A model generated the notes under the pieces. The model was not told the DNA's origin and made no database searches. It worked only from the letters and a program-made list of their open reading frames with translations. The translations under genes were made by a program, and so were the position numbers. From Longimicrobiales bacterium (GTDB lineage: Bacteria; Gemmatimonadota; Gemmatimonadetes; Longimicrobiales; Gaopeijiaceae), in contig JANQNV010000028.1 of the NCBI GenBank assembly GCA_028279425.1, positions 1 through 64,000 on the forward strand: a stretch of 64,000 nucleotides of DNA, read 5' to 3'. Below, one piece after another: positions 1-64,000 of the stretch (positions are counted from its first letter, which is position 1; the number at the start of each line of letters is the position of its first letter).

Positions 1-75
1 AGGAGTTCCAACGACGCATCCCGTGGATGCCCCCGCGCACGAACGGCATCAGGACTTGGGCGACACTACACTAGA
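1..75. repeat. Possible truncated MITE-like end at window edge
   Basis: The first 75 bases resemble the right half of the MITE-like element at 37271-37438. Both share AGGAGT-CCAACGACG, then a GATGC, then a GGACTT, and end in ACACTAG (69-75 here, 37432-37438 there). Alignment is by eye and has several mismatches and offsets, and the left half lies outside the window, so this is only a suggestion of a second, diverged copy. No gene is visible in 1-125; the kinase promoter must lie here. Confidence 0.25.
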
Positions 76-125
76 GCCCGAAACTCGGGGGTGCGCCTCC
101 TCGCCACGCCCCGCATGTTGGCGGG

Positions 126-3056
126 ATGGACAACGCCTCCGCCCACGACGCCTGGACCCGGGCCCTCGCCGATCGCTACCGCATCGAGGGAGTGCTCGGT
201 GAGGGAGCCGCCGCGCGGGTCTACCGGGCCTACGACCTGAAGCACGACCGCCCCGTGGCGCTCAAGCTCATGAAACCCGATGTGGCTGCCGCGGTCGGGG
301 CACGACGCTTCGTCGAGGAGATCCGCACGACGGCGACGCTACGCCACCCCCACATCCTCCCGTTGTTCGACTCGGGCGAAGTCGACGGCCAGCTTTACGC
401 CGTCACCCCGTTCATCGACGGCGAAACGCTGCGCGGCCGACTCGACCGGGAGGGGCGCCTCGATCTGTCCGACGCCCTCGCCGTCGCCCGCGATGTCGGG
501 GCCGCGCTGGCGTACGCCCACGCACGAGGCGTCGTGCACCGCGACATCAAGCCTGAGAACATCCTGCTCGGCGATGGCGGGGCACTCGTCGCGGACTTCG
601 GCATCGCCCTGGCCCTCGGGACGGGCTCGGAGGCGTCCCCGCGCCTCACGGCCACGGGCCTGGTCGTGGGCACGCCCCGCTACATCAGCCCCGAGCAGAT
701 CGGAGGCGAGACCGTCGACGGCCGCAGCGACCTCTTCGCGCTCGCCTGTGTCGTGTACGAGATGCTGGTCGGAACCGCACCCTTCGAGGCCGACACCGTA
801 CAGGGACTCATTGGGCAGATCCTCACGTACGAGCCCGTTTCGCCGGCGTCGAAGGGTGTAGACATCCCCGCCGAGGTCTCCCAGGCGGTGCTCCGGGGAC
901 TCGCGAAGGACCCCGACCACCGCTTCGACACGGTCGACGAGTTCCTCGACGCTCTGGGCCCCGCCGTACACTCCGCGACCACCACCGGCCGGCGCGGCGT
1001 GGGCCTCGGCTGGGGCATCGCCGTCGTCGCGCTCGTGACGCTTGCCGGATCCGTCGGCTGGCGCACCGTCCAGCGATCGGAGGCGCGCTCGGCTTTGTTG
1101 GACGTGGGGGCCCTGGTCGATCAGGAGGCATGGCGGGCCGCCTACGACCGCGCCGTAGCCGTGGAGCGGTGGATTCCCGAGGATTCGGTGCTGCAGCGCT
1201 ACCTGCTCGAGGTGTCCGACCTGGTGACGGTCCGCTCGGACCCTCGGGGCGCCACCGTGCGCATCGAGGCGTACGACCCCGGTGCGGGGACGGCCTCCAC
1301 GGTCGAAACGCTGGGTGTGACCCCGATCGTCGACCGACGCCTTCCTCGGGGAGAGCATCGGCTCACCATCGAACTCGAGGGCCATGTCGCGCTCGAGCGC
1401 ATCGCCTCGACCGGACTGACGCGCGAACCGCTGGTCACGGCGGCGGAGGGGCGGCGGCTGGAGATCGACGTGACGCTTCGTCCCGATTCCGCCGTTCCCA
1501 CAGGCAGCGTGCCCGTGCCCGGCGGGGAGTACCTGCTGTCGAGCCCCGACGCGCCCAGCGGGTCGACCCACCCCCTCTCGGACTTCGCAATCGATCGGTT
1601 CGAGGTCAGCAACCAGGCCTACGCCGCCTTCGTCGAAGACGGAGGCTACGAGAACGACGCGTGGTGGTCAGGGGTCGAGCCGCAGCTCCGGCGGCAGCTC
1701 CGTGATCGGACCGGACTGCCCGCCCCACGGGAATGGGAGCGGCGCCGGCACCCGGATGGACGGGAGCGGCACCCGGTGTCGGGGGTCACCTGGTTCGAGG
1801 CCCGCGCCTTCTGCGCCTGGGCGGGCAAACGACTGCCGTCCATCTACGAATGGGAGAAGGCCGGACGTGACGGCCGCACCGCGGTGATCGGTGTGGTCAT
1901 GCCCTGGGGACAGGAGGGCTCGGCGCTCTCGACCGGCGAGCGTGCCAATTTCGCGAGCTCGGGAACCGTTCCGGTGGACGCCTTCCCGTTCGGGGTGAGC
2001 CCGTACGGCGTCTACGGGATGGCGGGCAACGTCCGCGAATGGGTCGCCAATTCGAGTGGGCCGGGGCGCGTCATCGCCGGCGGATCGTGGCTGGGGCCAT
2101 CCTACCTGTTCTCGGAGTACACCGCCGAGCCCCCGGACTTCGCCTCGCCGGGCGTCGGCTTCCGGTGCGCCGCGGGAGCCGGTGACTCTGGCGGTGACGC
2201 GCATCTCGCGGTCGACCCGCCGCCGCCGAGCTACCAACCGGTCGACGAACCGGGCTTCCGCGCTCTCCTGGACTTCTATCGATACGACCCCGTCCCCGCC
2301 CGCCCTCGAGATGCGGGCCGCACGGAGACTGCGGACTGGGTACGGGAGCGGGTGTGGATCGACGGGTTGGAGGGGGACTCGATCCTGGTCTACGCCTGGC
2401 TTCCGAAAGGGGCCGACCCTCCCCACCAGACGGTGCTCTACATCGCGAGCAGCGCCGCGTTCTCCGGCAAGAGCGTGCCCGACGAGGCGGAGTGGGTGAT
2501 CGCCCCGGTCATCCAGGCCGGCCGGGCCGTGGTCGCACCGGTGTTGCGCGGTATGGTCGAGCGGCCCGTGCCCGGCTTCCGGCCGCCGGATCCTCCTACG
2601 GTCGCGTTCCGTGAACTCATGGTCGCCCACGTCACCGAGGTGCGGATGGCGGTCGACTACGCCCTCGGCCGCCCCGACATCGACGCCGACGCCCTCGCGT
2701 ATGCCACGTTCAGCTTCGGGGCGGGCTCGCGACTGCCGATGGCCGTCGTCGAGGATCGCTTCGACGCCCTGGTCCTGATCGGAGGCGGAATCGATGAACG
2801 CGTGAAGCCGACGCTGCCCGAGGCGGACAATGTGAACTTCGCGCCGTACATCGCAGCCCCTGTGCTCCTCGTGAACGGTGCGAACGACGAAGAACACCCG
2901 TGGGCGACGCGCGGGAGCCCCCTCTGGAACCTCCTCTCCGAGCCCAAGGAGCTGGTGCTCGTCGAAGGCGGTGGTCACCTGCCCCCGCTCGAGGCGCGCA
3001 TCCTCGCGATCCAGGACTTCCTGGATCGGGTGCTGGGTCCCGTCGGGGGAGGCTGA
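126..3056 (+). CDS. Membrane Ser/Thr protein kinase fused to SUMF1-like and alpha/beta-hydrolase domains
   Basis: A 976-residue multidomain protein. Residues 20-285 are a Hanks-type kinase: glycine loop GEGAAARV (25-32), catalytic lysine in VALKLMK (K47), HRDIKPEN (138-145), DFG (157-159), and GTPRYISPEQ in the activation segment. A single hydrophobic span near 295-315 anchors it in the inner membrane. A PEGA-like beta domain follows (about 365-455), then a formylglycine-generating-enzyme/SUMF1 fold (about 466-680, with FEVSNQAYAAF, HPVSGVTWFEA, AGKRLPSIYEWEKA and GMAGNVREWV). The C-terminal 240 residues look like a dienelactone-hydrolase-type alpha/beta hydrolase. The order kinase inside, PEGA/SUMF1/hydrolase outside fits a signalling receptor or effector; substrates are unknown. 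ATG at 126 is the first in-frame start next to the kinase domain. Confidence 0.93.
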   Translation: MDNASAHDAWTRALADRYRIEGVLGEGAAARVYRAYDLKHDRPVALKLMKPDVAAAVGARRFVEEIRTTATLRHPHILPLFDSGEVDGQLYAVTPFIDGETLRGRLDREGRLDLSDALAVARDVGAALAYAHARGVVHRDIKPENILLGDGGALVADFGIALALGTGSEASPRLTATGLVVGTPRYISPEQIGGETVDGRSDLFALACVVYEMLVGTAPFEADTVQGLIGQILTYEPVSPASKGVDIPAEVSQAVLRGLAKDPDHRFDTVDEFLDALGPAVHSATTTGRRGVGLGWGIAVVALVTLAGSVGWRTVQRSEARSALLDVGALVDQEAWRAAYDRAVAVERWIPEDSVLQRYLLEVSDLVTVRSDPRGATVRIEAYDPGAGTASTVETLGVTPIVDRRLPRGEHRLTIELEGHVALERIASTGLTREPLVTAAEGRRLEIDVTLRPDSAVPTGSVPVPGGEYLLSSPDAPSGSTHPLSDFAIDRFEVSNQAYAAFVEDGGYENDAWWSGVEPQLRRQLRDRTGLPAPREWERRRHPDGRERHPVSGVTWFEARAFCAWAGKRLPSIYEWEKAGRDGRTAVIGVVMPWGQEGSALSTGERANFASSGTVPVDAFPFGVSPYGVYGMAGNVREWVANSSGPGRVIAGGSWLGPSYLFSEYTAEPPDFASPGVGFRCAAGAGDSGGDAHLAVDPPPPSYQPVDEPGFRALLDFYRYDPVPARPRDAGRTETADWVRERVWIDGLEGDSILVYAWLPKGADPPHQTVLYIASSAAFSGKSVPDEAEWVIAPVIQAGRAVVAPVLRGMVERPVPGFRPPDPPTVAFRELMVAHVTEVRMAVDYALGRPDIDADALAYATFSFGAGSRLPMAVVEDRFDALVLIGGGIDERVKPTLPEADNVNFAPYIAAPVLLVNGANDEEHPWATRGSPLWNLLSEPKELVLVEGGGHLPPLEARILAIQDFLDRVLGPVGGG

Positions 3057-3191
3057 GGATCGCCGATTGACGGCGTACCCCGTTCGTGACTTTGTTCACG
3101 CTGCCCGAGTGCAGTTCGCGGATTTCGCTCCTCCCCCACAACCCAGCCACTCGCCGCAGCGTGGCCCACACAAGCCGGATGTGCCACCCGT

Positions 3192-4559
3192 ATGGATAGA
3201 CCAGCCAGAGTCGCAGTCGTTGGCGCCGGCCCCGCCGGGTTCTACGCCATCGAGGCGCTATTGAAGAATGACGTCGCTGTGGCCGTCGACCTCTACAATC
3301 GCTTCCCTCCGCCATACGGGCTGGTGCGGGACGGCGTCGCGCCGGATCACCAAGCCATCAAGTCGGTCACCCGGATCTACGAGAAGCTCCTCGCCCGAGA
3401 CGAGGTCCGGTACCTGGGAAACGTGACCCTCGGCAAAGACGTGTCAGCCGACGAACTGCGCAGCTGGTACGACATGGTCGTATACGCGGTCGGCGCCCAG
3501 ACCGACCGGCGCCTCTGGATCGACGGTGAGGACCTCGAGGGAAGCTATGCAGCGACGGCCTTCGTGGGCTGGTACAACGGCCACCCGGACTACCGCGACG
3601 CCGAGTTCGACCTCAGCTGTGAACATGTGGTGGTGGTGGGGAACGGAAACGTCGCCATCGACGTGGCCCGGATCCTGGTGCTCGACCTGGAGCGTCTCCA
3701 GACGACCGACGTCTCCGACCATGCGCTCGCGGCCCTTCGTGAGAGCCGGGTGAAAGAGGTGACCCTGCTCGGACGGCGTGGCCCGGCACAGGCGGCCTTC
3801 ACCAACAAGGAGCTGAAGGAGTTCGGTCAACTGGACGGCGTCTCGGTCGACGTTCGATCCGAAGACCTCGACCTCGACCCGGTCAGTCAGGCGCTCGTGG
3901 ATTCGGAATCGGTCCGCACCCGAAACATGAAGACCCTCCGCGAGTTCGCCGATGCCTCGATCGAGGCCGGCGATCGCGTGGTGCGCTTTCGCTTTCTCGT
4001 GTCGCCGATGGAAATCCTGGGCGACGATGGGCGCGTGAGTGGGGTCCGTGTGGAGCGCAACCGACTCGTGGAACAGGACGATGGTTCGATGCGCCCCCGC
4101 GGTACGGGGGAGACCGAGACGCTCGGCTGCGGCATCGTGCTTCGCTCGGTCGGCTATCGGGGAGCGCCCATCACCGGAGTGGCCTTCGACGACCGCCGGG
4201 GAATCATCCCCAACGCCGACGGCCGCGTAGTCGGTGAGGACGGTTCACCGCTCACCGGCGAGTACGTGGTAGGCTGGGCCAAGCGAGGGCCCTCCGGCGT
4301 CATCGGCACCAACAAGGCCGACGCAGCGGCGACCGTCGCCTCGATGATCGAGGACCTGGAGGGGGGCACACACCTCACCGCCGACCTCGATGCAGACCCG
4401 ATGCGGATCCTGCGAGACCGAGGGGTCGAGGTGGTGGATCTCGAGGGCTGGGCGCGGCTCAACGCCCACGAGTCCGCGGCCGGTGAAGAGCAGGGTCGTC
4501 CGAGGGTGAAGCTCTGCACGGTTCCGGAGATGCTCGAGGTCATCCGCGGCGGCGCATGA
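3192..4559 (+). CDS. fprA: FprA-type ferredoxin/adrenodoxin--NADP+ reductase
   Basis: A 455-residue FAD flavoprotein of the adrenodoxin-reductase/FprA family, which passes electrons between NADPH and ferredoxins. The N-terminal FAD Rossmann motif is VVGAGPAGFYAIEAL (about 9-23). The substrate-face signature FPPPYGLVRDGVAPDH follows near residue 38. The NADP-binding GNGNVAIDVARIL lies near 155, and the family C-terminal FAD motif VGWAKRGPSGVIGTNK near 358. Length and motif order match full-length family members. Its stop overlaps the next start (ATGA at 4556-4559), so it is probably co-transcribed with the glycosyltransferase, although no functional link is obvious. It may supply electrons to a cytochrome P450 or radical enzyme elsewhere. 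Confidence 0.93.
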   Translation: MDRPARVAVVGAGPAGFYAIEALLKNDVAVAVDLYNRFPPPYGLVRDGVAPDHQAIKSVTRIYEKLLARDEVRYLGNVTLGKDVSADELRSWYDMVVYAVGAQTDRRLWIDGEDLEGSYAATAFVGWYNGHPDYRDAEFDLSCEHVVVVGNGNVAIDVARILVLDLERLQTTDVSDHALAALRESRVKEVTLLGRRGPAQAAFTNKELKEFGQLDGVSVDVRSEDLDLDPVSQALVDSESVRTRNMKTLREFADASIEAGDRVVRFRFLVSPMEILGDDGRVSGVRVERNRLVEQDDGSMRPRGTGETETLGCGIVLRSVGYRGAPITGVAFDDRRGIIPNADGRVVGEDGSPLTGEYVVGWAKRGPSGVIGTNKADAAATVASMIEDLEGGTHLTADLDADPMRILRDRGVEVVDLEGWARLNAHESAAGEEQGRPRVKLCTVPEMLEVIRGGA

Positions 4560-5254
4560 TGCCCGAGTCGCCACCGACCGTCAGTGTCGTCATCCCGGCG
4601 TGGAATGCCGTCCGTTTCCTGCCGGCCGCCCTCGACTCCGTTCGCGGGCAGAGCTACGGCATTTTCGAGATCATCGTCGTCGACGACGGCTCGACCGACG
4701 GTACGGCCGAAGTGGCGCGCGCGACCGCTGACGTCACCCTGGTCGAGTCGGCTCGTGGCGGGCCCAGCGCCGCGCGCAACCTCGGCATCGGCCAGGCGTC
4801 GGGAGAACTCGTCGCCTTCCTCGACGCCGACGACATCTGGCTTCCTGCGAAGCTGGAGACACAGGTCGAAGCGCTACGGTCGACGGGGGCCGACCTCTGC
4901 CTCTGCCACGAGATCTGCTTCGTCGAAGAGGGCATGCCGCTCCCCACCTGGGCCCGACCGAAGATGCTCGAGGCGCACGCGGGACTGCTGTCGACAACGC
5001 TCGTTCGCCGCACCGCGCTGCGCGTGATCGGTCCCTTCGACGAATCGATGCGACAGGCCGAGGATCTCGATTGGTTCAGCCGAGCCGACGCGGCGGGCCT
5101 GGACCGGATCGTGGTCGACGACGTGCTCGTGCACAAGCGACTGCACGACGCGAACGCCACGGCGCGGAGCGACACCAACCGTGCGGCGATGCTCAAGATG
5201 GCGCGCAAGGCGATGCTACGGCGGCGACTCGCTGGGGGCGACGAACACCCCTGA
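4556..5254 (+). CDS. Family 2 glycosyltransferase
   Basis: A 232-residue GT-A fold enzyme. It opens with VSVVIPAWNAVRFLPAALDSV, followed by the nucleotide-sugar motif EIIVVDDGSTDGT (about 39-51), the GGPSAARNLGI segment near 73, and the metal-binding FLDADDIW near 89-96. The C-terminal third includes FDESMRQAEDLDWFSRA, where the ED is the usual acceptor-side acid. It transfers sugars from a nucleotide donor to a growing glycan or peptide; the acceptor cannot be told from sequence. The ATG overlaps the upstream stop by four bases, indicating translational coupling. It has the same size and layout as the GT2 at 7952-8650, suggesting a duplicated pair. It converges on the PqqD gene with 12 bases between stops. 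Confidence 0.92.
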   Translation: MMPESPPTVSVVIPAWNAVRFLPAALDSVRGQSYGIFEIIVVDDGSTDGTAEVARATADVTLVESARGGPSAARNLGIGQASGELVAFLDADDIWLPAKLETQVEALRSTGADLCLCHEICFVEEGMPLPTWARPKMLEAHAGLLSTTLVRRTALRVIGPFDESMRQAEDLDWFSRADAAGLDRIVVDDVLVHKRLHDANATARSDTNRAAMLKMARKAMLRRRLAGGDEHP

Positions 5255-5266
5255 GGGGAAGGCGCC

Positions 5267-5716
5267 CTACTCGGCCTTCTGGTCCTCGGGTGCGGCCATC
5301 GGCCAGCCCTGCTCGGTGACGTCGTGCACCGGGTCGAGCAGGAACATCTGCTCCATATCCTCGAAGCGCGACAGCCTCGGTGCGACGAAGCGGGTCCGGG
5401 GTCCGCTCTCCACAGGGGCGGATTGCTCCGGGGCCTCGGTCGCCGGGCTCTCCCGGAGAAGGCCCTCTTCGTGGAGCCTGTCGAGAAACGACGAAGCTGC
5501 ATCGCGCAGCGTCGTGCCCTCCTGCTCGTAGACCGCGTCGAGCCGGGTGCAGGCTTCGTCCAGGGTGAAGCCCCTGGAAAACAAGCCCCAGAGCGTCATG
5601 CCCGTCGCGTCGAGGCTGTAGTAGAAGCCGGTATCGAGGTGGATCAGGATCGTCTCGTCGCCGAAGTCCTCGAAGATGACGGAGGGTGTGTTGGCTTCGT
5701 AGCGTTGGGCCATCAT
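5267..5716 (-). CDS. PqqD-like (RRE) protein with DPVHDV...GWP C-terminal tail
   Basis: A 149-residue protein. Residues about 8-90 have the PqqD/RRE winged-helix pattern (IHLDTGFYYSLDATGMTLWG, then a helical stretch with TLDEACTRLD and FLDRLHEEGLL). This domain class binds leader peptides in RiPP pathways and is also found beside HPr-kinase-like genes. The C-terminal 60 residues are unusual for PqqD: a Pro/Glu linker, then PRLSRFEDMEQMFLLDPVHD (113-132) and GWP (137-139). That tail looks like a conserved functional segment rather than disorder and could itself be a modification substrate; this is inference. The start is one of two adjacent ATGs. The first overlaps the upstream glycosyltransferase stop as ATGA (5713-5716), so the two genes are coupled. 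Confidence 0.8.
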   Translation of the reverse strand: MMAQRYEANTPSVIFEDFGDETILIHLDTGFYYSLDATGMTLWGLFSRGFTLDEACTRLDAVYEQEGTTLRDAASSFLDRLHEEGLLRESPATEAPEQSAPVESGPRTRFVAPRLSRFEDMEQMFLLDPVHDVTEQGWPMAAPEDQKAE

Positions 5717-7836
5717 GGTTCCTCGGTCCGTGTCTCGCGCGCATGTCGGCGCTGAAGCATGTCGCGCAGGCGGGCGACCTTGTAGGCGTCGACCACCGTT
5801 TCGGTGTTGGCGAAGGCGAGCTCGACGATGCCTCGAAGCGCGGGCGGCATGGCACGCTCGTACTTCTTCAAGCGACTCTGCAGTCGCTGCTTTCGATTGT
5901 CGTCTCTGGAGCGGCTGTCCGGTAGCTTTCGGTACCAGAGCAGCGTCTCCGGTACGACCTCCAGGTGAAAACCGGCGAAGGCCGCATCGAGCAGCAGTTC
6001 CCAGTCCTCGTCGATGTTCCGGTCTTCGTGGAACCCACCGATGGAGCCGAAGCAGTCGGGGCGCATGAGAATCAGAGTGCCCCCGAGTTCGGGAGAGATC
6101 AGACCGGCCTCGAGCGCCGCGCCGAGCGGCAGGAGACGACGTGTGATCGGGGTCGCCTCGCCCGGTCGATCGGTGCCCTCGAACTCGGCGAGCCCACAGG
6201 TCACGACATCGGCTCCGGTGACCAACGCCGTGCGCACCATCTCCTCGACCGCATTCGGCTCGAGCACATCGTCGTCGTCTGCAAACAAGAGTAGATCGCC
6301 CGATGCGAGCGCGGCGGCGCGGTTTCGGGCGCGCGCCGGGCCGGCGTTGGTTTGCGTCTCGAGACGCCACCCCCGTTCGGCAAAGAGCGGTCCCAGTGCT
6401 TCGAGCCGATCGAGCGTAGCCTCGTCGTCGCTGCCGTCGTCGACCACGATGACCTCGAGCCGCGGGTAGGTCTGGCGGTCGAGGGACTCCAGGAGTTGCT
6501 CCAGCAGCTCCGGGCGGCGCCAGTGTGCAATGCAGACCGAGACGAGGGGCGCCGCCGGGCCGAGACTCCGGTCTCGTTCGGTGCTCTCCGCCTGGTCGTC
6601 GAGAGCGGCGGCCTCGCTGGAGTGCCAGGAGACCCAGCGCGCCCGCGTCTCATCGAGCGGCCGTGCCATCGACGCCTCGCGGTGCGGTTCCCGAAGGGCT
6701 TCGACCAACCTCTCGGCCAACGACGCCGGATCGAGGGAGCAGAGCGTGCGGCCGTGGTCTTCGGCGGCGATCAGCTCCGGAATGCCGCCGACCGTGCTGG
6801 TCACGAAGGGGATGCCGAGCAGAAGGCACTCCTGAATCGTGCACGGGGAGTTGTCGATCCTCGAGGGCATGACCGCCAGGCGACCGTCGCCCAGCAGGTA
6901 GGTGAGCGCCTGCTCGCGGCTCCGGCCGAGGAGAACCTCGGGGGGCGTGGGCCAGCGCTCGGCGTGCCGCGCGATCTTGAGGCTGCTGAGCTCCTGGTTG
7001 TGGAAGCGGGCATCGGCGCCGAGAAAGGTGACCTTCGGCTCGAGTCCCCGAGCGTGAACGAGGTCTACGGCATCGAGAAAGATGTCGAGCCCCTTCCGGC
7101 GATCGAGACGGCCGAAGAAGACGAGCTCCCGGATCGGCCGGCCTGCAGTCCTGCGCTCGAGCCCGACAAACGACTCGAGAGACTGGAGGTTCTGCTCCAC
7201 GAAGCTACGAGACGGGAGCGACCAGTCGTCGGCCTCGAGCCATTCGAGGAGATACCGACTCGGGCTGACCACCACGTCGGCAAGCTCGGTGCTGCGTCGC
7301 TCGAGAAAATCGGTGACGAGATCGTCCATCCCGTTGGCGAGCCGTCCCTCGGCGGGCCGGCTCCACCGCTGAGGTCCGTGCGTGCCGATCACCACGGTCG
7401 TGCAGTCGAGGGCGAGCCCCTGCTTTTTCGCCAGCAGGCTGTAGTAGCCGAGCCCCAGCCACTCCGGAAAGTGAACGACGTCGAAGCGCGGCTGCCCCTT
7501 GAGCCACTGGTAGGCCAGGTAGGAGGCCTCCTTGCGGTTCTGGAGCCAGTGGTAGTTTCCCTCGGCTCCGGCGAAGGGCACGAACGAAAAGTCGATCCCG
7601 CGCTGCCCGAGGCGCTCGCGCCAGTCCGCCTCCGATCCGACGTCGATCGCGCGCGCGACGTAGACGACGTGCACCGCATGCCCGGCCGATGCGAGCGCCT
7701 CGGCGAGGCCGGCGTACGCGGAGCCGACCCCGCCGCAGACGCGCGGTCCGTCGTAGTCCGAGGTGATCAGCGCGACGCGGGCCGGGCGATGGGATCCGCC
7801 GGCGTTCGGCAGCGGGGGAAACGACTTGGGGGGCAT
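5713..7836 (-). CDS. Bifunctional glycosyltransferase: GT4 domain fused to GT2 domain
   Basis: About 707 residues from the ATG at 7836, where MPPKSF precedes the first domain. The N-terminal half is a GT-B, family 4 enzyme: RVALITSDYDGPRVCGGVGS at the N-terminus, VVFFGRLDRRKGLDIFLDAV-type donor-domain start, and the PCTIQECLLLGIPFVTSTVG donor site. The C-terminal half is a GT-A, family 2 enzyme with LVSVCIAHWRRPELLEQLLE, EVIVVDDGSDD and a DDDD metal cluster in LLLFADDDDVLEPNA. Two transferases in one chain suggest sequential sugar additions. An in-frame ATG at 7953 would add 39 residues but overlaps the divergent gene's start codon and lacks homology-like sequence, so 7836 is preferred. It is coupled to the PqqD gene downstream. 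Confidence 0.88.
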   Translation of the reverse strand: MPPKSFPPLPNAGGSHRPARVALITSDYDGPRVCGGVGSAYAGLAEALASAGHAVHVVYVARAIDVGSEADWRERLGQRGIDFSFVPFAGAEGNYHWLQNRKEASYLAYQWLKGQPRFDVVHFPEWLGLGYYSLLAKKQGLALDCTTVVIGTHGPQRWSRPAEGRLANGMDDLVTDFLERRSTELADVVVSPSRYLLEWLEADDWSLPSRSFVEQNLQSLESFVGLERRTAGRPIRELVFFGRLDRRKGLDIFLDAVDLVHARGLEPKVTFLGADARFHNQELSSLKIARHAERWPTPPEVLLGRSREQALTYLLGDGRLAVMPSRIDNSPCTIQECLLLGIPFVTSTVGGIPELIAAEDHGRTLCSLDPASLAERLVEALREPHREASMARPLDETRARWVSWHSSEAAALDDQAESTERDRSLGPAAPLVSVCIAHWRRPELLEQLLESLDRQTYPRLEVIVVDDGSDDEATLDRLEALGPLFAERGWRLETQTNAGPARARNRAAALASGDLLLFADDDDVLEPNAVEEMVRTALVTGADVVTCGLAEFEGTDRPGEATPITRRLLPLGAALEAGLISPELGGTLILMRPDCFGSIGGFHEDRNIDEDWELLLDAAFAGFHLEVVPETLLWYRKLPDSRSRDDNRKQRLQSRLKKYERAMPPALRGIVELAFANTETVVDAYKVARLRDMLQRRHARETRTEEP

Positions 7837-7951
7837 CGCTTGGTCTGCTAGCGTAGGGAGTGGGCACACGACGGCGCCGGGAGCACCTCGCACGGCGAGC
7901 GCCGTCGTAACAGATTTCGACAGATTTCCAACACGATTCAAGAGTGCTTCC

Positions 7952-8650
7952 ATGCCTGACCCCCCCCTCGTCAGCGTCGTCATTCCTGCGTTCAACGCCG
8001 AGCGGTATCTCGGAGAGGCGCTGCGCAGCGTGCTGGATCAGACCCGACCCGCCGACGAGATCCTGGTGGTCGACGACGGCTCCGACGACGGCACCGTAGC
8101 CGTCGCGGAGGGCTTCGCCGGGGTGCGCGTGCTGCCCGGCGAGCATCGTGGACCCGGCCCGACGCGCAACCGCGGAATCGCGGCGGCGCGGGGGGTCTAC
8201 GTGGCCTTTCTCGACGCCGACGACCTCTGGCTACCCGACAAGTTGGAGCAGCAGGTCGCGGTGCTGGACACCGAAGACGAGATCGACCTCGTCTTCGGTG
8301 CGATGGATCAGTTCCATTCCGCGGAGCTGAGTGCCGAGGAGAGGCAGCGCCTCGAGTGCAAGACGGAGTCCACCCCGACGCCCCTGATGTCGTGTCTTCT
8401 GGCGCGACGGAGCGTGTTCGACCGGGTCGGTCCTCTCGACGATCACCTGGCGGACTTCGTCGCCTGGCTGTCCAGGGCGAAGAACCTCGGGGTCAAGGCC
8501 CGGTTCGTCGACGCCCTGGTGGCGCGGCGCAGGATCCACGGCGCCAACCTCAGCGCCGTGCGCAGGGCCGAAGTGCAGCGCGACTACCTGCGGGCCGCGC
8601 GCGCCTCGCTGCAGCATCGCCGCGCCGTGCTCGGGGGCGGGTCGTCTTGA
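7952..8650 (+). CDS. Family 2 glycosyltransferase
   Basis: A 232-residue GT-A enzyme with VSVVIPAFNAERYLGEALRS at the N-terminus, EILVVDDGSDDGT, GPGPTRNRGIAAARG and the metal-binding FLDADDLWLPDKLEQQV. It parallels the GT2 at 4556-5254 in length and domain order. The ATG at 7952 begins at the first residue of the domain. An upstream extension is open but does not look like protein and would overlap the opposite-strand gene. It heads a tight four-gene forward set (GT2, ABC exporter, nucleotidyltransferase, kinase-like). The next gene starts inside its stop codon region. Its acceptor is unknown. Confidence 0.92.
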   Translation: MPDPPLVSVVIPAFNAERYLGEALRSVLDQTRPADEILVVDDGSDDGTVAVAEGFAGVRVLPGEHRGPGPTRNRGIAAARGVYVAFLDADDLWLPDKLEQQVAVLDTEDEIDLVFGAMDQFHSAELSAEERQRLECKTESTPTPLMSCLLARRSVFDRVGPLDDHLADFVAWLSRAKNLGVKARFVDALVARRRIHGANLSAVRRAEVQRDYLRAARASLQHRRAVLGGGSS

Positions 8651-10365
8651 TTCGTCTCCGCCCGACCGCCGACGGTCGCCTCTTCGAAGCCTGGCCCATC
8701 TGGCGCCGCTTCTTCGCCGACTACTTCGACGGCATCGGCGGTCGCCTGGTCGTCTCGGTCTTGATCCGTGTGTTCCTGGTCCTGTCGACGCTCGTCATCG
8801 TCTACATCGCCAAGCTGATCGTCGACGAGGCGATCCCACGGGGCGAGCTCGGCCTGTTGGTGCGGCTCGGCGCCCTTCTGGTCGCCGTGCGACTGGCGGT
8901 CGTCCTGGCTTCGGCGCTCCTGCGTAAGTTCAACATCCATCTGATCCAGGAAGCCGTGTTTCGCCTGCGGCGGGATGTGGTGGAGCACCTCTATCGTCTT
9001 CCGCGCACCGTCTACAGCAACGTGCCGAACGACGATCTGCAGAACCTGCTCATCCAGGACACCACGCGGGTCAAGGAGACCTGCACCGCCGTTGTCAGCT
9101 ACCTGCTGCCCGCGGCCGTCAGCGCGGCCCTGCTCACCGTGGTGCTGCTCGTACTCGAGCCGTTCCTGAGTCTCGTCCTCCTGCTGGCGGTTCCGGTCAT
9201 GTTGCTATCGAGCCGGGCCATCGCCCGCGCGATGCGCTCCAACATCTCGGAGTTCCACTGGGCCTTCGACCGCTTCGCAGAAGCCGCCCGCTTTGCGACC
9301 CGGGCGCTCGACCTGGTGCACGTGCACGGCTCCGAGCAGACGCAGCGCTCTCGCCAGGTAGCGACGCTGGAGGAGTTGCGGGACACCGAGGGCCGCATGA
9401 CGTGGACGTGGGCCGTGCACAACGAGATGCAGAACGTCATCGTGGCCGCGGGTGCGGCGATCATCCTCGTCGTGGGAGGGCGGGCGGTGGTGCTGGGTGA
9501 CATGAGCCTGGGCGGATTCTTCGTCTTCTACCTCGTCGCGGGGATGCTGAACTACAACGGACAGACGGTGATCAACGGGCTGCCGCCCCTCCTGGTCGCT
9601 CACGAATCGCTGCAGGCCCTCTTCGGCATGCTCGATCTACCGTCGGCCGCGCCGAGCGACGCCTCGGAGCGCATCGACTTCACGGGGCACCTGGAGCTTC
9701 GCGGAGTGAGCTTCAGCTACGGCGAGCATCGCGTGATCGAGCAGGTCGATCTGGTCGTCGAGCCGGGCCGCCATGTGGCCCTCTACGGTGCAAACGGCGC
9801 CGGCAAGAGCACCTTGATGTACCTGCTTCTCGGTCTATACGAGCCGGGAGACGGCGCCGTCCTCGCAGACGGCACCGACTACCGCGACCTGGACCTGGCC
9901 CAGCTTCGGCAGAGCTTCGGGGTCGTGCTCCAGCAGCCGTTGCTCTTCGCCGGAAGCGTCCGAGACAACATCGCCTTCGGACTCGGCGAGGTGAGCGACG
10001 AGGAGGTGCGGCGGGCCGCACGTGCCGCATTCGCCGACGAGTTCATCTGCGAGCTGGAGCACGGCTACGACACGGAGATCGGCAACGAAGGCTCTCTGCT
10101 GTCGGGCGGGCAGCGACAGCGGATCGCCATTGCTCGCGCGCTTTTGCGGCGTCCCACGGTGCTCTTTCTAGACGAACCTTCCAACCACCTCGATCCGCGC
10201 ACGGCCAACGAGCTCTTCGCGCGTTTGAGCCGGATCGAAGGCACCACGCTCGTGATCATCTCGCACGATCGCCCCGTCCTGGAGACGGCGAGCTTCGTCT
10301 TCGAGGTCCGGGACGGCCGGCTCTTCGCGGGACCTCCGGAGGTTCTTGCCGTGGGTACGTCATGA
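8647..10365 (+). CDS. ABC exporter, permease fused to ATP-binding domain
   Basis: About 572 residues. Residues 1-310 carry six predicted membrane helices of the type I exporter fold, with the first around VVSVLIRVFLVLSTLVIVYI. Residues about 335-560 are the ATPase: Walker A GANGAGKST, Q-loop VVLQQPLLF, signature LLSGGQRQRIAIARALL, Walker B TVLFLDEPSNHLD and the H-loop in IISHD. A half-transporter of this kind works as a homodimer and exports lipids, glycolipids or peptides. No N-terminal peptidase-C39 domain is present. The start is inferred: TTG at 8647 overlaps the upstream stop (TTGA) and is the only in-frame start between that stop and the first membrane helix; the open frame extends further upstream only as a shadow. 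Confidence 0.9.
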   Translation: MIRLRPTADGRLFEAWPIWRRFFADYFDGIGGRLVVSVLIRVFLVLSTLVIVYIAKLIVDEAIPRGELGLLVRLGALLVAVRLAVVLASALLRKFNIHLIQEAVFRLRRDVVEHLYRLPRTVYSNVPNDDLQNLLIQDTTRVKETCTAVVSYLLPAAVSAALLTVVLLVLEPFLSLVLLLAVPVMLLSSRAIARAMRSNISEFHWAFDRFAEAARFATRALDLVHVHGSEQTQRSRQVATLEELRDTEGRMTWTWAVHNEMQNVIVAAGAAIILVVGGRAVVLGDMSLGGFFVFYLVAGMLNYNGQTVINGLPPLLVAHESLQALFGMLDLPSAAPSDASERIDFTGHLELRGVSFSYGEHRVIEQVDLVVEPGRHVALYGANGAGKSTLMYLLLGLYEPGDGAVLADGTDYRDLDLAQLRQSFGVVLQQPLLFAGSVRDNIAFGLGEVSDEEVRRAARAAFADEFICELEHGYDTEIGNEGSLLSGGQRQRIAIARALLRRPTVLFLDEPSNHLDPRTANELFARLSRIEGTTLVIISHDRPVLETASFVFEVRDGRLFAGPPEVLAVGTS

Positions 10366-11519
10366 CCAACCAGCCACAGACGGCGCTGCCGACCGAAGCC
10401 CAGCAGCACCTCCTGCGGGCCGCGCTGGGTCGAGGCGAGGGCGTCGAGCAGGCATGGAAGCAGTGGCTGGCCGCCGTCGACTTCGACGACATCGACTATG
10501 CGAGCCAGCGCCTGGTCCCTCTGCTCCGAAGCAACCTGATCGCGCACGGCATCGATCACCCTCTGCTGCCCCGCATGAAGGGCATCCATCGCTTCTTCTG
10601 GACCAAGAACCACGTTCGCCTCAGGGCGCTGGCGACGGTGGCCGAGGCATTCGCCCGCCATGACATCCCGCTCATGGCGCTCAAGGGCGTACCCCTGGCG
10701 CTGGTGTACTACTCGGACGCCGGGCTGAGGCCCATGAGCGACTTCGATCTGCTCGTACCGTTCGCCGAAGCAGACAGGGCCGTACGGCTCCTGTTGGAGG
10801 AAGGCTGGTCGCAACAAGAACCCGGATCGATCTACGGGCCCGACGGTCGGATCGACACCGAGTCGCGCCACGGCGCGTGCTTCGTGCAGGAAGACCAGGA
10901 GTGCGACCTGCACTGGCACCTTCTGTACGACGGCTGGTGGCCCGAAGCCGACGACGGGCTTTGGGAGCGCTCCGTACCGCTCGAAGTCCAGGGGCAGCAG
11001 CTGCGCGGTCCGTCGCCGGCCGACATGATCTTCCACCTCCTGGTGCACGGCTCCACCTACAACGAACTGCCGCCCTTCCGGTGGTACGCCGACCTCGCCG
11101 AGATGCTGCGAAAGCAGGAGTCGAAGATCGACTGGTCCGTTCTCGAGGAGCGAGCGAGGCGCCTGCTCCTGGTCGCCGTGGTTCGCGACATGATGGAGAG
11201 GTTCGACGCGTTGCTCCCGGGCATTCTGCCCCCTGCGGCGCTCGCGCGCATCCAGGCCCTTCCCGTTTCGCGAATCGAACGGCTGGAGCTCGCGCAGCGA
11301 CTGCGCGACAAGGACTATCGATACACCCCCGTGGGGCGCTGGGCACAGTTCCGCAGGCGCTACCCCAGTGGCAGTCCCCTGCGCCACGGCCCCACCTTCC
11401 TGCAGAGCGTCTGGGCAGTCCAGAGCCCGTGGGCGTTGCCCACCGAGTTCCTGTTCCGAGCTCTGCCTGCGTACCTCGGTCGGCTGGCGGGCCGGCCGGC
11501 CGGTGAAGCTCCCCGCTGA
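10362..11519 (+). CDS. Nucleotidyltransferase family protein (NTP_transf_5 type)
   Basis: A 385-residue protein of the NTP_transf_5 class. The core is HDIPLMALKGVPLALVYYSD followed by GLRPMSDFDLLVP (about 104-137): a GS-like loop and the D-x-D pair of the pol-beta nucleotidyltransferase fold. It continues with a conserved segment QECDLHWHLL and a helical C-terminal half. Members of this family occur in lasso-peptide and capsule/exopolysaccharide clusters next to HPr-kinase-like proteins; in lasso pathways relatives have been linked to peptide tailoring. It probably transfers a nucleotidyl group to a small molecule or peptide. The start overlaps the ABC stop (ATGA at 10362-10365) and the following gene begins 8 bases after its stop, giving a coupled operon. 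Confidence 0.85.
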   Translation: MTNQPQTALPTEAQQHLLRAALGRGEGVEQAWKQWLAAVDFDDIDYASQRLVPLLRSNLIAHGIDHPLLPRMKGIHRFFWTKNHVRLRALATVAEAFARHDIPLMALKGVPLALVYYSDAGLRPMSDFDLLVPFAEADRAVRLLLEEGWSQQEPGSIYGPDGRIDTESRHGACFVQEDQECDLHWHLLYDGWWPEADDGLWERSVPLEVQGQQLRGPSPADMIFHLLVHGSTYNELPPFRWYADLAEMLRKQESKIDWSVLEERARRLLLVAVVRDMMERFDALLPGILPPAALARIQALPVSRIERLELAQRLRDKDYRYTPVGRWAQFRRRYPSGSPLRHGPTFLQSVWAVQSPWALPTEFLFRALPAYLGRLAGRPAGEAPR

Positions 11520-11527
11520 GTCCGAGC

Positions 11528-13219
11528 GTGACCGACCGAGCCAGCGCCGATGCTCGAGGCGCCCGCCTTCTCGGGGAGCTCCTCGCCGGTTGGGAGGAGG
11601 CCGGTGGACCCGAGGTGGAGCGACGCTTCGAGGTGGCGGGTGGCCTGGTGCGGGTGCGCGGCCCGCGCGCCCTCCGCTTGGAGGAGCTCTGTTCGGCCTT
11701 CGCGCATCTGACGAACGGAGACACCGACGACGCCGCAGCGCTCGATCTGCGGGTGTACGACTCGTCGTCGGCGCCTCCGCCGGGCATGCCGTTCGCCCCC
11801 TATCAACTGACGGCGCGCGGTGAGATACACCGCTTCGACAGCGAACGCTTTCGCGTTGCGTTCCGCTTCGGCGAGTACACACTGAACGTCTACGACCGCG
11901 AGCGCCGCCTCGCCCTCGTCTGGACGCGAGATGCGAGTCGCCTGCCGGTCTGGTACCGGGCCGCGCCGTTTCGCACGCCGCTGCACTGGTGGACCGGCGA
12001 CCGCGGCCTGCAGCTCGTGCACGGCGCCGGAGTCGTGCGAGACGGGCGGGCAGCGCTGATCGTCGGCCGCGGCGGCTCGGGCAAGTCGTCGACGGCCCTC
12101 ACCTGTATGGAACGGGGTTTCGATCTTCTCGGCGACGACTACGTCGTCGTAGGGGGGGACCCCTTCCACCTCTGGAGCCTGTACTCGTCGGTCAAGGTCG
12201 TGCCTCAGCAACTCGGAGGCCGGCCGAGCTTGCACGGCCTCACCCCGACCGAGGACGGATCCTTCGACAAGTCGGTGTTCTTTCTGGCTCCCGATCGCGA
12301 TGAGTTTCTGGCTTCGGGGGCGCCCCTCGAGGTACTTCTGTCCGCGCGCGTCGCCACGGGGTCGACGACGAGTTCGCTCGCGACCTGCGATGCACTCGAG
12401 ATCGACGCTGCACTCTCGAGCGACACCCTGCGCCATCTGCCGCATGCCGGCCACGCGACGCAGCAGGTTCTCAACCGCCTGTCCACGAGCGTTCCCGCGC
12501 GCCGACTTCTGCTGGGCCGCGACAGAGATGGAGTGGCGAAGACGGTCGAGCACGCGCTGCGAACGGCGCCCACCATGGCGCCGCTGCAGGCCGAAGAGGA
12601 CCTCGAGCGACCCTTCGTCACCGTCATCCTGGCCGTCGAACGGGGTTGCTCTTCCGTGCCTCGGTGGATCGACGCGCTGGAGCGCGAGGACTATCCACGG
12701 ATCGAGTTGATCATCCTTCGGCACGACGCAGCCGAGATCTGCGAGACGCCGCCCGCGGAGCGTGTGGTGGTGACCAGCTTGCACGACCAACGTCGGCTGT
12801 CGCGGCCCGAGGCGTTCAACCGAGGGCTCCGGGAATCGATGGCCGAGCTGGTCGTCTTCGCCACCGGAGACCAGGCGTGGCCTCCGGGACAGCTGCGACG
12901 GGCGGTCGAGGTCCTGACCGCCGAGCCCGGAGTCGACGTCGTGGCGGGCGGACTTCTTCCGAGCCCTCCCGCGCCCGATCCCGAGCCGCCGGAAACGGAC
13001 GCGGTGCCGTGGCTCTTCCGCCGTTCGGCTCTCGAGCGGATCGACGGCTTCGACACGGGCGAGGTCCTCCCCGAGCAGGCTCTTCTCGGGCGTTTCGAAG
13101 GACGCGTGTCGAGGCTCTCCGGGCTCGAACTCCCCGCACCGGAGGCCATGTCTGAGAGCCAGGAGAGGGATCCGCGCGTAGAGCACGTACGCCAGTGGCT
13201 GGCGCGGAAGCGACGCTGA
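11528..13219 (+). CDS. HPr-kinase-like (HprK-related) protein fused to a degenerate GT2 domain
   Basis: A 563-residue fusion. Residues about 85-345 resemble the HprK/P C-terminal kinase family found in peptide and exopolysaccharide clusters: QLVHGAGVVRDGRAALIVGR, P-loop GRGGSGKSS (180-188, Lys186), acidic pair in LLGDDYVVV (203-204). Residues about 361-520 follow the GT2 fold (PFVTVILAVERGCSSVPRWI, RIELIILRHD, RGLRESMAELVVFATGDQAW), but the VDDGS motif and the D-x-D metal site are not recognisable, so this half may bind rather than catalyse. HprK-like enzymes phosphorylate serine residues on proteins or peptides. Candidate partners are the PqqD-tail protein or a polymer precursor. It is the last gene of the forward operon. 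Confidence 0.82.
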   Translation: MTDRASADARGARLLGELLAGWEEAGGPEVERRFEVAGGLVRVRGPRALRLEELCSAFAHLTNGDTDDAAALDLRVYDSSSAPPPGMPFAPYQLTARGEIHRFDSERFRVAFRFGEYTLNVYDRERRLALVWTRDASRLPVWYRAAPFRTPLHWWTGDRGLQLVHGAGVVRDGRAALIVGRGGSGKSSTALTCMERGFDLLGDDYVVVGGDPFHLWSLYSSVKVVPQQLGGRPSLHGLTPTEDGSFDKSVFFLAPDRDEFLASGAPLEVLLSARVATGSTTSSLATCDALEIDAALSSDTLRHLPHAGHATQQVLNRLSTSVPARRLLLGRDRDGVAKTVEHALRTAPTMAPLQAEEDLERPFVTVILAVERGCSSVPRWIDALEREDYPRIELIILRHDAAEICETPPAERVVVTSLHDQRRLSRPEAFNRGLRESMAELVVFATGDQAWPPGQLRRAVEVLTAEPGVDVVAGGLLPSPPAPDPEPPETDAVPWLFRRSALERIDGFDTGEVLPEQALLGRFEGRVSRLSGLELPAPEAMSESQERDPRVEHVRQWLARKRR

Positions 13220-13354
13220 CCCCGAGCTGGCGTCCCGTTCACCGTGGAGACCGAGGGGCTGCCGCACTTCGGAGGGGTGGCCTGGCGATTCGAGACCGGC
13301 GGAACCGTTCGCTCCACCCCGGCGCTCGTCGACGGGGCGCTTTTTGTCGGTTCG
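13220..13354 (+). pseudogene. PQQ-like beta-propeller repeat remnant
   Basis: Immediately after the stop at 13217-13219, in the same frame, about 41 codons (13232-13354) read as one blade of a PQQ-like propeller: VAWRFETGG then TVRSTPALVDGALFVGSS. The W-R-F-x-T-G-G...S-T-P-A-L-V-x-G-x-L-F-V-G-S pattern is the typical repeat. There is no start codon or further blade. The fragment is cut exactly at the stop codon of the opposite-strand ADOP gene (13355). It is best read as debris of a larger propeller gene truncated when the neighbouring module arrived. Confidence 0.6.
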
Positions 13355-15964
13355 TCAATCCTCTCGCAGGATGCGCGCCGGCTCCAGCCTTGCACTGCGA
13401 ACCGCCGGCCCTAGCACCGCGAGGACCCCGATCACGAAGAGGAGCACGGGCGTCACCACGAAGGTCAACGGGTCGTGGGGAGCGACAGTGTACAGAAAGC
13501 CGTCGAAGAGACGGGCGACGTACCAGAAGCAACCCAGCCCGACCAGGGTGCCAGCGGCGACGGGGGCCAGGCCCTCGATTGCAACTCGCCGCGCCACGTC
13601 GAGCTGCGACGCCCCCAACGCCAGGCGCACGCCGAGCGCGCGGCGTGCAGTTCGGACGCTGTGTGCCGTCACACCCCAGACCCCGACGGCGCCGAGCGCA
13701 ATCGCCGTGAGGCCGAAGAAGCCGAGCAGACGCGTGAAGAAGCGAGGACGCGCCACCGACCGTCCGATCGCCTGCTGGAGGGGCCCGTAGTCGAAGAGCG
13801 CGATGGCCCGATCCACGGAGGCGATGGCCGCCGCCACGCGATCGAGCGACGCGATCGGGTCTCCTTCGACGCGAACCGCGTAGTGTCGACGCGACGACGC
13901 GAACTGCTCGACCGAGAGGTAGATTTCGGGCATCGAAGCCTCTGCCAGGCTGGTCTGGCGCACATCGTCGACCACGCCGACGATCCGGACGGGCGATCCG
14001 CCTCTGCCCAGCGCGAGTTCGCGACCGATGGCTCGCTCGCCGAGTCCGAGTTCCTCCAGGACGGTCCTGTTCACAACCATATTGGGCTCGGACTCGGCTC
14101 GATCGTCTCTGGTGATGAAGCGACCCGCGACGAGTTCGATGCCCATCGCCTCGAAGTATCCAGGCGAGACCGTGCGCATCGAGACCGTCGTCGTCTCCTG
14201 GTCCTCGCCACCGGGCTCTCGCAGTGAGCTGTACGCTCCGCCCGAGTGCATCGGCATGATCGATACGGTGCCGGCGGCGACAACTCCCGGGGCGCGTCGG
14301 AGGGCGTCGAGCATCTGTCGGTGGAGGTCCAACTGGTCCTCGGACGCGGTGCCGCTCGGGAAGCGTGGCCGAAAGGAGAGGACCGACTCCGGGCGGAAGC
14401 CAGGGTCCTCTCGGAGGAGGGATGCGTAGCTGCGGAGCGTGAGTGTTGCGGCTCCCACCAGGACGACCGTCAGCGCTACCTGGCCAACGACCAGGAGGCG
14501 GGCGGTGGGGAAGCCACGCCGGACTCCGCTGGACTGGATCGCCCGAAGCGCGCCCGCTGGGCGGGCTCGACCCGATCGCGCAACCGGGACGGCCCACGCG
14601 ATCAGAATGGCCAGCGTGGTAAGGCCGATCGCAAAGGCGAGAACGCTCGGGTCCATGGCGATCGAGCGGGTCCGCGGCAGGATCTCGGGAAGCGACCCGC
14701 GGAAGGCCATGAGCAGCCCAGCGCCCACCAACGTCCCGACGGTACCACCGATCAGGCCCAGCAGGAGGCCCTCCGTGAGGACGAGACGGGTGATACGGGT
14801 CGCCCCCGCACCGATCGCCCGACGGACCGCCATCTCGCGAGCCCGCGCCCGTCCGTGCGCCAAGAGCAAGTTGGAGAGGTTCGCACAGGCGATCACCAGG
14901 ACGAACCCCACGGCAAGGAGGGCAGGCAGGAGAAGCCGATCCGCTCCCCCGGTGAGGAAGGTGCGCAGCGGAACGACGGTGATGCTCGCGATCTCCTCCT
15001 CCGAGAGCTCGCCGCCACCCTGCTCCGCTGCGTGTCGAGCGAAGAGCGCGCGCATCTCAGCCTGTGCCTGCTCCAGGGAAGCCCCCGGACGTCGACGGCC
15101 GTTGAAGGCCATCGCGTTGTGGGCGTCCCGGTGCCCAGCGTCCAGGTTGATGGGGCTCCACACCTCCCAATCCTCCTCGGTCGGTTGGTGCCCGGCCCCG
15201 AGGATGCCCACGACGGTCATCGGCACGCCACTCACGGTCACGTCGCGTCCGACGAGGGAGGGATCGCCACCCCATCGGCGCTGCCAGAGGTCGAAACTCA
15301 CGATGAGGACGTCGGAGGCGGTACCGCGGGTGTCCGACTCCCGGAAGGTGCGTCCCAGATGCGGCTCGACACCCAGCATCCGAAAGTGGTTCCACTCGAC
15401 CGTCCCGCCCCGGACCTGTTCGGCCTCGGTCTCGGTCTCGAAGGTGTAGGGACGTCGGCCCCATCCGGCCATTTCGATGAAGACCGTTTGGTGTTCGGCA
15501 ATCCATCGGGTCTGGCCCCGACTCGTGTAGAAAAGATCGTCAGGCCACACGCGGACGAGTTCATCCGCGTCCCGATAGGGCAGGTCCTCGAGCACGACGG
15601 CGTCGACGACGGTGAAGAGGGCCACATTCACCCCGATGCCAAGTGCAAGGGTGAGTACGACGGCGAGGGAGACCGTCCATCGCCGAGCGAGCCCGCGCGC
15701 TGCATACCTGAGATCCATCGTCCAGCCGTCCATGCCCCCACCTCCCGTCATCCCGCTCCCCCTCCAGTCGGACCGGTGCCGAAGCGCACCGATGGCCTGC
15801 CGCACGTACCAACACTCGACCTCCAGCCGCCGCTGTCCCGCGCCCCGACGGATCCCGTATTCCTCCTCGAGGTCTCCCAGCATCGCCTCAGGCACCTCCC
15901 GTCCGCAGACGAGTTCGACCCAGCGACGGGCCGTTCGTCCGAACAGCCCCGGGCGGTCAGCCAC
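13355..15964 (-). CDS. ADOP-family FtsX/MacB-like permease (module 1)
   Basis: About 869 residues. The N-terminal cytoplasmic part carries the ADOP hallmark EAMLGDLEEEYGIR near residue 25. Then come two MacB-like repeats, each with a helix, a periplasmic domain and an FtsX three-helix block (LAVVLTLALGIGVNVALFTV near 95; VGFVLVIACANLSNLLLAHG mid-protein; LGFFGLTAIALGAVGVWGVT and the last helices near the C-terminus). These permeases lack their own ATPase and none is encoded nearby. The role is inferred as mechanotransmission-type efflux or envelope remodelling. The GTG start at 15964 is chosen because it overlaps the PadR stop by eight bases (GTGGCTGA) and sits just before the ADOP N-terminal motif; the open frame beyond it is out of context. 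Confidence 0.88.
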   Translation of the reverse strand: MADRPGLFGRTARRWVELVCGREVPEAMLGDLEEEYGIRRGAGQRRLEVECWYVRQAIGALRHRSDWRGSGMTGGGGMDGWTMDLRYAARGLARRWTVSLAVVLTLALGIGVNVALFTVVDAVVLEDLPYRDADELVRVWPDDLFYTSRGQTRWIAEHQTVFIEMAGWGRRPYTFETETEAEQVRGGTVEWNHFRMLGVEPHLGRTFRESDTRGTASDVLIVSFDLWQRRWGGDPSLVGRDVTVSGVPMTVVGILGAGHQPTEEDWEVWSPINLDAGHRDAHNAMAFNGRRRPGASLEQAQAEMRALFARHAAEQGGGELSEEEIASITVVPLRTFLTGGADRLLLPALLAVGFVLVIACANLSNLLLAHGRARAREMAVRRAIGAGATRITRLVLTEGLLLGLIGGTVGTLVGAGLLMAFRGSLPEILPRTRSIAMDPSVLAFAIGLTTLAILIAWAVPVARSGRARPAGALRAIQSSGVRRGFPTARLLVVGQVALTVVLVGAATLTLRSYASLLREDPGFRPESVLSFRPRFPSGTASEDQLDLHRQMLDALRRAPGVVAAGTVSIMPMHSGGAYSSLREPGGEDQETTTVSMRTVSPGYFEAMGIELVAGRFITRDDRAESEPNMVVNRTVLEELGLGERAIGRELALGRGGSPVRIVGVVDDVRQTSLAEASMPEIYLSVEQFASSRRHYAVRVEGDPIASLDRVAAAIASVDRAIALFDYGPLQQAIGRSVARPRFFTRLLGFFGLTAIALGAVGVWGVTAHSVRTARRALGVRLALGASQLDVARRVAIEGLAPVAAGTLVGLGCFWYVARLFDGFLYTVAPHDPLTFVVTPVLLFVIGVLAVLGPAVRSARLEPARILRED

Positions 15965-16301
15965 CGACGTACTCCTCGAGTCGATCCGGGTCGATGCCCT
16001 CCCACATCGCGGCCGCGGTGCGGTGCGCTGATCGCAGGGCCGACACCCCAGCGGGGAGGAGGTGGTAGGTCTTCCGCACGCGCCCACCGCGATCGCTTCC
16101 GCCGGGCGAGTCCGCAACGCCCAGGAGCCCCTTCGCCTCCATCCGACTTAGCGTGGCATAGACCGCGCCGATGTTGATGTCCCGCCCCGTGCGCTCCGAA
16201 AGATCGAGTCGCACGCGCATTCCGTAGGCGTCTGCCCCGAGTCGCGCGACGGCGAGTAGAACGATCTGCTCAAAGGAGCCGAGGAGAGGAGCGTGGGCCA
16301 C
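15957..16301 (-). CDS. PadR-family transcriptional regulator (module 1)
   Basis: A 114-residue winged-helix repressor: LLGSFEQIVLLAVARLGADA begins the domain, then INIGAVYATLSRMEAKGLL is the recognition helix and wing entry, and RVRKTYHLLPAGVSALR is the beta wing. The C-terminal helix is short, as in stand-alone PadR proteins. It is translated just ahead of the ADOP gene, overlapping its start, and almost certainly autoregulates the pair through the twin palindromes at 16323-16352, which begin 21 bases upstream of its ATG. The effector ligand is unknown. Confidence 0.93.
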   Translation of the reverse strand: MAHAPLLGSFEQIVLLAVARLGADAYGMRVRLDLSERTGRDINIGAVYATLSRMEAKGLLGVADSPGGSDRGGRVRKTYHLLPAGVSALRSAHRTAAAMWEGIDPDRLEEYVGG

Positions 16302-16322
16302 GTAGCGGTCGCGAAAGAGGAA

Positions 16323-16352
16323 TTATACGTCGTATAATTATACATTGTATAA
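16323..16352. promoter_or_regulatory. Twin palindromic operator/promoter of PadR module 1
   Basis: Two directly adjacent 15-bp inverted repeats, TTATAC-GTC-GTATAA (16323-16337) and TTATAC-ATT-GTATAA (16338-16352), with perfect arms. They form an AT-rich island in GC-rich DNA. On the minus strand they contain TATAAT elements suited to a -10 box, so a repressor bound here would cover the promoter of the PadR-ADOP pair starting at 16301. Confidence 0.75.
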
Positions 16353-16474
16353 TTCAGGACCGCTCAGTGCAAGGGCGCCCGAGTCTCGTGGTCCTCACCC
16401 CGCCGATACGGGCATGCCGCCGCAGCGGTCGCGCCCGAGTCTCTCGTCGCCGACATCCCCGGTGCAACGCCTGC

Positions 16475-17329
16475 TTACGCGTCGAAGGCGTATCCCTGCA
16501 GAAACGCATACCGCGAAATGCGGTCCTCGACCGAGCGAATGAGCGAGTCGGCCCACTCGACCTTCGAGCGACTCTGGTGCGGACTCGCTCGCACGATCGA
16601 CGAACACGCGTCGAGATAGTCGGGCGCCGCCTGGATCCCCAGTCCGGCACACAACGCGGCGAGTTCGGTGCGGGGGTCTGCGACGAAGTCCTCGTGGCGC
16701 ACGCGCAGGATCGCGCTGGAGCCGACCTGATCTTCGATCCAGCGGACGGTGTCGCACAGTTGGAAGTACTGCTCCGCGAACGCCTCCAGATCGAGCACGC
16801 CGACCTCCTCCTCGGCCCGGCGCGCCATGGTCGCGATGTTGTCGAAGGGATTCCGGATCACCTGGACGCACCGCAGACGGGGCGCGAGCCGAAGGAGCCG
16901 GTCCAGCGCGCGCGGAACGCTTCGGATGTAGAGGGTCGTACCCCACGCCTGTTTGTCGCCGATGACGCGCAGGGAATCGAAGCGCCCCTGCCAGCTCCCG
17001 GGCACCTTGTAGCCGTAGCGCTTCCCGTCGTCCCAGCGGTCCACTCCGGGCACCGACCTGTCCAGCAGGTACTGGAACAGCCGGTTGCGATCGTATCCCA
17101 TGGCGATGGGACGGATGGACATGAGCTCGTTGCCGATCACCACATCCTGGTGGGCATCGAGGACGGCACCCGTGATGGAGCTACCGCTGCGAGGATGGCC
17201 GATGAACATGCAAAACGTCTCGACCTTTTCGAAGAGCTCCGCGTTTCGGGCCGAGCGACGCCCGGATAAGGCGAACTCCCCGTATAGCCTGAGCCTCTTG
17301 GAGAGACCATCGAGTCGTTCCGAGATCAC
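16475..17329 (-). CDS. Sulfotransferase family protein
   Basis: A 284-residue P-loop enzyme. CMFIGHPRSGSSITGAVLDA (about 40-59) is the 5'-phosphosulfate-binding loop of the Sulfotransfer_3 type. LRCVQVIRNPFDNIATMARR near residue 135 supplies the 3'-phosphate-binding Arg/Ser region. It would move sulfate from PAPS to a glycan, lipid or peptide hydroxyl. It lies a module away from the glycosyltransferase/HprK cluster and could be a tailoring enzyme for the same product; this is inference from proximity. The GTG start at 17329 overlaps a TGA (GTGA) that ends a short protein-like remnant, suggesting it was once the downstream gene of an operon. Confidence 0.88.
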   Translation of the reverse strand: MISERLDGLSKRLRLYGEFALSGRRSARNAELFEKVETFCMFIGHPRSGSSITGAVLDAHQDVVIGNELMSIRPIAMGYDRNRLFQYLLDRSVPGVDRWDDGKRYGYKVPGSWQGRFDSLRVIGDKQAWGTTLYIRSVPRALDRLLRLAPRLRCVQVIRNPFDNIATMARRAEEEVGVLDLEAFAEQYFQLCDTVRWIEDQVGSSAILRVRHEDFVADPRTELAALCAGLGIQAAPDYLDACSSIVRASPHQSRSKVEWADSLIRSVEDRISRYAFLQGYAFDA

Positions 17330-17430
17330 TCGAGATCATCCACCGGGATGGGATTCGACCAGCTGCAGCGCGCCGGCGGGTGCACGTCGCACGGGACGAA
17401 GCGAACTTCATACTCCGCGGTGGCTCGTCA
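17326..17430 (-). pseudogene. C-terminal fragment of an unidentified upstream gene
   Basis: Thirty-three open codons on the minus strand read EVRFVPCDVHPPARCSWSNP and end in PVDDLE followed by TGA at 17326-17328. That stop overlaps the sulfotransferase GTG. An in-frame stop at 17428-17430 cuts it off upstream. The codon choice looks coding, but I do not recognise the family. The rest of 17431-17535 has no convincing gene. A GGGACACTAG sequence at 17530-17539 resembles the end of the MITE-like element at 37271-37438. Confidence 0.3.
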
Positions 17431-17535
17431 AAGCGCCAGCGGATCGATCCTGGGCGAAGTCCGGCTTCGTGCAACGACAAGGCAGTGTGGATGCTTCGTA
17501 GCCACCTCGAGTGAGGGGACCCTCGGCCCGGGACA

Positions 17536-18147
17536 CTAGGCACCCGGCCAGAACGCCCGTCGGATGTACGCTCCGGCGCTTAGGAGCGCGGCCAGCGCCG
17601 CCACCGCAGAGGCCGGAAGGAGGACCGCCTCCGATACGCCGAGCGTCGCCAGCAGCACCAGCCCCACGACCAGGATGGTGGCCACCCGGCCATGGCGTTC
17701 ATGCTCGAAGCTCACCGGCCTGTCGAGGCGGCGCAGAAGCAGCCAGCCGACCAGAAGCGCGAGATCGCGGAAGAACACCGAGCCAACGAGCCAGAGCGGA
17801 AGCTGCGTGAAGAGCGGCCGCCCCAGGAGAGTGATGGTCACCAGCGCCGCGAACTGCACACTCTTGTCGGCCACGGCGTCGAGGAGCGCGCCGCTCCGCG
17901 ACTGAGCCCCCCACCGACGTGCGAGGTAGCCGTCCAGTATGTCGGAAGTCCCCGCCGCGCCGATGATCCAGAAGGCCGGACTCGCCCACCCAGCAGCCGC
18001 GTCGGCCTGGTCGAGGGCGACCAGTACGAAGGTCGGTACGAGCGCTAGACGGACCACCGACAGCAGATTCGGGATCCGGGCCTGGAGGGCGTTCGGCGAG
18101 GAGGTCGCGGAGACAGGGTGCACGGGGGAAAGAGAGCGGGCCTTCAT
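17536..18147 (-). CDS. CDP-alcohol phosphatidyltransferase family protein
   Basis: A 203-residue membrane enzyme. It has the complete family motif D-G-x2-A-R-x8-G-x3-D-x3-D in ILDGYLARRWGAQSRSGALL plus DAVAD, which binds two metal ions and the CDP-alcohol. Several hydrophobic helices surround it (LVPTFVLVALDQ, FRDLALLVGWLLL, ATILVVGLVLLATLG). It would swap CMP for an alcohol such as glycerol phosphate, inositol phosphate or another lipid head group; PgsA-like is possible but the substrate cannot be read. The ATG at 18147 (MKARSL) is chosen because the conserved NLLSVVRLALVP helix begins about 25 residues later; the open frame continues far upstream as a shadow. It is divergent from the DUF808 gene. 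Confidence 0.85.
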   Translation of the reverse strand: MKARSLSPVHPVSATSSPNALQARIPNLLSVVRLALVPTFVLVALDQADAAAGWASPAFWIIGAAGTSDILDGYLARRWGAQSRSGALLDAVADKSVQFAALVTITLLGRPLFTQLPLWLVGSVFFRDLALLVGWLLLRRLDRPVSFEHERHGRVATILVVGLVLLATLGVSEAVLLPASAVAALAALLSAGAYIRRAFWPGA

Positions 18148-18270
18148 GACCGAGGGCAACACCTCGCCCCGGAAGCCGGCGACGGGTTGTGACGCCGGCA
18201 TTGACGTCGGGGGCGAACGGGCGTCGGTTGATGCCGACCCCGACACCTCCCCCGGAGTGGAACACAGGTC

Positions 18271-19248
18271 ATGAGCGGACTCCTCGCCCTTCTCGACGAC
18301 GTCGCTGCCCTCATGAAGCTGGCGGCGGCCCAGCTCGATGACGTGGCCTACTACGCTGCCAAGGCGGGCTCGAAGACCACGGCCCTGGTCATCGATGACG
18401 GGGCGGTCACGCCGAAGTACGTAGCCGGGCTCCCGGCTGCGCGCGAGGTCCCCATCGTCATGCGGATCGCCCGGGGCTCGCTGTTCAACAAGGTGGTCAT
18501 CCTGCTGCCGGCGGCGCTGCTCCTCTCCGCGTTCGCTCCCTGGGCTCTGACCCCCCTCCTCATGCTCGGCGGAGCGTATCTCTGCTTCGAGGGGGCCGAA
18601 AAGATCGCCCACACCGTGGCCCACCGGGGTGAGGCGAAGAAGAGCGCCCCCCGCACGCTCGATGCCGCCCATCTGGAGGAGAAGCGGGTCAAGGGCGCCA
18701 TCAAGACCGACTTCATTCTCTCGGCCGAGATCACGGCGATCGCCCTCTCGGTCGTGGAGGCCGAGAGCCTTCTCATGCAGGGGGTGGTGCTCCTGCTCGT
18801 CGCGCTCTTCATCACCGCGCTCGTCTACGGGGTCGTGGCGCTCCTCGTCAAGGCCGACGACTTCGGCCTACGCTTGAGTCAGGAGGCCGATACACCGGCC
18901 GTGCGGACCTTCGGACGGGGGCTCGTGAAGGCGATGCCGAAGGTCATGGCGGCGCTGACCGTCGTGGGGACGGGCGCCATGCTGTGGGTGGGCGGCAACA
19001 TCATCTTGCACGGACTGGAGGTCCTCGGCTTCGCCGCCCCCTACGATTGGGTGCACGATGTGGCCCACGGCGCGGCCGAGGCCGTACCCGTGGCCCAGGG
19101 CTTCACCGAGTGGTTCGTGACCGCCTCGCTCGACGGCATCTTCGGGCTGGCCCTGGGCCTGCTCCTGATCCCGGTGGTCACGCATGCCCTCGGCCCGGCG
19201 CTGGCGAAGCTCAAGGGCCGGACGGAGGCGGCGAAGCCCCACGCCTGA
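18271..19248 (+). CDS. DUF808 (YedI-like) membrane protein
   Basis: A 325-residue inner-membrane protein of the DUF808/YedI family. It starts with the family N-terminus MSGLLALLDDVAALMKLAAA. The loop KAGSKTTALVIDDGAVTPKYV and LLMLGGAYLCFEGAEKI (about 96-112) are both strongly typical. About six to eight hydrophobic segments follow. The function of the family is not established. It is a single gene between a divergent phosphatidyltransferase and a convergent VapC, with 20 bases separating the two stops. Confidence 0.9.
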   Translation: MSGLLALLDDVAALMKLAAAQLDDVAYYAAKAGSKTTALVIDDGAVTPKYVAGLPAAREVPIVMRIARGSLFNKVVILLPAALLLSAFAPWALTPLLMLGGAYLCFEGAEKIAHTVAHRGEAKKSAPRTLDAAHLEEKRVKGAIKTDFILSAEITAIALSVVEAESLLMQGVVLLLVALFITALVYGVVALLVKADDFGLRLSQEADTPAVRTFGRGLVKAMPKVMAALTVVGTGAMLWVGGNIILHGLEVLGFAAPYDWVHDVAHGAAEAVPVAQGFTEWFVTASLDGIFGLALGLLLIPVVTHALGPALAKLKGRTEAAKPHA

Positions 19249-19268
19249 TACCGCGGAGACGTCAGGGC

Positions 19269-19685
19269 TCAGCCTGGCGTGAAGTGCTCAACACCCTCCG
19301 CCTCGGCCGCCTTTCGCAACGTGTCGTCGAGGGTTGCGAGGGGAATCCCGTATCGCAGGGCCAGGTCCAGATAGCTCGCGTCGTACGCCGAGAGCTCGCG
19401 TGTGCGGGCGATCCGGAGATTGATCTCGAGAGACCGACTCCGCTCCGCCGGCTCCATCGCGATCGGGAGGGCGAGCAGCAGCCGCACGAAACGCGCGCTC
19501 TCCGCCGGCGTCACGCGACCACGCCGCTCTCCGACGACGAGTGCATTCGCCACCTCGAGAGGCCAGATCGTCGGCACCACGGCGTCAGCCGTGCGGAGGT
19601 GCTCGAGAATGGCGGATGCGTAGTCGCCGCCCTCATCCTCGAAGGCCCAGGCGAGCGCGGTCGACGCGTCCAGGATGAAGTTCAC
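19269..19685 (-). CDS. vapC: VapC-type PIN-domain toxin
   Basis: A 138-residue PIN-domain ribonuclease. The four acidic positions are visible: Asp6 in NFILDAST, Glu44 in WPLEVANAL, Asp99 in AYDASYLDLALR, and the aspartates of ATLDDTLRKA near 117. PIN toxins cut tRNA or rRNA when released from the antitoxin. The gene overlaps the antitoxin stop by four bases (ATGA at 19682-19685), so it is translated after it. The length is standard and nothing suggests inactivation. Confidence 0.92.
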   Translation of the reverse strand: MNFILDASTALAWAFEDEGGDYASAILEHLRTADAVVPTIWPLEVANALVVGERRGRVTPAESARFVRLLLALPIAMEPAERSRSLEINLRIARTRELSAYDASYLDLALRYGIPLATLDDTLRKAAEAEGVEHFTPG

Positions 19686-19942
19686 CGTGGGGCATCCCCG
19701 CTACGTCGTCCACCCTCGATGAGATCTCGGACGGAGAGACCCGGTCCGAGCGTCCGTCCCCGCCCGAACTCGAGCAGTTCCTGAACCGCGTCGGCGGGCG
19801 CCCTCGAGGCCGTGGGGTCGGCTGGCACGAGGTCGGCGATGGGGCGGCCGTTGCGGGTGATGCGAATGCGCTCGCCAGCCTCGACCCGGCGAAGCAGATC
19901 GGCGAGGTGGGTCTTGGCTTCGTACGCGCCGACAGTCGTCAT
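19682..19942 (-). CDS. Phd/YefM-type antitoxin of the VapC toxin
   Basis: An 86-residue Phd-fold antitoxin. The N-terminal DNA-binding part is VGAYEAKTHLADLLRRVEAG, then ERIRITRNGRPIADLVP, the classical Phd/YefM pattern. The C-terminal half (ALVP-type linker, then LLEFGRGRTLGPGLSVRDLI) wraps the toxin active site. It should repress its own promoter through the three tandem palindromes at 19964-19996, 22 bases upstream of the ATG at 19942. Confidence 0.92.
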   Translation of the reverse strand: MTTVGAYEAKTHLADLLRRVEAGERIRITRNGRPIADLVPADPTASRAPADAVQELLEFGRGRTLGPGLSVRDLIEGGRRSGDAPR

Positions 19943-19963
19943 GCGGTGCCCTCTTCGGTGGAA

Positions 19964-19996
19964 TCGACCAGTCGTCGACCAGTCGTCGACCAGTCC
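19964..19996. promoter_or_regulatory. Triple tandem palindrome, operator of the Phd-VapC pair
   Basis: Three head-to-tail 11-bp units TCGACCAGTCG (19964-19974, 19975-19985) and TCGACCAGTCC (19986-19996). The first two units contain the small palindrome CGAC-CA-GTCG; the third has a one-base change in its last position. Spacing equals one helical turn, so several antitoxin dimers could line up on one DNA face. It lies directly upstream of the antitoxin start. Confidence 0.75.
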
Positions 19997-20246
19997 AAGT
20001 GTAGACCTGTGCGTTGGGGAGTGGAAGGGTCCATCTCGCGCTGCCGACGGAGTACGGGCCGATGATCAGGCGTTGCACGAGATCGTCAGGAATCGCCACG
20101 TTAGCCCCCGAGTTCATTCACGCGCGTGCCCGGAAAGGGAGGGAGGGGGGCGCCGGCCTGGCCAGCGACGGCAGCAGACATACGTGGGTGCCACCTCGTG
20201 GCGATCTACTGCCGGCGAGGCGAGACGATGACCCTCCGTGCCCGAC

Positions 20247-21488
20247 CTACTTCCAGTTCTCGATCTGGAGCAGGAAAGCCTGGGGCACCCCGGCGGGAGT
20301 ACTGCCAGCCACGAGTAGGCGCCCACCCTCGGCATCCAGAATGCGTTCGCCGACGGCAAGCCGGAGCACTCCGGCGCGCTGGTCGGCCGGGGACATGAAC
20401 AACCAAGGCCGCAGACCTTCGGACGCCCATACCTCATGCAGCCCCAGCACGAGGTCTTGCCCGTCCGCAAGGACCTGGTCGAATGTCGGCATGCGCTCGG
20501 GAATCGCGAGGGCGAAGCTGGTCTCGATCACCTCTCGATGCTCCCCGGTCGTGGCCCCCGCGAGCGCCGCTGCCCGCGCCGAGTCGACCACGGCGTCCGT
20601 GAGCGGGGCATCGAACGCAGGAAGCCGAACTCGCCTCAGAACCCCTCCGCTTCTGTCGTATTGAAGCACCTCCGTCTGGCCACTGAAGACGACAGACACC
20701 CCTTCTGCGAACAAAGCAGTTCGTCCGCGATAGGCGAAGGGAACGGTCGCCATGATCGGCACTCCGTCGCGAAGGGCTCGCCCCGCCTGGAGGTATGGAA
20801 CCTCGAGAATCTTCGTCGTTCCCGACTCGGTGATGGTAAAGATATCGGCATGGGCTAGACTCACGGCGAAGTCCGAGCCCACGGGCGGGCCCCGATCCGC
20901 CTCGCTGAAAGACATTGCGAAGTACCCGTCGGACCCTTCCCATCTTTCCATCAGCGTGAGGTACGGTCCGTCCGGAGCTGGAGTAGACGTCCGGAATGCA
21001 CCGTCCGAGTCGAAGGTCGTCAGTCGTTGCTGCTGAGAGTCCCAGACCTCCAGTCCACCCGCAAACTCGGCAATACCGTTGACTGTCGCGAACTCGCCGG
21101 GCCCGTTCCCCCGGCGCCCCATCGAATGGCGATGGCTTCCGTCGGGACCATAGACGTGAACCCTACGCGCCTGCATGTCTGTGATGGCGAACCCACCGTC
21201 GGCTAGAATCTCACCGGATCCGATCCGCCCCAGTGCAGACCATTCTGGCCCGTCTGCGTCCCCTATGGTCGCGACGGCTGAAGCCTTCAGCTCGGGGGCA
21301 TCGGCGAGGGATCCGGAGAACGTCACCACGGGGCCGCCCTCCAGGTTTCGGCTCCAGAGTTCGTCGGCCGCCTCGTCAGGCGAAGCACACGACGCAAACA
21401 CCGTCGAGCCACCCACGCAGGCAGCCACCACCCGACGGAAGCCGGTGAGGCTCTTCACGGTCCAACGTCGTTTCCATCGGTTCGCCAC
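20247..21488 (-). CDS. Six-bladed beta-propeller lipoprotein
   Basis: About 413 residues. The N-terminus is basic (MANRWKRRWTVK), then VVAACVGGSTVFASC, a lipoprotein signal with the cysteine near residue 34. The rest is a propeller of the 6-bladed NHL-like kind common in these bacteria: GEILADGGFAITDMQARRVH, then VYGPDGSHRHSMGRRGNGPG (the classic GxGPGEF blade), FDSDGAFR and similar strands. It is predicted to sit in the periplasm or on the outer membrane. Ligands are unknown. I chose GTG at 21488 because GGAG lies six bases upstream; GTG at 21458 is an alternative that also keeps the signal. Confidence 0.78.
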   Translation of the reverse strand: MANRWKRRWTVKSLTGFRRVVAACVGGSTVFASCASPDEAADELWSRNLEGGPVVTFSGSLADAPELKASAVATIGDADGPEWSALGRIGSGEILADGGFAITDMQARRVHVYGPDGSHRHSMGRRGNGPGEFATVNGIAEFAGGLEVWDSQQQRLTTFDSDGAFRTSTPAPDGPYLTLMERWEGSDGYFAMSFSEADRGPPVGSDFAVSLAHADIFTITESGTTKILEVPYLQAGRALRDGVPIMATVPFAYRGRTALFAEGVSVVFSGQTEVLQYDRSGGVLRRVRLPAFDAPLTDAVVDSARAAALAGATTGEHREVIETSFALAIPERMPTFDQVLADGQDLVLGLHEVWASEGLRPWLFMSPADQRAGVLRLAVGERILDAEGGRLLVAGSTPAGVPQAFLLQIENWK

Positions 21489-21739
21489 TGCATTCTCCGG
21501 TTCCAACACATGCCTGGTAGGGGCGGGCTGACTGCGCTTTGCACGTGCGTAGGTAAGGCCTCCATGGAATCCAAGGCAAACCCGATGAACTGCCAACAGG
21601 CGAGGCCGGCACTCCCTCACCCCTGGTCCGCCGACAGCGCCTCCGTCGGCTGGACCGACGTAGCCCGCAGTCCGGGCACCACATCCAGTATGAAGGGCGC
21701 TGGAGACCGTCCCTCGCCGGCGTGAAGGGTGTCCCCGCC

Positions 21740-21757
21740 GATAGCGTCCACGCTATC
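21740..21757. promoter_or_regulatory. Inverted repeat ahead of mntA-hepT
   Basis: GATAGCG-TCCA-CGCTATC: two perfect 7-bp arms with a 4-base spacer, ending seven bases before the ATG at 21765. Because the first gene encodes an HTH domain, this is a natural autoregulatory operator. Its position leaves no room for a normal ribosome-binding site. Confidence 0.65.
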
Positions 21758-21764
21758 ATTGAAT

Positions 21765-22400
21765 ATGGACAGATCCCTTGATCCAGCCGCTCTCGTCCGA
21801 CGGGCCCGCAAGCGGAGCGGTATGAGCCAGCGCGCCCTGGCCGAGCGCGCCGGCACGTCGCAGTCCGTGATCGCGCGGATTGAGCGGGGGCAGAGCAACC
21901 CCACGGTCGGAACTCTAAACCGGCTTCTGAAGGCCACCGGCTACGGGATCGAGACGCGCCTTACACCCAACCCCGACGTGATTCGCTCCCGGGCCGAGGA
22001 CTACTTCGAGCGGGACGCACCCGAGGGCGTCGTGGCCGCTTACCTCTTCGGCAGTACCGCTCGGGGTACGACCCACCGCGAGAGTGACGTGGACATCGGG
22101 GTGCTGCTCGATCGAGCCCGATGCCCCACCCGCCAGGAGCGCTCGTCGCTGCGGACTCGAATGGGCTCCGAGCTCGTCGCCGCACTCGGCCACAACCACG
22201 TGGATCTGGTGATGCTGAACGACGTCCCCCCGGGCCTGGCGAGCCATATCGTTCTCGACGGCATCCTCTTGAGGGCTCGGGACCCGGAGCAGGTGCATGC
22301 CTTCACCCGTGACGTACAGCTTCGCCTCGGCGACCTCCAGCCCTTCCTGCGCCGGACCGCTCGAGTCAAGCGGCGGGCGCTCAGCCGTCGGGTCCCATGA
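21765..22400 (+). CDS. mntA: MntA-type antitoxin: HTH domain fused to MNT nucleotidyltransferase
   Basis: About 211 residues. Residues 5-65 are a Cro/C1-type HTH (RRARKRSGMSQRALAERAGT, SQSVIARIERGQSNPTVGTL). Residues 75-200 are a minimal nucleotidyltransferase with the full G-S-x10-D-x-D motif (FGSTARGTTHRESDVDIGV) and a later Asp in HVDLVMLND. MntA proteins neutralise HepT by adenylylating its active-site tyrosine. The built-in HTH makes this antitoxin a likely repressor of its own operon through 21740-21757. The ATG at 21765 starts right at the HTH; a GTG at 21729 would add 12 residues but reads through the palindrome. It overlaps hepT by four bases. Confidence 0.88.
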   Translation: MDRSLDPAALVRRARKRSGMSQRALAERAGTSQSVIARIERGQSNPTVGTLNRLLKATGYGIETRLTPNPDVIRSRAEDYFERDAPEGVVAAYLFGSTARGTTHRESDVDIGVLLDRARCPTRQERSSLRTRMGSELVAALGHNHVDLVMLNDVPPGLASHIVLDGILLRARDPEQVHAFTRDVQLRLGDLQPFLRRTARVKRRALSRRVP

Positions 22401-22813
22401 CCTTTCTGCTCGAGCGACTGGCCGAACTCCGACGGCATCTGGACCACCTCCGTGAGATCCGCGCGCGGGTCACGGGGCCAGAGGCGCTCGAATCGGACCT
22501 TTCACTCCACAACGACGTCCTCTTCTCGCTCCTCACCGTCGCGCAGGTCGTGATCGACGTCGCAGGAGAGCTCTCGGCGACGGCTGGCCATCGCTTCGAG
22601 GACTACACTACCGCCGTTCGGAACCTGGCGCGGATCGACGGCTTCTCACACGACCTGGTGGACGAACTTGCCCGTCTACCAGGGTTCCGAAACATCCTCG
22701 TCCACGAGTACGTGGGGCTGGACTATGATCTGGTGGTCGAGGCGCTGACCGACCTCGGTCCGGCAGAGGAGTTCCTGGAAACCGTGCTCGCACGCATTCC
22801 TGACGAAGGCTGA
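22397..22813 (+). CDS. hepT: HepT-like (DUF86/HEPN) toxin
   Basis: A 138-residue all-helical HEPN-family ribonuclease. The catalytic R-x4-H-x-Y motif is intact in FRNILVHEYVGLDYDLV (about 104-120), and the tyrosine is the expected adenylylation target of MntA. LHNDVLFSLLTVAQVVIDVA is the usual dimer helix. It is translationally coupled to mntA (ATGA at 22397-22400). The pair is a complete type VII toxin-antitoxin unit. Confidence 0.92.
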   Translation: MTFLLERLAELRRHLDHLREIRARVTGPEALESDLSLHNDVLFSLLTVAQVVIDVAGELSATAGHRFEDYTTAVRNLARIDGFSHDLVDELARLPGFRNILVHEYVGLDYDLVVEALTDLGPAEEFLETVLARIPDEG

Positions 22814-22862
22814 CTCCGGCGGAGCGGCCGATCGTCGAGGCCGCCTCGTGATCGCTTGCGCC

Positions 22863-22882
22863 CGTCCGCCCCGGGGCGGACG
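22863..22882. promoter_or_regulatory. Perfect 20-bp palindrome just before the APC permease
   Basis: CGTCCGCCCCGGGGCGGACG is identical to its own reverse complement. It ends eight bases before the ATG at 22891, where a ribosome-binding site would be expected. It could be a repressor site, the stem of a terminator for mntA-hepT (no T-tract follows), or an mRNA hairpin controlling permease translation. Confidence 0.5.
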
Positions 22883-22890
22883 TTCCCGCG

Positions 22891-24402
22891 ATGCACACCA
22901 CACCCCCCGACTCCACAGCCCCCGGTCCGTCCACTGGCCTGACCCGCCAACTCGGCCTCCTCGGCCTGGCCGCCACGGGCATCTGCTCGATGATGGGCGC
23001 GGCGATCAACATCATTCCCATCATGATCCAGCGGAACGTGCCGGGGATCGGGCCGCACGTCCTCAGCGCGTACCTCTTCGCCGCCGTGCCCGCCCTCTTC
23101 GCAGCGCTGGCCTACGCGATGCTGTCGTCGGCGATGCCGCGCGCGGGCGGCAGCTACGTCTACGCGAGCCGGAGCATCCATCCCTACCTCGGCTTCGTAG
23201 CGAGCTTCAGTCAGTGGTTCGGACTCTCGATCGCCATCGGTGTGGTGTCGTACGTGACCGTCCCCTTCGTGCGCGATGTGGCGGTCACGATGGAATGGAC
23301 GGGGATCGCCGAGACGCTCGAGATCGGATGGGTCCGCCTGTCGCTCTCGCTCGCCTTCCTCTGGGTGTTCGTGGGCGTGAACCTGCGCGGTCTGCAGCTC
23401 TACGAACGCCTGCTTGTGCCCATGATGTTCATGATGTTCGCGCTCGGCGGCGTCGTGATCGTGGCCGGATTCCTCTTCGATCAGGCCGACTTCGCCGCCT
23501 CGGTCCTGGCGCGTGAAGGTGTCCGGGTCCCCGACGTTCAGGCGCCGGGGTTCGAATGGAGTACCTTCCTCGCCGCATCGGCGGTGCTCTTCAGCAGCTT
23601 CATCGGCTTCGACTCGATCGCGCAGGCCGGGGGCGAAGCGAAGAACCCGGGCCGGAATCTCCCGATCGCGATCGGTATCGCGATCCTCTCGGTGGGCTCC
23701 TTCTACCTGCTGTTCACCGCCGCGATGTACCACGCGGTGCCGTGGGCCTTCATCGCCGAGCGGGCGCAGGACCAGGACCTCACCGCGCCCGGGCTGTTGG
23801 GCTACCTGCTCTCCCCCTCGTGGACCGTCCTCATCGTCGCGGGCGCCGCGATCGCGCTGATCAACGATCTGCCCGCGATGCTCCTCGCCGTCTCGCGTCT
23901 GATGTTCGCGTGGGCGGAAGACGGAATCTTCCCGAAGGCGGTCGCGCAGGTGCACCCGAGGCGCCATACGCCGCACGTAGCGATCATCCTGAGCGGCTCC
24001 ATGGCGACGGTAGGTATCCTCGGCAGTCACTGGGCCGGTGACTTCTTCCTCGGCGTCGACATCCTGGTGACGTCGATGCTCGTGAACTTCCTGGTGATGT
24101 GTCTCTCCGTGCTGATGCTTCCACTCCGGAATCCCGAGATCGCGAACGACGTGCGGGTCCTGCCCAATCGGCGGCTACAGGTGCCCGTAGCCGCCTCGGG
24201 TGTCCTCCTCCTCGGGCTCTTCCTCGTGGTGCACGTCGCGAAGGATCTCCGCGCCGACCTGGGCGGCTGGTACTTCCACTCCACCTGGATCTGGCTCGGC
24301 GTCATGGCGCTGGCGACCACGATCTACCTGTACGAGGTCGGCAAGCTCAAGAAGAGTGGGGTCGACCTCGACACCCGCTTCCGCACCCTCCCACCGGAGT
24401 AG
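22891..24402 (+). CDS. APC-family amino acid/polyamine permease
   Basis: A 503-residue secondary transporter with about twelve membrane helices. The N-terminal helix GLLGLAATGICSMMGAAINI carries the APC substrate-binding unwound segment. AMPRAGGSYVYASRSI (about 86-101) is the strongly conserved APC loop. FIGFDSIAQAGGEAKNPGRN (helix 6 to 7 region) and the later NDLPAMLLAVSRLMFAWAED are also family marks. It should import an amino acid or amine with protons. It is followed after two bases by the aldo/keto reductase-RidA gene, so the pair likely imports and then detoxifies or degrades the same amine. Confidence 0.92.
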   Translation: MHTTPPDSTAPGPSTGLTRQLGLLGLAATGICSMMGAAINIIPIMIQRNVPGIGPHVLSAYLFAAVPALFAALAYAMLSSAMPRAGGSYVYASRSIHPYLGFVASFSQWFGLSIAIGVVSYVTVPFVRDVAVTMEWTGIAETLEIGWVRLSLSLAFLWVFVGVNLRGLQLYERLLVPMMFMMFALGGVVIVAGFLFDQADFAASVLAREGVRVPDVQAPGFEWSTFLAASAVLFSSFIGFDSIAQAGGEAKNPGRNLPIAIGIAILSVGSFYLLFTAAMYHAVPWAFIAERAQDQDLTAPGLLGYLLSPSWTVLIVAGAAIALINDLPAMLLAVSRLMFAWAEDGIFPKAVAQVHPRRHTPHVAIILSGSMATVGILGSHWAGDFFLGVDILVTSMLVNFLVMCLSVLMLPLRNPEIANDVRVLPNRRLQVPVAASGVLLLGLFLVVHVAKDLRADLGGWYFHSTWIWLGVMALATTIYLYEVGKLKKSGVDLDTRFRTLPPE

Positions 24403-24404
24403 GC

Positions 24405-25853
24405 ATGTCCGTGGAACGCACCATCCTGGGGGGAGATCTGGAGATCTCTCGCATCCTCACCGGCCTCTGGCAGATCGCCGATATGGAGCGGGGCGGCCGC
24501 GAGCTCGACCCCGCCGTCGCGGCCCGGGCGATGCAGCCGTACGTCGACGCGGGGCTGACCACCTTCGACATGGCCGACCACTACGGGTCGTCGGAGGTCA
24601 TCGCCGGCCACTTCCGGAGCGCGCACCCCGACACCCCGGTCCAGCTTCTCACCAAGTGGGTTCCCGACCCGGGCCGGCGCTCGAAAGAAGACGTCAGGGC
24701 GGCGATCGAACGAGCGCTCGATCGCACTCGGAGCGACGCCGTCGATCTCCTGCAGTTCCACGCCTGGCGCTACTCCGACCCCGGCTGGCTCGACTGCATG
24801 TTCGAGCTCGACGAGCTGCGGCGCGAAGGTCTGATCCGGCACCTCGGAGTGACGAACTTCGACACCGCCCACCTCGCGATGCTGCTTCACTCCGGCATCC
24901 CGATCGTGAGCAATCAGGTCTGCTTCTCGCTGCTCGACCGGCGTGCTCGTCGCTCGATGCTCGACCTCTGCATCGCCCACGACGTGAAGCTGTTGGCGTT
25001 CGGGACCGTCGCGGGTGGCCTGCTCACCGAGAAGTGGCTGGGTGCGGACGACCCGGGCGACATCGACGCGCTGCAGACCTGGTCGCAGATGAAGTACGCC
25101 CGCTTCGTCGAGGCGGCGGGAGGATGGGCGCCGTTTCAACGGCTTCTTCGCGCCGTGAAGTCGGTCGCGGATCGCCACGGCGTGTCGATGGCCAACGTCG
25201 CCTGCCGAGCCGTTCTCCAGGAGGATGGGGTCGGCGGGGTCATCATCGGCGCTCGTCTCGGCTCGAGCGAACACATCGACGACAACCTCCGCCTCTTCTC
25301 GTTCGAACTCGACGCCTCGGACCAGGCCGTCCTCGACGAAGCCCTCGCGGGGCTCGAGGCCATCCCAGGAGACTGCGGCGACGAGTATCGGAAGCCTCCC
25401 TTCCTCACCGCCTCCGGAGATCTGAGCCACCACTTCGAGGCCGCTCCCCCGCCCTACTCCGTTCGCGCGGGCGAGCGAGGCGAGCGCATCCTATCCGGCA
25501 CGATCTGGGAAGACATCGCGGGCTTCAGCCGAGCCGTCCGACGAGGGAACCGCGTCCTCGTATCGGGGACCACCGCGACCCACGGCGACCGGTTGATCGG
25601 GGGCACGGACCCCGCATCGCAGATGCACTTCATCGTCGACAAGATCGAGGGTGCGCTCCAGTCGGTCGGTGGATCGCTCGACGACGTCATCCGCACGCGG
25701 ATCTACGTGCAGAACGCGTCGCAGTGGGAGCCGATCAGCCGCGCCCACGGAGAGCGATTCGGCGCGATCGGCCCCGCCAACACGCTGATTCGCGCCGACC
25801 TGGTCGGAGACGGCTACCTGGTCGAGATGGAGGCGGAGGCGTTGCTGGAGTAG
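24405..25853 (+). CDS. Aldo/keto reductase fused to a RidA/YjgF domain
   Basis: About 482 residues. Residues 1-340 are an AKR barrel: FDMADHYGSSE (Asp/Tyr of the tetrad), LLTKWVPDP (Lys), LLQFHAWRY (His), HLGVTNFD, and a C-terminal cofactor strand IIGARLGSSEHIDDNL. Residues 350-482 are RidA-like: VRRGNRVLVSGTTATHGDRL, DVIRTRIYVQN with the carboxylate-binding Arg, and the closing LVEMEAEALLE. RidA hydrolyses reactive enamine/imine intermediates, so reduction and imine removal in one chain fit amine or amino acid catabolism with the upstream permease. The start ATG at 24405 is two bases after the permease stop. The 3' end is duplicated at 28990-29130. Confidence 0.9.
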   Translation: MSVERTILGGDLEISRILTGLWQIADMERGGRELDPAVAARAMQPYVDAGLTTFDMADHYGSSEVIAGHFRSAHPDTPVQLLTKWVPDPGRRSKEDVRAAIERALDRTRSDAVDLLQFHAWRYSDPGWLDCMFELDELRREGLIRHLGVTNFDTAHLAMLLHSGIPIVSNQVCFSLLDRRARRSMLDLCIAHDVKLLAFGTVAGGLLTEKWLGADDPGDIDALQTWSQMKYARFVEAAGGWAPFQRLLRAVKSVADRHGVSMANVACRAVLQEDGVGGVIIGARLGSSEHIDDNLRLFSFELDASDQAVLDEALAGLEAIPGDCGDEYRKPPFLTASGDLSHHFEAAPPPYSVRAGERGERILSGTIWEDIAGFSRAVRRGNRVLVSGTTATHGDRLIGGTDPASQMHFIVDKIEGALQSVGGSLDDVIRTRIYVQNASQWEPISRAHGERFGAIGPANTLIRADLVGDGYLVEMEAEALLE

Positions 25854-25878
25854 AGACGCCCTTCGCTCACCGCCCCCC
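25713..25878 (+). repeat. Left copy of 166-bp direct repeat
   Basis: Bases 25713-25878 match 28990-29155 with no gaps and five mismatches that I can count. The repeat covers the last 47 codons of the AKR-RidA gene, the 13-base gap, and the last four codons of the opposite-strand M28 peptidase gene. Here only those few peptidase codons remain before the sequence changes to module 2. Confidence 0.9.
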
Positions 25879-25969
25879 CGACCGGAGCACGTCGTCCGGG
25901 AGTCCGAGTCCGTACAGCTGCCCGTGGGCGTCGGGGTGCGCCGCCACATGAGCGGGCGGATGGCAGGGG

Positions 25970-28564
25970 TCAGTCGCCCTTCAGCGCCTCCGTCGGCGCC
26001 ACGCGCGCGGCGCTCCGCAGGGGGAGGGCGGCGGCCAGCGCCGCGACGCTCCCGAGGACCAGCAGGACCGCCCCCACCACGGCGGGATCGGTCGGCGCCA
26101 CGCCCACGAGGAGCGCCTCCACGGCCCGTCGACCGACCTGCGCCAGCCCGAGGCCGGCCACCAGGCCGACCCCGAGCACGGCGGCGGTCCCGGCGCCCAC
26201 CTCGCGCAGGACGCGTCCGACCGGAGCGCCGAGCGCCCGTCGAATCCCGATCTCGGCGCGTCGGGCGGCCACCGACCGGGCGGTGATCCCGAAGATCCCG
26301 AGCGCGGCCAGCAGGAGGGAGATCCCGGCGAAGGCGCCTACGACCAGGAGGTTGAAGCGCTCTCCCGCCACGGAGGCCCGGATATCGGCACTGAGGACGA
26401 GCGTCTCCCGCGGGAGGACCCCGTCGTCCACGGAGCGGACCGCGCGCCAGACGTCGGGGGCCACATCGGCGACGGGGGGGCGGGCCCGGACCAGGAGGAG
26501 GGACCCGCCGAGCGCGACGTCGGCCAGGTCGAGGTAGACGACCGGCCGGGCCGCCTCCGCCACGGACGGCGACACGTCCCCGACGACCGCCACGATCCGC
26601 CCCTCGGCCCAGTCGGTCCGGACGTACCGATCGACGGGTTCGACGCCGGCCCCGAGGAACGTGCGGACGAACCGCTCGTTCACGACGAGGTCAGGCTCGT
26701 CGTCCCGCGTAGCGGACGAGAAGGTGCGGCCCTCCACGAGGGGAATACCGGCCGCCTCGAAGAACCCGGCAGAGACAATCCGGGTCGTGGCCCTCTCCTC
26801 GGTGCCGGTCGGTGGCGGGCCGTCGTCCACCGTGACGTCCACCAGGAGCCCCCGCTGCTCGAGGACGGGGTGGCTCGTGAAGCCGGCCGCCTCCACGGAC
26901 GGGAGGGCGCGGACCCGCTCGAGAATGCCGTCCGTCCACGCCCGCCAGGCGTCCGCGGACTCGGGGCCGTGATCCGGATCGACGTCGAAGGCCACCAGGT
27001 CGTCGGGATCGAAGCCCCGGTCGTGGACGAGGACGTTCCGGAGGGTCCCGGCCAACGCCACAGAGAGGACCACGAGCGCCGTCGAGAGCGCCACCTCGGC
27101 GGTAACCATCCCGGAGGCCGCCAGCCCGCGCCGCCCAGGCGCGGTCGTTCCGCGCAGACGTCGTCTCAGGAGGTCCCGCGGGTCCCCGGACGCGGCCCGG
27201 AGCGCGGGGACGAGACCGAACAGCGCCCCGCCCCCGACCGCGGTGGCCAGGACGACGAGCGCCACCCGGGGGTCGACCGCGACAGTGTCGAGGAGAGGGA
27301 CCCCGGGCGCTGCGGCCACGAGCACCCCGAGGAGGAGCCGGCCGACGATCAGCCCGGCCACGCCGCCTGCCGTCCCGAGAAGAAGGCTCTCGAGGAGGTA
27401 CGCCCGGGCCACCCGCATCCGTCCGGCACCGAGAGACACGCGCACGGCCAGATCCCGGGCCCGTTCCGATGTCCGGGTCAGGAGAAGGTGGGCCGTGTTC
27501 AGGAGCGTGATGGCCAGGAGCACCCCGACGGATCCGAGGAACGCGAGGAGCGCCGTGCGGACGTCGTGAACGAGCGTGTCCCGCAGCACGTCGACGCGGA
27601 GGGACACCGTGCCGTGGCTCTCGGGGAAGGCACGGGCCTGCTCGGCGGCCAGCGCGTCCATGCGGGAGCGCGCCGCCTCCAGCGCCACGCCCGAGGCCAG
27701 CCGCGCGAGCGCGTGGACTTCCCGGTCGTCGTCCTCCGTGTCTCCGGGGCCGAGCGGGCGCCAGACGTCCGCGCCCTCCGGGTAGCTCCGGGGGTCCGGG
27801 AGCACGCCGACGATCTCGAGCGGGCCGGACTCCAGTCGGAGGAGGCGGCCGAGGACGTCGGGGTCCGCCCCGAATCGGCGCGTCCACAGCCCCGCGGAGA
27901 CGAGTGCGACCGGGGTGCCGGTCGCGATCTCGTCGGGCGTGAAGGTCCTGCCAAGCACCGGTGCCACGCCGAGGAGGCCCGGCAGGTCGCCGTGGGTCCG
28001 GGCCACGCGGACCGACTCGGGGTTCCGGCCCTCGTCGTCGACCACTGTCCGCGGCGCTTCCGAGAAGCCCGCCACGGCGGAGAAGGCGTTCGCGCCGCCA
28101 AGAGCGGCGGCGTCCGCGTACGTGAGGTCGAGGCCGTCCGCCCCGGTGGAGCGGTCGGCGGCGCGGATCCGAACCAGCTCGTCGGGCGCGTCGTACGGGA
28201 GCGGCCGCAGGAGCAGCGTGTCGACAACCGCGAAGACCGCCGCCCCCGCGCCGAGCCCGACGGCCAAGGTGGACACGAGCACCCCGGTGAAGACGGGCGA
28301 ACGGCGGAGGGAACGGAGGGCGTGGCGCCCGTCGAGCAGGGCGTCCTGGATACCGGTCGAGCGGGCCGCCCGTCGGGGTGCGAGCGCCAGGACCTGACCG
28401 GCGTACCAGAGCGCCGCCCGGACCGGACCGCGCCGGCTGCGCAGCTCGGCGTGTTCCTCGTGGAGGTCGCCGAGAACGGCGCGGCCGTCCCGGTCGACGC
28501 CGAGGAGGGCGCGGGCGGCGGCGGCCAGCCAGTCGGGCGGTCCGGGGGGGCGAAGGGCGCTCAC
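25970..28564 (-). CDS. ADOP-family FtsX/MacB-like permease (module 2)
   Basis: About 864 residues. The N-terminal cytoplasmic part holds AVLGDLHEEHAELRSRRG, the ADOP signature. Then RSLRRSPVFTGVLVSTLAVG leads into the first helix, and there are two MacB/FtsX halves with LLAITLLNTAHLLLTRTSER in the middle and RSVAARRAEIGIRRALGAP near the C-terminus. Base composition looks even more GC-rich than the neighbours, with heavy use of GGG/CCC-ending codons, a hint of separate origin. The GTG start at 28564 overlaps the PadR stop (GTGA); the longer open frame upstream is a shadow of padR. The gene pair is bracketed by the 166-bp repeat. Confidence 0.88.
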   Translation of the reverse strand: MSALRPPGPPDWLAAAARALLGVDRDGRAVLGDLHEEHAELRSRRGPVRAALWYAGQVLALAPRRAARSTGIQDALLDGRHALRSLRRSPVFTGVLVSTLAVGLGAGAAVFAVVDTLLLRPLPYDAPDELVRIRAADRSTGADGLDLTYADAAALGGANAFSAVAGFSEAPRTVVDDEGRNPESVRVARTHGDLPGLLGVAPVLGRTFTPDEIATGTPVALVSAGLWTRRFGADPDVLGRLLRLESGPLEIVGVLPDPRSYPEGADVWRPLGPGDTEDDDREVHALARLASGVALEAARSRMDALAAEQARAFPESHGTVSLRVDVLRDTLVHDVRTALLAFLGSVGVLLAITLLNTAHLLLTRTSERARDLAVRVSLGAGRMRVARAYLLESLLLGTAGGVAGLIVGRLLLGVLVAAAPGVPLLDTVAVDPRVALVVLATAVGGGALFGLVPALRAASGDPRDLLRRRLRGTTAPGRRGLAASGMVTAEVALSTALVVLSVALAGTLRNVLVHDRGFDPDDLVAFDVDPDHGPESADAWRAWTDGILERVRALPSVEAAGFTSHPVLEQRGLLVDVTVDDGPPPTGTEERATTRIVSAGFFEAAGIPLVEGRTFSSATRDDEPDLVVNERFVRTFLGAGVEPVDRYVRTDWAEGRIVAVVGDVSPSVAEAARPVVYLDLADVALGGSLLLVRARPPVADVAPDVWRAVRSVDDGVLPRETLVLSADIRASVAGERFNLLVVGAFAGISLLLAALGIFGITARSVAARRAEIGIRRALGAPVGRVLREVGAGTAAVLGVGLVAGLGLAQVGRRAVEALLVGVAPTDPAVVGAVLLVLGSVAALAAALPLRSAARVAPTEALKGD

Positions 28565-28893
28565 GCCTGAGCCTCCAGCACGTCCTCGAGACCGGCCGAC
28601 AGCTCGGCCACGACGCGGTGGGAGCGGCGGAGGGCCGCCGTCCCCTCGGGCGTCACCGAGAAGACCTTCCGGGGATTCCCGCCCCGCGTCTCGTCGGCCT
28701 GCTCGAAGCGGAAGGCCACCAGACCCTTGTCTCCCATGCGGTCGAGGGTTCGGTAGAGCGCGCCGCGGGAGACCGACCGGTCCGTGGCGGACTCGATGAC
28801 CCGGCGGACCGGGAGGGCGTAGGCGTCGTCCCCGCACTGGAGGACGGCCAGGAGGACGAGGCGTTCGAACTCGCCGAGGAGGTCGGTGGACAT
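28561..28893 (-). CDS. PadR-family transcriptional regulator (module 2)
   Basis: A 110-residue winged-helix regulator. LLGEFERLVLLAVLQCGDDA is the first helix, SRGALYRTLDRMGDKGLVAF the recognition helix and wing, and RKVFSVTPEGTAALRRSH the second wing strand. It overlaps the ADOP start by four bases. A 21-bp inverted repeat at 28912-28932 lies 18 bases upstream of its ATG and is the likely autoregulatory site. Confidence 0.92.
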   Translation of the reverse strand: MSTDLLGEFERLVLLAVLQCGDDAYALPVRRVIESATDRSVSRGALYRTLDRMGDKGLVAFRFEQADETRGGNPRKVFSVTPEGTAALRRSHRVVAELSAGLEDVLEAQA

Positions 28894-28911
28894 GGGATCT
28901 CTCCGTTTACG

Positions 28912-28932
28912 TTGTCACCATAGTGGCGACAA
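28912..28932. promoter_or_regulatory. Palindromic operator of PadR module 2
   Basis: TTGTCACCA-TAG-TGGCGACAA: 9-bp arms with one mismatch and a 3-base spacer. It lies directly upstream of the PadR ATG at 28893. The arms differ from those of the other modules. Confidence 0.6.
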
Positions 28933-28947
28933 TGTATACACACCATC

Positions 28948-29130
28948 GTGCCCGGACAACGGTCCATCTTCGGCCCCATGACCCCGAGCAACGCGTCGCA
29001 GTGGGAGCCGATCAGCCGCGCCCACGGAGAGCGATTCGGCGCGATCGGACCCACCAACACGCTGATTCGCGCCGACCTGGTCGGAGACGGCTACCTGGTC
29101 GAGATGGAGGCGGAGGCGTTGCTGGAGTAG
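28948..29130 (+). pseudogene. Duplicated 3' fragment of the AKR-RidA gene
   Basis: An open frame whose last 47 codons (28990-29130) repeat the C-terminus of the RidA domain with one amino acid change (Ala to Thr). The preceding 14 codons come from module 2 flanking sequence and do not resemble RidA. The fragment lacks the catalytic part and should be non-functional. It marks the right side of the 3.1-kb insertion. Confidence 0.85.
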
Positions 29131-29155
29131 GGGCGCCCTTCGCTCACCGTCCCCC
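28990..29155 (+). repeat. Right copy of 166-bp direct repeat
   Basis: Ungapped copy of 25713-25878. This side is continuous with the intact M28 peptidase gene (stop at 29144), while the left side is continuous with the intact AKR-RidA gene. The ancestral locus therefore had the two genes convergent with a 13-base gap. Confidence 0.9.
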
Positions 29156-30769
29156 GAATCGCTGGTACAAGAAGCTCTCCTCGTCCCACCGGATCTCGCC
29201 CATCTCGTTCGCGATGTGGTGCGTCACGTGGAACACGGTGCGGAGTTCGGTCATCACCCCGTCCAGGTCCATCGGCTGGGCGAGGTCGTCGGTGGGTCGG
29301 TGGTAGCGTTCGGCGATCCAGGCGTTGAGCTCCCCTTGCGCGTCTCGGGTCGGATCGACCGCCGAGCGCGCGCTCTGCACCCAGATCGCCGGAATGCCCT
29401 GGCGCACGAAGGCGTATTGATCGCTGCGGATGAACAGGTTCTGATCGGGCGTGGGGTCGGGGCTCACAGGGGTCCCGCTGCGAGCGACGGCTACGTCCAC
29501 CGCCTCCGAGAGATTCGAATGCTCGTACCCGAATGCGAGCATGTCGGACGTCGCCGTGATCATCCCCATCACCCCGTCGATGTTCTGGTTGGCGACCACC
29601 CGTCCATCGACCGTGGGGAAGCGCGCGAAGTACTCGGAGCCGAGGAGACCGGATTCCTCTGCCGTGACCCAGAGGAAGAGGATCGAGCGGCGAGGCGCCT
29701 CCATGCGCGTAAGCACCGAGGCGAGCGTGAGCAGCGCCGCAGACCCCGACGCGTTGTCGAGCGTCCCGTTGTAGATCGAATCGCCGCCTACCGGGATACC
29801 GACGCCCAGATGATCGAGGTGCGCGGTGAGCACGAGGTGTTCGTCTCGCAGGTCGGGGTCGGACCCGGGCAGGAGCGCGGCCACGTTCGCGCTCTCGAAC
29901 GGGTCGTGTACGAAGCGCGCTCGCACCTCGGCCTCCATATCCAGGTCGAACGAGCGCGGCGTGCCGGATCGGATGCTCGCCATCACGCTGTCGAAGTCCT
30001 GTCCGACGCTCGCCATCCACGCGGACGCCACCTCAGTGGAGACGGTGAGGGAGGCGGCGAGTTCCTCTCCGCCGGCCCGCTCGGTCATTCCCTCCGGCAC
30101 GACGTAGTGCGTTCGGGTGCGCGGAGGGAGCCCACCCGGACCCCCACCCGTCCGGATCACGACCACGCCAGCGGCACCCCGGGCCCGAAGCTGCGAGTCG
30201 CGACTGGCGCCGCTCGACAGCACGGTCCGCTCCAGCGAGCCGAAGCCGTCGGGTGCGCCGGAGACGACGACCACGAGCTTGCCCTCCACGTCGATTCCGT
30301 CGAGGTCGTCGTAGCCGAGCGTCGGCATGCTGATCCCGAAGCCGCCGAAGACGAGGGGCGCCCGGAGATCGACGCTCGTGGCCGTGACCCGGGGCACGAT
30401 CGTGACGTCCGCACCGTACTCCAGCGCGCGACCCGCCACCGTGAACGAGGCCGACCCCGGCTCGAGAGTCGCGCGTCGGAAGAGAATCGGCTGGACCCAG
30501 CTTTCGTCCACGCCTCCGGGCACCAAGCCGAGCGCCTCCGCCTCTCGGATCACGTACGCGGCCGCCGAGTCGTAGCCGGCGGTGCCCGGGCGACGCCCCT
30601 GCATCGCGTCGCTGGAAATGGCCGTCTGGTGTGCGAGATAGGCGTCCATCGAGAGGCTGTCAGCTGCGTCGTCGAGCGAGATCGGGGGTGGCTCGGTGGC
30701 GCACGAGGAGAGTGCGGCGACGAACAGGGGAGCGAGGGTCGCCACCGCTGGCATCCTTCTCGAAATCAT
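29144..30769 (-). CDS. M28-family zinc metallopeptidase lipoprotein with PA domain
   Basis: About 541 residues. MISRRMPAVATLAPLFVAAL then SSC gives a lipoprotein signal with the cysteine at 23. A protease-associated insert (about 130-260, with YDDLDGIDVEGKLVVVVSG and GAAGVVVIRTGG) precedes the catalytic M28 fold. The metal ligands are visible in LTAHLDHLGVG (His, Asp), NGTLDNASGSAALLTLA (bridging Asp), VTAEESGLLGSEYFARFP (Glu pair) and NIDGVMG (Asp). It is an aminopeptidase-type enzyme exported to the periplasm or cell surface. The ATG at 30769 directly precedes the signal. Confidence 0.92.
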   Translation of the reverse strand: MISRRMPAVATLAPLFVAALSSCATEPPPISLDDAADSLSMDAYLAHQTAISSDAMQGRRPGTAGYDSAAAYVIREAEALGLVPGGVDESWVQPILFRRATLEPGSASFTVAGRALEYGADVTIVPRVTATSVDLRAPLVFGGFGISMPTLGYDDLDGIDVEGKLVVVVSGAPDGFGSLERTVLSSGASRDSQLRARGAAGVVVIRTGGGPGGLPPRTRTHYVVPEGMTERAGGEELAASLTVSTEVASAWMASVGQDFDSVMASIRSGTPRSFDLDMEAEVRARFVHDPFESANVAALLPGSDPDLRDEHLVLTAHLDHLGVGIPVGGDSIYNGTLDNASGSAALLTLASVLTRMEAPRRSILFLWVTAEESGLLGSEYFARFPTVDGRVVANQNIDGVMGMITATSDMLAFGYEHSNLSEAVDVAVARSGTPVSPDPTPDQNLFIRSDQYAFVRQGIPAIWVQSARSAVDPTRDAQGELNAWIAERYHRPTDDLAQPMDLDGVMTELRTVFHVTHHIANEMGEIRWDEESFLYQRFGGR

Positions 30770-30966
30770 GACCGTGCGCCTCGCGAGGTGTGGGTCGGGA
30801 CGGGGCCTGCGCGAGGCAGTCTGGGGCCGATGTCCAGCGGAGGCCACCACCGGCAACGGGTCAACTCATCCGACCTGCGCCTCCTCGGGCCCAACGCCCG
30901 TGACCGGTCTCGCGCCCTGACCGCGCGATATGGTCGAAGATCCGATCGACCCACCGGAGGTTCACC

Positions 30967-32394
30967 ATGCGCCGTTTCTGCCGTCCCATCTCTCGCCTCG
31001 CGCCGCTTCACCTGCTCCGGTCCGCGGGCCTCTCGTTCGCGCTGACCGTTGCCGCCGTGGCGTTGCCCGCCCCCGCGGCAGGAGCGCCCGGTGCGGACGC
31101 CTCCACCGACGCGCCCAAGACCGACGGTGACTACGAGATTCTCGTCGCGCCGCGGGGGTCGGCCGCCGCCGAAACGGCCGCCGCCCGAGCAGACGGCACT
31201 CGCATCCTTGCGGAACGGCGCCTCTTCCGTGCCCTGAATCGCGCCGCCGAGCTGTTGTCCGAGCCGGGCGCCACCACCGTCACGATCCGGCTCGCCGAGG
31301 GCGAGTACCCGGGCCAGGCGGGCCTCGGCGTGTGGACGATTCCCACCATCGCGAATCCCGAGGGACGGTTGCGCATCCTGGGTGGCTACGACGACGCCTT
31401 CTCGGCCCGCAGTCCCTTCACCCATCTCAGTCGACTCGTGACGCAAGAAGGACGGGACGGTGCATTCATCACGGTGGAGCGTCGCTCGCAGCTCGCCGAA
31501 CTGGTGATCAGCGGCCTTCATTTCGACGCCGCCCCGTCGAACAACTACGACGCGCGCAGCAACAGCATCCTCAAGGGCAGCTCCCGCACCTACGGCCTGC
31601 TGAGCTTCAACCAGCTTCGGGTCGAGTCGCTGGTGGTCGCCGACAACATCTTCATCAACGGCGCGCACGGGGCGTTCGATCCCGCCATCGGCGGCGTTCC
31701 CGGCTCGAGGGTCGAGATCCGCAACAACCTGTTCTTGAACACGATCAAGCCGATGAAGGCGTCGGCTCTGAGTCGGGGGACCGACGTCGACATCGTGATC
31801 CAGGGCAACTCGTTCATCCTCAACTGGCCCTTCAATCCAGACCCCACCTCGAGCAACGTCGGGGTCGTCGAGCTCTACCACTCCGACGGCTACAAGACGC
31901 TCACCTTCGAAGACAACCTCTTCGCCTTCAATCCGGGCGGTGCGATGCAGCAGGACTGGGCCCCCGACCGCATGGGCCCGATCACCCTGCGCAACAACCT
32001 CTTCCACGCCAACGGGTCGCTGTTCTCGACCGCCACTCCCGAGGACGGCGTCATCGTCGGGAAGTTCGGGACGAATCCGACCTACATGTCGCTCGACCTC
32101 ATCGCGGTCGAAGACGATTTCGACTACACGGTCGAGGGGAATGTCTCGATGGATCCGGGCATCACGCTCTCGATCGCCCCCCTCCAGGCCGTCGACAGCG
32201 ACGCGGTCCAGCGCGAGGACACCTTCATCAACGACGTCCGCCGGATTCTGGGTATGAACCAGAGCGGGGGCGCCGTCCCGATCGCCAACTACGCCCCTCG
32301 GATGGTCTACCTGCCCGAGCACCCGCCGATCCCCTCCAACCCGGAGGCGCAGCGGTACGGGATCCAGCCCGGTCAGGTGTGGGGGGCGCGGTGA
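30967..32394 (+). CDS. Secreted right-handed beta-helix protein
   Basis: A 475-residue protein with a Sec signal (basic start MRRFCRPISR, hydrophobic LSFALTVAAVALPAP, cleavage after AGA near 41). The body is rich in short repeated strands and Asn ladders (GLHFDAAPSNNYDARSN, VADNIFINGAHGAFDPA, IRNNLFLNTI, IQGNSFILN, LRNNLFHANG), the pattern of pectate-lyase-like parallel beta-helices. Catalytic residues cannot be assigned, so it could be a polysaccharide lyase or a binding protein. GGAGG lies eight bases upstream of the ATG. It is divergent from the M28 peptidase with about 200 bases of shared promoter region. Confidence 0.83.
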   Translation: MRRFCRPISRLAPLHLLRSAGLSFALTVAAVALPAPAAGAPGADASTDAPKTDGDYEILVAPRGSAAAETAAARADGTRILAERRLFRALNRAAELLSEPGATTVTIRLAEGEYPGQAGLGVWTIPTIANPEGRLRILGGYDDAFSARSPFTHLSRLVTQEGRDGAFITVERRSQLAELVISGLHFDAAPSNNYDARSNSILKGSSRTYGLLSFNQLRVESLVVADNIFINGAHGAFDPAIGGVPGSRVEIRNNLFLNTIKPMKASALSRGTDVDIVIQGNSFILNWPFNPDPTSSNVGVVELYHSDGYKTLTFEDNLFAFNPGGAMQQDWAPDRMGPITLRNNLFHANGSLFSTATPEDGVIVGKFGTNPTYMSLDLIAVEDDFDYTVEGNVSMDPGITLSIAPLQAVDSDAVQREDTFINDVRRILGMNQSGGAVPIANYAPRMVYLPEHPPIPSNPEAQRYGIQPGQVWGAR

Positions 32395-32471
32395 CGGGCG
32401 GGTGAGGCCGGTCAACGACGGAGAGCCCAGCATCTGCGACTTCGGACCCAGTTGCCGCGAACAACGAGACG

Positions 32472-35075
32472 CTACTCCGCGTTGAGCGTTTGCCGCGGAT
32501 CGACGCGGGTGGCCCTCCGGGCCGGTTCGAAGGACGCGGCCAGTGCGACGGTGGTGAGAACCACTGCCGCGGCCACGAGCGCGCCGATGTCGCGGCTCCC
32601 GACGCCGTAGACCAGGCCCTCGAAGAGGCCAGCGGCCAGCATGAAGAGCGCGGCTCCAAGCGCGACTCCAACCAGGGCCATACGGAGTCCCTCCGCCAGG
32701 ACCATCCCTCTCACGCGCGACGTTCCTGCGCCCAACGCGACGCGGATACCCATCTCGCGCTTCCTGCGGCCCACGGCATACGAGAGCACAGCGAACAACC
32801 CGGCGGCCGCCAGCACGAGGGAGAGGCTGGCGAGCGCGTTGAGCAGCAGGAGCATGAAGCGAGGCATGTCCTCCTGTTCCGCCAGCGTCCGCTCGGCTGT
32901 CTCCGCGCGCCAGATCCACTGGGCCGGGTCGACGGCCGCCACCGCCCGGCGCATCAACGGAACGAGCGCTTCCGTGTCGCCCGCGGTTCGCACGCTGAAG
33001 GTCACGACGCCCGGCGATTGGTCGGGCGCCGCGGCGTAGACGATCTGGTTGGGGCCCTGACGTTGGTCCCGACCCTCCAAGCGGAGATCGCGCGCCACCC
33101 CGACAACGGTGAGCCAGGGCTCGTCCGCCTCAGAACGGAATCGCCGTCCGACGACCCGGTCCGTGCCCCAGATCCACTGCGCCATGTCCCGATCGATGAC
33201 GACGTTGTCGGCTCCGGCGTCCCCTGCGTTGAGCGGGCGTCCCGCAACGAGGTGGACACCGCGAACGTCGAACCAGTCCGGCGATGCGTACACGGCGGGC
33301 ACGATCGCAGGCTGATCCGCCAGCACCTCCGAACCCTCCGCCTGGATTGCCGTGCCGAACTTGAGGAGCGAGGACTCCTTCGCGACACCGTCGACCTCGG
33401 GCCTGGCCTCCAACCAGGCCTCGACCCGGCGTTCGGCGTCGAGGCGGGCGGCCGCGTCGGCGTAGCGCACCCTCGACCACTGGATCTGAAGATGGGCGAC
33501 CCGCTCGACCTCGAAGCCCGGGTCTTCGGCGAGCAACAGGGTGAAGCTTCGGGTCAGCAGCCCGGCCCCCGCGAGCAGCACCATGGACAGCGCGATCTGG
33601 CCGACCACCAGCGCGTTGCGCATGCGACGTCGGCCGCGGGTCTCGTCGAGCCCCGACCCCGCCGAAGAGAGCGTCGCTCCGGCCCCGCGCAGCAGCATCC
33701 CTGCGGGCACCAAGCCTAGCGCCCACCCGGTGGCCGCCGCGCCGGCGAACGTGAAGAGGAGGGTGCGATCCTCGACGACGAAGGCGTGGCGAGTGAAGAA
33801 GGTGAGCGACGAGGGTAGCATCCCACGGATGCCCTCCAAGGCCAACCACGCGACCCCCGCAGCCGCCACGCCGCCCAGGAGTCCCAGTATCATTCCCTCG
33901 ATCGTGACCTGCGCGAGCAGCCTTCGGCGCGGGCAGCCCAAGGCGCGTCGAATGGACATCGCTCGCTCGCGACTCGAGAACCCTACCAGGATCAGGTTGG
34001 CCGCATTGGTGAGCGCGATCAGGTACAGGAGGAGGACGGTTCCCGCCAGCGTCAGGAGGGGCCGGACGAACCGCTCCTGAACCTCGTGTTCGGCCACAGC
34101 CCCGAGTTGCACACCCCGAACCGTGCCGGGCTGGGCGGCTTCCATGCCCTGCCCGACTGCGGCGAAGCGCTCGTGTGCCTCGGCAAACCCGACGCCGGGC
34201 GCCAGCCGGAGCCACACCCAGCGCAGCCACCCGGGCTCGCGGTCCAGCCAGGAGCCGTCGTCTCGCAGAGGTAGCCAAAGGTCGGGCGCGCTGGACTGGG
34301 CCGGGAAGCGGATGCCCCCCCGGAGCACCCCGATCACAGTCACCGGAGTGGACTCGAGCGTGATGGTACCTCCCACCAGGTCGCGCTCACCACCCATCCG
34401 CTCCCAGGCCTCGCGAGAGAGTACGGCGACGGCAGGCGCACCCGGACGGGCATCCTCGGCGCGGATCCCCCGCCCGAGATGGAGAGGGATACCCAGCAGG
34501 GTGTCCGCCCCAGGCGAGAGCGCCAGCACGTGCATCGCCTCGGGTAGCTCGACATCGGTGCGCATGAGGGTCTCGCGGTCCCAGGCGACCCATCCCTCCA
34601 CGAAGTCCGTGGTGGCCGATCTCCACCCCTCCAGCGCACCTGGCTCCACACCAAGGGTCCACGCGCGCTCCTCCCCCCGTAGGAACTGTGTCTCGACCTC
34701 CATCAAGCGGTCCACGGCACGGAACTGGAAGGGCCGCAACGCGAACGCATCGATCACGGAGAACGTCGCCGAACTCGCGCCCACCGCGAGTCCGAGCAGC
34801 AGGACCACAGCGGCGACCAGGCCGGGAGCGCCCTTGAGGCCGCGCAGCGCATCGCCCAGCAGTCGAGCCATCGAGGCCGCGCGCCCCTCCCCCCCGTCCC
34901 GTGGGTCGTCGTCGACGGCGACCACGTCGTGGCGGATCCGGTCCATGTCCCCGAACCGTTCCCGGGCCTCGGCCTTGGCCGCCTCCGGGTCCCAACCCCG
35001 TGCGATCAGATGGTCGATGCGCTCCTGGACGTGGTGCTCCAGCTCCTCGCGCACGTCGGGTCTCACCTTCTTCAT
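32472..35075 (-). CDS. ADOP-family FtsX/MacB-like permease (module 3)
   Basis: An 867-residue permease. This copy has the other common ADOP N-terminus, a helical MKKVRPDVREELEHHVQERI with ARERFGDMDRIRHDV. First helix: GLVAAVVLLLGLAVGASSAT. Two MacB-type periplasmic domains and FtsX helix blocks follow (VLLLYLIALTNAANLILVGF; LVLAAAGLFAVLSYAVGRRK). Its ATG is three bases after the PadR stop, with GAGGAG nearby as ribosome-binding site. No ATPase gene is present. Confidence 0.9.
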   Translation of the reverse strand: MKKVRPDVREELEHHVQERIDHLIARGWDPEAAKAEARERFGDMDRIRHDVVAVDDDPRDGGEGRAASMARLLGDALRGLKGAPGLVAAVVLLLGLAVGASSATFSVIDAFALRPFQFRAVDRLMEVETQFLRGEERAWTLGVEPGALEGWRSATTDFVEGWVAWDRETLMRTDVELPEAMHVLALSPGADTLLGIPLHLGRGIRAEDARPGAPAVAVLSREAWERMGGERDLVGGTITLESTPVTVIGVLRGGIRFPAQSSAPDLWLPLRDDGSWLDREPGWLRWVWLRLAPGVGFAEAHERFAAVGQGMEAAQPGTVRGVQLGAVAEHEVQERFVRPLLTLAGTVLLLYLIALTNAANLILVGFSSRERAMSIRRALGCPRRRLLAQVTIEGMILGLLGGVAAAGVAWLALEGIRGMLPSSLTFFTRHAFVVEDRTLLFTFAGAAATGWALGLVPAGMLLRGAGATLSSAGSGLDETRGRRRMRNALVVGQIALSMVLLAGAGLLTRSFTLLLAEDPGFEVERVAHLQIQWSRVRYADAAARLDAERRVEAWLEARPEVDGVAKESSLLKFGTAIQAEGSEVLADQPAIVPAVYASPDWFDVRGVHLVAGRPLNAGDAGADNVVIDRDMAQWIWGTDRVVGRRFRSEADEPWLTVVGVARDLRLEGRDQRQGPNQIVYAAAPDQSPGVVTFSVRTAGDTEALVPLMRRAVAAVDPAQWIWRAETAERTLAEQEDMPRFMLLLLNALASLSLVLAAAGLFAVLSYAVGRRKREMGIRVALGAGTSRVRGMVLAEGLRMALVGVALGAALFMLAAGLFEGLVYGVGSRDIGALVAAAVVLTTVALAASFEPARRATRVDPRQTLNAE

Positions 35076-35078
35076 CGT

Positions 35079-35411
35079 CTACCGCTCCTCGACCACGCGC
35101 GCCACGGCACTGACATAGGAGTCCCAAGTGCGCATCTCCCCGCGAAGCGCACGCTCCCCCACCGCCGTGATCGTGTAGTAGCGGGCCCGGCGCCCCTTCT
35201 CGGATACGCCCCATTCGGCCTCGGCGAAGCCGCGCTTGCGGATGCGGTGAAGGGCGGGATAGAGCGCCCCTTCTTCGACGAGGAAGGCACCCTCAGACCG
35301 GTCTTCGATCCAGCGGAGGATCTCGAATCCGTGCATTCGCCCGCCGCGCGCCAGGGCGGCCAGCGCCAGGAACTCGACGGAGCCCGGCAGAATGGATAGG
35401 GGTTCAACCAT
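35079..35411 (-). CDS. PadR-family transcriptional regulator (module 3)
   Basis: A 110-residue winged-helix protein. LPGSVEFLALAALARGGRMH, then VEEGALYPALHRIRKRGFAE as the recognition helix, then RRARYYTITAVGERALRGEM as the wing. This is the PadR subtype that normally precedes ADOP permeases. The ATG is at 35411. A weak, imperfect inverted repeat GGTGAGGG-ATCGA-CCCTACC (35433-35452) is the only candidate operator I see upstream. Confidence 0.92.
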   Translation of the reverse strand: MVEPLSILPGSVEFLALAALARGGRMHGFEILRWIEDRSEGAFLVEEGALYPALHRIRKRGFAEAEWGVSEKGRRARYYTITAVGERALRGEMRTWDSYVSAVARVVEER

Positions 35412-35468
35412 GGCACGGCCGCCCGGAGTTAAGGTGAGGGATCGACCCTACCACCCTATTGGCCTCGC

Positions 35469-35695
35469 GTGCTTAGGGCAAGGACACGGCTCCTGAAGGC
35501 CGAGAAGCTCGCGGGGCTGCCGAAGCTGAACGGAGGACTCTGGCACCCCTACCGGCGCCTCTGGGCCTCGGAGCGGAAGCACCTGCCGGATGTCGACGTG
35601 GCGGCCGCGGGTGGATGGAAGGACACACGGGCCCGAAGCTCAGCTACGAGCGGGCGGACCCCGCCACGGTCCTGCGGGTCGTGGAGGGTGTCTAG
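35469..35695 (+). pseudogene. Tyrosine recombinase (integrase) C-terminal remnant, frameshifted
   Basis: The forward frame reads KAEKLAGLPKLNGG, LWHPYRRLWASERKHL and DVDVAAAGGWKDTR, matching the end of phage-type tyrosine integrases: the catalytic H-x-x-R-x-x-W region and the G-W beta/helix. At about 35634 the frame is lost. Adding one base to GCCCGAAG restores ALKLSYERADPATVLRVVEG and a TAG stop at 35693-35695, so the catalytic tyrosine of LSY is preserved in the shifted frame. The N-terminal two thirds are missing. It begins 57 bases from the PadR gene of module 3 and about 0.8 kb from a tRNA-Ala gene. Bases 35696-35747 are non-coding. Confidence 0.72.
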
Positions 35696-35747
35696 GATCC
35701 CCCCATCCCGGCCCGATCGAGTCGTTCGGGCCGACATGATTCTAGCG

Positions 35748-36185
35748 CTACTCCACGATCAACTCGAAGGTGAAGACCTCAACGCCACCGGTAACGCCGT
35801 TGAACCCACGGACCTCCAGGATCGCCTGACCCTTCTGTTGGAACTCGATCTCCACCGAGTGTCGGTAGAGCGCCTGATAGTCGGGACAGCCGTGGTCACC
35901 GACAGGATCCCAGAAGATGTCGTAGGGCTCGACCAAGACCCGATCTGTCTCGATCGTCGTCTCCGTCGGTCCCTTCCTCGAGCATCCGCCCGCCAAAGTC
36001 CTGACAACTACCGTGAACGGGGCTCCCGAGACGACGGTAGCGGGGAACGTGACCTCGAGAGGATCACCTCCCGCCAACAGCACACCCAACTCTGTGCGTT
36101 CCTCGACCTCGGTCGGAGACGAACAAGCGGCCACCACGGCGACCAAGGCCGCACCCAACCTGAGTCCACGTCGCAACTGTCTCAT
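35748..36185 (-). CDS. Small lipoprotein of unknown function
   Basis: A 145-residue protein with a lipoprotein signal: MRQLRRGLRLGAALVAVVAA then C21 followed by SSPTEVEE. The mature part is a single beta-rich domain (LEVTFPATVVSGAPFTVVVR, AILEVRGFNGVTGGVEVFTF) resembling small secreted proteins of this group that include a cysteine pair (GGCSRKG, HGCPDY). I do not recognise a family. It appears intact and stands alone in the debris-rich region. Confidence 0.75.
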   Translation of the reverse strand: MRQLRRGLRLGAALVAVVAACSSPTEVEERTELGVLLAGGDPLEVTFPATVVSGAPFTVVVRTLAGGCSRKGPTETTIETDRVLVEPYDIFWDPVGDHGCPDYQALYRHSVEIEFQQKGQAILEVRGFNGVTGGVEVFTFELIVE

Positions 36186-36439
36186 TTGCTCGCCCTCGCT
36201 CGGCTAGTGCGGGTAGGGACCGATGGTCAGATTCCGACTACCGGGTACAACCCGATGGCCTCCTTGGGCCAGCAGCCGGGGGTACTCACACTAGATACCC
36301 GCCACCGGCCTACCCAGGGCGTCGGGCGACACCCCCTCCCCCGGTGGGGAAGATCCCCACGGGTCGATTTCGGCCTCCCCGGGCGCCGGCGTTAGAGGCC
36401 CTTGGCGGACACATTCCTGCCACAGCGCCCCAAGCACCA

Positions 36440-36476
36440 CGATGCCCCACAGCGGCACAACCGTTGCGGGGCATCG
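36440..36476 (-). terminator. Strong hairpin downstream of tRNA-Ala
   Basis: CGATGCCCC (36440-36448) pairs perfectly with GGGGCATCG (36468-36476), and the inner loop can pair further (CAGCGG with CCGTTG). It lies 11 bases beyond the 3' end of the minus-strand tRNA, the expected place for its terminator. The T-run is weak on that strand; on the plus strand a TCTTT follows. Bases 36186-36439 contain no gene I can support. Confidence 0.5.
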
Positions 36477-36487
36477 TCTTTCGTGAG

Positions 36488-36560
36488 TGGAGCCAGCCGG
36501 GCTCGAACCGGCGACCCCCTGCTTGCAAAGCAGGTGCTCTCCCAACTGAGCTATGGCCCC
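36488..36560 (-). tRNA. tRNA-Ala(UGC): tRNA-Ala (anticodon UGC)
   Basis: The minus strand folds as a complete cloverleaf of 73 bases. Acceptor GGGGCCA pairs with TGGCTCC with one G-U, and the discriminator is A. D-arm GCTC/GAGC. Anticodon stem CCTGC/GCAGG with loop TTTGCAA, giving anticodon TGC. T-arm GCCGG/CCGGC with loop TTCGAGC. The CCA end is not encoded (the next bases read CTC). It is intact, with no sign of an element inserted into its 3' end, although an integrase remnant lies nearby. Confidence 0.95.
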
Positions 36561-36699
36561 ATGTATGCTACTCTGCCTTGTGGTCAAGCCACATCGCTAC
36601 AGGAGTGAGTGGCTCCCCCAACGCGGGTGTGCATGTTCGGTGCGCACGTATAGCACCGAAACACGCCTGTTCCCGAAGCTCGCCGGCCCCAAGAACGGC

Positions 36700-37232
36700 C
36701 TACAACATAGTCTCTCGATCGGCCTCTTGGTAGGAACCCTTCGGCGCTTCGAGACCGGACGCCTCCTGTCGGCTAGCAGCGGGACCTGGCGGAACGGCCA
36801 AGCACCGCGCGCAGGCCCAACCGAGCCTGGGGCCACCGACACCCTCGCCCGCCGAGTCAAAATCAGCCGCCAGCGGTGACATCGACCCGAAGCACCGGAG
36901 GCACTCTCGGCGGGCGGCAAAGGTGACGTCTATGTCGCCGCCGTCGGCGAAATCATAGACGATTGGGCGGCACCTGATGGACAGCGAGTCCTGACCCTCG
37001 GGCATACCGATTGGGGAGAGCGATGCCTGTAGGGAATACCGTCCGCCGGACCAGGTCTTCGTTCACCCGCGAGTCCTCCGCTCGGCAGCTCACAGAAAGT
37101 GAGGTAGACATCCAGCTCCGACTCCGCCGGCATGCCTACCGAATCCCGGACCACTCCCTGGAGTCGAGCATAGCCGCTCGGAGGACCAAACCCCGAAGGC
37201 GACGGGGAGGAGGACCCGAGCCCTGCATGTAG
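36700..37232 (-). pseudogene. Frameshifted carboxypeptidase-regulatory-like domain remnant
   Basis: On the minus strand one frame (from about 37232 to about 37010) reads GYARLQGVVRDSVGMPAESE, LDVYLTFCEL and then ADGIPYRHRS, the look of a G-x-V-x-D-x-x-G-x-P...T-D-G-x-Y regulatory-like beta domain. A different frame continues without a break as MPEGQDSLSIRCRPIVYDFA and DGGDIDVTFAARRECL down to 36700. The two halves join near 37009, implying a frameshift in a small secreted-protein gene. No start or signal peptide is visible. Family assignment is from pattern only. Confidence 0.4.
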
Positions 37233-37270
37233 CGCCCAACCGCCGCCAGCAGTGATCGGGCAAGCCGAGC

Positions 37271-37438
37271 CTAGTGTCCCGTTTGAGCAGTCCGGTGCGT
37301 ACCGAGAGGGGGTGAGGGCTTGGGTGGCGAGGCGGAGCGACGCGGCGTAGCCAAAGCTACGGCAAGGAGTGCCAACGACGTCCACACAAGATGCACACCT
37401 CCTCGAATACCTTCGGGACTTTTCAATCGGGACACTAG
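37271..37438. mobile_element. MITE-like element with terminal inverted repeats
   Basis: CTAGTGTCCCG (37271-37281) is exactly inverted as CGGGACACTAG (37428-37438). Beyond the perfect 11 bases the two ends stay similar for about 25 bases (TTGA and AGTCC shared). The 168-bp interior has no transposase. TA occurs at both extreme ends, as expected for an IS630/mariner-like TA target, though the family cannot be confirmed. Related end sequences occur at 17530-17539 and possibly 1-75. Bases 37439-37699 hold nothing I can call. Confidence 0.55.
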
Positions 37439-37699
37439 CGAGGAGCTACCGCGCGAGGGTACTCTGAGGACAAGGCGAGTTGGCCGGATCGCTCTCGAAG
37501 CGGCAGCGCGGGCAAGCGATGGCGCCGGGCGCGACTTCTCAGCGGGGGCGACAGAAGGTGGATGGAGGTAAGGGTGAGGAGTTCCGGTTATCGGCGAGGC
37601 TACTCGCCTCTTCCTGCTTCGAGGAGAGGAAGGCGGACGGCGAGTCGCTACAACGGGCGACTGGGCGGCTCCCCATCCTCGACACCGGTTGAGACGCGC

Positions 37700-38311
37700 T
37701 TGGCCGGAATCGTATTTCGCGCTGGCCGGTCATCTGCCGTGGCCATGGCTCCTATCCTTGGGGCGGTCCTGGGCTGTTCCTCGGATACCACCGAGCCGTC
37801 AAGCCAAGCGCCGCATCTCGCGACCGCAGCGTCGTCGTTCCTGCTCGTCTCGGATGGGCTCTCCGCTACTGGCAGCGTTCGCATCGCAGTTACCAACGCA
37901 AACGACCGGCCCCTCTACGTCTTCCGGTCCTGTGGTTCGATCCTCTTCTGGCTCGAGCGTGAAACGGACCTCGGTTGGGAGACGACACTCGAACCACCGA
38001 GTTGCCTCGCCCTCCCAGAGGCCGAACCGGTGGCCGCTGGTGCATCGAGGGAGTTTGCGCTGTCGATCACAGTCGAGCCTGACTACCAGGTGGGCACGCA
38101 CCGGATCGTCTTCGACATGCTGTCCTGGACCGCCGACTGGGCTCGAGCCGTCGACGAGGGTCGGTGGCCCAAGACGTCACGCTCGAGTGATGAGTTCGAG
38201 CTGGTGATTCAAACCGGAGGCTCCAGGGCGGCGAGTTCCACTTGGCCGGCGACCACCTCGGGCCATGCCCTTCCACGTGGGTACAGTGGGCGAGGTGATG
38301 GTGAGGAGTAG
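37700..38311 (+). CDS. Small lipoprotein of unknown function
   Basis: About 203 residues from the TTG at 37700, giving MAGIVFRAGRSSAVAMAPIL then GAVLGC, a lipoprotein signal with the cysteine at 26. The mature part looks like a small Ig-like secreted domain (GLSATGSVRIAVTNANDRPL, YVFRSCGSILFWLERETDLG, REFALSITVEPDYQVGTHRI) of the kind that limits or senses stress in surface proteins; no family is recognised. The alternative ATG at 37745 would leave a signal without a basic region, so TTG is preferred. The last 30 residues are low complexity and the true end could be affected by a frameshift. Confidence 0.6.
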   Translation: MAGIVFRAGRSSAVAMAPILGAVLGCSSDTTEPSSQAPHLATAASSFLLVSDGLSATGSVRIAVTNANDRPLYVFRSCGSILFWLERETDLGWETTLEPPSCLALPEAEPVAAGASREFALSITVEPDYQVGTHRIVFDMLSWTADWARAVDEGRWPKTSRSSDEFELVIQTGGSRAASSTWPATTSGHALPRGYSGRGDGEE

Positions 38312-38392
38312 CTCTCGGAGAGGTCAGGTCGTCGCCGCCTTGTCAGGTATTCTACGGGCCCTGCCGGCCGATGGACTCGCCAAGGACCTGGC

Positions 38393-38761
38393 ATGAGGAT
38401 GCTCTTCGTCTGCTTCGTCGTCGCTCTGCTCGGGTGCGACGACGCTACGGCCCCCCTCGACGGCGGCCGGTATGAGTTGGTGACGGTCAACGGTGAGGCG
38501 GTGCCAACCGGATCCGTGACGGGAGGATTCGTGATCTTGATCGATGGCTCGTACCATTTCCAGCTGTACGGGCCGGAGGTGGATTTCTCGGAGCTTGGTA
38601 CGTTCAGGGTCGAGTCTGACGTCGTGACCTTCGTGCCCGACCGGGGGCTTTCCCCCCACCTCGAGCAGGGCAGCTCCTGGGTGGCCGAGATCCGCGGCAA
38701 AGAGATCCACTCCCGAAACGACGACCTTCGGGGCGCCGAAGTCTACCGACGCAACGATTGA
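38393..38761 (+). CDS. Small lipoprotein of unknown function
   Basis: A 122-residue protein. MRMLFVCFVVALLGC gives a lipoprotein signal with the cysteine at 15, followed by DDATAPLDGGRYELVTVNGE. The rest is a compact beta-barrel-like domain (GGFVILIDGSYHFQLYG, LGTFRVESDVVTFVPDRG), similar in outline to small lipocalin-like or META-like lipoproteins. It follows another small lipoprotein by 81 bases on the same strand. Confidence 0.75.
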   Translation: MRMLFVCFVVALLGCDDATAPLDGGRYELVTVNGEAVPTGSVTGGFVILIDGSYHFQLYGPEVDFSELGTFRVESDVVTFVPDRGLSPHLEQGSSWVAEIRGKEIHSRNDDLRGAEVYRRND

Positions 38762-38816
38762 CCCTCCGTACCGGTCCACTTGCCCGACGGAAGGACGACA
38801 CAGCTGCAGTCTGAAC

Positions 38817-39072
38817 CTACGCGGACGTCCAGGTCCGGAAGAGTCCCGCCCAGCCCGCGATCGCGTGAATCGCGGAGGCCCCCATGACGAGTTCACGGAA
38901 CGTCAGGTGGGGCTCGTCCACCGCCGTGCCGCAGGAGCAGGGCTCGCAGCATGAGCTCGATCCCGTGCGAAACCAGAAGCGGTGGCCCCGCATCCCACCC
39001 CCGCCGGAACGTGTCGCCGGCCACTCGCACCGCCGCACGAGGGGTCCGCGGCTCGATCTCGAGCTGCGTCAT
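38817..39072 (-). pseudogene. Possible frameshifted small gene coupled to the histidine kinase
   Basis: An ATG at 39072 overlaps the kinase stop (ATGA at 39069-39072) and opens MTQLEIEPRTPRAAVRVAGD through VSHGIELMLRALLLRHG, ending at 38893. In another frame, the downstream part ending at 38817 reads DEPHLTFRELVMGASAIHAI then AGWAGLF, which looks more like protein than the tail of the first frame. One frameshift near 38920 would make a single protein of about 85 residues. Either the 59-residue version is real or the gene is broken; I cannot identify a family. Confidence 0.35.
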
Positions 39073-40235
39073 GCGACGCTCCCATCCTCGCGGGTCGATC
39101 CGAGAAGCGCCGGCGCGGCCCCTCGCACCTCGGGAAGCAAAATCTGAAACTTCGCGCCCTCACCGAGGTCGCTCGACAAGAAGACCTGACCGTCTGCACG
39201 CTCTACGATGGTGCGCACGATACTTAGGCCGAGGCCGCGGCCCAACTCTCCACTCGTCGTAGCCCGCGGCTCGAACAGGTAGTTGACGGCCTCCTGCGCG
39301 ATTCCAGGTCCCGTATCGGTGACAGTGAAGCGCACGAAGCTGCGCACCGGCGCGGAGTCGCCTGGCTCAGTACGGATACGGACGCGATCAATCACCAGTG
39401 AGAGATGGCCTCCGCCAAGCATCGCCTCCGACGAGTTGGTCGCCAGGTTGAGGAGGATCTGGTCGAGATCTCCGGGAGGCAGGAGGAGTCGGCTCTTCAC
39501 TTTGCACCGGACCTCCACGGTGACGCCTTCAGAAACAGCGCCCCGGATCAGTCCTTCGAAGTGCGAGACCAGCTGACTCACCTCGAGCAGGACCGGCTTC
39601 GGCTCCCAATCACCTCCCATGGCCCGAAGCTTCCCGATCAGCTTCCCCATCGCCGCGCTTGCTGCGATCGCGTCCTGGAGCCCTGGGGGGATCCCGTCCC
39701 CCATCTCGCGGGCCGTGATCATCAGTTCAGCGTCTACCACCTGGAGCAGGTTCGCGAGATCATGCGCGAGCTTGGCTGCGAACTCGCCCCGCCTCAGGGC
39801 ATCGTCCTTCCTCGATCTCTTGGAGAGGACATCGATCAGGTTCTTCGACCACCCCCGCCGAGCCGCGGCCAATCGGGCCTGAGCGCTGGCGAGCTCGGGT
39901 GAGGAAGAGAGGGCGACGAAGTCGTGGACACCCCGAGCGACTGCGCGTTCGCGCACCTCCATCGGCGCGACTGCGGGCGTCACCATCAGCACCGGATGGT
40001 GCACGGACTGCCGGAGCACGCTGCGCACCGTCCGTCGGGCGCCAGGATCGTCTGGGGTCGGCTCGACGAAGATGATCGGAGCCTTCTCCGCGACACGTCG
40101 GATCTGTGCGGGACGCGTTGCGTAGATCAGCTTCACTCCGCCGGGCCGCAGGAGTTTCACGAGCCGCCGCTTCGTGCGTTCCTGAAGTCGGTACGCGATC
40201 GCGAGTAGTTCGGGACGGTGCGATTGCTCCGTCAC
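39069..40235 (-). CDS. Orphan sensor histidine kinase with N-terminal receiver-like domain
   Basis: About 388 residues. Residues 1-140 have a receiver-like alternating fold (GVKLIYATRPAQIRRVAEKA, PIIFVEPTPDD, HHPVLMVTPAVAPMEVRERA). The dimerisation helix carries the H-box in FAAKLAHDLANLLQ (about 190). The ATPase has N-box LNLATNSSEAM, G1 DTGPGIA, and G2 GRGLGLSIVRTIVERADG. There is no membrane segment, so it is cytoplasmic. No cognate response regulator is adjacent. GTG at 40235 is chosen because GGAGG precedes it by six bases; the longer frame upstream is not coding. Its target is unknown. Confidence 0.85.
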   Translation of the reverse strand: MTEQSHRPELLAIAYRLQERTKRRLVKLLRPGGVKLIYATRPAQIRRVAEKAPIIFVEPTPDDPGARRTVRSVLRQSVHHPVLMVTPAVAPMEVRERAVARGVHDFVALSSSPELASAQARLAAARRGWSKNLIDVLSKRSRKDDALRRGEFAAKLAHDLANLLQVVDAELMITAREMGDGIPPGLQDAIAASAAMGKLIGKLRAMGGDWEPKPVLLEVSQLVSHFEGLIRGAVSEGVTVEVRCKVKSRLLLPPGDLDQILLNLATNSSEAMLGGGHLSLVIDRVRIRTEPGDSAPVRSFVRFTVTDTGPGIAQEAVNYLFEPRATTSGELGRGLGLSIVRTIVERADGQVFLSSDLGEGAKFQILLPEVRGAAPALLGSTREDGSVA

Positions 40236-40712
40236 AGTTCGCCTCCATGCAATAGGGCGCGGCCGAGGGCCGCTTGCGAGAAGGCCGGGGGGGATCGAAG
40301 GGTACACGCCGATCGGCGGCCAGGTCCAGACCCGCGACGGGGCTTCGCCGCCGACGGCCGGCCACGCATGGCGCGCTTCTCGACACCTTGGTCGACGAGG
40401 GGCTCTTGTAGGCTGCGATCGATCTTGCGCGCAGGTGCGCGTTTGCTTTTACTTCGGCGTCCAAGCTGCACGGATGTAGCTGGTCAGGGGGGTCTCTGCT
40501 TGGTTCGAGGCCCCCCATCTTCGTTTCGAGCGGAAGACTCCCTACTCCCCCGGGGGAAGCGGCCCGACAGGAGTCTCCCAGGCTTCTGCGCTACCTTTCG
40601 TGTGGGTCGGCACTGAGGCCGGCGACGGGATCCTGGGAGAGGTTTGCGGCGGTGTTGGGGCAGGGAACGCCCGTCGTCGGCACGTGGCGACACCGCCGGC
40701 ACCGGAGGCCGG
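40236..40712. other. Intergenic region, no gene supported
   Basis: This 477-base gap separates the divergent histidine kinase and a small membrane protein gene. Open frames here have arginine/proline-rich shadow composition and no recognisable motifs. It must hold promoters for both flanking genes, but I see no clear palindrome or RNA structure. Confidence 0.6.
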
Positions 40713-40949
40713 ATGAGACTGATTCTGCGCTTCCGCACGGCCGCGATCCTGCTCGTCTTTGGCGCAGGATCCGTGGTCAGTTCCCTCTACTACGGCCCGG
40801 CGGATGCGAGCGGAGTGTGGCAGGATCCTGGGCTTGTCCGCAGGGTCGGCGTCGTCAGCCTCGTGCTTGGCGCGCTCGCACTCGTCGCTCGCCTCCTCCG
40901 GAGCACGATCGAGTGGGGTGCACGGGACGAGGACACACGGCGCGACTGA
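40713..40949 (+). CDS. Small two-helix membrane protein
   Basis: A 78-residue protein. A first hydrophobic helix (AAILLVFGAGSVVSSLYYG, about 9-27) and a second (VGVVSLVLGALALVARLL, about 46-63) end in a charged tail. GGAGG lies six bases upstream of the ATG, which supports translation. No family is recognised. It converges on the TonB-dependent receptor with 16 bases between stops. Confidence 0.6.
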   Translation: MRLILRFRTAAILLVFGAGSVVSSLYYGPADASGVWQDPGLVRRVGVVSLVLGALALVARLLRSTIEWGARDEDTRRD

Positions 40950-40965
40950 CGCCTCCTGCAGGGCG

Positions 40966-43404
40966 TCAGGGCTGCCATCCCAGTGTGAGCAGGATCCGCC
41001 GGGCGTCGCCTGGGATGACGCCGGTCCCACCGAAGGCACCGCGAAGGAAGTAGTAGTCGTCGGTGAGGTTGGGGATCATGATATCCGCGAGGAATGAACC
41101 CTTCTGCAGGTATGCCCCACCCTCCCAGACTGTGAAGCCGGGGATCTCCTGGTCGCCCCCGATCACGGGCACGATGTCGCTGTTCGCGTGCACACCCAAC
41201 TTGAGTCCACCGATCCACCCACCCGGGAGGGCTCGCTCGGTGGTAGCCCAGATGCGCCATGAGTGCTCCGGGACGTTATCGAGCCGCGAACCGGCGGCGA
41301 TGTTCGTGTCCTCGGTCACCTCGGCGTCCGTATACGCGTAGGACCCGAAGATCGAGACCGCAGAGGGCTCCCAGGCAGCGAACGCCTCGAACCCTCGAGC
41401 CCGTTGGGTCCCCGTCGGCACACGAAACGCAGGATCGTTCGGGTCTGCGGTTGCAACGTTCTGCCTCTCGAGGTCGAACGCCGAGATCGTACTGACCAGG
41501 TCGAAGCCGACGTCCACCTTCACGCCCGCCTCGTATTGGCGGCCTGTCTGAGGCCCGAGAGGATTGCCGTCCGGAGTGCGCACGAACCCGAAGTTGGGAG
41601 ACGCGGCAAAGGTCGTCGCATAAGACGCAAAGGGCACCACACCGGGTACCACCTCCCACGATACACCCGCGCGCGGGGAAACCTGCGAATCCGTGCGCGT
41701 TCCCTCATCGCCGGAGCGGTTGCTCAGTGTGCGGTTCTCCAGCTGGTCCCAGCGAAGCCCCACCACCACGGTGAAGACCTCGGCGGGCGTGAAGAGCGCT
41801 TGAGCGTAGCCGCCGTACAGCTGGAACTGGTCCTCCGAGTCAGCGAGCGTGAAGATCCCCTCCACTGGCGCGCCATAGGTGGGGTCAACGACATCGATGG
41901 GACCGACGGTGCCGCGCTCGAAGAGCGATAGGTAGGTCCAGTCTGCGACATCGAAGCCCGCCGAGACCGTCGCGGGTACGGTGCCCAAGTTGAACCGCTG
42001 CACTACCTGCGCTCCGACGACCCACTCATCCTGCTCCTCCTGGAAGCGGTTGAAGCGTCGATTCAGCGTTCGGCCGTCGTCCTCGAGCGCCGCAGGTGCA
42101 ACCGAGGGCTGGTCATACTCGCTTCGATTGACCCGCGCGTAGGCGCGAACGAGGCCGGAGCCACCGGTGCGCCGCTCCACCGTGAAGGTGTTCATGAGTC
42201 CCTCGGAGACGGTCTCCCCTTGGCCGGGTTCACCGGTGAACAGGGAGCGGGGTAGCTCGAAGCGGTCCGTGTCGACAACCGTGCCAGAGAAGGGATGGTT
42301 GATGTACCGGAGCAGTTCGCGGCGGCGCCAGTCACCCTGGTAGCGCAGAGTCAGCCCCGAGTCGTTGGACCACTCGAGCGTAGGAGCGATCTGCGCGGCC
42401 TGCGGCTCGACGAAGTCGATGAAGCTCTCGCGCTGCTCCCACGTCGCGACGAGTCGGTAGCCGAGCCCCCCGCCCACCGGACCGGTGACGTCGATCTCGG
42501 GCTGGACGTACCCGAAGTTCCCTACCCCGAATCGTGCCGCGACGCGGGCCTCGTCCAGCGGCTTCTTGGTGACGATGTTGACCGTTCCCCCAGGTGAGCC
42601 CTGGCCGAAGACCGCACCGCCGGGCCCTCTCAGGACCTCGACACGTTCGATGTTGGCCATCCCCTCGGCTTGGATGTTCAGGGAGCCGGTGTTGCGGATC
42701 CCATCAATGACGGACTCGCCGACCAGGAACCCTCTCAGCCTGAAGCTGCGGAAGGGCTCGACGCTGTTCCGTGCGGCGCTGACCCCCGCAACGTTCCGCA
42801 CGATGTCGGAGACGGTCACGGGCCGCTGCTGGTCGATCATCTTCTGAGGAATCACATGAATCGACTGCGGAACCCTGCTGATTGCGGCAGGGAACCCGAG
42901 CCCGACGTCGGCGTGTCGCTCGACGTAGCCTTCGGTCGAACGACTCGTGTGGACCGTGATGCCGGGAAGCGGGAGCGCGCGCTGACCATCCGGTCCGACC
43001 TGGCCCCGAGACCGAATTGCGAAGACATCGGCATCGAACTCGATCTCGAGTCGCGTGGTCTCTCCCGGGCGGACGTCGATTCCGCCCTGGTCCGCCTCCC
43101 GAAGACCGTCGGATACCCGCAGGGTGTACGCACCCGCCGCGACGTCCCTCAGCGTGAAGGCACCGTCGGTACCCGTCGAGGCGCTCACCCCCGTCTCGAC
43201 GAGCGATACGGACAGCCCCGAGACGCCGGCTCCCGAGAGGTCCATGATACTGCCCTCGATGGTTCCGGTCGCGCTGGACTGGGCCGAGGCCACAAACGGA
43301 AGGCCGAGGCCGATACACAAGAGGAGAGTCGCGGCGACGCCGAATCGAGGTCGGGAGGAGGCCCAGTGTTGGGTTCGGACGGTAGGAGCGATTCGCGATT
43401 GCAT
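40966..43404 (-). CDS. TonB-dependent siderophore-type receptor with regulatory-like N-domain
   Basis: An 812-residue outer-membrane receptor. A Sec signal (LLLCIGLGLPFVASAQ) is followed by a carboxypeptidase-regulatory-like beta domain (TGTIEGSIMDLSGAGVSGLS to about 125), a plug (about 170-300, with ISRVPQSIHVIPQKMIDQQR, PFRSFRLRGF and VEVLRGPGGAVFGQGSPGGT) and a 22-strand barrel ending in ILLTLGWQP. The plug motifs match the ferrichrome/catecholate siderophore receptor family. It imports iron chelates using TonB energy. A Fur-like AT-rich site nested in a 10-bp inverted repeat lies 39-90 bases upstream (43443-43494), consistent with iron repression. Confidence 0.93.
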   Translation of the reverse strand: MQSRIAPTVRTQHWASSRPRFGVAATLLLCIGLGLPFVASAQSSATGTIEGSIMDLSGAGVSGLSVSLVETGVSASTGTDGAFTLRDVAAGAYTLRVSDGLREADQGGIDVRPGETTRLEIEFDADVFAIRSRGQVGPDGQRALPLPGITVHTSRSTEGYVERHADVGLGFPAAISRVPQSIHVIPQKMIDQQRPVTVSDIVRNVAGVSAARNSVEPFRSFRLRGFLVGESVIDGIRNTGSLNIQAEGMANIERVEVLRGPGGAVFGQGSPGGTVNIVTKKPLDEARVAARFGVGNFGYVQPEIDVTGPVGGGLGYRLVATWEQRESFIDFVEPQAAQIAPTLEWSNDSGLTLRYQGDWRRRELLRYINHPFSGTVVDTDRFELPRSLFTGEPGQGETVSEGLMNTFTVERRTGGSGLVRAYARVNRSEYDQPSVAPAALEDDGRTLNRRFNRFQEEQDEWVVGAQVVQRFNLGTVPATVSAGFDVADWTYLSLFERGTVGPIDVVDPTYGAPVEGIFTLADSEDQFQLYGGYAQALFTPAEVFTVVVGLRWDQLENRTLSNRSGDEGTRTDSQVSPRAGVSWEVVPGVVPFASYATTFAASPNFGFVRTPDGNPLGPQTGRQYEAGVKVDVGFDLVSTISAFDLERQNVATADPNDPAFRVPTGTQRARGFEAFAAWEPSAVSIFGSYAYTDAEVTEDTNIAAGSRLDNVPEHSWRIWATTERALPGGWIGGLKLGVHANSDIVPVIGGDQEIPGFTVWEGGAYLQKGSFLADIMIPNLTDDYYFLRGAFGGTGVIPGDARRILLTLGWQP

Positions 43405-43442
43405 CGAGCGACCTTCGCGGCGAGAAGTGGAAGGCGGGTAGG

Positions 43443-43494
43443 TTGCCGACTCGGTTTCGATAATGACAGTACGTTATCATTACGGAGTCGGCAA
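43443..43494. promoter_or_regulatory. Fur-like box nested in a 10-bp inverted repeat
   Basis: Outer arms TTGCCGACTC (43443-43452) and GAGTCGGCAA (43485-43494) are perfectly inverted. Between them, GATAATGACAGTACGTTATC plus ATTA contains GATAAT-like hexamers in both orientations, as in Fur boxes. It lies just upstream of the TonB receptor start at 43404, so iron-dependent repression is expected. No gene is visible in 43495-43686. Confidence 0.6.
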
Positions 43495-43686
43495 GGGCGT
43501 TCTCCAGCCCGGGCCCCCACCCCCTGCGCGAGGCGCATCCCAGTACCACGCAGAAGGGTCCAACGTCCCCTCTCCCTGTGAGTTACTCGGTTGTCCATTC
43601 CTGACATCGATGTAAGGCGCGTTACCCTCGTATGTCTCGCTTCGGTTCACGCTCGATCCCCTACCCCGTGACAATTGGAGTCCCTG

Positions 43687-43703
43687 TCCTTACAATGTAA
43701 GGA
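43687..43703. promoter_or_regulatory. Palindromic operator of PadR module 4
   Basis: TCCTTAC-AAT-GTAAGGA, perfect 7-bp arms with a 3-base spacer. It ends 17 bases before the GTG start at 43721 and just ahead of the ribosome-binding stretch GGAGGAGG (43707-43714). Confidence 0.7.
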
Positions 43704-43720
43704 ACCGGAGGAGGTGGGGA

Positions 43721-44044
43721 GTGGGCAGAAGCTCGTTGGGGGCATTCGAACAGCTGGTCCTGCTGGCCGTGCTCAGGCTGCAGGAGGAGGCATACGCGGT
43801 CTCGATCGTGAACGAGATCCGCGAGCGTACGAGCAGAGACGCCAGCCTCGCGTCGATCTACGTCGTACTCGGGCGACTCGAGTCGAAGGGTCACCTCACC
43901 TCGTCGGTCGACGACTCGACCTCCGGACGCGGCGGGCGGCGCAGGCGCTTCTACCGCGCGACGCCGGCCGCCATCGAAGCCCTGAGAGCCTCTCACGCCG
44001 CACTCAGGAGCCTGTGGGATGGCCTCGGAGTGATCACCGACTGA
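43721..44044 (+). CDS. PadR-family transcriptional regulator (module 4)
   Basis: A 107-residue winged-helix protein: SLGAFEQLVLLAVLRLQEEA, then ASLASIYVVLGRLESKGHLT as recognition helix, then GGRRRRFYRATPAAIEALR as the wing. GTG start with a strong upstream GGAGGAGG. One base separates its stop from the ADOP GTG. Autoregulation through 43687-43703 is likely. Confidence 0.92.
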   Translation: MGRSSLGAFEQLVLLAVLRLQEEAYAVSIVNEIRERTSRDASLASIYVVLGRLESKGHLTSSVDDSTSGRGGRRRRFYRATPAAIEALRASHAALRSLWDGLGVITD

Positions 44045-44045
44045 C

Positions 44046-46766
44046 GTGGATCCGAACCGTCTCTCCCCCGGCTGGTCACTCGTGCTTCGCCTTCTGCTTC
44101 CGGCCACGCTGCGCGACGAGGCCATCGCTGACCTCGAGGAGCTCGCCGCCACCATCGAAGCCCGTCACGGACGAGGCCGCGCACGGGCGGGCATCCGCCG
44201 CGAGGTACTCCGGTTGGCGCTGCGTGCACCTGCCCTCCGGCTCCGGGCCCGCCGCCTGAGGCAGGCGCGCCGTCGTCTTTCGCCATCCGATCGCCCCTTG
44301 GGAACTGGACCGATCATGCCTTCGATCCGCTACGCTCTCCGCTCGCTCCTCCGTGCCCCGGGCTTCACCCTGGTCACCGTTCTGACCCTCGCAATCGGAA
44401 TCGGCACGAACGCGTCGGTCTTCAGCGTCGTCGAGTCGGTGTTGATGCGGCCCCTGCCCTACCAGGAGCCCGAAGAACTGCGCTTCGTGTGGACCGAGAT
44501 GCGGAACCGCGACGTCGAACGGTTCTTCACCTCCTTCCCGATGTTCCAGGACTACGAACGAGAGCTCCCGTCGTTCGAGTCGATCGGGTTCACGACCCCA
44601 CTCGCCGTCGCGCTGACGAGCGAGGGCGCCGACCCGGAGCAGGTCGAGGCGGCCGGAGTCTCGCGCAGGTTCTTCGAAACGCTCGGCATCGCACCGATCC
44701 TGGGTCGTGGGCTCGTCGACGACGACTTCCTGCCCGGCGAAACCGTGGGAGCCGACGGAGTCTCCCCGCCGACGACCGCCCTGCTCTCGCATGGGTTCTG
44801 GACGCGGCGCTTCGGTGGCGATCCGGACGTCGTGGGCGCCGTGGTCGACGTAGACGGTCGGGCCGTCGAACTCGTGGGCGTCTTGCCGCCGGGCTTCACC
44901 TTCGAGCTGCCGCCCGACGTGGCCGATGCCGGTCGGCCCGAACTGTGGACGGCCCATCGCGTCGACTACGCACGGGCCAACCCGTTGAATGCCTTCTCGT
45001 TCGTGGTGGGCCGACTGAGCGCGGGGGCCACCGACGCCCGCCTGGATCAGGAGCTGGAACGACTCGGCGCCGACATGCGGCAGCGCAACGAAGCGTTCGC
45101 GGCCGCGGGACTGGGCCTCTACGCGCGCCCTCTCCTCGACGATCTGGTCGCCTCGGTCCGGCCCATGATCCTGGCGCTGCTCGGGGCGGTCGGGTTCGTG
45201 CTCCTGATCGCGTGCGCGAACGTGGCGAATCTGGTGATGGTCCGTGCGTCGACCCGCGACCACGAGGCGGCGGTCCGTGCCGCCCTGGGAGGCGGCCGGG
45301 CCCAGGTGGCCCTGCCGTTCCTGGTCGAGAGTCTGTTGCTGGCCGGACTCGCGACGATCGTGGGCCTCGGGTTCGCGTGGTTGGGGGTCGGCGTGCTCGA
45401 GGGACTCCTTCCGCCGGGGATGCCGAGATCGACGAGCATCACCGTGAACGGGCCCGTGCTGGCGTTCTCCGTACTCGCCGGCGGCCTGTCGGCGGTCGTC
45501 TTCGGCCTGCTGCCCGCGCTCGAGGGACTCCGACCCGACCTGGCCGCCCTGCTCAAGGATCGGTCTTCCGTGCGCTCGGCGTCCCGCACCTTCCGAGACG
45601 GGGTGGCCGTCGGGGAGGTCGCCTTGTCGGTCGCCCTGTTGATCGGTGCCGTGCTGATGATGCGCTCGATGGTCGCGCTCCAGGCCACCGACCCGGGATT
45701 CGATGCGGAGCGGGTGCTCACGCTCACCCTCGCTCCTCCCGACGGTCGGTACCCCGACCTCGGCTCCCACCAGGCCTTCCGTAGAGACGTGCACGCGCGT
45801 CTGGCCGGGCTTGCGGGCGTCGAGTACGTGGGTGCCGCCACGCCGTTGCCCATGCGCGACGGATTCCTCTGGGGTCGGTACGGCGACGAGGCGGCGCTAG
45901 CCGATCCCTCAGCGTTCCGACAGGCCAACTACCGGGTCGTGCAGCCGGGGTACCTCGAATCCATGGGGACTCCACTGCTGGAGGGGCGGCGACTCCGTGC
46001 GGCCGACGACGCCGACGGCCTCGGCGTCGTGATGGTCGATGAGGTGCTGGCCTCGTCGATGTGGCCGGGTGAGTCCGCGGTCGGAAAGCGACTGCTCATC
46101 CGCTTCGCCGACCCGGAGCCCGCGTGGGTGGACGTCGTCGGGGTCGTCGCGGCCCAGAAGCAGATGAGTGTCGACGAGCAGTCCCGAGAGACGATCTACT
46201 TCACCCCGGGCTACGCCGCCTGGACAGGGCCTATGCGGTGGACGATCCGGGCCAGCGCCGACCCGGCCGGCGTCGCGCCGGACGCCGTGCGGGCGATCGC
46301 GGAGATCGACCCGAACCTCCCGGTCACCGAGGTGCGCCCGATGCGCGACCTCGTCTACGACTCCATGGCCGCCACCCGCTTCACGCTCGCGCTCCTCGGA
46401 GCCTTCTCGGTCGTCGCCCTCATCTTGTCGTTGGTCGGTCTATACGGGGTGCTTTCGTCACTCGTGGCTCAACGGCGATCGGAAATCGGCATCCGGCTCG
46501 CCTTCGGAGCCGAGGCGCGAGGCGTGCTCGGACTCGTCGTCGGGCGCGCGCTCGGCCTCGCGACCGTGGGCATCGTGGCGGGGATCGTGCTCGCCTTCGG
46601 CCTGGGAGAGGTTCTGTCGTCGATCGTCGTGGGCGTATCGAGCCGCGACCCCATCACATACCTCGTCGTCGGCCTCCTCTTCCTCGCCGTATCGATCGTG
46701 GCGGCGGTCACCCCCGCCCTTCGAGCGCTGAGGATCGATCCCGCAGAGGCGCTCCGCGGCCGTTAG
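44046..46766 (+). CDS. ADOP-family FtsX/MacB-like permease (module 4)
   Basis: A 906-residue permease. A cytoplasmic N-terminus with DEAIADLEELAATIEARHG, the ADOP signature, runs to about residue 90. The first helix is FTLVTVLTLAIGIGTNASVF. Two periplasmic domains and FtsX blocks follow (GAVGFVLLIACANVANLVMV; LILSLVGLYGVLSSLVAQRR and the final SIVAAVTPALRALRIDPAEA). The GTG start is one base after the PadR stop. Downstream, its end is 16 bases from a truncated phosphoesterase remnant. Confidence 0.9.
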   Translation: MDPNRLSPGWSLVLRLLLPATLRDEAIADLEELAATIEARHGRGRARAGIRREVLRLALRAPALRLRARRLRQARRRLSPSDRPLGTGPIMPSIRYALRSLLRAPGFTLVTVLTLAIGIGTNASVFSVVESVLMRPLPYQEPEELRFVWTEMRNRDVERFFTSFPMFQDYERELPSFESIGFTTPLAVALTSEGADPEQVEAAGVSRRFFETLGIAPILGRGLVDDDFLPGETVGADGVSPPTTALLSHGFWTRRFGGDPDVVGAVVDVDGRAVELVGVLPPGFTFELPPDVADAGRPELWTAHRVDYARANPLNAFSFVVGRLSAGATDARLDQELERLGADMRQRNEAFAAAGLGLYARPLLDDLVASVRPMILALLGAVGFVLLIACANVANLVMVRASTRDHEAAVRAALGGGRAQVALPFLVESLLLAGLATIVGLGFAWLGVGVLEGLLPPGMPRSTSITVNGPVLAFSVLAGGLSAVVFGLLPALEGLRPDLAALLKDRSSVRSASRTFRDGVAVGEVALSVALLIGAVLMMRSMVALQATDPGFDAERVLTLTLAPPDGRYPDLGSHQAFRRDVHARLAGLAGVEYVGAATPLPMRDGFLWGRYGDEAALADPSAFRQANYRVVQPGYLESMGTPLLEGRRLRAADDADGLGVVMVDEVLASSMWPGESAVGKRLLIRFADPEPAWVDVVGVVAAQKQMSVDEQSRETIYFTPGYAAWTGPMRWTIRASADPAGVAPDAVRAIAEIDPNLPVTEVRPMRDLVYDSMAATRFTLALLGAFSVVALILSLVGLYGVLSSLVAQRRSEIGIRLAFGAEARGVLGLVVGRALGLATVGIVAGIVLAFGLGEVLSSIVVGVSSRDPITYLVVGLLFLAVSIVAAVTPALRALRIDPAEALRGR

Positions 46767-46781
46767 ACGGACGGAGTTCGC

Positions 46782-47035
46782 CTACCGCGCCTCCACGCCG
46801 AACTGGTGGATCACCTGCCCGGCGAGGCCCACGAACTGCACCGTGGCGTGGTCGGGCCGCACGTCGAGCACCGCGTGCCCGGAGTCGGGCCAGTGGCGCG
46901 CGTAGCCCGTCACGTCGCGCCCGAACTTCCAGGGGGCGCCGCAGCTTCCGGGCAGCGTGTAGTGGATTCCGTCGACCACATCGTCGACGAACACGTGGTC
47001 GTGCCCGTAGAGCGTCTCCGTTTCGTTGGCCGCTG
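46782..47035 (-). pseudogene. Metallophosphoesterase C-terminal remnant
   Basis: About 84 codons on the minus strand read ETETLYGHDHVFVDDVVDGI, then HYTLPGSCGAPWKF and a closing VQFVGLAGQVIHQFGV. The G-H-D-H metal-binding motif and the G-S-C-G-A-P loop match the C-terminus of calcineurin-like metallophosphoesterases. The N-terminal two thirds, with the other metal ligands, are missing. It lies between modules 4 and 5 and is best explained as a gene cut by one of them. Confidence 0.7.
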
Positions 47036-47140
47036 CCCGAGGGAGAGGGTGTCGGCAACGCGCTCGAGTGGCCAGCAGACGTACGCCTCCCTGCCCCGGC
47101 GACATGGCTGAAACACTTGTGCCCCCCGCCTCGTCGGTAG

Positions 47141-47168
47141 ATACATCCGATAGATGTATTCGGATGTA
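47141..47168. promoter_or_regulatory. Nested inverted repeats, operator of PadR module 5
   Basis: ATACATC-CGATA-GATGTAT (47141-47159) has perfect 7-bp arms. Overlapping it, TACATCCGA (47142-47150) is perfectly inverted as TCGGATGTA (47160-47168). Three half-sites thus sit within 28 bases, 56 bases upstream of the PadR start. Confidence 0.65.
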
Positions 47169-47223
47169 GACTATATCAGTTCAGGCCGGGCGCGAGAGAC
47201 GCCCGACCCCCACGAGGATGCGC

Positions 47224-47556
47224 ATGGGCACCAAGCCACTCGCCGAATTCGAGCTACTCGTCATGCTCGCCGCAGCTCGTGTGCCCGACGGGTATGGAGC
47301 GGCCATCCGCCGTGAGATCGAAGACCGTACCGGACGCGACGTCTCGATCGGTGCCCTCTACGCCACCCTCTCGCGCCTCGAAGACAAGGGACTCCTCGAC
47401 GCCGAAACCAGTGCACCACAACCGGTGCCGGGAGGCCGAGCTCGCAAGGTGTATCACTTCACCTCGGCAGGACTCCACGCGGTGCGGCGCGCAACCGGAA
47501 TGGTCGATCGCCTGCGCGACGGGCTCGACCTCGACGCGATCGAGGTGCGCCCGTGA
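47224..47556 (+). CDS. PadR-family transcriptional regulator (module 5)
   Basis: A 110-residue winged-helix protein: LAEFELLVMLAAARVPDGYG, then VSIGALYATLSRLEDKGLLD as recognition helix, then GGRARKVYHFTSAGLHAVRR as the wing. Of two nearby in-frame ATGs, 47224 is preferred because GAGG lies six bases upstream; the one at 47218 is too close to it. Its stop overlaps the ADOP start (GTGA at 47553-47556). Confidence 0.92.
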   Translation: MGTKPLAEFELLVMLAAARVPDGYGAAIRREIEDRTGRDVSIGALYATLSRLEDKGLLDAETSAPQPVPGGRARKVYHFTSAGLHAVRRATGMVDRLRDGLDLDAIEVRP

Positions 47557-50270
47557 CGCCGTCTACACCCCCTCGCGTCTGGATGGCCGTGCTCGCCCGT
47601 GCGACCCACCCGGACGATCGCCCTTGGGTCGTGGCCGATGCGCGCGACGAATACGACCGGCGCACCGCCCTCGAAGGTCCGGCGGCGGCCAATCGCTGGC
47701 TGCGACGCCAGGCGATGAGTGCGATCCGCCCTGGCCTGACGGAGCGGTGGCGTCGTCGAGGTCGCGGGGAGCGACGAAACGGTTCACAGCCGGCCGTGCG
47801 AACACTACTCGACGACCTGCTGCGCGACGGGATCCATGCAGCGCGATCCCTGAGGCGCTCACCGGCGCTGGTCGCCCTCGTCGTCGGATCCCTCGGAGTG
47901 GGGGTCGGTGGCACGACGCTGGTCTTTTCGATGGCGCGTTCGCTGCTGTTTCCCGACCCGGGTCCCATCCAGCACCCCGAGCGCGTCGTCACCATCTACG
48001 AGAGTTCGCCCGAGGGCGAGCCGTATCGTCAGGTCGCGTACCCGAACTACCTCGACATGGCCCGGTCGCTCCCCGCCGTCGACCAACTCGCGGCCTCCCG
48101 GGTCGGCGTGGTGCGCCGGTCCGGAGAGGCAGGCGCCGGCGCGGGCGAGTCCCTTCTGGTCGAGCTCGTTACCGGAAACTACTTCGACGTACTCGGCGTC
48201 GACGCCGCCCGCGGACGGACCTTCGCCCCCGACGAGACCCGTCTGGGCGCAGCCTTACCGCGCATCGTCCTCAGCCACGACTACTGGCGACGCGAATTCG
48301 CGGGCGACCCCGACATCGTCGGCCGATCTCTCGCCCTCTCCGGCCGGACATACACCGTTATCGGCGTCGCCCCGCCCGGTGTGGCCAGCCGCCTCCTGCA
48401 AATGAAGGTAGCCGCGTGGATTCCGCTTGGGATTCCCGGCGGCACCTACAACGCGACCCCCGATGAACTCGGCAACCGCGAGGATCGGGAGTACCTGGTG
48501 CTCGGACGCCTCGCCAATGGGGCGACACTCGCGCACGTCGACGCCCAACTGACCGTGCTGGCCGACGGCTTGCGCGAGCGATTCCCCGGGATCTGGACCG
48601 ACGACTATGGGGAGGCTCGGCGCTTCACCGTTCTTTCGGAGGCCGACAGCCGCCTCCCTCCGGACTTCCGGACGGCGGGCGCACTTCTGTTCGGCCTCAT
48701 GCTCCTCGGTACGGCGCTGATCCTCGCGATCGCCTGCTCCAATGTGGCGGGCCTCCTCCTGGCACGCGCCCAACGCCGAGCCGCCGAGATGGCGATTCGG
48801 GTGTCGATCGGGGCCGGACGGGGGCGGATCATCCGCATGCTCCTCACCGAGAGCTTCCTGCTTGCCGCACTGGGGGGAGCCCTTGGGGTGGCGCTGTCGT
48901 GGTTGCTGATCGTTCGAGGGCCCTCGATCCCGCTGCCGGGTACCCTGCCCGACCTCGCCTTCCAGATGCGTGTCGACCGGAGCGTGCTGGGGTTCTCGAT
49001 TCTCGTCTCGACGGGGTGCTCACTCCTGTTTGGACTCGCCCCCGCCCTGCAGGCGGCCCGAAGCGAAGGCGCCCTGTCGAACGGCATGCGCGGCGGCAGC
49101 CGGCGATCGCGCGGTCGCAGGGCACTCGTCTCACTCCAGGTCGCCGGCTCGGCGCTCTTCCTCGTGGCGGCCGGACTTCTCACGCGCTCGATCGACGCCT
49201 CGGTGACCCTCGACTCGGGCCTACGCGTCAACGAGGTGGCCGTCGTGAACTGGGCCCGCACCGAGGAGGAACGCGGCGCGGGATGGCTGCCCGCCTTTCG
49301 CGACGAGTTGATGGGCCAGCCCGAGATCACCGAGGTGGCGTGGGCTTCGGCCGTCGAAGTCTCGCCGTTCTGGGACATGACGCTGGCGGTGGCGAGCCTG
49401 CCCGGGTTCGAAACGACCCAGGTAGTCCCCTACAACGCGATCTCGCCCAACTACGTATCGATGGTCGATCTTCAGCTCAGACGGGGACGGTGGATCGACG
49501 CCTCCGACCGGGCGGGCACCATGCCGTCGGTCGTCGTCAACGAACGCTTCGTCGAGCTCTATCTGCCCAAGGGCGACCCCCTCGGAGCGACCTTCACCAT
49601 CGAAGAGCAGCGGGCAATCTCCACACCGCTCGACGCTCCGCCGATCACCGTGCAGGTGGTGGGCGTGGCCGCCGACGTGCGAAACACCCCACTCGAGGCG
49701 TCCGCGCCCTACTTCTGGGCTTCGATCGAGCACATGCCCGTCCCCAACCTGTTCGTCCACGCCCGGGGCACGAGCGCCGGTGCCACGACCCTCGCGCTCC
49801 AGCGCCTCGTGGGCGAGCGGGTCACACTCGTCGGTCCGTCGAGCTACCGCGACATCTCTGCGACCAACACGCTCGGGCAGCGGGCCGTGGCTCGATTCCT
49901 CTCGGGCGGGGCGCTGTTTGCCCTTTCCCTCGCCGTGGTGGGGCTGGGGGGGCTCCTCTCGGTCACGGTCGCGATGCGCCTCCAGGAACTGTCCATTCGC
50001 CGCGCGCTCGGCGCGACCGGACGCGATGTAGTGGCGGAGGTGATGCGCGAAAGCGGCACCCTGGCCGCCTCGGGTCTGGGCCTCGGGCTCGGCCTCGCGA
50101 TCCCCGCGGCTTTTCTCGCGCGCAGCGTTCTGCCGGGCGTATCACCCCTCGACCCTCTCACCCTGTTGGGAACGGTGGCGTTGCTCCTCGCCTGCGCTCT
50201 GCTGACGGCGGTCCCGTCGGCGCTGCGAGCACTACGGGCCGATCCGCTACATCACCTGAGAGGCGAATAG
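47553..50270 (+). CDS. ADOP-family FtsX/MacB-like permease (module 5)
   Basis: A 905-residue permease with a cytoplasmic N-terminus (WVVADARDEYDRRTALEGPA in the ADOP position), first helix LVALVVGSLGVGVGGTTLVF, two periplasmic domains with FtsX blocks (LLGTALILAIACSNVAGLLL; LSLAVVGLGGLLSVTVAMRL and the last helices near LLACALLTAVPSALRALRAD). GTG start coupled to padR. It is convergent with module 6; the gap of 92 bases between their ends has no gene. Confidence 0.9.
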   Translation: MTPSTPPRVWMAVLARATHPDDRPWVVADARDEYDRRTALEGPAAANRWLRRQAMSAIRPGLTERWRRRGRGERRNGSQPAVRTLLDDLLRDGIHAARSLRRSPALVALVVGSLGVGVGGTTLVFSMARSLLFPDPGPIQHPERVVTIYESSPEGEPYRQVAYPNYLDMARSLPAVDQLAASRVGVVRRSGEAGAGAGESLLVELVTGNYFDVLGVDAARGRTFAPDETRLGAALPRIVLSHDYWRREFAGDPDIVGRSLALSGRTYTVIGVAPPGVASRLLQMKVAAWIPLGIPGGTYNATPDELGNREDREYLVLGRLANGATLAHVDAQLTVLADGLRERFPGIWTDDYGEARRFTVLSEADSRLPPDFRTAGALLFGLMLLGTALILAIACSNVAGLLLARAQRRAAEMAIRVSIGAGRGRIIRMLLTESFLLAALGGALGVALSWLLIVRGPSIPLPGTLPDLAFQMRVDRSVLGFSILVSTGCSLLFGLAPALQAARSEGALSNGMRGGSRRSRGRRALVSLQVAGSALFLVAAGLLTRSIDASVTLDSGLRVNEVAVVNWARTEEERGAGWLPAFRDELMGQPEITEVAWASAVEVSPFWDMTLAVASLPGFETTQVVPYNAISPNYVSMVDLQLRRGRWIDASDRAGTMPSVVVNERFVELYLPKGDPLGATFTIEEQRAISTPLDAPPITVQVVGVAADVRNTPLEASAPYFWASIEHMPVPNLFVHARGTSAGATTLALQRLVGERVTLVGPSSYRDISATNTLGQRAVARFLSGGALFALSLAVVGLGGLLSVTVAMRLQELSIRRALGATGRDVVAEVMRESGTLAASGLGLGLGLAIPAAFLARSVLPGVSPLDPLTLLGTVALLLACALLTAVPSALRALRADPLHHLRGE

Positions 50271-50362
50271 CGGTCCTGGGCCGCGCACCGTTTCGGCGCT
50301 GCGCTCGGATCGGCCGCGCCATCTCAGGGGGGAGCAGGCGGGGACCGCTCAGCCACTCTTCT

Positions 50363-53017
50363 TCAGTCGTACCGCAATACATCCGCCGGATCGAGGCGAG
50401 TCCCCCGCCACGCCGGGATCCAGCTGGCCACCCAGGCCACGACACCGAGACCCACCACACTCGCGGCCAGCGTCGAGGGATCGCTGGGTGATACGCCGAA
50501 CAACAGGCCGCGCATCGTGCCCTGAAGGGCCAGCACCGCCACGAGCCCCAACGCCGATCCCACGCCCACGGTAACGAGCACGTCGCGCTGTACGCTGGAC
50601 CGCACCTGCGACGCCTGCGCTCCCAGCGCCAGCCGGATACCCATCTCGCGGGTGCGCCGTGCGACCGCGTAGGCGACCACTCCGTAGACCCCCATCGCGG
50701 CCAGGAGCAAGGCGGACCCGGCGAATACGGCCAGAACGAAGGCGTTCAGGCGCCGGTCGGCGGCCGTGCCGCGGATGAGGCCCCACATGCTCTCCACGCG
50801 CACCGAGATGTCACGATCGACCCCATGCACCACCTCGCGGAGACGACCGGCCACAGCGCCGACGTCCGCCGTTTCGACCACGACCCCCGCCCCGAACAGC
50901 GCCGGAAACAGCGGACGCTGCAGAAGGTGCACGTAGTAGGAGGGTCGCTCACCCGCACCGGTGTCCCACGACAGCGTCTCACCCACCACCCCGATCACGG
51001 TCAGCCCCTCGTCGGGCCAGGCGTCCATCCCCCCGGGGTTGAACGTCCGGCCGATCGGGTCTTCGCCGGGCCAGAGCGCCTCGGCCATGGCGGCGTCGAC
51101 CAGCGCAACATGCGGGGCATCGGGCCCATCGGACGGCTCGAACAGGCGCCCTCGAAGCAGCGGAATGTCGAGGGCTTCGAAGTAGCCCGCGTCGGCCACC
51201 CCGTAGCCGAACACCCGTTCGGTTCGGCTTCCGTCGCCAAGTTCGAGTTGTCCGCCCACGCCTCCCTGCCCCACCAGCGGGAGCGCGAAAGTCACGCCTA
51301 CCCGCTCGACTCCGGGGAGCGCCGCGGCGCCCCGTACCAACTCGTCGAGATCCCGCAGCCCATCGGCGTACCCCTCGTACTTCGACGTCGGCAGATCGAT
51401 GCGCGCTACGACCACGTCGTCGGCATCGAACCCACCGGGCCGCTCCAGAACCGCGGTGAGACTCTTCGCGAACACCCCGCCGGCAATCAGCAGCGCGAGC
51501 GCGAGACCCGCCTCGGCTCCCATCACGGCGCGCCAGGCCCGGCGGGTCGCCCGATCGTATCCACTGCGTCCGGCCCGAGCGGACAGAGCCAGATCCCGCC
51601 GGGTCAGCGCCAGCGCGGGGAGCAACCCGAACGCCAGAGCCGCGGCGGCCATGGTGGCCACGGTGAACACGAGCACCCGACCATCGAGCGACACCTCGGC
51701 CAGCCGGGGCAGCGCGGTCGGATTGAGGGCGCGGGTCACCGAAAGAATGCCCTGCCCCAGCGCCACGCCCAGGGCCGACCCCAGAACGGCGAGCACGACG
51801 CTCTCGAGCACGAGCTTCCGCACGAGACGCCCACGGCTGGCACCGAGCGAGGCACGCACACCCAGTTCACGCACCCTTGCAGTGCCCCGCGCGAGGAGGG
51901 TGCTCGCCACATTGGCGCAGGCGATCAGAAGCAACACGCCCGACGCGGCCAGTAGGAAGCCGAGCGCCCGGCGCGACCCGCCGACCACATCGTCGAGGTA
52001 GCCGCGCGTGAGCACGCCCACCGTCTCGACCTCGGGGTGGCCCGCCGCGAGGGAGGCGTGAACCCCGTTCACGGCCGCGTCGGCGCGCTCGATCGGCACT
52101 CCGTCGGCCAGACGACCCAGAACGCCGACGACGTGGTTGCCGCGCACGTTCCACGGAACGGCGCGGTCGAGCGACGTCCAGACCTCGGGCCCATCGGGCA
52201 AGCGGAACGACGCCGGCATGACCCCGATCACATCGTACACGACCCCGTTGAGATCGACCGTCGCCCCCTCGAACGATGCACCGGCAGACGTGCCGGCCGC
52301 GGCGTCGCCCCGGCCGAGCGGGCCCTCCCAGAACGAGCGCGACACCACGGCGACCGGGGGTCCTCCCGGCGCGTGTTCGTCGGGCGTCGGCACACGCCCC
52401 AGCAGCGGCGCCACCCCGCCCACCTCGAAGAAGTCGGCCGAGACGGCGGTGATGCGCGCCCGCACCGCGCCGTTCGGCGTCAGCACCGCGGCCCCGCGGG
52501 TGGGCACGTAGGCGGCCATCGCCGACCACTCCGGACTGCCGGCGCGCCAGTCGGCGAAGTTGAGGTAGGAGGCGAGGAGAGGATCGCCCTCCTGGGTGCG
52601 CTCCCAGAGGGCGATGATCCGCTCCGACGCCGGGTACGGCAGCGGGCGCAGCAGCACGCCGTCCACCAGCGTGTACATCGCCGTGGTCGCGCCGATGCCG
52701 ACCGACAGCGTCGACACCGCCACGAGAGCGAAGCCCGGGGATCGGCGCAGCCCGCGCAGGGCGTAGCGAAGGTCGGCGAGGGTCTCGTCGAGCCAGCGGG
52801 TTCCGCGCTCACCGCGCGCACGCTCCTTCATCCGCTCCTCCCCGCCGAACGCGATGCGCGCCCGACGCCTCGCCTCCCCGGCCGACATCCCCTTCGCACG
52901 GAGCTTGCGCTCTTCCATCTCGAGGTGGAAGCGCATCTCCTCGCGAAGCGCCCGCTCTTCGGCGCCGCGGCGGAAGAGCGTCCACAGCCGGTCCTTCAAC
53001 GCGTACCACCATCGCAT
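50363..53017 (-). CDS. ADOP-family FtsX/MacB-like permease (module 6)
   Basis: An 884-residue permease. The N-terminus is the helical ADOP type: FRRGAEERALREEMRFHLEM, then GEARRRARIAFGGEERMKER. First helix FALVAVSTLSVGIGATTAMY. Two MacB-like halves with GVLLLIACANVASTLLARGT and ALLLAAMGVYGVVAYAVARR. Four arginine-rich elements flank helices as usual. GGAGG precedes the ATG at 53017. The PadR stop is 43 bases upstream, the widest spacing of the six modules. Confidence 0.9.
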   Translation of the reverse strand: MRWWYALKDRLWTLFRRGAEERALREEMRFHLEMEERKLRAKGMSAGEARRRARIAFGGEERMKERARGERGTRWLDETLADLRYALRGLRRSPGFALVAVSTLSVGIGATTAMYTLVDGVLLRPLPYPASERIIALWERTQEGDPLLASYLNFADWRAGSPEWSAMAAYVPTRGAAVLTPNGAVRARITAVSADFFEVGGVAPLLGRVPTPDEHAPGGPPVAVVSRSFWEGPLGRGDAAAGTSAGASFEGATVDLNGVVYDVIGVMPASFRLPDGPEVWTSLDRAVPWNVRGNHVVGVLGRLADGVPIERADAAVNGVHASLAAGHPEVETVGVLTRGYLDDVVGGSRRALGFLLAASGVLLLIACANVASTLLARGTARVRELGVRASLGASRGRLVRKLVLESVVLAVLGSALGVALGQGILSVTRALNPTALPRLAEVSLDGRVLVFTVATMAAAALAFGLLPALALTRRDLALSARAGRSGYDRATRRAWRAVMGAEAGLALALLIAGGVFAKSLTAVLERPGGFDADDVVVARIDLPTSKYEGYADGLRDLDELVRGAAALPGVERVGVTFALPLVGQGGVGGQLELGDGSRTERVFGYGVADAGYFEALDIPLLRGRLFEPSDGPDAPHVALVDAAMAEALWPGEDPIGRTFNPGGMDAWPDEGLTVIGVVGETLSWDTGAGERPSYYVHLLQRPLFPALFGAGVVVETADVGAVAGRLREVVHGVDRDISVRVESMWGLIRGTAADRRLNAFVLAVFAGSALLLAAMGVYGVVAYAVARRTREMGIRLALGAQASQVRSSVQRDVLVTVGVGSALGLVAVLALQGTMRGLLFGVSPSDPSTLAASVVGLGVVAWVASWIPAWRGTRLDPADVLRYD

Positions 53018-53060
53018 CGTCCGCCTCCCTGTCGCGTCGTCTGTCTCTTCGCCGACCGTT

Positions 53061-53414
53061 CTACGCCCTCGCCGGGCCCGGTGTCTCCTCGCCTCGAATC
53101 ACGCGATCCACTGCCCCCTTGGCCCGCTCCCAGGCCCGAACCTCGAGGTCGAGCCGACGGGCACCCGCCGGGGTCAGGCTATAGTAGCGGGCGCGGCGGT
53201 TGGCCTCGCTGCGCTGCCAGTCGGCCTCGATCCAGCCCTGACGACGCAGGCGCTGGAGGGCCGGATACAACGACCCCTGGTTGACCTGGAAGACCTCCTC
53301 GGATCGCTGAGCCAGTCGTTCGCCGATGCCCCACCCGTGCATGGGGCCATCTGCAAGAACGCGAAGCACCAGGAGATCCAGGGTACCGGGGAGCAGGTTG
53401 GCGGGGTCGTCCAA
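53061..53414 (-). CDS. PadR-family transcriptional regulator (module 6)
   Basis: About 117 residues: DDPANLLPGTLDLLVLRVLA, GPMHGWGIGERLAQRSEEVF, then VNQGSLYPALQRLRRQGWIE as recognition helix and RRARYYSLTPAGARRLDLEV as wing. The start is uncertain. The open frame reaches a TTG at 53495, but that region contains the CTAGAG palindrome, so I prefer the TTG at 53414 just before the domain; no ATG is available. It precedes the ADOP gene on the same strand. Confidence 0.85.
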   Translation of the reverse strand: MDDPANLLPGTLDLLVLRVLADGPMHGWGIGERLAQRSEEVFQVNQGSLYPALQRLRRQGWIEADWQRSEANRRARYYSLTPAGARRLDLEVRAWERAKGAVDRVIRGEETPGPARA

Positions 53415-53465
53415 GCGGGGATGCCGTGGCGGGGATGAGCCGACCCGGACGGCCGCTCTTGTAGG

Positions 53466-53502
53466 CAAGCTAGAGGAACACCCTTCTCTAGACAAGCTAG
53501 AG
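53466..53502. promoter_or_regulatory. CTAGAG repeats, candidate operator of PadR module 6
   Basis: CTCTAG-ACAAG-CTAGAG (53486-53502) has perfect 6-bp arms. The unit CAAGCTAGAGGA occurs twice (from 53466 and from 53493). The site lies 52-88 bases upstream of the chosen PadR start on the minus strand. Confidence 0.55.
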
Positions 53503-53516
53503 GAGGCACGACGGGT

Positions 53517-53680
53517 GACCTCGGGACGACGGCTTCGTCGACGTCATCGGATGGGGCGATCGCCTGGGGGGCTTCCGAGACGGCGAAGTGTGGGAACTCG
53601 ACCTGTCGCGGATCGGTTCTGAAGCAGTAGGTGCGCCCTCCGCTCACACTTGGACTCGAAACGGCGATGCTGTAGTCTAG
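53517..53680 (+). pseudogene. 3' fragment of an unidentified gene
   Basis: Fifty-four codons after an in-frame TGA read DDGFVDVIGWGDRLGGFRDG, EVWELDLSRIGSEAVGAP and end in TAG at 53678. The composition is protein-like, unlike the shadow frames, but no start is available and no family is recognised. It sits between the module 6 regulator and the FemAB-like gene, another broken gene beside a PadR-ADOP module. Confidence 0.3.
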
Positions 53681-53716
53681 ACCGAGTGGTGCTCGTTTCA
53701 TTCCCCCCCTCCACGA

Positions 53717-54679
53717 ATGCTCCCGAGTCTGCCCTTCGATCAGACCGAGCTAGGATGCCGTATCGTCGATCGGGAGCGCTGGCAGGTGGACCTGTCGAGC
53801 GGCCCGGCCGGCGTTCAGGTGGCGCGCTCCAAACCTTTCCCCTGGCTTTTCGTCGGACGTCTGCCCCGCTTCGGTGGCGCCCATGCCGACACCCCGACCC
53901 AGTCGGCCCCCGAGCTCGCAGAACTCGCCCGGTCGAGGCCACTGCTCCGGCTTCACGCCGAGGTGTGGGAGCCGGACCCGGCCCGACGCCGGGCGCTCGC
54001 CGAAGCCCTCGCGGACGCGGGGTTCGTACAGCCGGCCCGACCGCGCGCCTACGAGCACTCGGTCCTCGTCGATCTGGAGCCCACGGAAGACGAGATGATG
54101 GCGTCGTTTTCGTCGACCTGCCGACGCCATATCCGAGCGCCCGCGAAGAAGGGTTTCGAGATGCGACCGATCCGAGACTCCGAGCATGCTCCCGTCCTGC
54201 AGGAGATCCTGACCGAGAGCTTCGCGCGCACCGGTTCGGCGCCGCCCGAGATCGTATGGGATGCGATCTTCGAGGCCCTGAGAGACGATCAGGCGCCGCT
54301 CGAACTCGTGGGCCTCTTCCGCGCCGACGAGGAGAACGGAACGCCCTACTCCTTCGCCATGGCGGTGCTCCACGGAGACGTCGTCGAGTATTCGCACGCC
54401 GGCTCGGTGCGGCGCGACGATGTGAAGGTGCCCCTCCTGTATTCCTGCGCCTGGAGCCTGATGCAGTGGGCCAAGGCGCGAGGGGCGACCCGCTTCGATT
54501 TCGGCGGCGTGCCGCGGCCCACCGACGTCGAGGGCCGGCTTTCGGGGATCGAGGCGTTCAAGAGGTCGTTTTCGCCCGACCCCGTTCAGGTGGGCGACGA
54601 GTGGGTGCTGGAGCCTCGTCCACTCCTGACGGGCGTTCTTCGACAGCTGGGGCGCGGGCTCGACGTACGAACCGACTGA
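53717..54679 (+). CDS. FemAB/GNAT-like acyltransferase
   Basis: A 320-residue protein with two tandem GNAT-type halves, as in FemAB and related aminoacyl- or acetyltransferases. The first half includes SRPLLRLHAEVWEPDP and SVLVDLEPTEDEMMASFSST, then CRRHIRAPAKKGFEMRPI, the typical R-R-x-I-R-x-A-x-K-x-G motif before helix 2. The second half has PYSFAMAVLHGDVVEYSHAG and GATRFDFGGVPRPTDVEGRL, then FKRSFSP, the F-K-x-x-F motif of the peptidoglycan-bridge family. It may add amino acids or acyl groups to a cell-envelope glycan. The ATG at 53717 is used. Confidence 0.83.
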   Translation: MLPSLPFDQTELGCRIVDRERWQVDLSSGPAGVQVARSKPFPWLFVGRLPRFGGAHADTPTQSAPELAELARSRPLLRLHAEVWEPDPARRRALAEALADAGFVQPARPRAYEHSVLVDLEPTEDEMMASFSSTCRRHIRAPAKKGFEMRPIRDSEHAPVLQEILTESFARTGSAPPEIVWDAIFEALRDDQAPLELVGLFRADEENGTPYSFAMAVLHGDVVEYSHAGSVRRDDVKVPLLYSCAWSLMQWAKARGATRFDFGGVPRPTDVEGRLSGIEAFKRSFSPDPVQVGDEWVLEPRPLLTGVLRQLGRGLDVRTD

Positions 54680-54762
54680 GCAGCCCCCTTTGCCCGGCCT
54701 GGCCTGCGCGCCTACCCTGACGGCCTCACCGTGCCCGTCCCGCCTCAGCGTTGCGTTGCGCC

Positions 54763-57700
54763 ATGCCTTCGATCCGCGTCCTCCGTCGCCCTCCCCGGAC
54801 CGGCCTCTCGGCCGCCACTTTGACCCTCGCCCTCGGACTCCTGGCTTCCGCGCCCCTCTCGGCGCAGTCGGAGGCCGCCGGCACCGCCGCCTCCGCCGAC
54901 CCGTTCGCCGGGCTGACCTTCCGCGAGATCGGCCCCGCCCTGATGGGGGGACGAATCTCCGACCTGGCCGTGGTCGAGCGCTCGCCCCAGGTGTTCTACC
55001 TCGCGACGGGGTCGGGTGGGCTGTGGAAGACCGAGAACCACGGCACCTCGTGGATTCCCCTCTTCGACGAGCAGCCCAACGCCTCGATCGGTGACGTCAC
55101 CATCCACCAGCCCAACCCGAATCTGGTCTGGGTCGGGACCGGGGAGCCGCAGAACCGCCAGTCGTCGCCCTACGGAAACGGAGTCTACAAGTCGACCGAC
55201 GGAGGGCGGACCTGGTCGCACATGGGGCTCGACGACACGCGCCACATCGGGCGCATCATCATTCATCCGACCGATCCCGACATCGTGTGGGTCGCTGCCC
55301 TCGGCCATCTTTGGGGTGCCAACGAGGAGCGCGGCGTCTTCCGTACCACCGACGGCGGCGACAACTGGGACAGGGTGCTGTACGTCGACGAACACACGGG
55401 CGCCGTCGACCTCGCGATCGACCCGGGGGATCCGAATACCCTGTTCGCCGCGATGTATCAGCGCCGCCGCACCGGGTGGGGGTTCAATGGGGGCGGACCC
55501 GGGAGCGGGATCTACCGCACGGTCGACGGCGGCGACAGCTGGACGGAGCTGACCGAGGGCCTCCCCGAGGGCGACAAGGGGCGGATCGGGATCGACGTCT
55601 TCCGCGGGGACGGCAATCTCGTCTACGCGGTGGTCGAGGCCGATGCCTCGAGCGGCGGCTTCGGCGGGGGCGGAGGTCAGCGCCAGGGCGGGCTGTTCCG
55701 TTCCGACGACCGCGGCGAATCGTGGGAGAAGGTGTCCAACACCAACCCACGCCCGATGTACTACTCACAGGTGCGGATCGACCCCGGCAATCCGGATCGG
55801 ATCTACATCCTGGGCACGCAGCTCGCGATCTCCGACGACGGCGGGCGGACCTTCCGCAACGACGGCGCGGTGCAGATCCACGTCGACCACCACGCCCTGT
55901 GGATCAACCCCGACGACCCCGACCACCTCATTCTCGGGAGCGACGGGGGCATCTCGGCCTCGTGGGACGGGGCCGCGCACTGGCGCATGTTCGACAACAT
56001 CGCGCTGGGCCAGTTCTATCAGGTGTCCTACGACATGCGCACGCCCTACTTCGTATGCGGCGGCCTGCAAGACAACGACCCCTGGTGTGGCCCGTCCAAC
56101 AACCTGTCGTTTCACGGCATCCGGCATCAGGACTGGTACGAAGTCGCCTACGGCGACGGCTTCACCACGATCGTCGACCCGACCGATTCGACCATCGTCT
56201 TTTCCGAGACGCAGGGCGGCAACCTCAACCGCTACGACGTCGTCACGGGCGAGAAGACCGCCCTGAAGCCGATCGTGGGGCCGCGCGCCGAGGGCGATAC
56301 GGCCAAGGCGTACCGCTTCAACTGGCACACGCCGCTCGTCATGTCGAGCCACGATCCCGCGACCATCTACTTCGGGTCGCAATATCTCATGCGCTCGCGC
56401 GATCGCGGCGTGTCGTGGGAGGAGATCAGCCCCGACCTCACCAAAGGCATCGACCGCGACACACTGCGCATCATGGGCGTCCTGGGGTCGGAGCCGATGA
56501 TGTCGAAGAACGACGGCATCTCGACCTACGGCAATCTCACGACCATCGCCGAATCGTCCTTCGATCCTGCCGTCCTCTACACCGGTTCCGACGACGGCAA
56601 CGTGCAGGTCACGCGAGACGGAGGGGAGACGTGGACGAACGTCGTCGACCGCATCCCCGACCTCCCCGAGCGCACCTACGTGTCTCGCCTCGTCGCCTCG
56701 ACGCACGAGCCGGCCCGTGTCTACGCCACCTTCGATGGTCATCGCAACGACGACTACGCCCCCTACGTCTACGTGAGCGAAGACTTCGGCGACTCCTGGC
56801 AGCCGATCCACGACGGGCTCCCCGAAGAGTCGATCAACGTGATCATCGAGCACCCCCGCACTCCCGGCCTCCTCATGGTCGGCAACGAGGTCGGGATCTG
56901 GTTTTCGCTGAACCGCGGAGGAAGCTGGACCCGACTCCAGAGCGATCTGCCGACCGTGCCCGTCGACGATCTGCAGATTCACCCCCGCGACAACGACCTC
57001 ATCGTGGGAACGCACGGCCGCTCGATCTACATCCTGGCCGATGTGACCCCGCTCGAGCGGCTGACCGACGAAGTACGGGCCATGGCCGGTCACGTGTTTC
57101 CGATGCAGACCAGCGTCATGTGGGCGCAGAAGGGGGATTGGCCCTTCTATGGTGCCACCTACTCCGCCCCGAACCCGCCCCGCGGCGCCCGTGTGCGCTA
57201 CTACCTGGGCGATGCGGCCGACGACGCCGAACTCGTGGTGCGCGACGCGTCGGGCGACGTCGTGCGCACCCTCGAGGTGGCCGACGAGCCGGGCGTGCAC
57301 GAGGTGATCTGGAACTGGCGGCACGACCCGCCCTTCACGCCCGAGCCGCGTGCAGGGGGCGGAGGCGGTCCGCGCGGCGGAGGCTTCGGTGGAGGCGGTG
57401 CGCCCCCGGGACCGATCGTTCTCCCCGGCCGCTACACGGTCTCCCTCACCGTCGACGGCGTCGAGTCGACAGCCGACGTGACGATCGAGGCCGATCCGCG
57501 CCGGCCCATGACCATGGCCGAGCGCCGCGCACGCCAGGACGCACTCATGGACCTGCACGTCATGGCCGAGCCGCTCTATCGCAGCACGCAGGCGCTGCGG
57601 CGCGTGACCGAGGTGTTGGCCGAGGCACGATCGCTCCTCGACGACGATGCACCCGACGATGTGAGATCCGACGTCGACGCCATCGAGGAGGAACTCGACG

Positions 57701-57960
57701 CCCTGCGCTCCGACCTCCAGACCGCCAACCGGAGCGCCGGGATTCGCAACTCCATCCAGGCGTCGTCCACGGTGCCGACCGAAGACCAGCTCTGGCAGAT
57801 CGAGAAGCTGTGGAACGACCTGCCCGGCCTCGTCGAGCGGGTCAACGCTCTCGTCGAGGACCGCGTACCGGCGCTGCACGACCGGCTCGATGAGATCGGG
57901 GCCCGACCGGATCCGGGTGAGCCCGTGGCGATGCCCCGGCGGGGGGGTGGAGGTGGGTAG
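54763..57960 (+). CDS. Large secreted BNR/sortilin-type beta-propeller protein
   Basis: About 1065 residues with a Sec signal (basic start, LTLALGLLASAPLSAQ, cleavage near 35). It is built of many BNR/VPS10-like blades: GSGGLWKTENHGTSWIPLFD, GVYKSTDGGRTWSHMGLDDT, GVFRTTDGGDNWDRVLYVDE, GLFRSDDRGESWEKVSNTNP, and later VQVTRDGGETW and VYVSEDFGDSWQPIHDGL. The C-terminal 220 residues include a beta-sandwich and a helical coil, with two Gly-rich linkers (GGGGGPRGGGFGGGG type). Such proteins are abundant in soil Gemmatimonadota-like genomes, and are annotated as glycosyl hydrolase-like or sortilin-like without proven activity. ATG at 54763 precedes the signal. Confidence 0.9.
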   Translation: MPSIRVLRRPPRTGLSAATLTLALGLLASAPLSAQSEAAGTAASADPFAGLTFREIGPALMGGRISDLAVVERSPQVFYLATGSGGLWKTENHGTSWIPLFDEQPNASIGDVTIHQPNPNLVWVGTGEPQNRQSSPYGNGVYKSTDGGRTWSHMGLDDTRHIGRIIIHPTDPDIVWVAALGHLWGANEERGVFRTTDGGDNWDRVLYVDEHTGAVDLAIDPGDPNTLFAAMYQRRRTGWGFNGGGPGSGIYRTVDGGDSWTELTEGLPEGDKGRIGIDVFRGDGNLVYAVVEADASSGGFGGGGGQRQGGLFRSDDRGESWEKVSNTNPRPMYYSQVRIDPGNPDRIYILGTQLAISDDGGRTFRNDGAVQIHVDHHALWINPDDPDHLILGSDGGISASWDGAAHWRMFDNIALGQFYQVSYDMRTPYFVCGGLQDNDPWCGPSNNLSFHGIRHQDWYEVAYGDGFTTIVDPTDSTIVFSETQGGNLNRYDVVTGEKTALKPIVGPRAEGDTAKAYRFNWHTPLVMSSHDPATIYFGSQYLMRSRDRGVSWEEISPDLTKGIDRDTLRIMGVLGSEPMMSKNDGISTYGNLTTIAESSFDPAVLYTGSDDGNVQVTRDGGETWTNVVDRIPDLPERTYVSRLVASTHEPARVYATFDGHRNDDYAPYVYVSEDFGDSWQPIHDGLPEESINVIIEHPRTPGLLMVGNEVGIWFSLNRGGSWTRLQSDLPTVPVDDLQIHPRDNDLIVGTHGRSIYILADVTPLERLTDEVRAMAGHVFPMQTSVMWAQKGDWPFYGATYSAPNPPRGARVRYYLGDAADDAELVVRDASGDVVRTLEVADEPGVHEVIWNWRHDPPFTPEPRAGGGGGPRGGGFGGGGAPPGPIVLPGRYTVSLTVDGVESTADVTIEADPRRPMTMAERRARQDALMDLHVMAEPLYRSTQALRRVTEVLAEARSLLDDDAPDDVRSDVDAIEEELDALRSDLQTANRSAGIRNSIQASSTVPTEDQLWQIEKLWNDLPGLVERVNALVEDRVPALHDRLDEIGARPDPGEPVAMPRRGGGGG

Positions 57961-58041
57961 CGCCGCACCCCGATGATCCCTGCGGGATCGCTTTTTCGCA
58001 TGAGCATACGAGTAGCTACCCTCGCTTCCACGGAGTTCTCG

Positions 58042-60162
58042 ATGTCTCGTGCATGGACCGCCGCACTCGTCGCCGCCTTCGCTCTCACCGCGTGCGGGGG
58101 CGATTCCGGATCCACGGAACCGCCTGCGGACGACCCGGTCACGAGTGTGACGGTGAGCCCAGCCGCCGATACGGTGTTGGTGGGCGACATGGTGTCGTTT
58201 CAGGCGACCGCTCGCACACGAAGTGGTGCAACGGCGACAGGGACCACGACCACGTGGAGCAGTTCGCAAACGGGTGTCGCCACGGTCGACGCGCAGGGTC
58301 GTGTGACCGGCGTCGCGCCCGGCACGAGCGAGATCCGAGCGACCGCGGCGGGCGTGTCGGGCACCGCCGACGTGGTGGTTCAGCCGCGGCCGGTCGCCTC
58401 GATCGAGGTCTCGCCGGCAGTCGATACCGTGCGGGTGGGCCAACAGACGACCTTCAGCGCCACCCCGCGCGACGATCAGGGCACCGAGACCAACGACGCG
58501 GTGACCTGGACATCCGACGACCCGGCGGTGGCGACGGTGGAAGCGGCCACGCCCGCACCCCGCCTGGGGGCATCGCTCGCTCTCGTCACCGAGGGTGTGG
58601 TGACCGGGGTGGCCCCGGGCACGGCGACGCTGCGCGCAACGGCGGGAACGGTCGAGCAGACCACGACGATCGTCGTCGAGGCCGAACCCGTGTCCTCGGT
58701 CGAGGTGACGCCGCCCAGCGGTCTCCGCGTGGGACTCACCCTCGCCGCCACCGCCAGCCCCCTGACTGCCGTCGGAGCGGCGGTGGCCGGATGCACGATC
58801 AGCTGGGCCGTGAGCGACGCCGCCGTCGCCGGGGTCGACGCGGCCGGCGCCGTGTCGGCACTGGCGGCCGGGACGACCACCCTCACGGCAAGCGCCGACT
58901 GCGGGCCCGCGGGGCAGGCGCAGGGTACGGCCGACATCAACGTCGACCCCTCCCGCGTGGTGGCGGTCGGTACCGGTCGCCGCTTCGTCTGCGCCCTGAT
59001 CGAAGATGCCAGCCTGGGCGTGCGCGACCGCGGTGACGTCTACTGCTGGGGCGCCAACAACCACGGTCAGATCGGCGACGGCACCTTCACCGATCGATCG
59101 GTGCCGACCAGGGTGGACTTCGCCGGCCACTTCGGCGGCAGCGAGGAGGGCGCCAACCCGAGCCGCCGCGCGGCGGAGATGCTGGTGGTGGGCGACGAGC
59201 ACGCCTGCGCCCTCGACGAAGACGGTGCGGCGTGGTGCTGGGGCGACAACAACAACGGGCAGATCGGCGACGGAACCGTCGTAGACCGCACACGGCCGGT
59301 CGCCGTATCCACGAGCCTGCGATTCAAGGCCCTCACCGCGGGCGAGGAGTTCACCTGCGGAGTCCATCTCGACGACGATCAGGCGTCGTGCTGGGGTGAA
59401 TCGACCGATGGGCAGCTGGGCAACGGATCGACGCTGGACCGTCTCACGCCAGTGCTCGTGCTGGGCGGCCACACCTGGAGCATGCTCCGTGCGGGCGAAG
59501 ACACGATCTGCGGGATCACGACGGGGACCGAGACCTACTGCTGGGGTGACAACAACCAGGGTGGTGTGGGCGATGGCACGCTCGTGGCGATTCGCGCGCT
59601 GCCCACCCTCGTGGCGCCGCCGAGCGCCGGCGCGTCGCGGATCGAGTTCGACTTCATCGGGCGAGCCGAAGACCAGGGCTGTGGGCTGGAGGCGGGAACG
59701 GGGCGCGCCTGGTGCTGGGGAGAGAACACCTTCGGTCAGCTGGGGATCGGCTCCACCGGTGGCCAGCGGAACGTGCCCGTGGAGGTGGCCGGCCCGAACA
59801 ACGTCTTCCGCGCCCTCTCGAACGGTGGAGACGACGAAGCCACCACCATGTGCGGTATCCTCCCCTCGGCCGCCGACTTCGGGGGCCCGGCCCTCTGCTG
59901 GGGCAAGAACGACGATGGACAGTTGGGAGACGGCACCCTGACCCTGCGGAACGTGCCCACGGCCCTCGCCACCTCCGAGGAGTTCCTCTTCCTGACCCCG
60001 GCCGACAGCAACACCTGCGGCATCACCAGCGAGTGGCGCCTCATGTGCTGGGGTGAAGACACACGGGGTCAGTTGGGCAACGGGCTTCCCCTGCTCGGCA
60101 ACCCCACCCCCGACTTCGTGCCGTTCCCCGCCGGCGCGCCCCTCTCTCAGCCGGGAGGCTGA
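58042..60162 (+). CDS. Lipoprotein with Ig-like (BIG2) repeats and an RCC1-type propeller
   Basis: About 706 residues. MSRAWTAALVAAFALTAC is a lipoprotein signal with the cysteine at 18. Three BIG2-like bacterial Ig domains follow (SVTVSPAADTVLVGDMVSFQ; SIEVSPAVDTVRVGQQTTFS; SVEVTPPSGLRVGLTLAATA), ending near 310. The remainder is a seven-blade RCC1/BLIP-II-type propeller: seven C-W-G-x-N/D-x-x-G-Q-x-G-D/N-G motifs (for example YCWGANNHGQIGDGT, AWCWGDNNNGQIGDGT, ALCWGKNDDGQLGDGT). It is probably displayed on the surface for binding. GGAG lies seven bases before the ATG at 58042. Confidence 0.9.
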   Translation: MSRAWTAALVAAFALTACGGDSGSTEPPADDPVTSVTVSPAADTVLVGDMVSFQATARTRSGATATGTTTTWSSSQTGVATVDAQGRVTGVAPGTSEIRATAAGVSGTADVVVQPRPVASIEVSPAVDTVRVGQQTTFSATPRDDQGTETNDAVTWTSDDPAVATVEAATPAPRLGASLALVTEGVVTGVAPGTATLRATAGTVEQTTTIVVEAEPVSSVEVTPPSGLRVGLTLAATASPLTAVGAAVAGCTISWAVSDAAVAGVDAAGAVSALAAGTTTLTASADCGPAGQAQGTADINVDPSRVVAVGTGRRFVCALIEDASLGVRDRGDVYCWGANNHGQIGDGTFTDRSVPTRVDFAGHFGGSEEGANPSRRAAEMLVVGDEHACALDEDGAAWCWGDNNNGQIGDGTVVDRTRPVAVSTSLRFKALTAGEEFTCGVHLDDDQASCWGESTDGQLGNGSTLDRLTPVLVLGGHTWSMLRAGEDTICGITTGTETYCWGDNNQGGVGDGTLVAIRALPTLVAPPSAGASRIEFDFIGRAEDQGCGLEAGTGRAWCWGENTFGQLGIGSTGGQRNVPVEVAGPNNVFRALSNGGDDEATTMCGILPSAADFGGPALCWGKNDDGQLGDGTLTLRNVPTALATSEEFLFLTPADSNTCGITSEWRLMCWGEDTRGQLGNGLPLLGNPTPDFVPFPAGAPLSQPGG

Positions 60163-60168
60163 GAGAGG
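60141..60168 (+). terminator. Perfect 12-bp stem-loop at the stop of the RCC1 lipoprotein
   Basis: CCTCTCTCAGCC-GGGA-GGCTGAGAGAGG: twelve perfect pairs and a 4-base loop overlapping the stop codon. No T-run follows, so it may act with Rho or as an mRNA 3' stabiliser. Confidence 0.5.
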
Positions 60169-60408
60169 CCGCCCGGCACCACGAGTTCGTGCACCGCCAC
60201 GTACTGCACGTCGAGCTCGTCGGTGGTCACCCCGACGAGGCGACCTCCCGTCGCGGTCGCCAAGCTGAAGTTCTCCGGGTAGGTGAACCGGGCCGAGCAA
60301 TGCCATTCGACCCTCGTCGGTAGATCTACCTACGCAGAATTCCGGGCTTGCGCCGCCTCGCGCGCGATCGGCATGCTGACGCGAGTGTCCCCCCAACGAG
60401 GCGCTCCG

Positions 60409-61134
60409 ATGCAGACCGCCCCCCAGGACCCCGCTCCACCATTCACGCCCGCCGCGATCCGCAACGCGGTCCTCCTCACGCTCTCGGGCGTCGCCCTGGT
60501 CATCTACGCCACCTGGCTCGTGTGGTTCTGGGTGCCCACCGAACTCCTCCAGGGAGTCATCCAGCGCATCTACTACGTGCACATCCCGGTGGCCTGGGTC
60601 GCCGAACTGGCGTTCGGAATGTGCGCGCTCCTCAGCGCGATGTACCTCTGGCTGCGTGACGACCGACTCGACGCCGCCGCGCTGGCCGCCGCGGAGGGAG
60701 GCATCTTCTTCGCCATCGCGCTCCTGATCGTGGGCCCGTTGTGGGGCAAGGTGGCCTGGGGCGCGTTTTGGGTCTGGGAGCCCCGGCTGACCTTCACCCT
60801 GCTCCTCTTCTTCATCTTCATCGGCTACTTCATGGTGCGCGGCGCAGCGCTGCAACCGGAATCCGGGAAGCGATTCGCGGCAGTGGTGGCCATCATCGGC
60901 GCCCTCGACATCCCGGTCATCCACATGAGCGTCTACTGGTTCCGCTCGCTCCATCCGGAACCCGTCGTGGCGCGACCCGAGGGTCCCACGGCCGACTTCG
61001 AAATGGTGGTGACGCTGCTCGTCGGTGTGGTCGCCTACATGATGGTCTTCTTCGGGCTCTTCTACCTGCGCTACGTCGTCGAGCGGTTGCGGCGCCACTC
61101 GGCCGAGCGTGCCCTCACACCCGCCGGAGCATGA
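60409..61134 (+). CDS. ccmC: CcmC-like heme/cytochrome c assembly protein
   Basis: About 241 residues with six membrane helices. The heme-handling tryptophan motif is GKVAWGAFWVWEPRLTFTLL (about 118-137); the usual W-D-x-R is W-E-P-R here. Axial histidine candidates are in YYVHIPVAW (first periplasmic loop) and IPVIHMSVYWFRSLH (later loop), as in CcmC. It works with CcmA/B/D/E to deliver heme for c-type cytochromes; those partners are not in view apart from the next small gene. The ATG at 60409 is preceded by GAGG eight bases upstream; the upstream open frame is a shadow. Confidence 0.88.
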   Translation: MQTAPQDPAPPFTPAAIRNAVLLTLSGVALVIYATWLVWFWVPTELLQGVIQRIYYVHIPVAWVAELAFGMCALLSAMYLWLRDDRLDAAALAAAEGGIFFAIALLIVGPLWGKVAWGAFWVWEPRLTFTLLLFFIFIGYFMVRGAALQPESGKRFAAVVAIIGALDIPVIHMSVYWFRSLHPEPVVARPEGPTADFEMVVTLLVGVVAYMMVFFGLFYLRYVVERLRRHSAERALTPAGA

Positions 61135-61136
61135 CG

Positions 61137-61361
61137 ATGCGACGTCTCACCGCTCGACTCCTCGCGATGTTCACCCTGCTCGGCGTCGCCTTCGCCCCGG
61201 CCGCGCTCGCCGCACAGGCCAACGCCTTCGGCGCCGGGTCCCGCGCGCATCTCTTCGTCTACCTCTCCTACGCGGCGGCCTGGATCGTCATCGGCCTCTG
61301 GGTGCTGCGGATCGGTCGAATGCTGCGGCGGCTCGTGGTGTTGGAGAACCAGCGGCCCTAA
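61137..61361 (+). CDS. CcmD-like small membrane protein
   Basis: A 74-residue protein: a signal-like hydrophobic start (LLAMFTLLGVAFAPAALAAQ), then one more helix (LSYAAAWIVIGLWVLRIGRM) and a basic tail ending LVVLENQRP. A single C-terminal helix with a charged tail right after ccmC is the CcmD pattern, though the N-terminal segment is longer than typical. GGAG lies seven bases upstream of 61137; an earlier in-frame ATG at 61131 overlaps the ccmC stop (ATGA) and could also be used. Confidence 0.65.
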   Translation: MRRLTARLLAMFTLLGVAFAPAALAAQANAFGAGSRAHLFVYLSYAAAWIVIGLWVLRIGRMLRRLVVLENQRP

Positions 61362-61365
61362 GCGG

Positions 61366-62517
61366 TCAGTCGGGGATCACCGCGTCGAAGACGGTGAGGA
61401 TGTGCTCATCGAACGAGCCGAGGGTGTAGCCCAGGAGTTGGCCTCCCTCCACACCGAGCAGCACGAAGCGGTCGGGCATCGCGTAGCGTTCCAGCGTCCG
61501 GCCCGCTGCATCGATCCGGTGCCACACCCCTCCCGGCTTCCGGCCCCCCGGAAGCGGACGATAGTCGGACTCCGCATCGAATTCCTTCACCCAGAGGCTG
61601 CCGTCGACGGCGTCGGCGACGAAGGCGGAATAGTGGGGCACCTCCCCGACCCCACGCGGCTGCGCTTCCAGTGCGGCCGCCCAGCGTCCGGAGAGGATCC
61701 CCTCGTCGAGCTTTCGCTCCAGCACCTCCCACGCCGCCGCCCGGGAGGGTGGCTCCGGAAGATCCGAGAGCACGATCGGATCGAGTTCGGTACCCGTCAG
61801 CGAGAAGCGCCGCACGACCGGCTCCGAGCCGTCGCCCAGATAGACCTCCGAGAGCGCCCCGGCGATCGAGGCGGCCGGAGACAGGGCGTGGGCCCCGACC
61901 GCGCCGGGCGCGTAGTGACGCAACAGGTTGACGACCGAGCCGAGCGAGGCCTCGAACTCTCCACTCGCCGAGTACCGCACGAGGGTGAGCACGTCTTCGC
62001 TGAAGCCACCCTCGGGCTGCGTCCCGGAAAGGGCGCCGAAGTAGAGCTTGCCGCCGACCGGGGCGCCCAGAGGCATGTCCGGATGCCCGGTTCCGGGAGG
62101 GGGATTCGTGAGCCGCGTCGTGGCATCGACCTGCCCGTCCGGGCTGAAGGAGGTCAGACGCATCGCCCGCGGATCGAAGGCGACGAGGACCGTCCCGTCG
62201 CGCCACAGACCCTGCAAGCTGCGGAACTCACCTGGGCCCGACCCCTTCCAACCCCAGTCCTCCGTCGACCCGGACGAGGGATCGACGATGACCAGGAGTT
62301 CGTCTCCGGCATCTGCGACCGCGAAGCGTCCGTCCGGGAGCGGCACGACCGCCCGGATACGGGTGAACGTCATGGCGCCTGCGGACTCGGCACCGAGGTA
62401 GACGCTGGGCGACGACACCGTGATGAGCGGGCTTTGCGCCGCGGTCGGCAGAGATCCAACGACCGAAACCAACGCGCCGAGAGTGGCGATGACGATGAAC
62501 GGTGACGTTGGGCGCAT
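61366..62517 (-). CDS. Secreted six-bladed beta-propeller protein
   Basis: About 383 residues with a Sec signal (MRPTSPFIVIATLGALVSVV then GSLPTAAQ). The body has propeller blades: VVPLPDGRFAVADAGDELLV, DWGWKGSGPGEFRSLQGLWR (the G-x-G-P-G-E-F blade), MRLTSFSPDGQVDATTRL, and a last blade WHRIDAAGRTLERYAMPD then FVLLGVEGGQLLGY. It is related in type to the lipoprotein at 20247-21488 but lacks a lipobox. Its start ATG at 62517 lies before the signal. It faces away from the gene at 62737, sharing an intergenic region of 219 bases. Confidence 0.83.
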   Translation of the reverse strand: MRPTSPFIVIATLGALVSVVGSLPTAAQSPLITVSSPSVYLGAESAGAMTFTRIRAVVPLPDGRFAVADAGDELLVIVDPSSGSTEDWGWKGSGPGEFRSLQGLWRDGTVLVAFDPRAMRLTSFSPDGQVDATTRLTNPPPGTGHPDMPLGAPVGGKLYFGALSGTQPEGGFSEDVLTLVRYSASGEFEASLGSVVNLLRHYAPGAVGAHALSPAASIAGALSEVYLGDGSEPVVRRFSLTGTELDPIVLSDLPEPPSRAAAWEVLERKLDEGILSGRWAAALEAQPRGVGEVPHYSAFVADAVDGSLWVKEFDAESDYRPLPGGRKPGGVWHRIDAAGRTLERYAMPDRFVLLGVEGGQLLGYTLGSFDEHILTVFDAVIPD

Positions 62518-62653
62518 CGGCGATTCTTCCGGCGTTGGGATTCGCGGGAACCTTGCGGCGTACCCGTCGAGCCTCCGCCGTGTTCGCCGATTCCGTCCAT
62601 CCTCCCGGCCGCGGGCACGCACACGGGACCCATCCTCGCGCTTTCCGAAGTTC

Positions 62654-62687
62654 TTGCACTCGAACATACCATACGGTATTGTATACA
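62654..62687 (+). promoter_or_regulatory. Candidate promoter with AT-rich palindromes
   Basis: TTGCAC (62654-62659) and TATTGT (62677-62682) are spaced 17 bases and could be -35/-10 boxes for the gene at 62737. Overlapping them are two small inverted repeats, ATACC-ATAC-GGTAT (62666-62679) and TGTATACA (62680-62687). Such a cluster of AT-rich palindromes is unusual in this GC-rich region and may be a regulator site in the divergent intergenic region. Confidence 0.4.
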
Positions 62688-62736
62688 CGAGTCCCGAGAA
62701 CCACGGCTCGCCGACGACCCCAATCAGGAGGCACCG

Positions 62737-63279
62737 ATGTCGCCCCGCTACGCCCTGGTCGCCGTCGCCCTCACCGCAACCGCACTCGTCCCCGCAGGTG
62801 CACACGCACAGCGCCCGATCGTGGTGCGACTCGACCGCGGGATGGCGGTGCGGCTCCACATCGCCTCCGTACCGGTCGTCGGCACGATCGAAGGATGGGC
62901 CGACGACAGCGCTCTGATCTTCCGCACCGTAGACGGTATGGTCACGCATGTGGAGCGCGACGACGTCGAACGCTTCGAGTACAGCTACGGCCCCCGCGTC
63001 CACCCGCTGGAGGGGGCTGCGGTCGGCATGTTGGCCGGCGGACTCATTTTCGGGGTCCAATTCGGACCGGCGATCGGACTGGTCTACGGCCCCATCTACG
63101 GCTTCATCTCGGGCCTCGTGCTCGGCGCCCTCGTGCGCACACACGACTGGCAGGCGGTGCCTCTCCACCTGATCGACCACGCGGTAGGGGCGGCCGGCGA
63201 GTCGTCTCCGCGTCTCCACCTCACCTCCGAGGCACCGGGCGTCGTATCGCTCGGGCTGTCCCTACCGATCGGTCGATGA
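62737..63279 (+). CDS. Small secreted protein with glycine-zipper-like segment
   Basis: A 180-residue protein. Signal peptide: ALVAVALTATALVPAGAHAQ. The mature part has a small beta domain (VVRLDRGMAVRLHIASVPVV, DGMVTHVERDDVERFEYSYG) and then a hydrophobic, glycine-spaced stretch (GMLAGGLIFGVQFGPAIGLV, then YGPIYGFISGLVLGA) that could insert in a membrane. No family is recognised. An arrangement of small domain plus glycine-rich helices recurs in envelope stress proteins, but that is only a resemblance. Confidence 0.7.
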   Translation: MSPRYALVAVALTATALVPAGAHAQRPIVVRLDRGMAVRLHIASVPVVGTIEGWADDSALIFRTVDGMVTHVERDDVERFEYSYGPRVHPLEGAAVGMLAGGLIFGVQFGPAIGLVYGPIYGFISGLVLGALVRTHDWQAVPLHLIDHAVGAAGESSPRLHLTSEAPGVVSLGLSLPIGR

Positions 63280-63486
63280 GAGGCGAGCGGGCCTTCGTGG
63301 AGGCCCCTCCTTGACCGTGCCGCCCGGCACGCCCCATCCTCCCCTACCCGTTCGGGCTCCTCCCGGACCGCCTCATCATCCCTTCCGACCGCGGATTCCA
63401 CCGGCCCCGCCCGGCCGGCGGGTCGAGCGCAACCCCCGACCCGAGCAGTCCGCAGATGCGTTCGGTCGAGCAACCGGAGTCGAGTC

Positions 63487-64000
63487 ATGGCAGGTAGCGC
63501 CACGGGCGAGGGGCAGCGGCTTCGCAAGGATCTCGGCCTCGCCGACGTCTACGCGATCAGTACCGGCGCGATGTTCAGCTCCGGCTTCTTTCTGCTGCCC
63601 GGACTCGCTGCGGCGCAGGCCGGTCCCGCCGTCATTCTCGCCTACCTGTTCGCGGGCTTCCTGATCGTGCCCGCCATGCTGTCGCAGGCGGAACTGAGCA
63701 CCGCCATGCCGCGCGCCGGCGGTACCTACTACTTTCTCGACCGCAGCCTCGGCCCGATGGCGGGTACCGTCGGCGGGCTGGGCACGTGGATCGCCCTCGT
63801 CTTCAAGAGCGCCTTCGCGTTGATCGGGGTCGGGGCCTACCTCGCCGTCTACGTCGAGATCCCGGCGCTGGAGGTGGCGCTCCTGCTCACCCTCGCCTTC
63901 GTCGTCCTCAACGTGGTCGGCGCGAAGGAGACGACGAAGTTCCAGCGGATGCTGGTGTGGACGCTGTTGGCCGTGCTCACCGGCTTCGTCCTGCTCGGGG
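63487..64000 (+). CDS. APC-family permease, truncated by the window end
   Basis: The first 171 codons are present. GLADVYAISTGAMFSSGFFL is helix 1 with the unwound substrate segment, followed by the family loop STAMPRAGGTYYFLDRSLGP (about 70-89) and helices through VLTGFVLLG at the edge. It is a second member of the family seen at 22891-24402. It should be a proton-coupled amino acid importer; the rest lies outside the window. Confidence 0.88.
   Translation, partial: MAGSATGEGQRLRKDLGLADVYAISTGAMFSSGFFLLPGLAAAQAGPAVILAYLFAGFLIVPAMLSQAELSTAMPRAGGTYYFLDRSLGPMAGTVGGLGTWIALVFKSAFALIGVGAYLAVYVEIPALEVALLLTLAFVVLNVVGAKETTKFQRMLVWTLLAVLTGFVLLG

What the first reader, a model, noticed from the sequence alone, without database searches (positions are those of the whole stretch)
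5267..5716. PqqD-like carrier with a conserved-looking DPVHDV...GWP tail beside an HPr-kinase-like enzyme
The N-terminal PqqD/RRE fold normally binds a peptide substrate. Here it is followed by a Pro/Glu linker and a tail with F-E-D-M, L-L-D-P-V-H-D-V and G-W-P (residues 114-139). No separate precursor gene is visible in the cluster, and lasso cyclase/protease genes are missing. The tail could be the modification substrate carried on its own recognition domain, phosphorylated by the HprK-like enzyme, nucleotidylated by the NTP_transf_5 protein and perhaps glycosylated. I have an impression that similar D-P-I/V-H-D/E-V...G-W-P tails occur in related PqqD or small-peptide genes, but cannot verify it.
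Basis: partly seen in the sequence, partly recalled or inferred. Interest (0 to 1): 0.85.

Follow-up and report, generated by a model that had tools for sequence, protein, structure and literature searches.

The report
Recognition protein with built-in leader peptide
A small bacterial protein of a kind that normally grips the front end of a peptide to be modified appears to carry such a front end, plus a strikingly conserved follow-on segment, as its own tail, usually beside a kinase and sugar-transfer genes, which points to a widespread but little-studied kind of peptide-modifying system.

Summary
The 149-aa gene at 5267-5716 (minus strand) is a PqqD/RRE domain plus a tail. Even without the columns fixed by the pattern, the tail is more conserved than the PqqD domain (1.67 against 1.36 bits). 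No stand-alone tail was found (134 tail ORFs: 131 with PqqD, 3 cut by an end). Searching with the HprK-like kinase instead found a tail-PqqD in all 9 high-scoring genomes of the phylum sample. The first half of the tail matches lasso-precursor leaders in one register only. AlphaFold makes it a confident strand and leaves the DPxH..GWP segment loose. Lower-scoring kinases sit in lasso-type loci with cyclases and separate precursors; tail loci have glycosyltransferases instead. Best reading: a natural RRE-leader-core fusion in a cyclase-free sister of HprK-type lasso/LPP systems. Whether the core is modified or is a docking motif is open: 25 of 109 tails have no Ser/Thr there.

The parts
5267..5716 (-). 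Tail-bearing PqqD/RRE protein, 149 aa (stop codon included)
   Evidence: PF05402 1.7e-12; AF2 mean pLDDT 87.7
5456..5656 (-). PqqD / RRE domain, residues 21-87
   Evidence: best structural match 5v1v TbiB1 with TbiA leader, E 3.6e-05; closest solved sequences to the family profile are TbiB1, 9x90 (PbaB1), TfuB1 and 9x8z (LppB) (the two names in brackets from PMC13381572)
5390..5455 (-). Variable Pro/Glu/Ser linker, residues 88-109
   Evidence: Mean relative entropy 0.47 bits over 88-108
5342..5389 (-). Leader-like segment FVAPRLSRFEDMEQMF, residues 110-125, [YF]xxPxLxx[YF]xDMx[DE]LL
   Evidence: In register with 11 lasso-type leaders; predicted strand 115-118, block 111-120 at pLDDT 95
5270..5341 (-). 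Core-like segment, residues 126-149, holding DPVHDVTEQGWP (5300-5335)
   Evidence: Conserved in relatives; low confidence in the model, pLDDT about 61-70
5713..7995 (-). Glycosyltransferase, GT4 plus GT2 domains (start uncertain, overlaps the gene at 7763)
7763..8650 (+). GT2 glycosyltransferase (true start probably near 7949)
   Evidence: PF00535 1.1e-34
8659..10365 (+). ABC exporter, membrane plus ATPase domain, no C39 peptidase match (start uncertain)
10362..11519 (+). NTP_transf_5 nucleotidyltransferase
   Evidence: PF14907 4.2e-45
11528..13219 (+). HprK-like kinase with a GT2-like C-terminal part
   Evidence: PF07475 5e-05 and PF00535 1.8e-04, both below their cut-offs; 262 bits to the kinase profile A4; His, Walker-A Lys and Asp invariant in the family
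4556..5254 (+). GT2 glycosyltransferase
   Evidence: PF00535 6.3e-32
3192..4559 (+). FAD/NAD(P) oxidoreductase; membership of the module uncertain
   Evidence: PF07992 1.5e-13

Best explanation
The gene encodes a natural RRE-leader-core fusion. The PqqD-type domain is a RiPP recognition element (RRE) whose usual ligand, a [YF]xxPxL leader of the lasso-precursor type, is fused to its own C-terminus through a flexible linker and docks in cis in the leader groove (leader resemblance in register shown; ordered strand predicted; groove inferred). The constant segment that follows, DP[IV]H[DE]Vx3-4GWP, sits where the core of a precursor would be. It is left exposed and is presented to the HprK-like kinase, the NTP_transf_5 protein and the GT2 glycosyltransferases of the same cluster (clustering shown; contact and modification inferred). 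An ABC exporter completes the module. The system is a cyclase-free, glycosyltransferase-rich sister of HprK-type lasso and LPP systems, in which RRE and precursor have become one chain, so no separate precursor is needed.
For: 110 of 120 pattern stretches are tails of PqqD-type ORFs. Never seen stand-alone: 134 tail ORFs (125 distinct ends), 131 with PqqD in the same frame by a profile of the family itself, 3 cut by an end. Residues 7-16 of 11 lasso-type leaders score -2.0 on the tail profile against -20.4 (sd 1.9) for shuffles (0 of 20,000 as high) and -16.1 or lower at the 22 other offsets; [YFW]xxPx[LVIFAM] occurs in 65 of 109 tails against 5.9% of shuffled segments. AF2 makes that segment a strand and leaves the core loose, in P0002 and in a Mesorhizobium protein without the YxxP. 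Kinase gene in 98 of 110 stretches, 96 on the same strand, its domain starting within 400 bases downstream of the motif in 73. Kinase-first search: 9 of 9 phylum genomes above 250 bits have a tail-PqqD, three of them (G000, G001, G002) known before; class of G314: 5 of 5 loci, G314 chosen through its tail. Tail against lower-scoring kinases: GT2 72 of 99 vs 0 of 23, cyclase 0 of 99 vs 13 of 23. Separate lasso-type precursor: 3 candidates in 1.03 Mb of tail loci (5 in reversed DNA; one of the 3 is the tail itself) vs 11 in 176 kb of plain loci (1 reversed).
Against: 44 of 109 tails lack the strict leader motif, and 25 of 109 have no Ser/Thr from residue 120 on, so a Ser-directed kinase like LppK or PsmK has no constant target in the core. 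A core this constant across phyla is unlike most RiPPs. No leader peptidase or core-releasing step is visible. I had no coordinates, so the strand partner in the models was not inspected. Only one leader type was sought as a separate precursor. One tail locus has a B2-like gene (L067), one a weak cyclase match (L040), and one of 17 wider loci an Asn-synthase gene (L185). 10 of 109 members do not reach PF05402 at 0.01. The 11 leaders are not all independent (L002 and L030 are near-identical, two lie in L176). The kinase profile was built from tail-associated kinases, the GT2 profile from tail loci and the cyclase profile from a plain locus, which favours the contrasts.
Confidence: 0.55

Rival explanations
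1. The tail is a docking module, not a substrate: the leader-like strand closes the RRE and the DPxH..GWP segment recruits the HprK-like kinase (or NTP_transf_5), whose real substrate is something else, such as a sugar, a lipid carrier or an unrecognised peptide.
For: Constancy across phyla; no constant Ser/Thr in the core; pairing with one kinase clade (92 tail-type vs 23 lower-scoring sequences, no mixing, local support 0.72); a kinase Lys kept in 76 of 89 type I but 0 of 3 type II and 1 of 23 lasso-type kinases, and an NTP_transf_5 Gly kept in 56 of 69 type I, 0 of 7 type II, 3 of 4 type IV and 1 of 14 lasso-type proteins (phylogeny not controlled).
Against: The ordered segment matches substrate leaders in register, which a mere docking motif need not do; the core end is swapped for other ends in further tail types while a kinase of the same family stays.
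Confidence: 0.33
2. Pseudo-leader autoinhibition: the tail blocks the leader groove until a true, separate precursor displaces it.
For: Predicted ordered strand in the leader-like segment.
Against: No separate lasso-type precursor above the reversed-DNA control in 122 tail loci; does not explain why the part that is not ordered is kept.
Confidence: 0.08
3. Chance or annotation artefact: an ordinary PqqD with a random C-terminal extension.
For: Only that a single-sequence search of genome contigs found no relative.
Confidence: 0.01

Closest known systems
Linear polyphosphorylated peptides, LPP (PMC13381572: section 6 and passages read)
   Same: Discrete RRE, HprK-like kinase, NTP transferase, MsbA-like exporter, loci rich in glycosyltransferases, [Y/W]xxPx[V/L] leader
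   Different: LPP has a separate precursor with YxxPxVLxHQxIxFETxxS, a variable core and an SpI-type leader peptidase; here leader and a constant core are fused to the RRE
HprK-type lasso peptides (paeninodin, pseudomycoidin; PMC9266682, passages read) and the lasso cluster on contig C62 of this same genome
   Same: RRE of the same family, HprK-like kinase, NTP_transf_5, ABC genes, matching leader
   Different: Lasso clusters have cyclase, B2 protease and a separate precursor (on C62 MYQKPQLERFGTLRELT...); tail loci nearly all lack these and most carry GT2 genes
Borosins, where the core is fused to its own methyltransferase (recalled, no call)
   Same: Substrate peptide fused to a protein of its own pathway
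   Different: There it is fused to the catalyst; here to the recognition element
PqqD of PQQ biosynthesis (PF05402, TIGR03859)
   Same: Fold
   Different: P0002 does not match TIGR03859; that true PqqD has no such tail is recalled

Membership tests
RRE / PqqD fold (PF05402) | Profile match and RRE fold | tested here: met
   1.7e-12, over the cut-off; TbiB1 5v1v top structural match
Lasso peptide system | Asn-synthase-like cyclase in the cluster | tested here: not met
   None among the window genes scanned; 1 weak match in 112 tail stretches, 0 of 99 cuts around the kinase
Lasso peptide system | B2 leader protease (PF13471 type) | tested here: not met
   1 of 112 tail stretches (L067) vs 25 of 49 plain loci; the seed of the profile is PF13471 at 3.6e-19
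Lasso peptide system | Separate precursor with YxxPxLxxxGxxxxxT leader | tested here: not met
   None above the reversed-DNA control in 122 tail loci; related leader present, but fused
LPP | RRE, HprK-like kinase, NTP transferase, MsbA-like exporter | tested here: met
   All four in the window; kinase 98, NTP_transf_5 61, ABC 25 of 110 stretches of at most 8 kb
LPP | SpI-type signal peptidase and separate precursor | tested here: inconclusive
   SpI was not searched for with its own profile; separate precursors were sought only by a lasso-type pattern
LPP | Conserved core Ser that the kinase phosphorylates | tested here: not met
   25 of 109 tails have no Ser/Thr from residue 120 on
HPr-rel-A system PqqD (TIGR04353) | NCBIfam equivalog match | tested here: not met
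   P0002 not matched; 8 of 109 members match at 1e-3, best 2.1e-05
RRE-precursor fusion (proposed) | Leader docks in cis in the RRE groove | tested here: inconclusive
   Strand predicted; coordinates not available to check its partner
RRE-precursor fusion (proposed) | Covalent modification of the core | not testable with these tools
   Needs mass spectrometry

The most novel reading that the evidence does not exclude
The fused tail is a constant peptide acceptor: HprK-like kinase, NTP_transf_5 and a lineage-specific set of GT2 enzymes build a variable phospho-glycan on the DPxH..GWP peptide while its own RRE holds it, and the ABC protein exports the product. It would be a RiPP-like system in which the sugar part varies and the peptide does not. 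Release could come from self-cleavage at the conserved Asp-Pro, followed by x-His, which recalls the GDPH motif that cuts itself in VWD domains (PMC10880436, passages read).
Probability: 0.2. Interest if true: 0.92.

Novelty: new variant of a known kind. Interest (0 to 1): 0.74.

Why it matters
RRE mining expects the precursor to be a separate short gene. Here the precursor-like part lies inside the RRE gene itself, in many phyla from cyanobacteria to Clostridia, so such mining could list the RRE and miss its ligand. A 2025 survey of RREs notes that 21% of PF05402 proteins exceed the discrete size with no other annotation (PMC12710340, section 6 read); this family would be one concrete answer. 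A single-chain recognition-plus-leader protein is also a ready-made tool for studying how an RRE hands a core to kinases and sugar-adding enzymes, and it makes the unclear chemistry of the HprK/NTP_transf_5 pair testable on one small protein.

Tried and rejected
Single-sequence search of genome contigs with P0002 found nothing (77 stretches, none confirmed), so the DNA pattern was used. Tails as stand-alone peptides: looked for with a tail profile in 165 loci (some overlap) and the window, none. Separate precursors: a regular expression of lasso leaders gave nothing above the reversed-DNA control in tail loci; only this leader type was sought, so an unrelated precursor could be missed. Conserved phospho-Ser in the tail: rejected as a general feature. 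Viral origin: 2 hits in viral contigs, both with out-of-frame spacing, and 0 for a codon-scrambled pattern. Defence system: no PADLOC match for P0002, kinase or NTP_transf_5; the ABC protein matches four models, all through its ATPase part. Plasmids: one record, Crinalium. Kinase and NTP_transf_5 positions specific to tail type: suggestive only, phylogeny not controlled. Natural fusions of tail-PqqD with kinase or NTP_transf_5, which would allow a one-chain model of the contact: none noticed; the entries printed as 'fused' were not checked for frame and I take them for overlapping neighbouring frames. Rows left out: L105 (tandem), L053, L127 and L139 are not in A1, which holds 106 of the 110 loci plus P0002, L003, L032. 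A3 used 86 of those locus proteins plus P0002, A4 68 of 78 eligible kinases, A6 59 rows. Neighbour families: of 367 candidate neighbour ORFs, 122 were scanned (GT2 in 95) and 110 (first 25 of 148 families shown); the rest were not scanned. The 49 plain loci include L002 and L209, which overlap, and L029, a chance hit; in the 23 lower-scoring kinase cuts only 4 show a PqqD, none with a tail. The 134 tail ORFs have 125 distinct ends. In one search only one PqqD per locus was printed.

Full report
What is there. The window gene at 5267-5716 is on the minus strand and encodes 149 residues. Residues 21-87 are a PqqD domain (PF05402, 1.7e-12). The nearest solved structures are lasso and LPP recognition proteins: TbiB1, 9x90, TfuB1 and 9x8z by sequence of the family profile (9x90 is PbaB1 and 9x8z is LppB according to PMC13381572), TbiB1 with its TbiA leader by fold (5v1v, E 3.6e-05). 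A variable linker and a tail follow. Around it lie two glycosyltransferase genes (4556-5254 and 5713-7995), a GT2 (7763-8650), an ABC exporter (about 8659-10365), an NTP_transf_5 gene (10362-11519) and an HprK-like kinase with a GT2-like C-terminal part (11528-13219). No Pfam or NCBIfam model matched the tail itself at the limits used.

The tail is conserved. 118 have the in-frame spacing and 2 do not, which puts the chance in-frame hits at about two. Eight are DNA polymerase I; 110 are tails of PqqD-type ORFs, 109 C-terminal and one inside a tandem ORF. The 80 record titles shown name, among others, Alphaproteobacteria, Deltaproteobacteria, Clostridia, Planctomycetia, Gemmatimonadaceae, Synechococcus, Anabaena, Acidimicrobiia, Bacteroidetes, Chloroflexi groups, Chlamydiae, Opitutaceae, Acidobacteria, Thermodesulfovibrionia and Aminicenantes; MAG titles are not all reliable. 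In 109 aligned members the tail averages 2.33 bits per column, but nine of its columns are fixed or narrowed by the pattern; without them it is 1.67, against 1.36 for the PqqD domain and 0.47 for the linker. Free positions are strongly kept: Y, F or H at 118 in 109 of 109, D120 in 97, L124 in 93, P113 in 77, F/Y110 in 69. 99 of 109 match PF05402.

It is fused wherever seen. With a tail profile, 134 ORFs (125 distinct ends) in 165 partly overlapping loci plus the window match; 131 hold PqqD in the same frame, by a profile of this family, and the other three are cut by a contig or stretch end.

It comes with one kind of kinase. An HprK-like gene is in 98 of 110 stretches (each at most 8 kb), 96 on the same strand, its domain starting within 400 bases downstream of the motif in 73; NTP_transf_5 is in 61 and the ABC protein in 25. 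To avoid choosing by the tail, I searched with the kinase profile in 298 genomes of the window's phylum (the profile itself was built from tail-associated kinases). Listed hits fall into two groups: 9 above 250 bits and the rest at 106 or below. All 9 genomes have a tail-PqqD: eight in the fetched cluster, and G246, whose kinase contig ends, on another contig. G000, G001 and G002 were known before. Eight have DPxH..GWP and one (G001) has a second type ending LDPPMPGLGTVPAE. In the class of G314, all five loci have a tail, one (G488) of the second type; G314 itself had been chosen through its tail. Kinases of tail loci and the lower-scoring kinases split cleanly on a tree (92 and 23 sequences, local support 0.72). 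The kinase keeps its His, Walker-A Lys and Asp in 89 of 89 type I sequences.

Contrast with lasso clusters. In cuts of about 3.5 kb around the kinase, GT2 genes are in 72 of 99 tail loci and 0 of 23 others; a lasso-type cyclase in 0 of 99 and 13 of 23; only 4 of the 23 show a PqqD, none with a tail (the GT2 profile was built from tail loci, the cyclase profile from a plain one). In whole stretches, a B2-like protease is in 1 of 112 tail and 25 of 49 plain loci, a cyclase in 1 of 112 and 27 of 49, and in one of 17 wider tail loci (L185 has an Asn-synthase gene some kilobases from the kinase). The window's own genome has both kinds: contig C62 carries a lasso cluster with a tail-less PqqD, a PF13471 protease-type frame, cyclase, HprK-like kinase, NTP_transf_5, ABC genes and a separate precursor MYQKPQLERFGTLRELT....

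The first half of the tail is like a lasso leader. Tail: F-V-A-P-R-L-S-R-F-E-D-M-E-Q-M. C62 leader: Y-Q-K-P-Q-L-E-R-F-G-T-L-R-E-L. I collected 11 separate precursors from plain-PqqD and plain-kinase loci with a pattern fixing [YFW]xxPx[LVIFM], a Gly and a Thr. Their residues 7-16, scored on the tail profile, average -2.0; shuffles average -20.4 (sd 1.9; 0 of 20,000 reach the observed value) and none of the 22 other offsets scores above -16.1. Each leader lies at or above the 95th percentile of 1,513 background windows with the same start. The Gly and Thr of the pattern are not favoured by the tail profile, so the agreement is not built in; the 11 are not all independent. The strict leader motif is in 65 of 109 tails (5.9% of shuffled segments); the other 44, such as those of Mesorhizobium and Clostridia, keep the aromatic or His position 118. 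A third tail type, such as ...YEPPQVSPFGELEQLILSGE, even keeps the leader's Gly (L242, L243).

Predicted structure. With 87 sequences, AlphaFold2 gives P0002 a mean pLDDT of 87.7; residues 101-110 and 111-120 average 87 and 95 and contain a strand at 115-118, while 121-149 drop to about 61-70. A Mesorhizobium protein without YxxP behaves alike at lower confidence: a strand at 111-114 in a block averaging 72, then a core near 50. So the DPxH..GWP part is not held by its own domain in the models; since it is nevertheless kept, it probably binds, or is worked on by, something else. I had no coordinates and could not see which strand the leader-like segment pairs with.

Mechanism. Shown: conserved fusion, leader resemblance in register, pairing with one kinase clade, GT2/NTP_transf_5/ABC surroundings, near-absence of lasso cyclase and B2 and no lasso-type separate precursor above the control. 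Predicted: an ordered leader-like strand. Inferred: cis docking in the groove, and presentation of the core to the kinase and partners. For the chemistry, pseudomycoidin PsmK phosphorylates the C-terminal Ser and PsmN then adds hexoses (PMC9266682, passages read), and LppK phosphorylates Ser 3 of the LPP core (PMC13381572, passages read). The tail offers no constant Ser/Thr: 25 of 109 have none from residue 120 on. Either another residue is modified (Asp, His and Trp are constant in type I, as the search pattern required), or the core is a docking motif. A kinase Lys kept in 76 of 89 type I kinases but 0 of 3 type II and 1 of 23 lasso-type ones hints at contact with the type I core, without control for descent.

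Novelty. Literature searches for PqqD with HprK, HPr kinase, polysaccharide or glycosyltransferase, and for RRE-precursor fusions listed no title or abstract start that describes this family; most listed papers were not opened. Passages of RRE-Finder (PMC7470986) and of the 2025 RRE survey (PMC12710340, section 6 and passages) name RRE-enzyme fusions but, in what I read, no RRE-precursor fusion. Supplements were not read, and subscription papers and preprints are not in the library.

Noticed in passing
L209 (G000 contig C62), about 7064-7222 minus for the precursor: The same genome carries a lasso-peptide cluster with HprK-like kinase, NTP_transf_5, ABC genes and a separate precursor MYQKPQLERFGTLRELTLIGLGRDGDGGIQGFG...
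   Followed up: partly
L105, 7085-7999: Tandem ORF PqqD-tail-PqqD with a second, divergent tail (record titled Terriglobia bacterium MAG)
   Followed up: no
L245, L246, L247: Small-genome cyanobacteria (about 1.7-1.9 Mb) have two PqqD genes in tandem beside the kinase: one with a GWT- or GWS-type tail, one with a tail that lacks the DPxH motif
   Followed up: partly
L242, L243: Third tail type ...FGELEQLILSGE on PqqD beside a lower-scoring HprK-like kinase and NTP_transf_5, without a cyclase match in 16 and 14 kb
   Followed up: partly
L192, L205, L244, L248: Second tail type ...DMA[DE]LLALDPP[ML]P, which keeps Asp-Pro but loses His and GWP; seen in the window's phylum and in the class of G314
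   Followed up: partly
window 126-3056: Ser/Thr protein kinase fused to a formylglycine-generating-enzyme-like domain with a PEGA domain
   Followed up: no
window 16478-17335: Sulfotransferase (PF13469) about 3 kb beyond the kinase; could belong to the glycan side of the cluster
   Followed up: no
Genome contigs titles: Some MAG titles look unreliable, for example records titled Klebsiella pneumoniae (L068) and Akkermansia muciniphila (L060)
   Followed up: no
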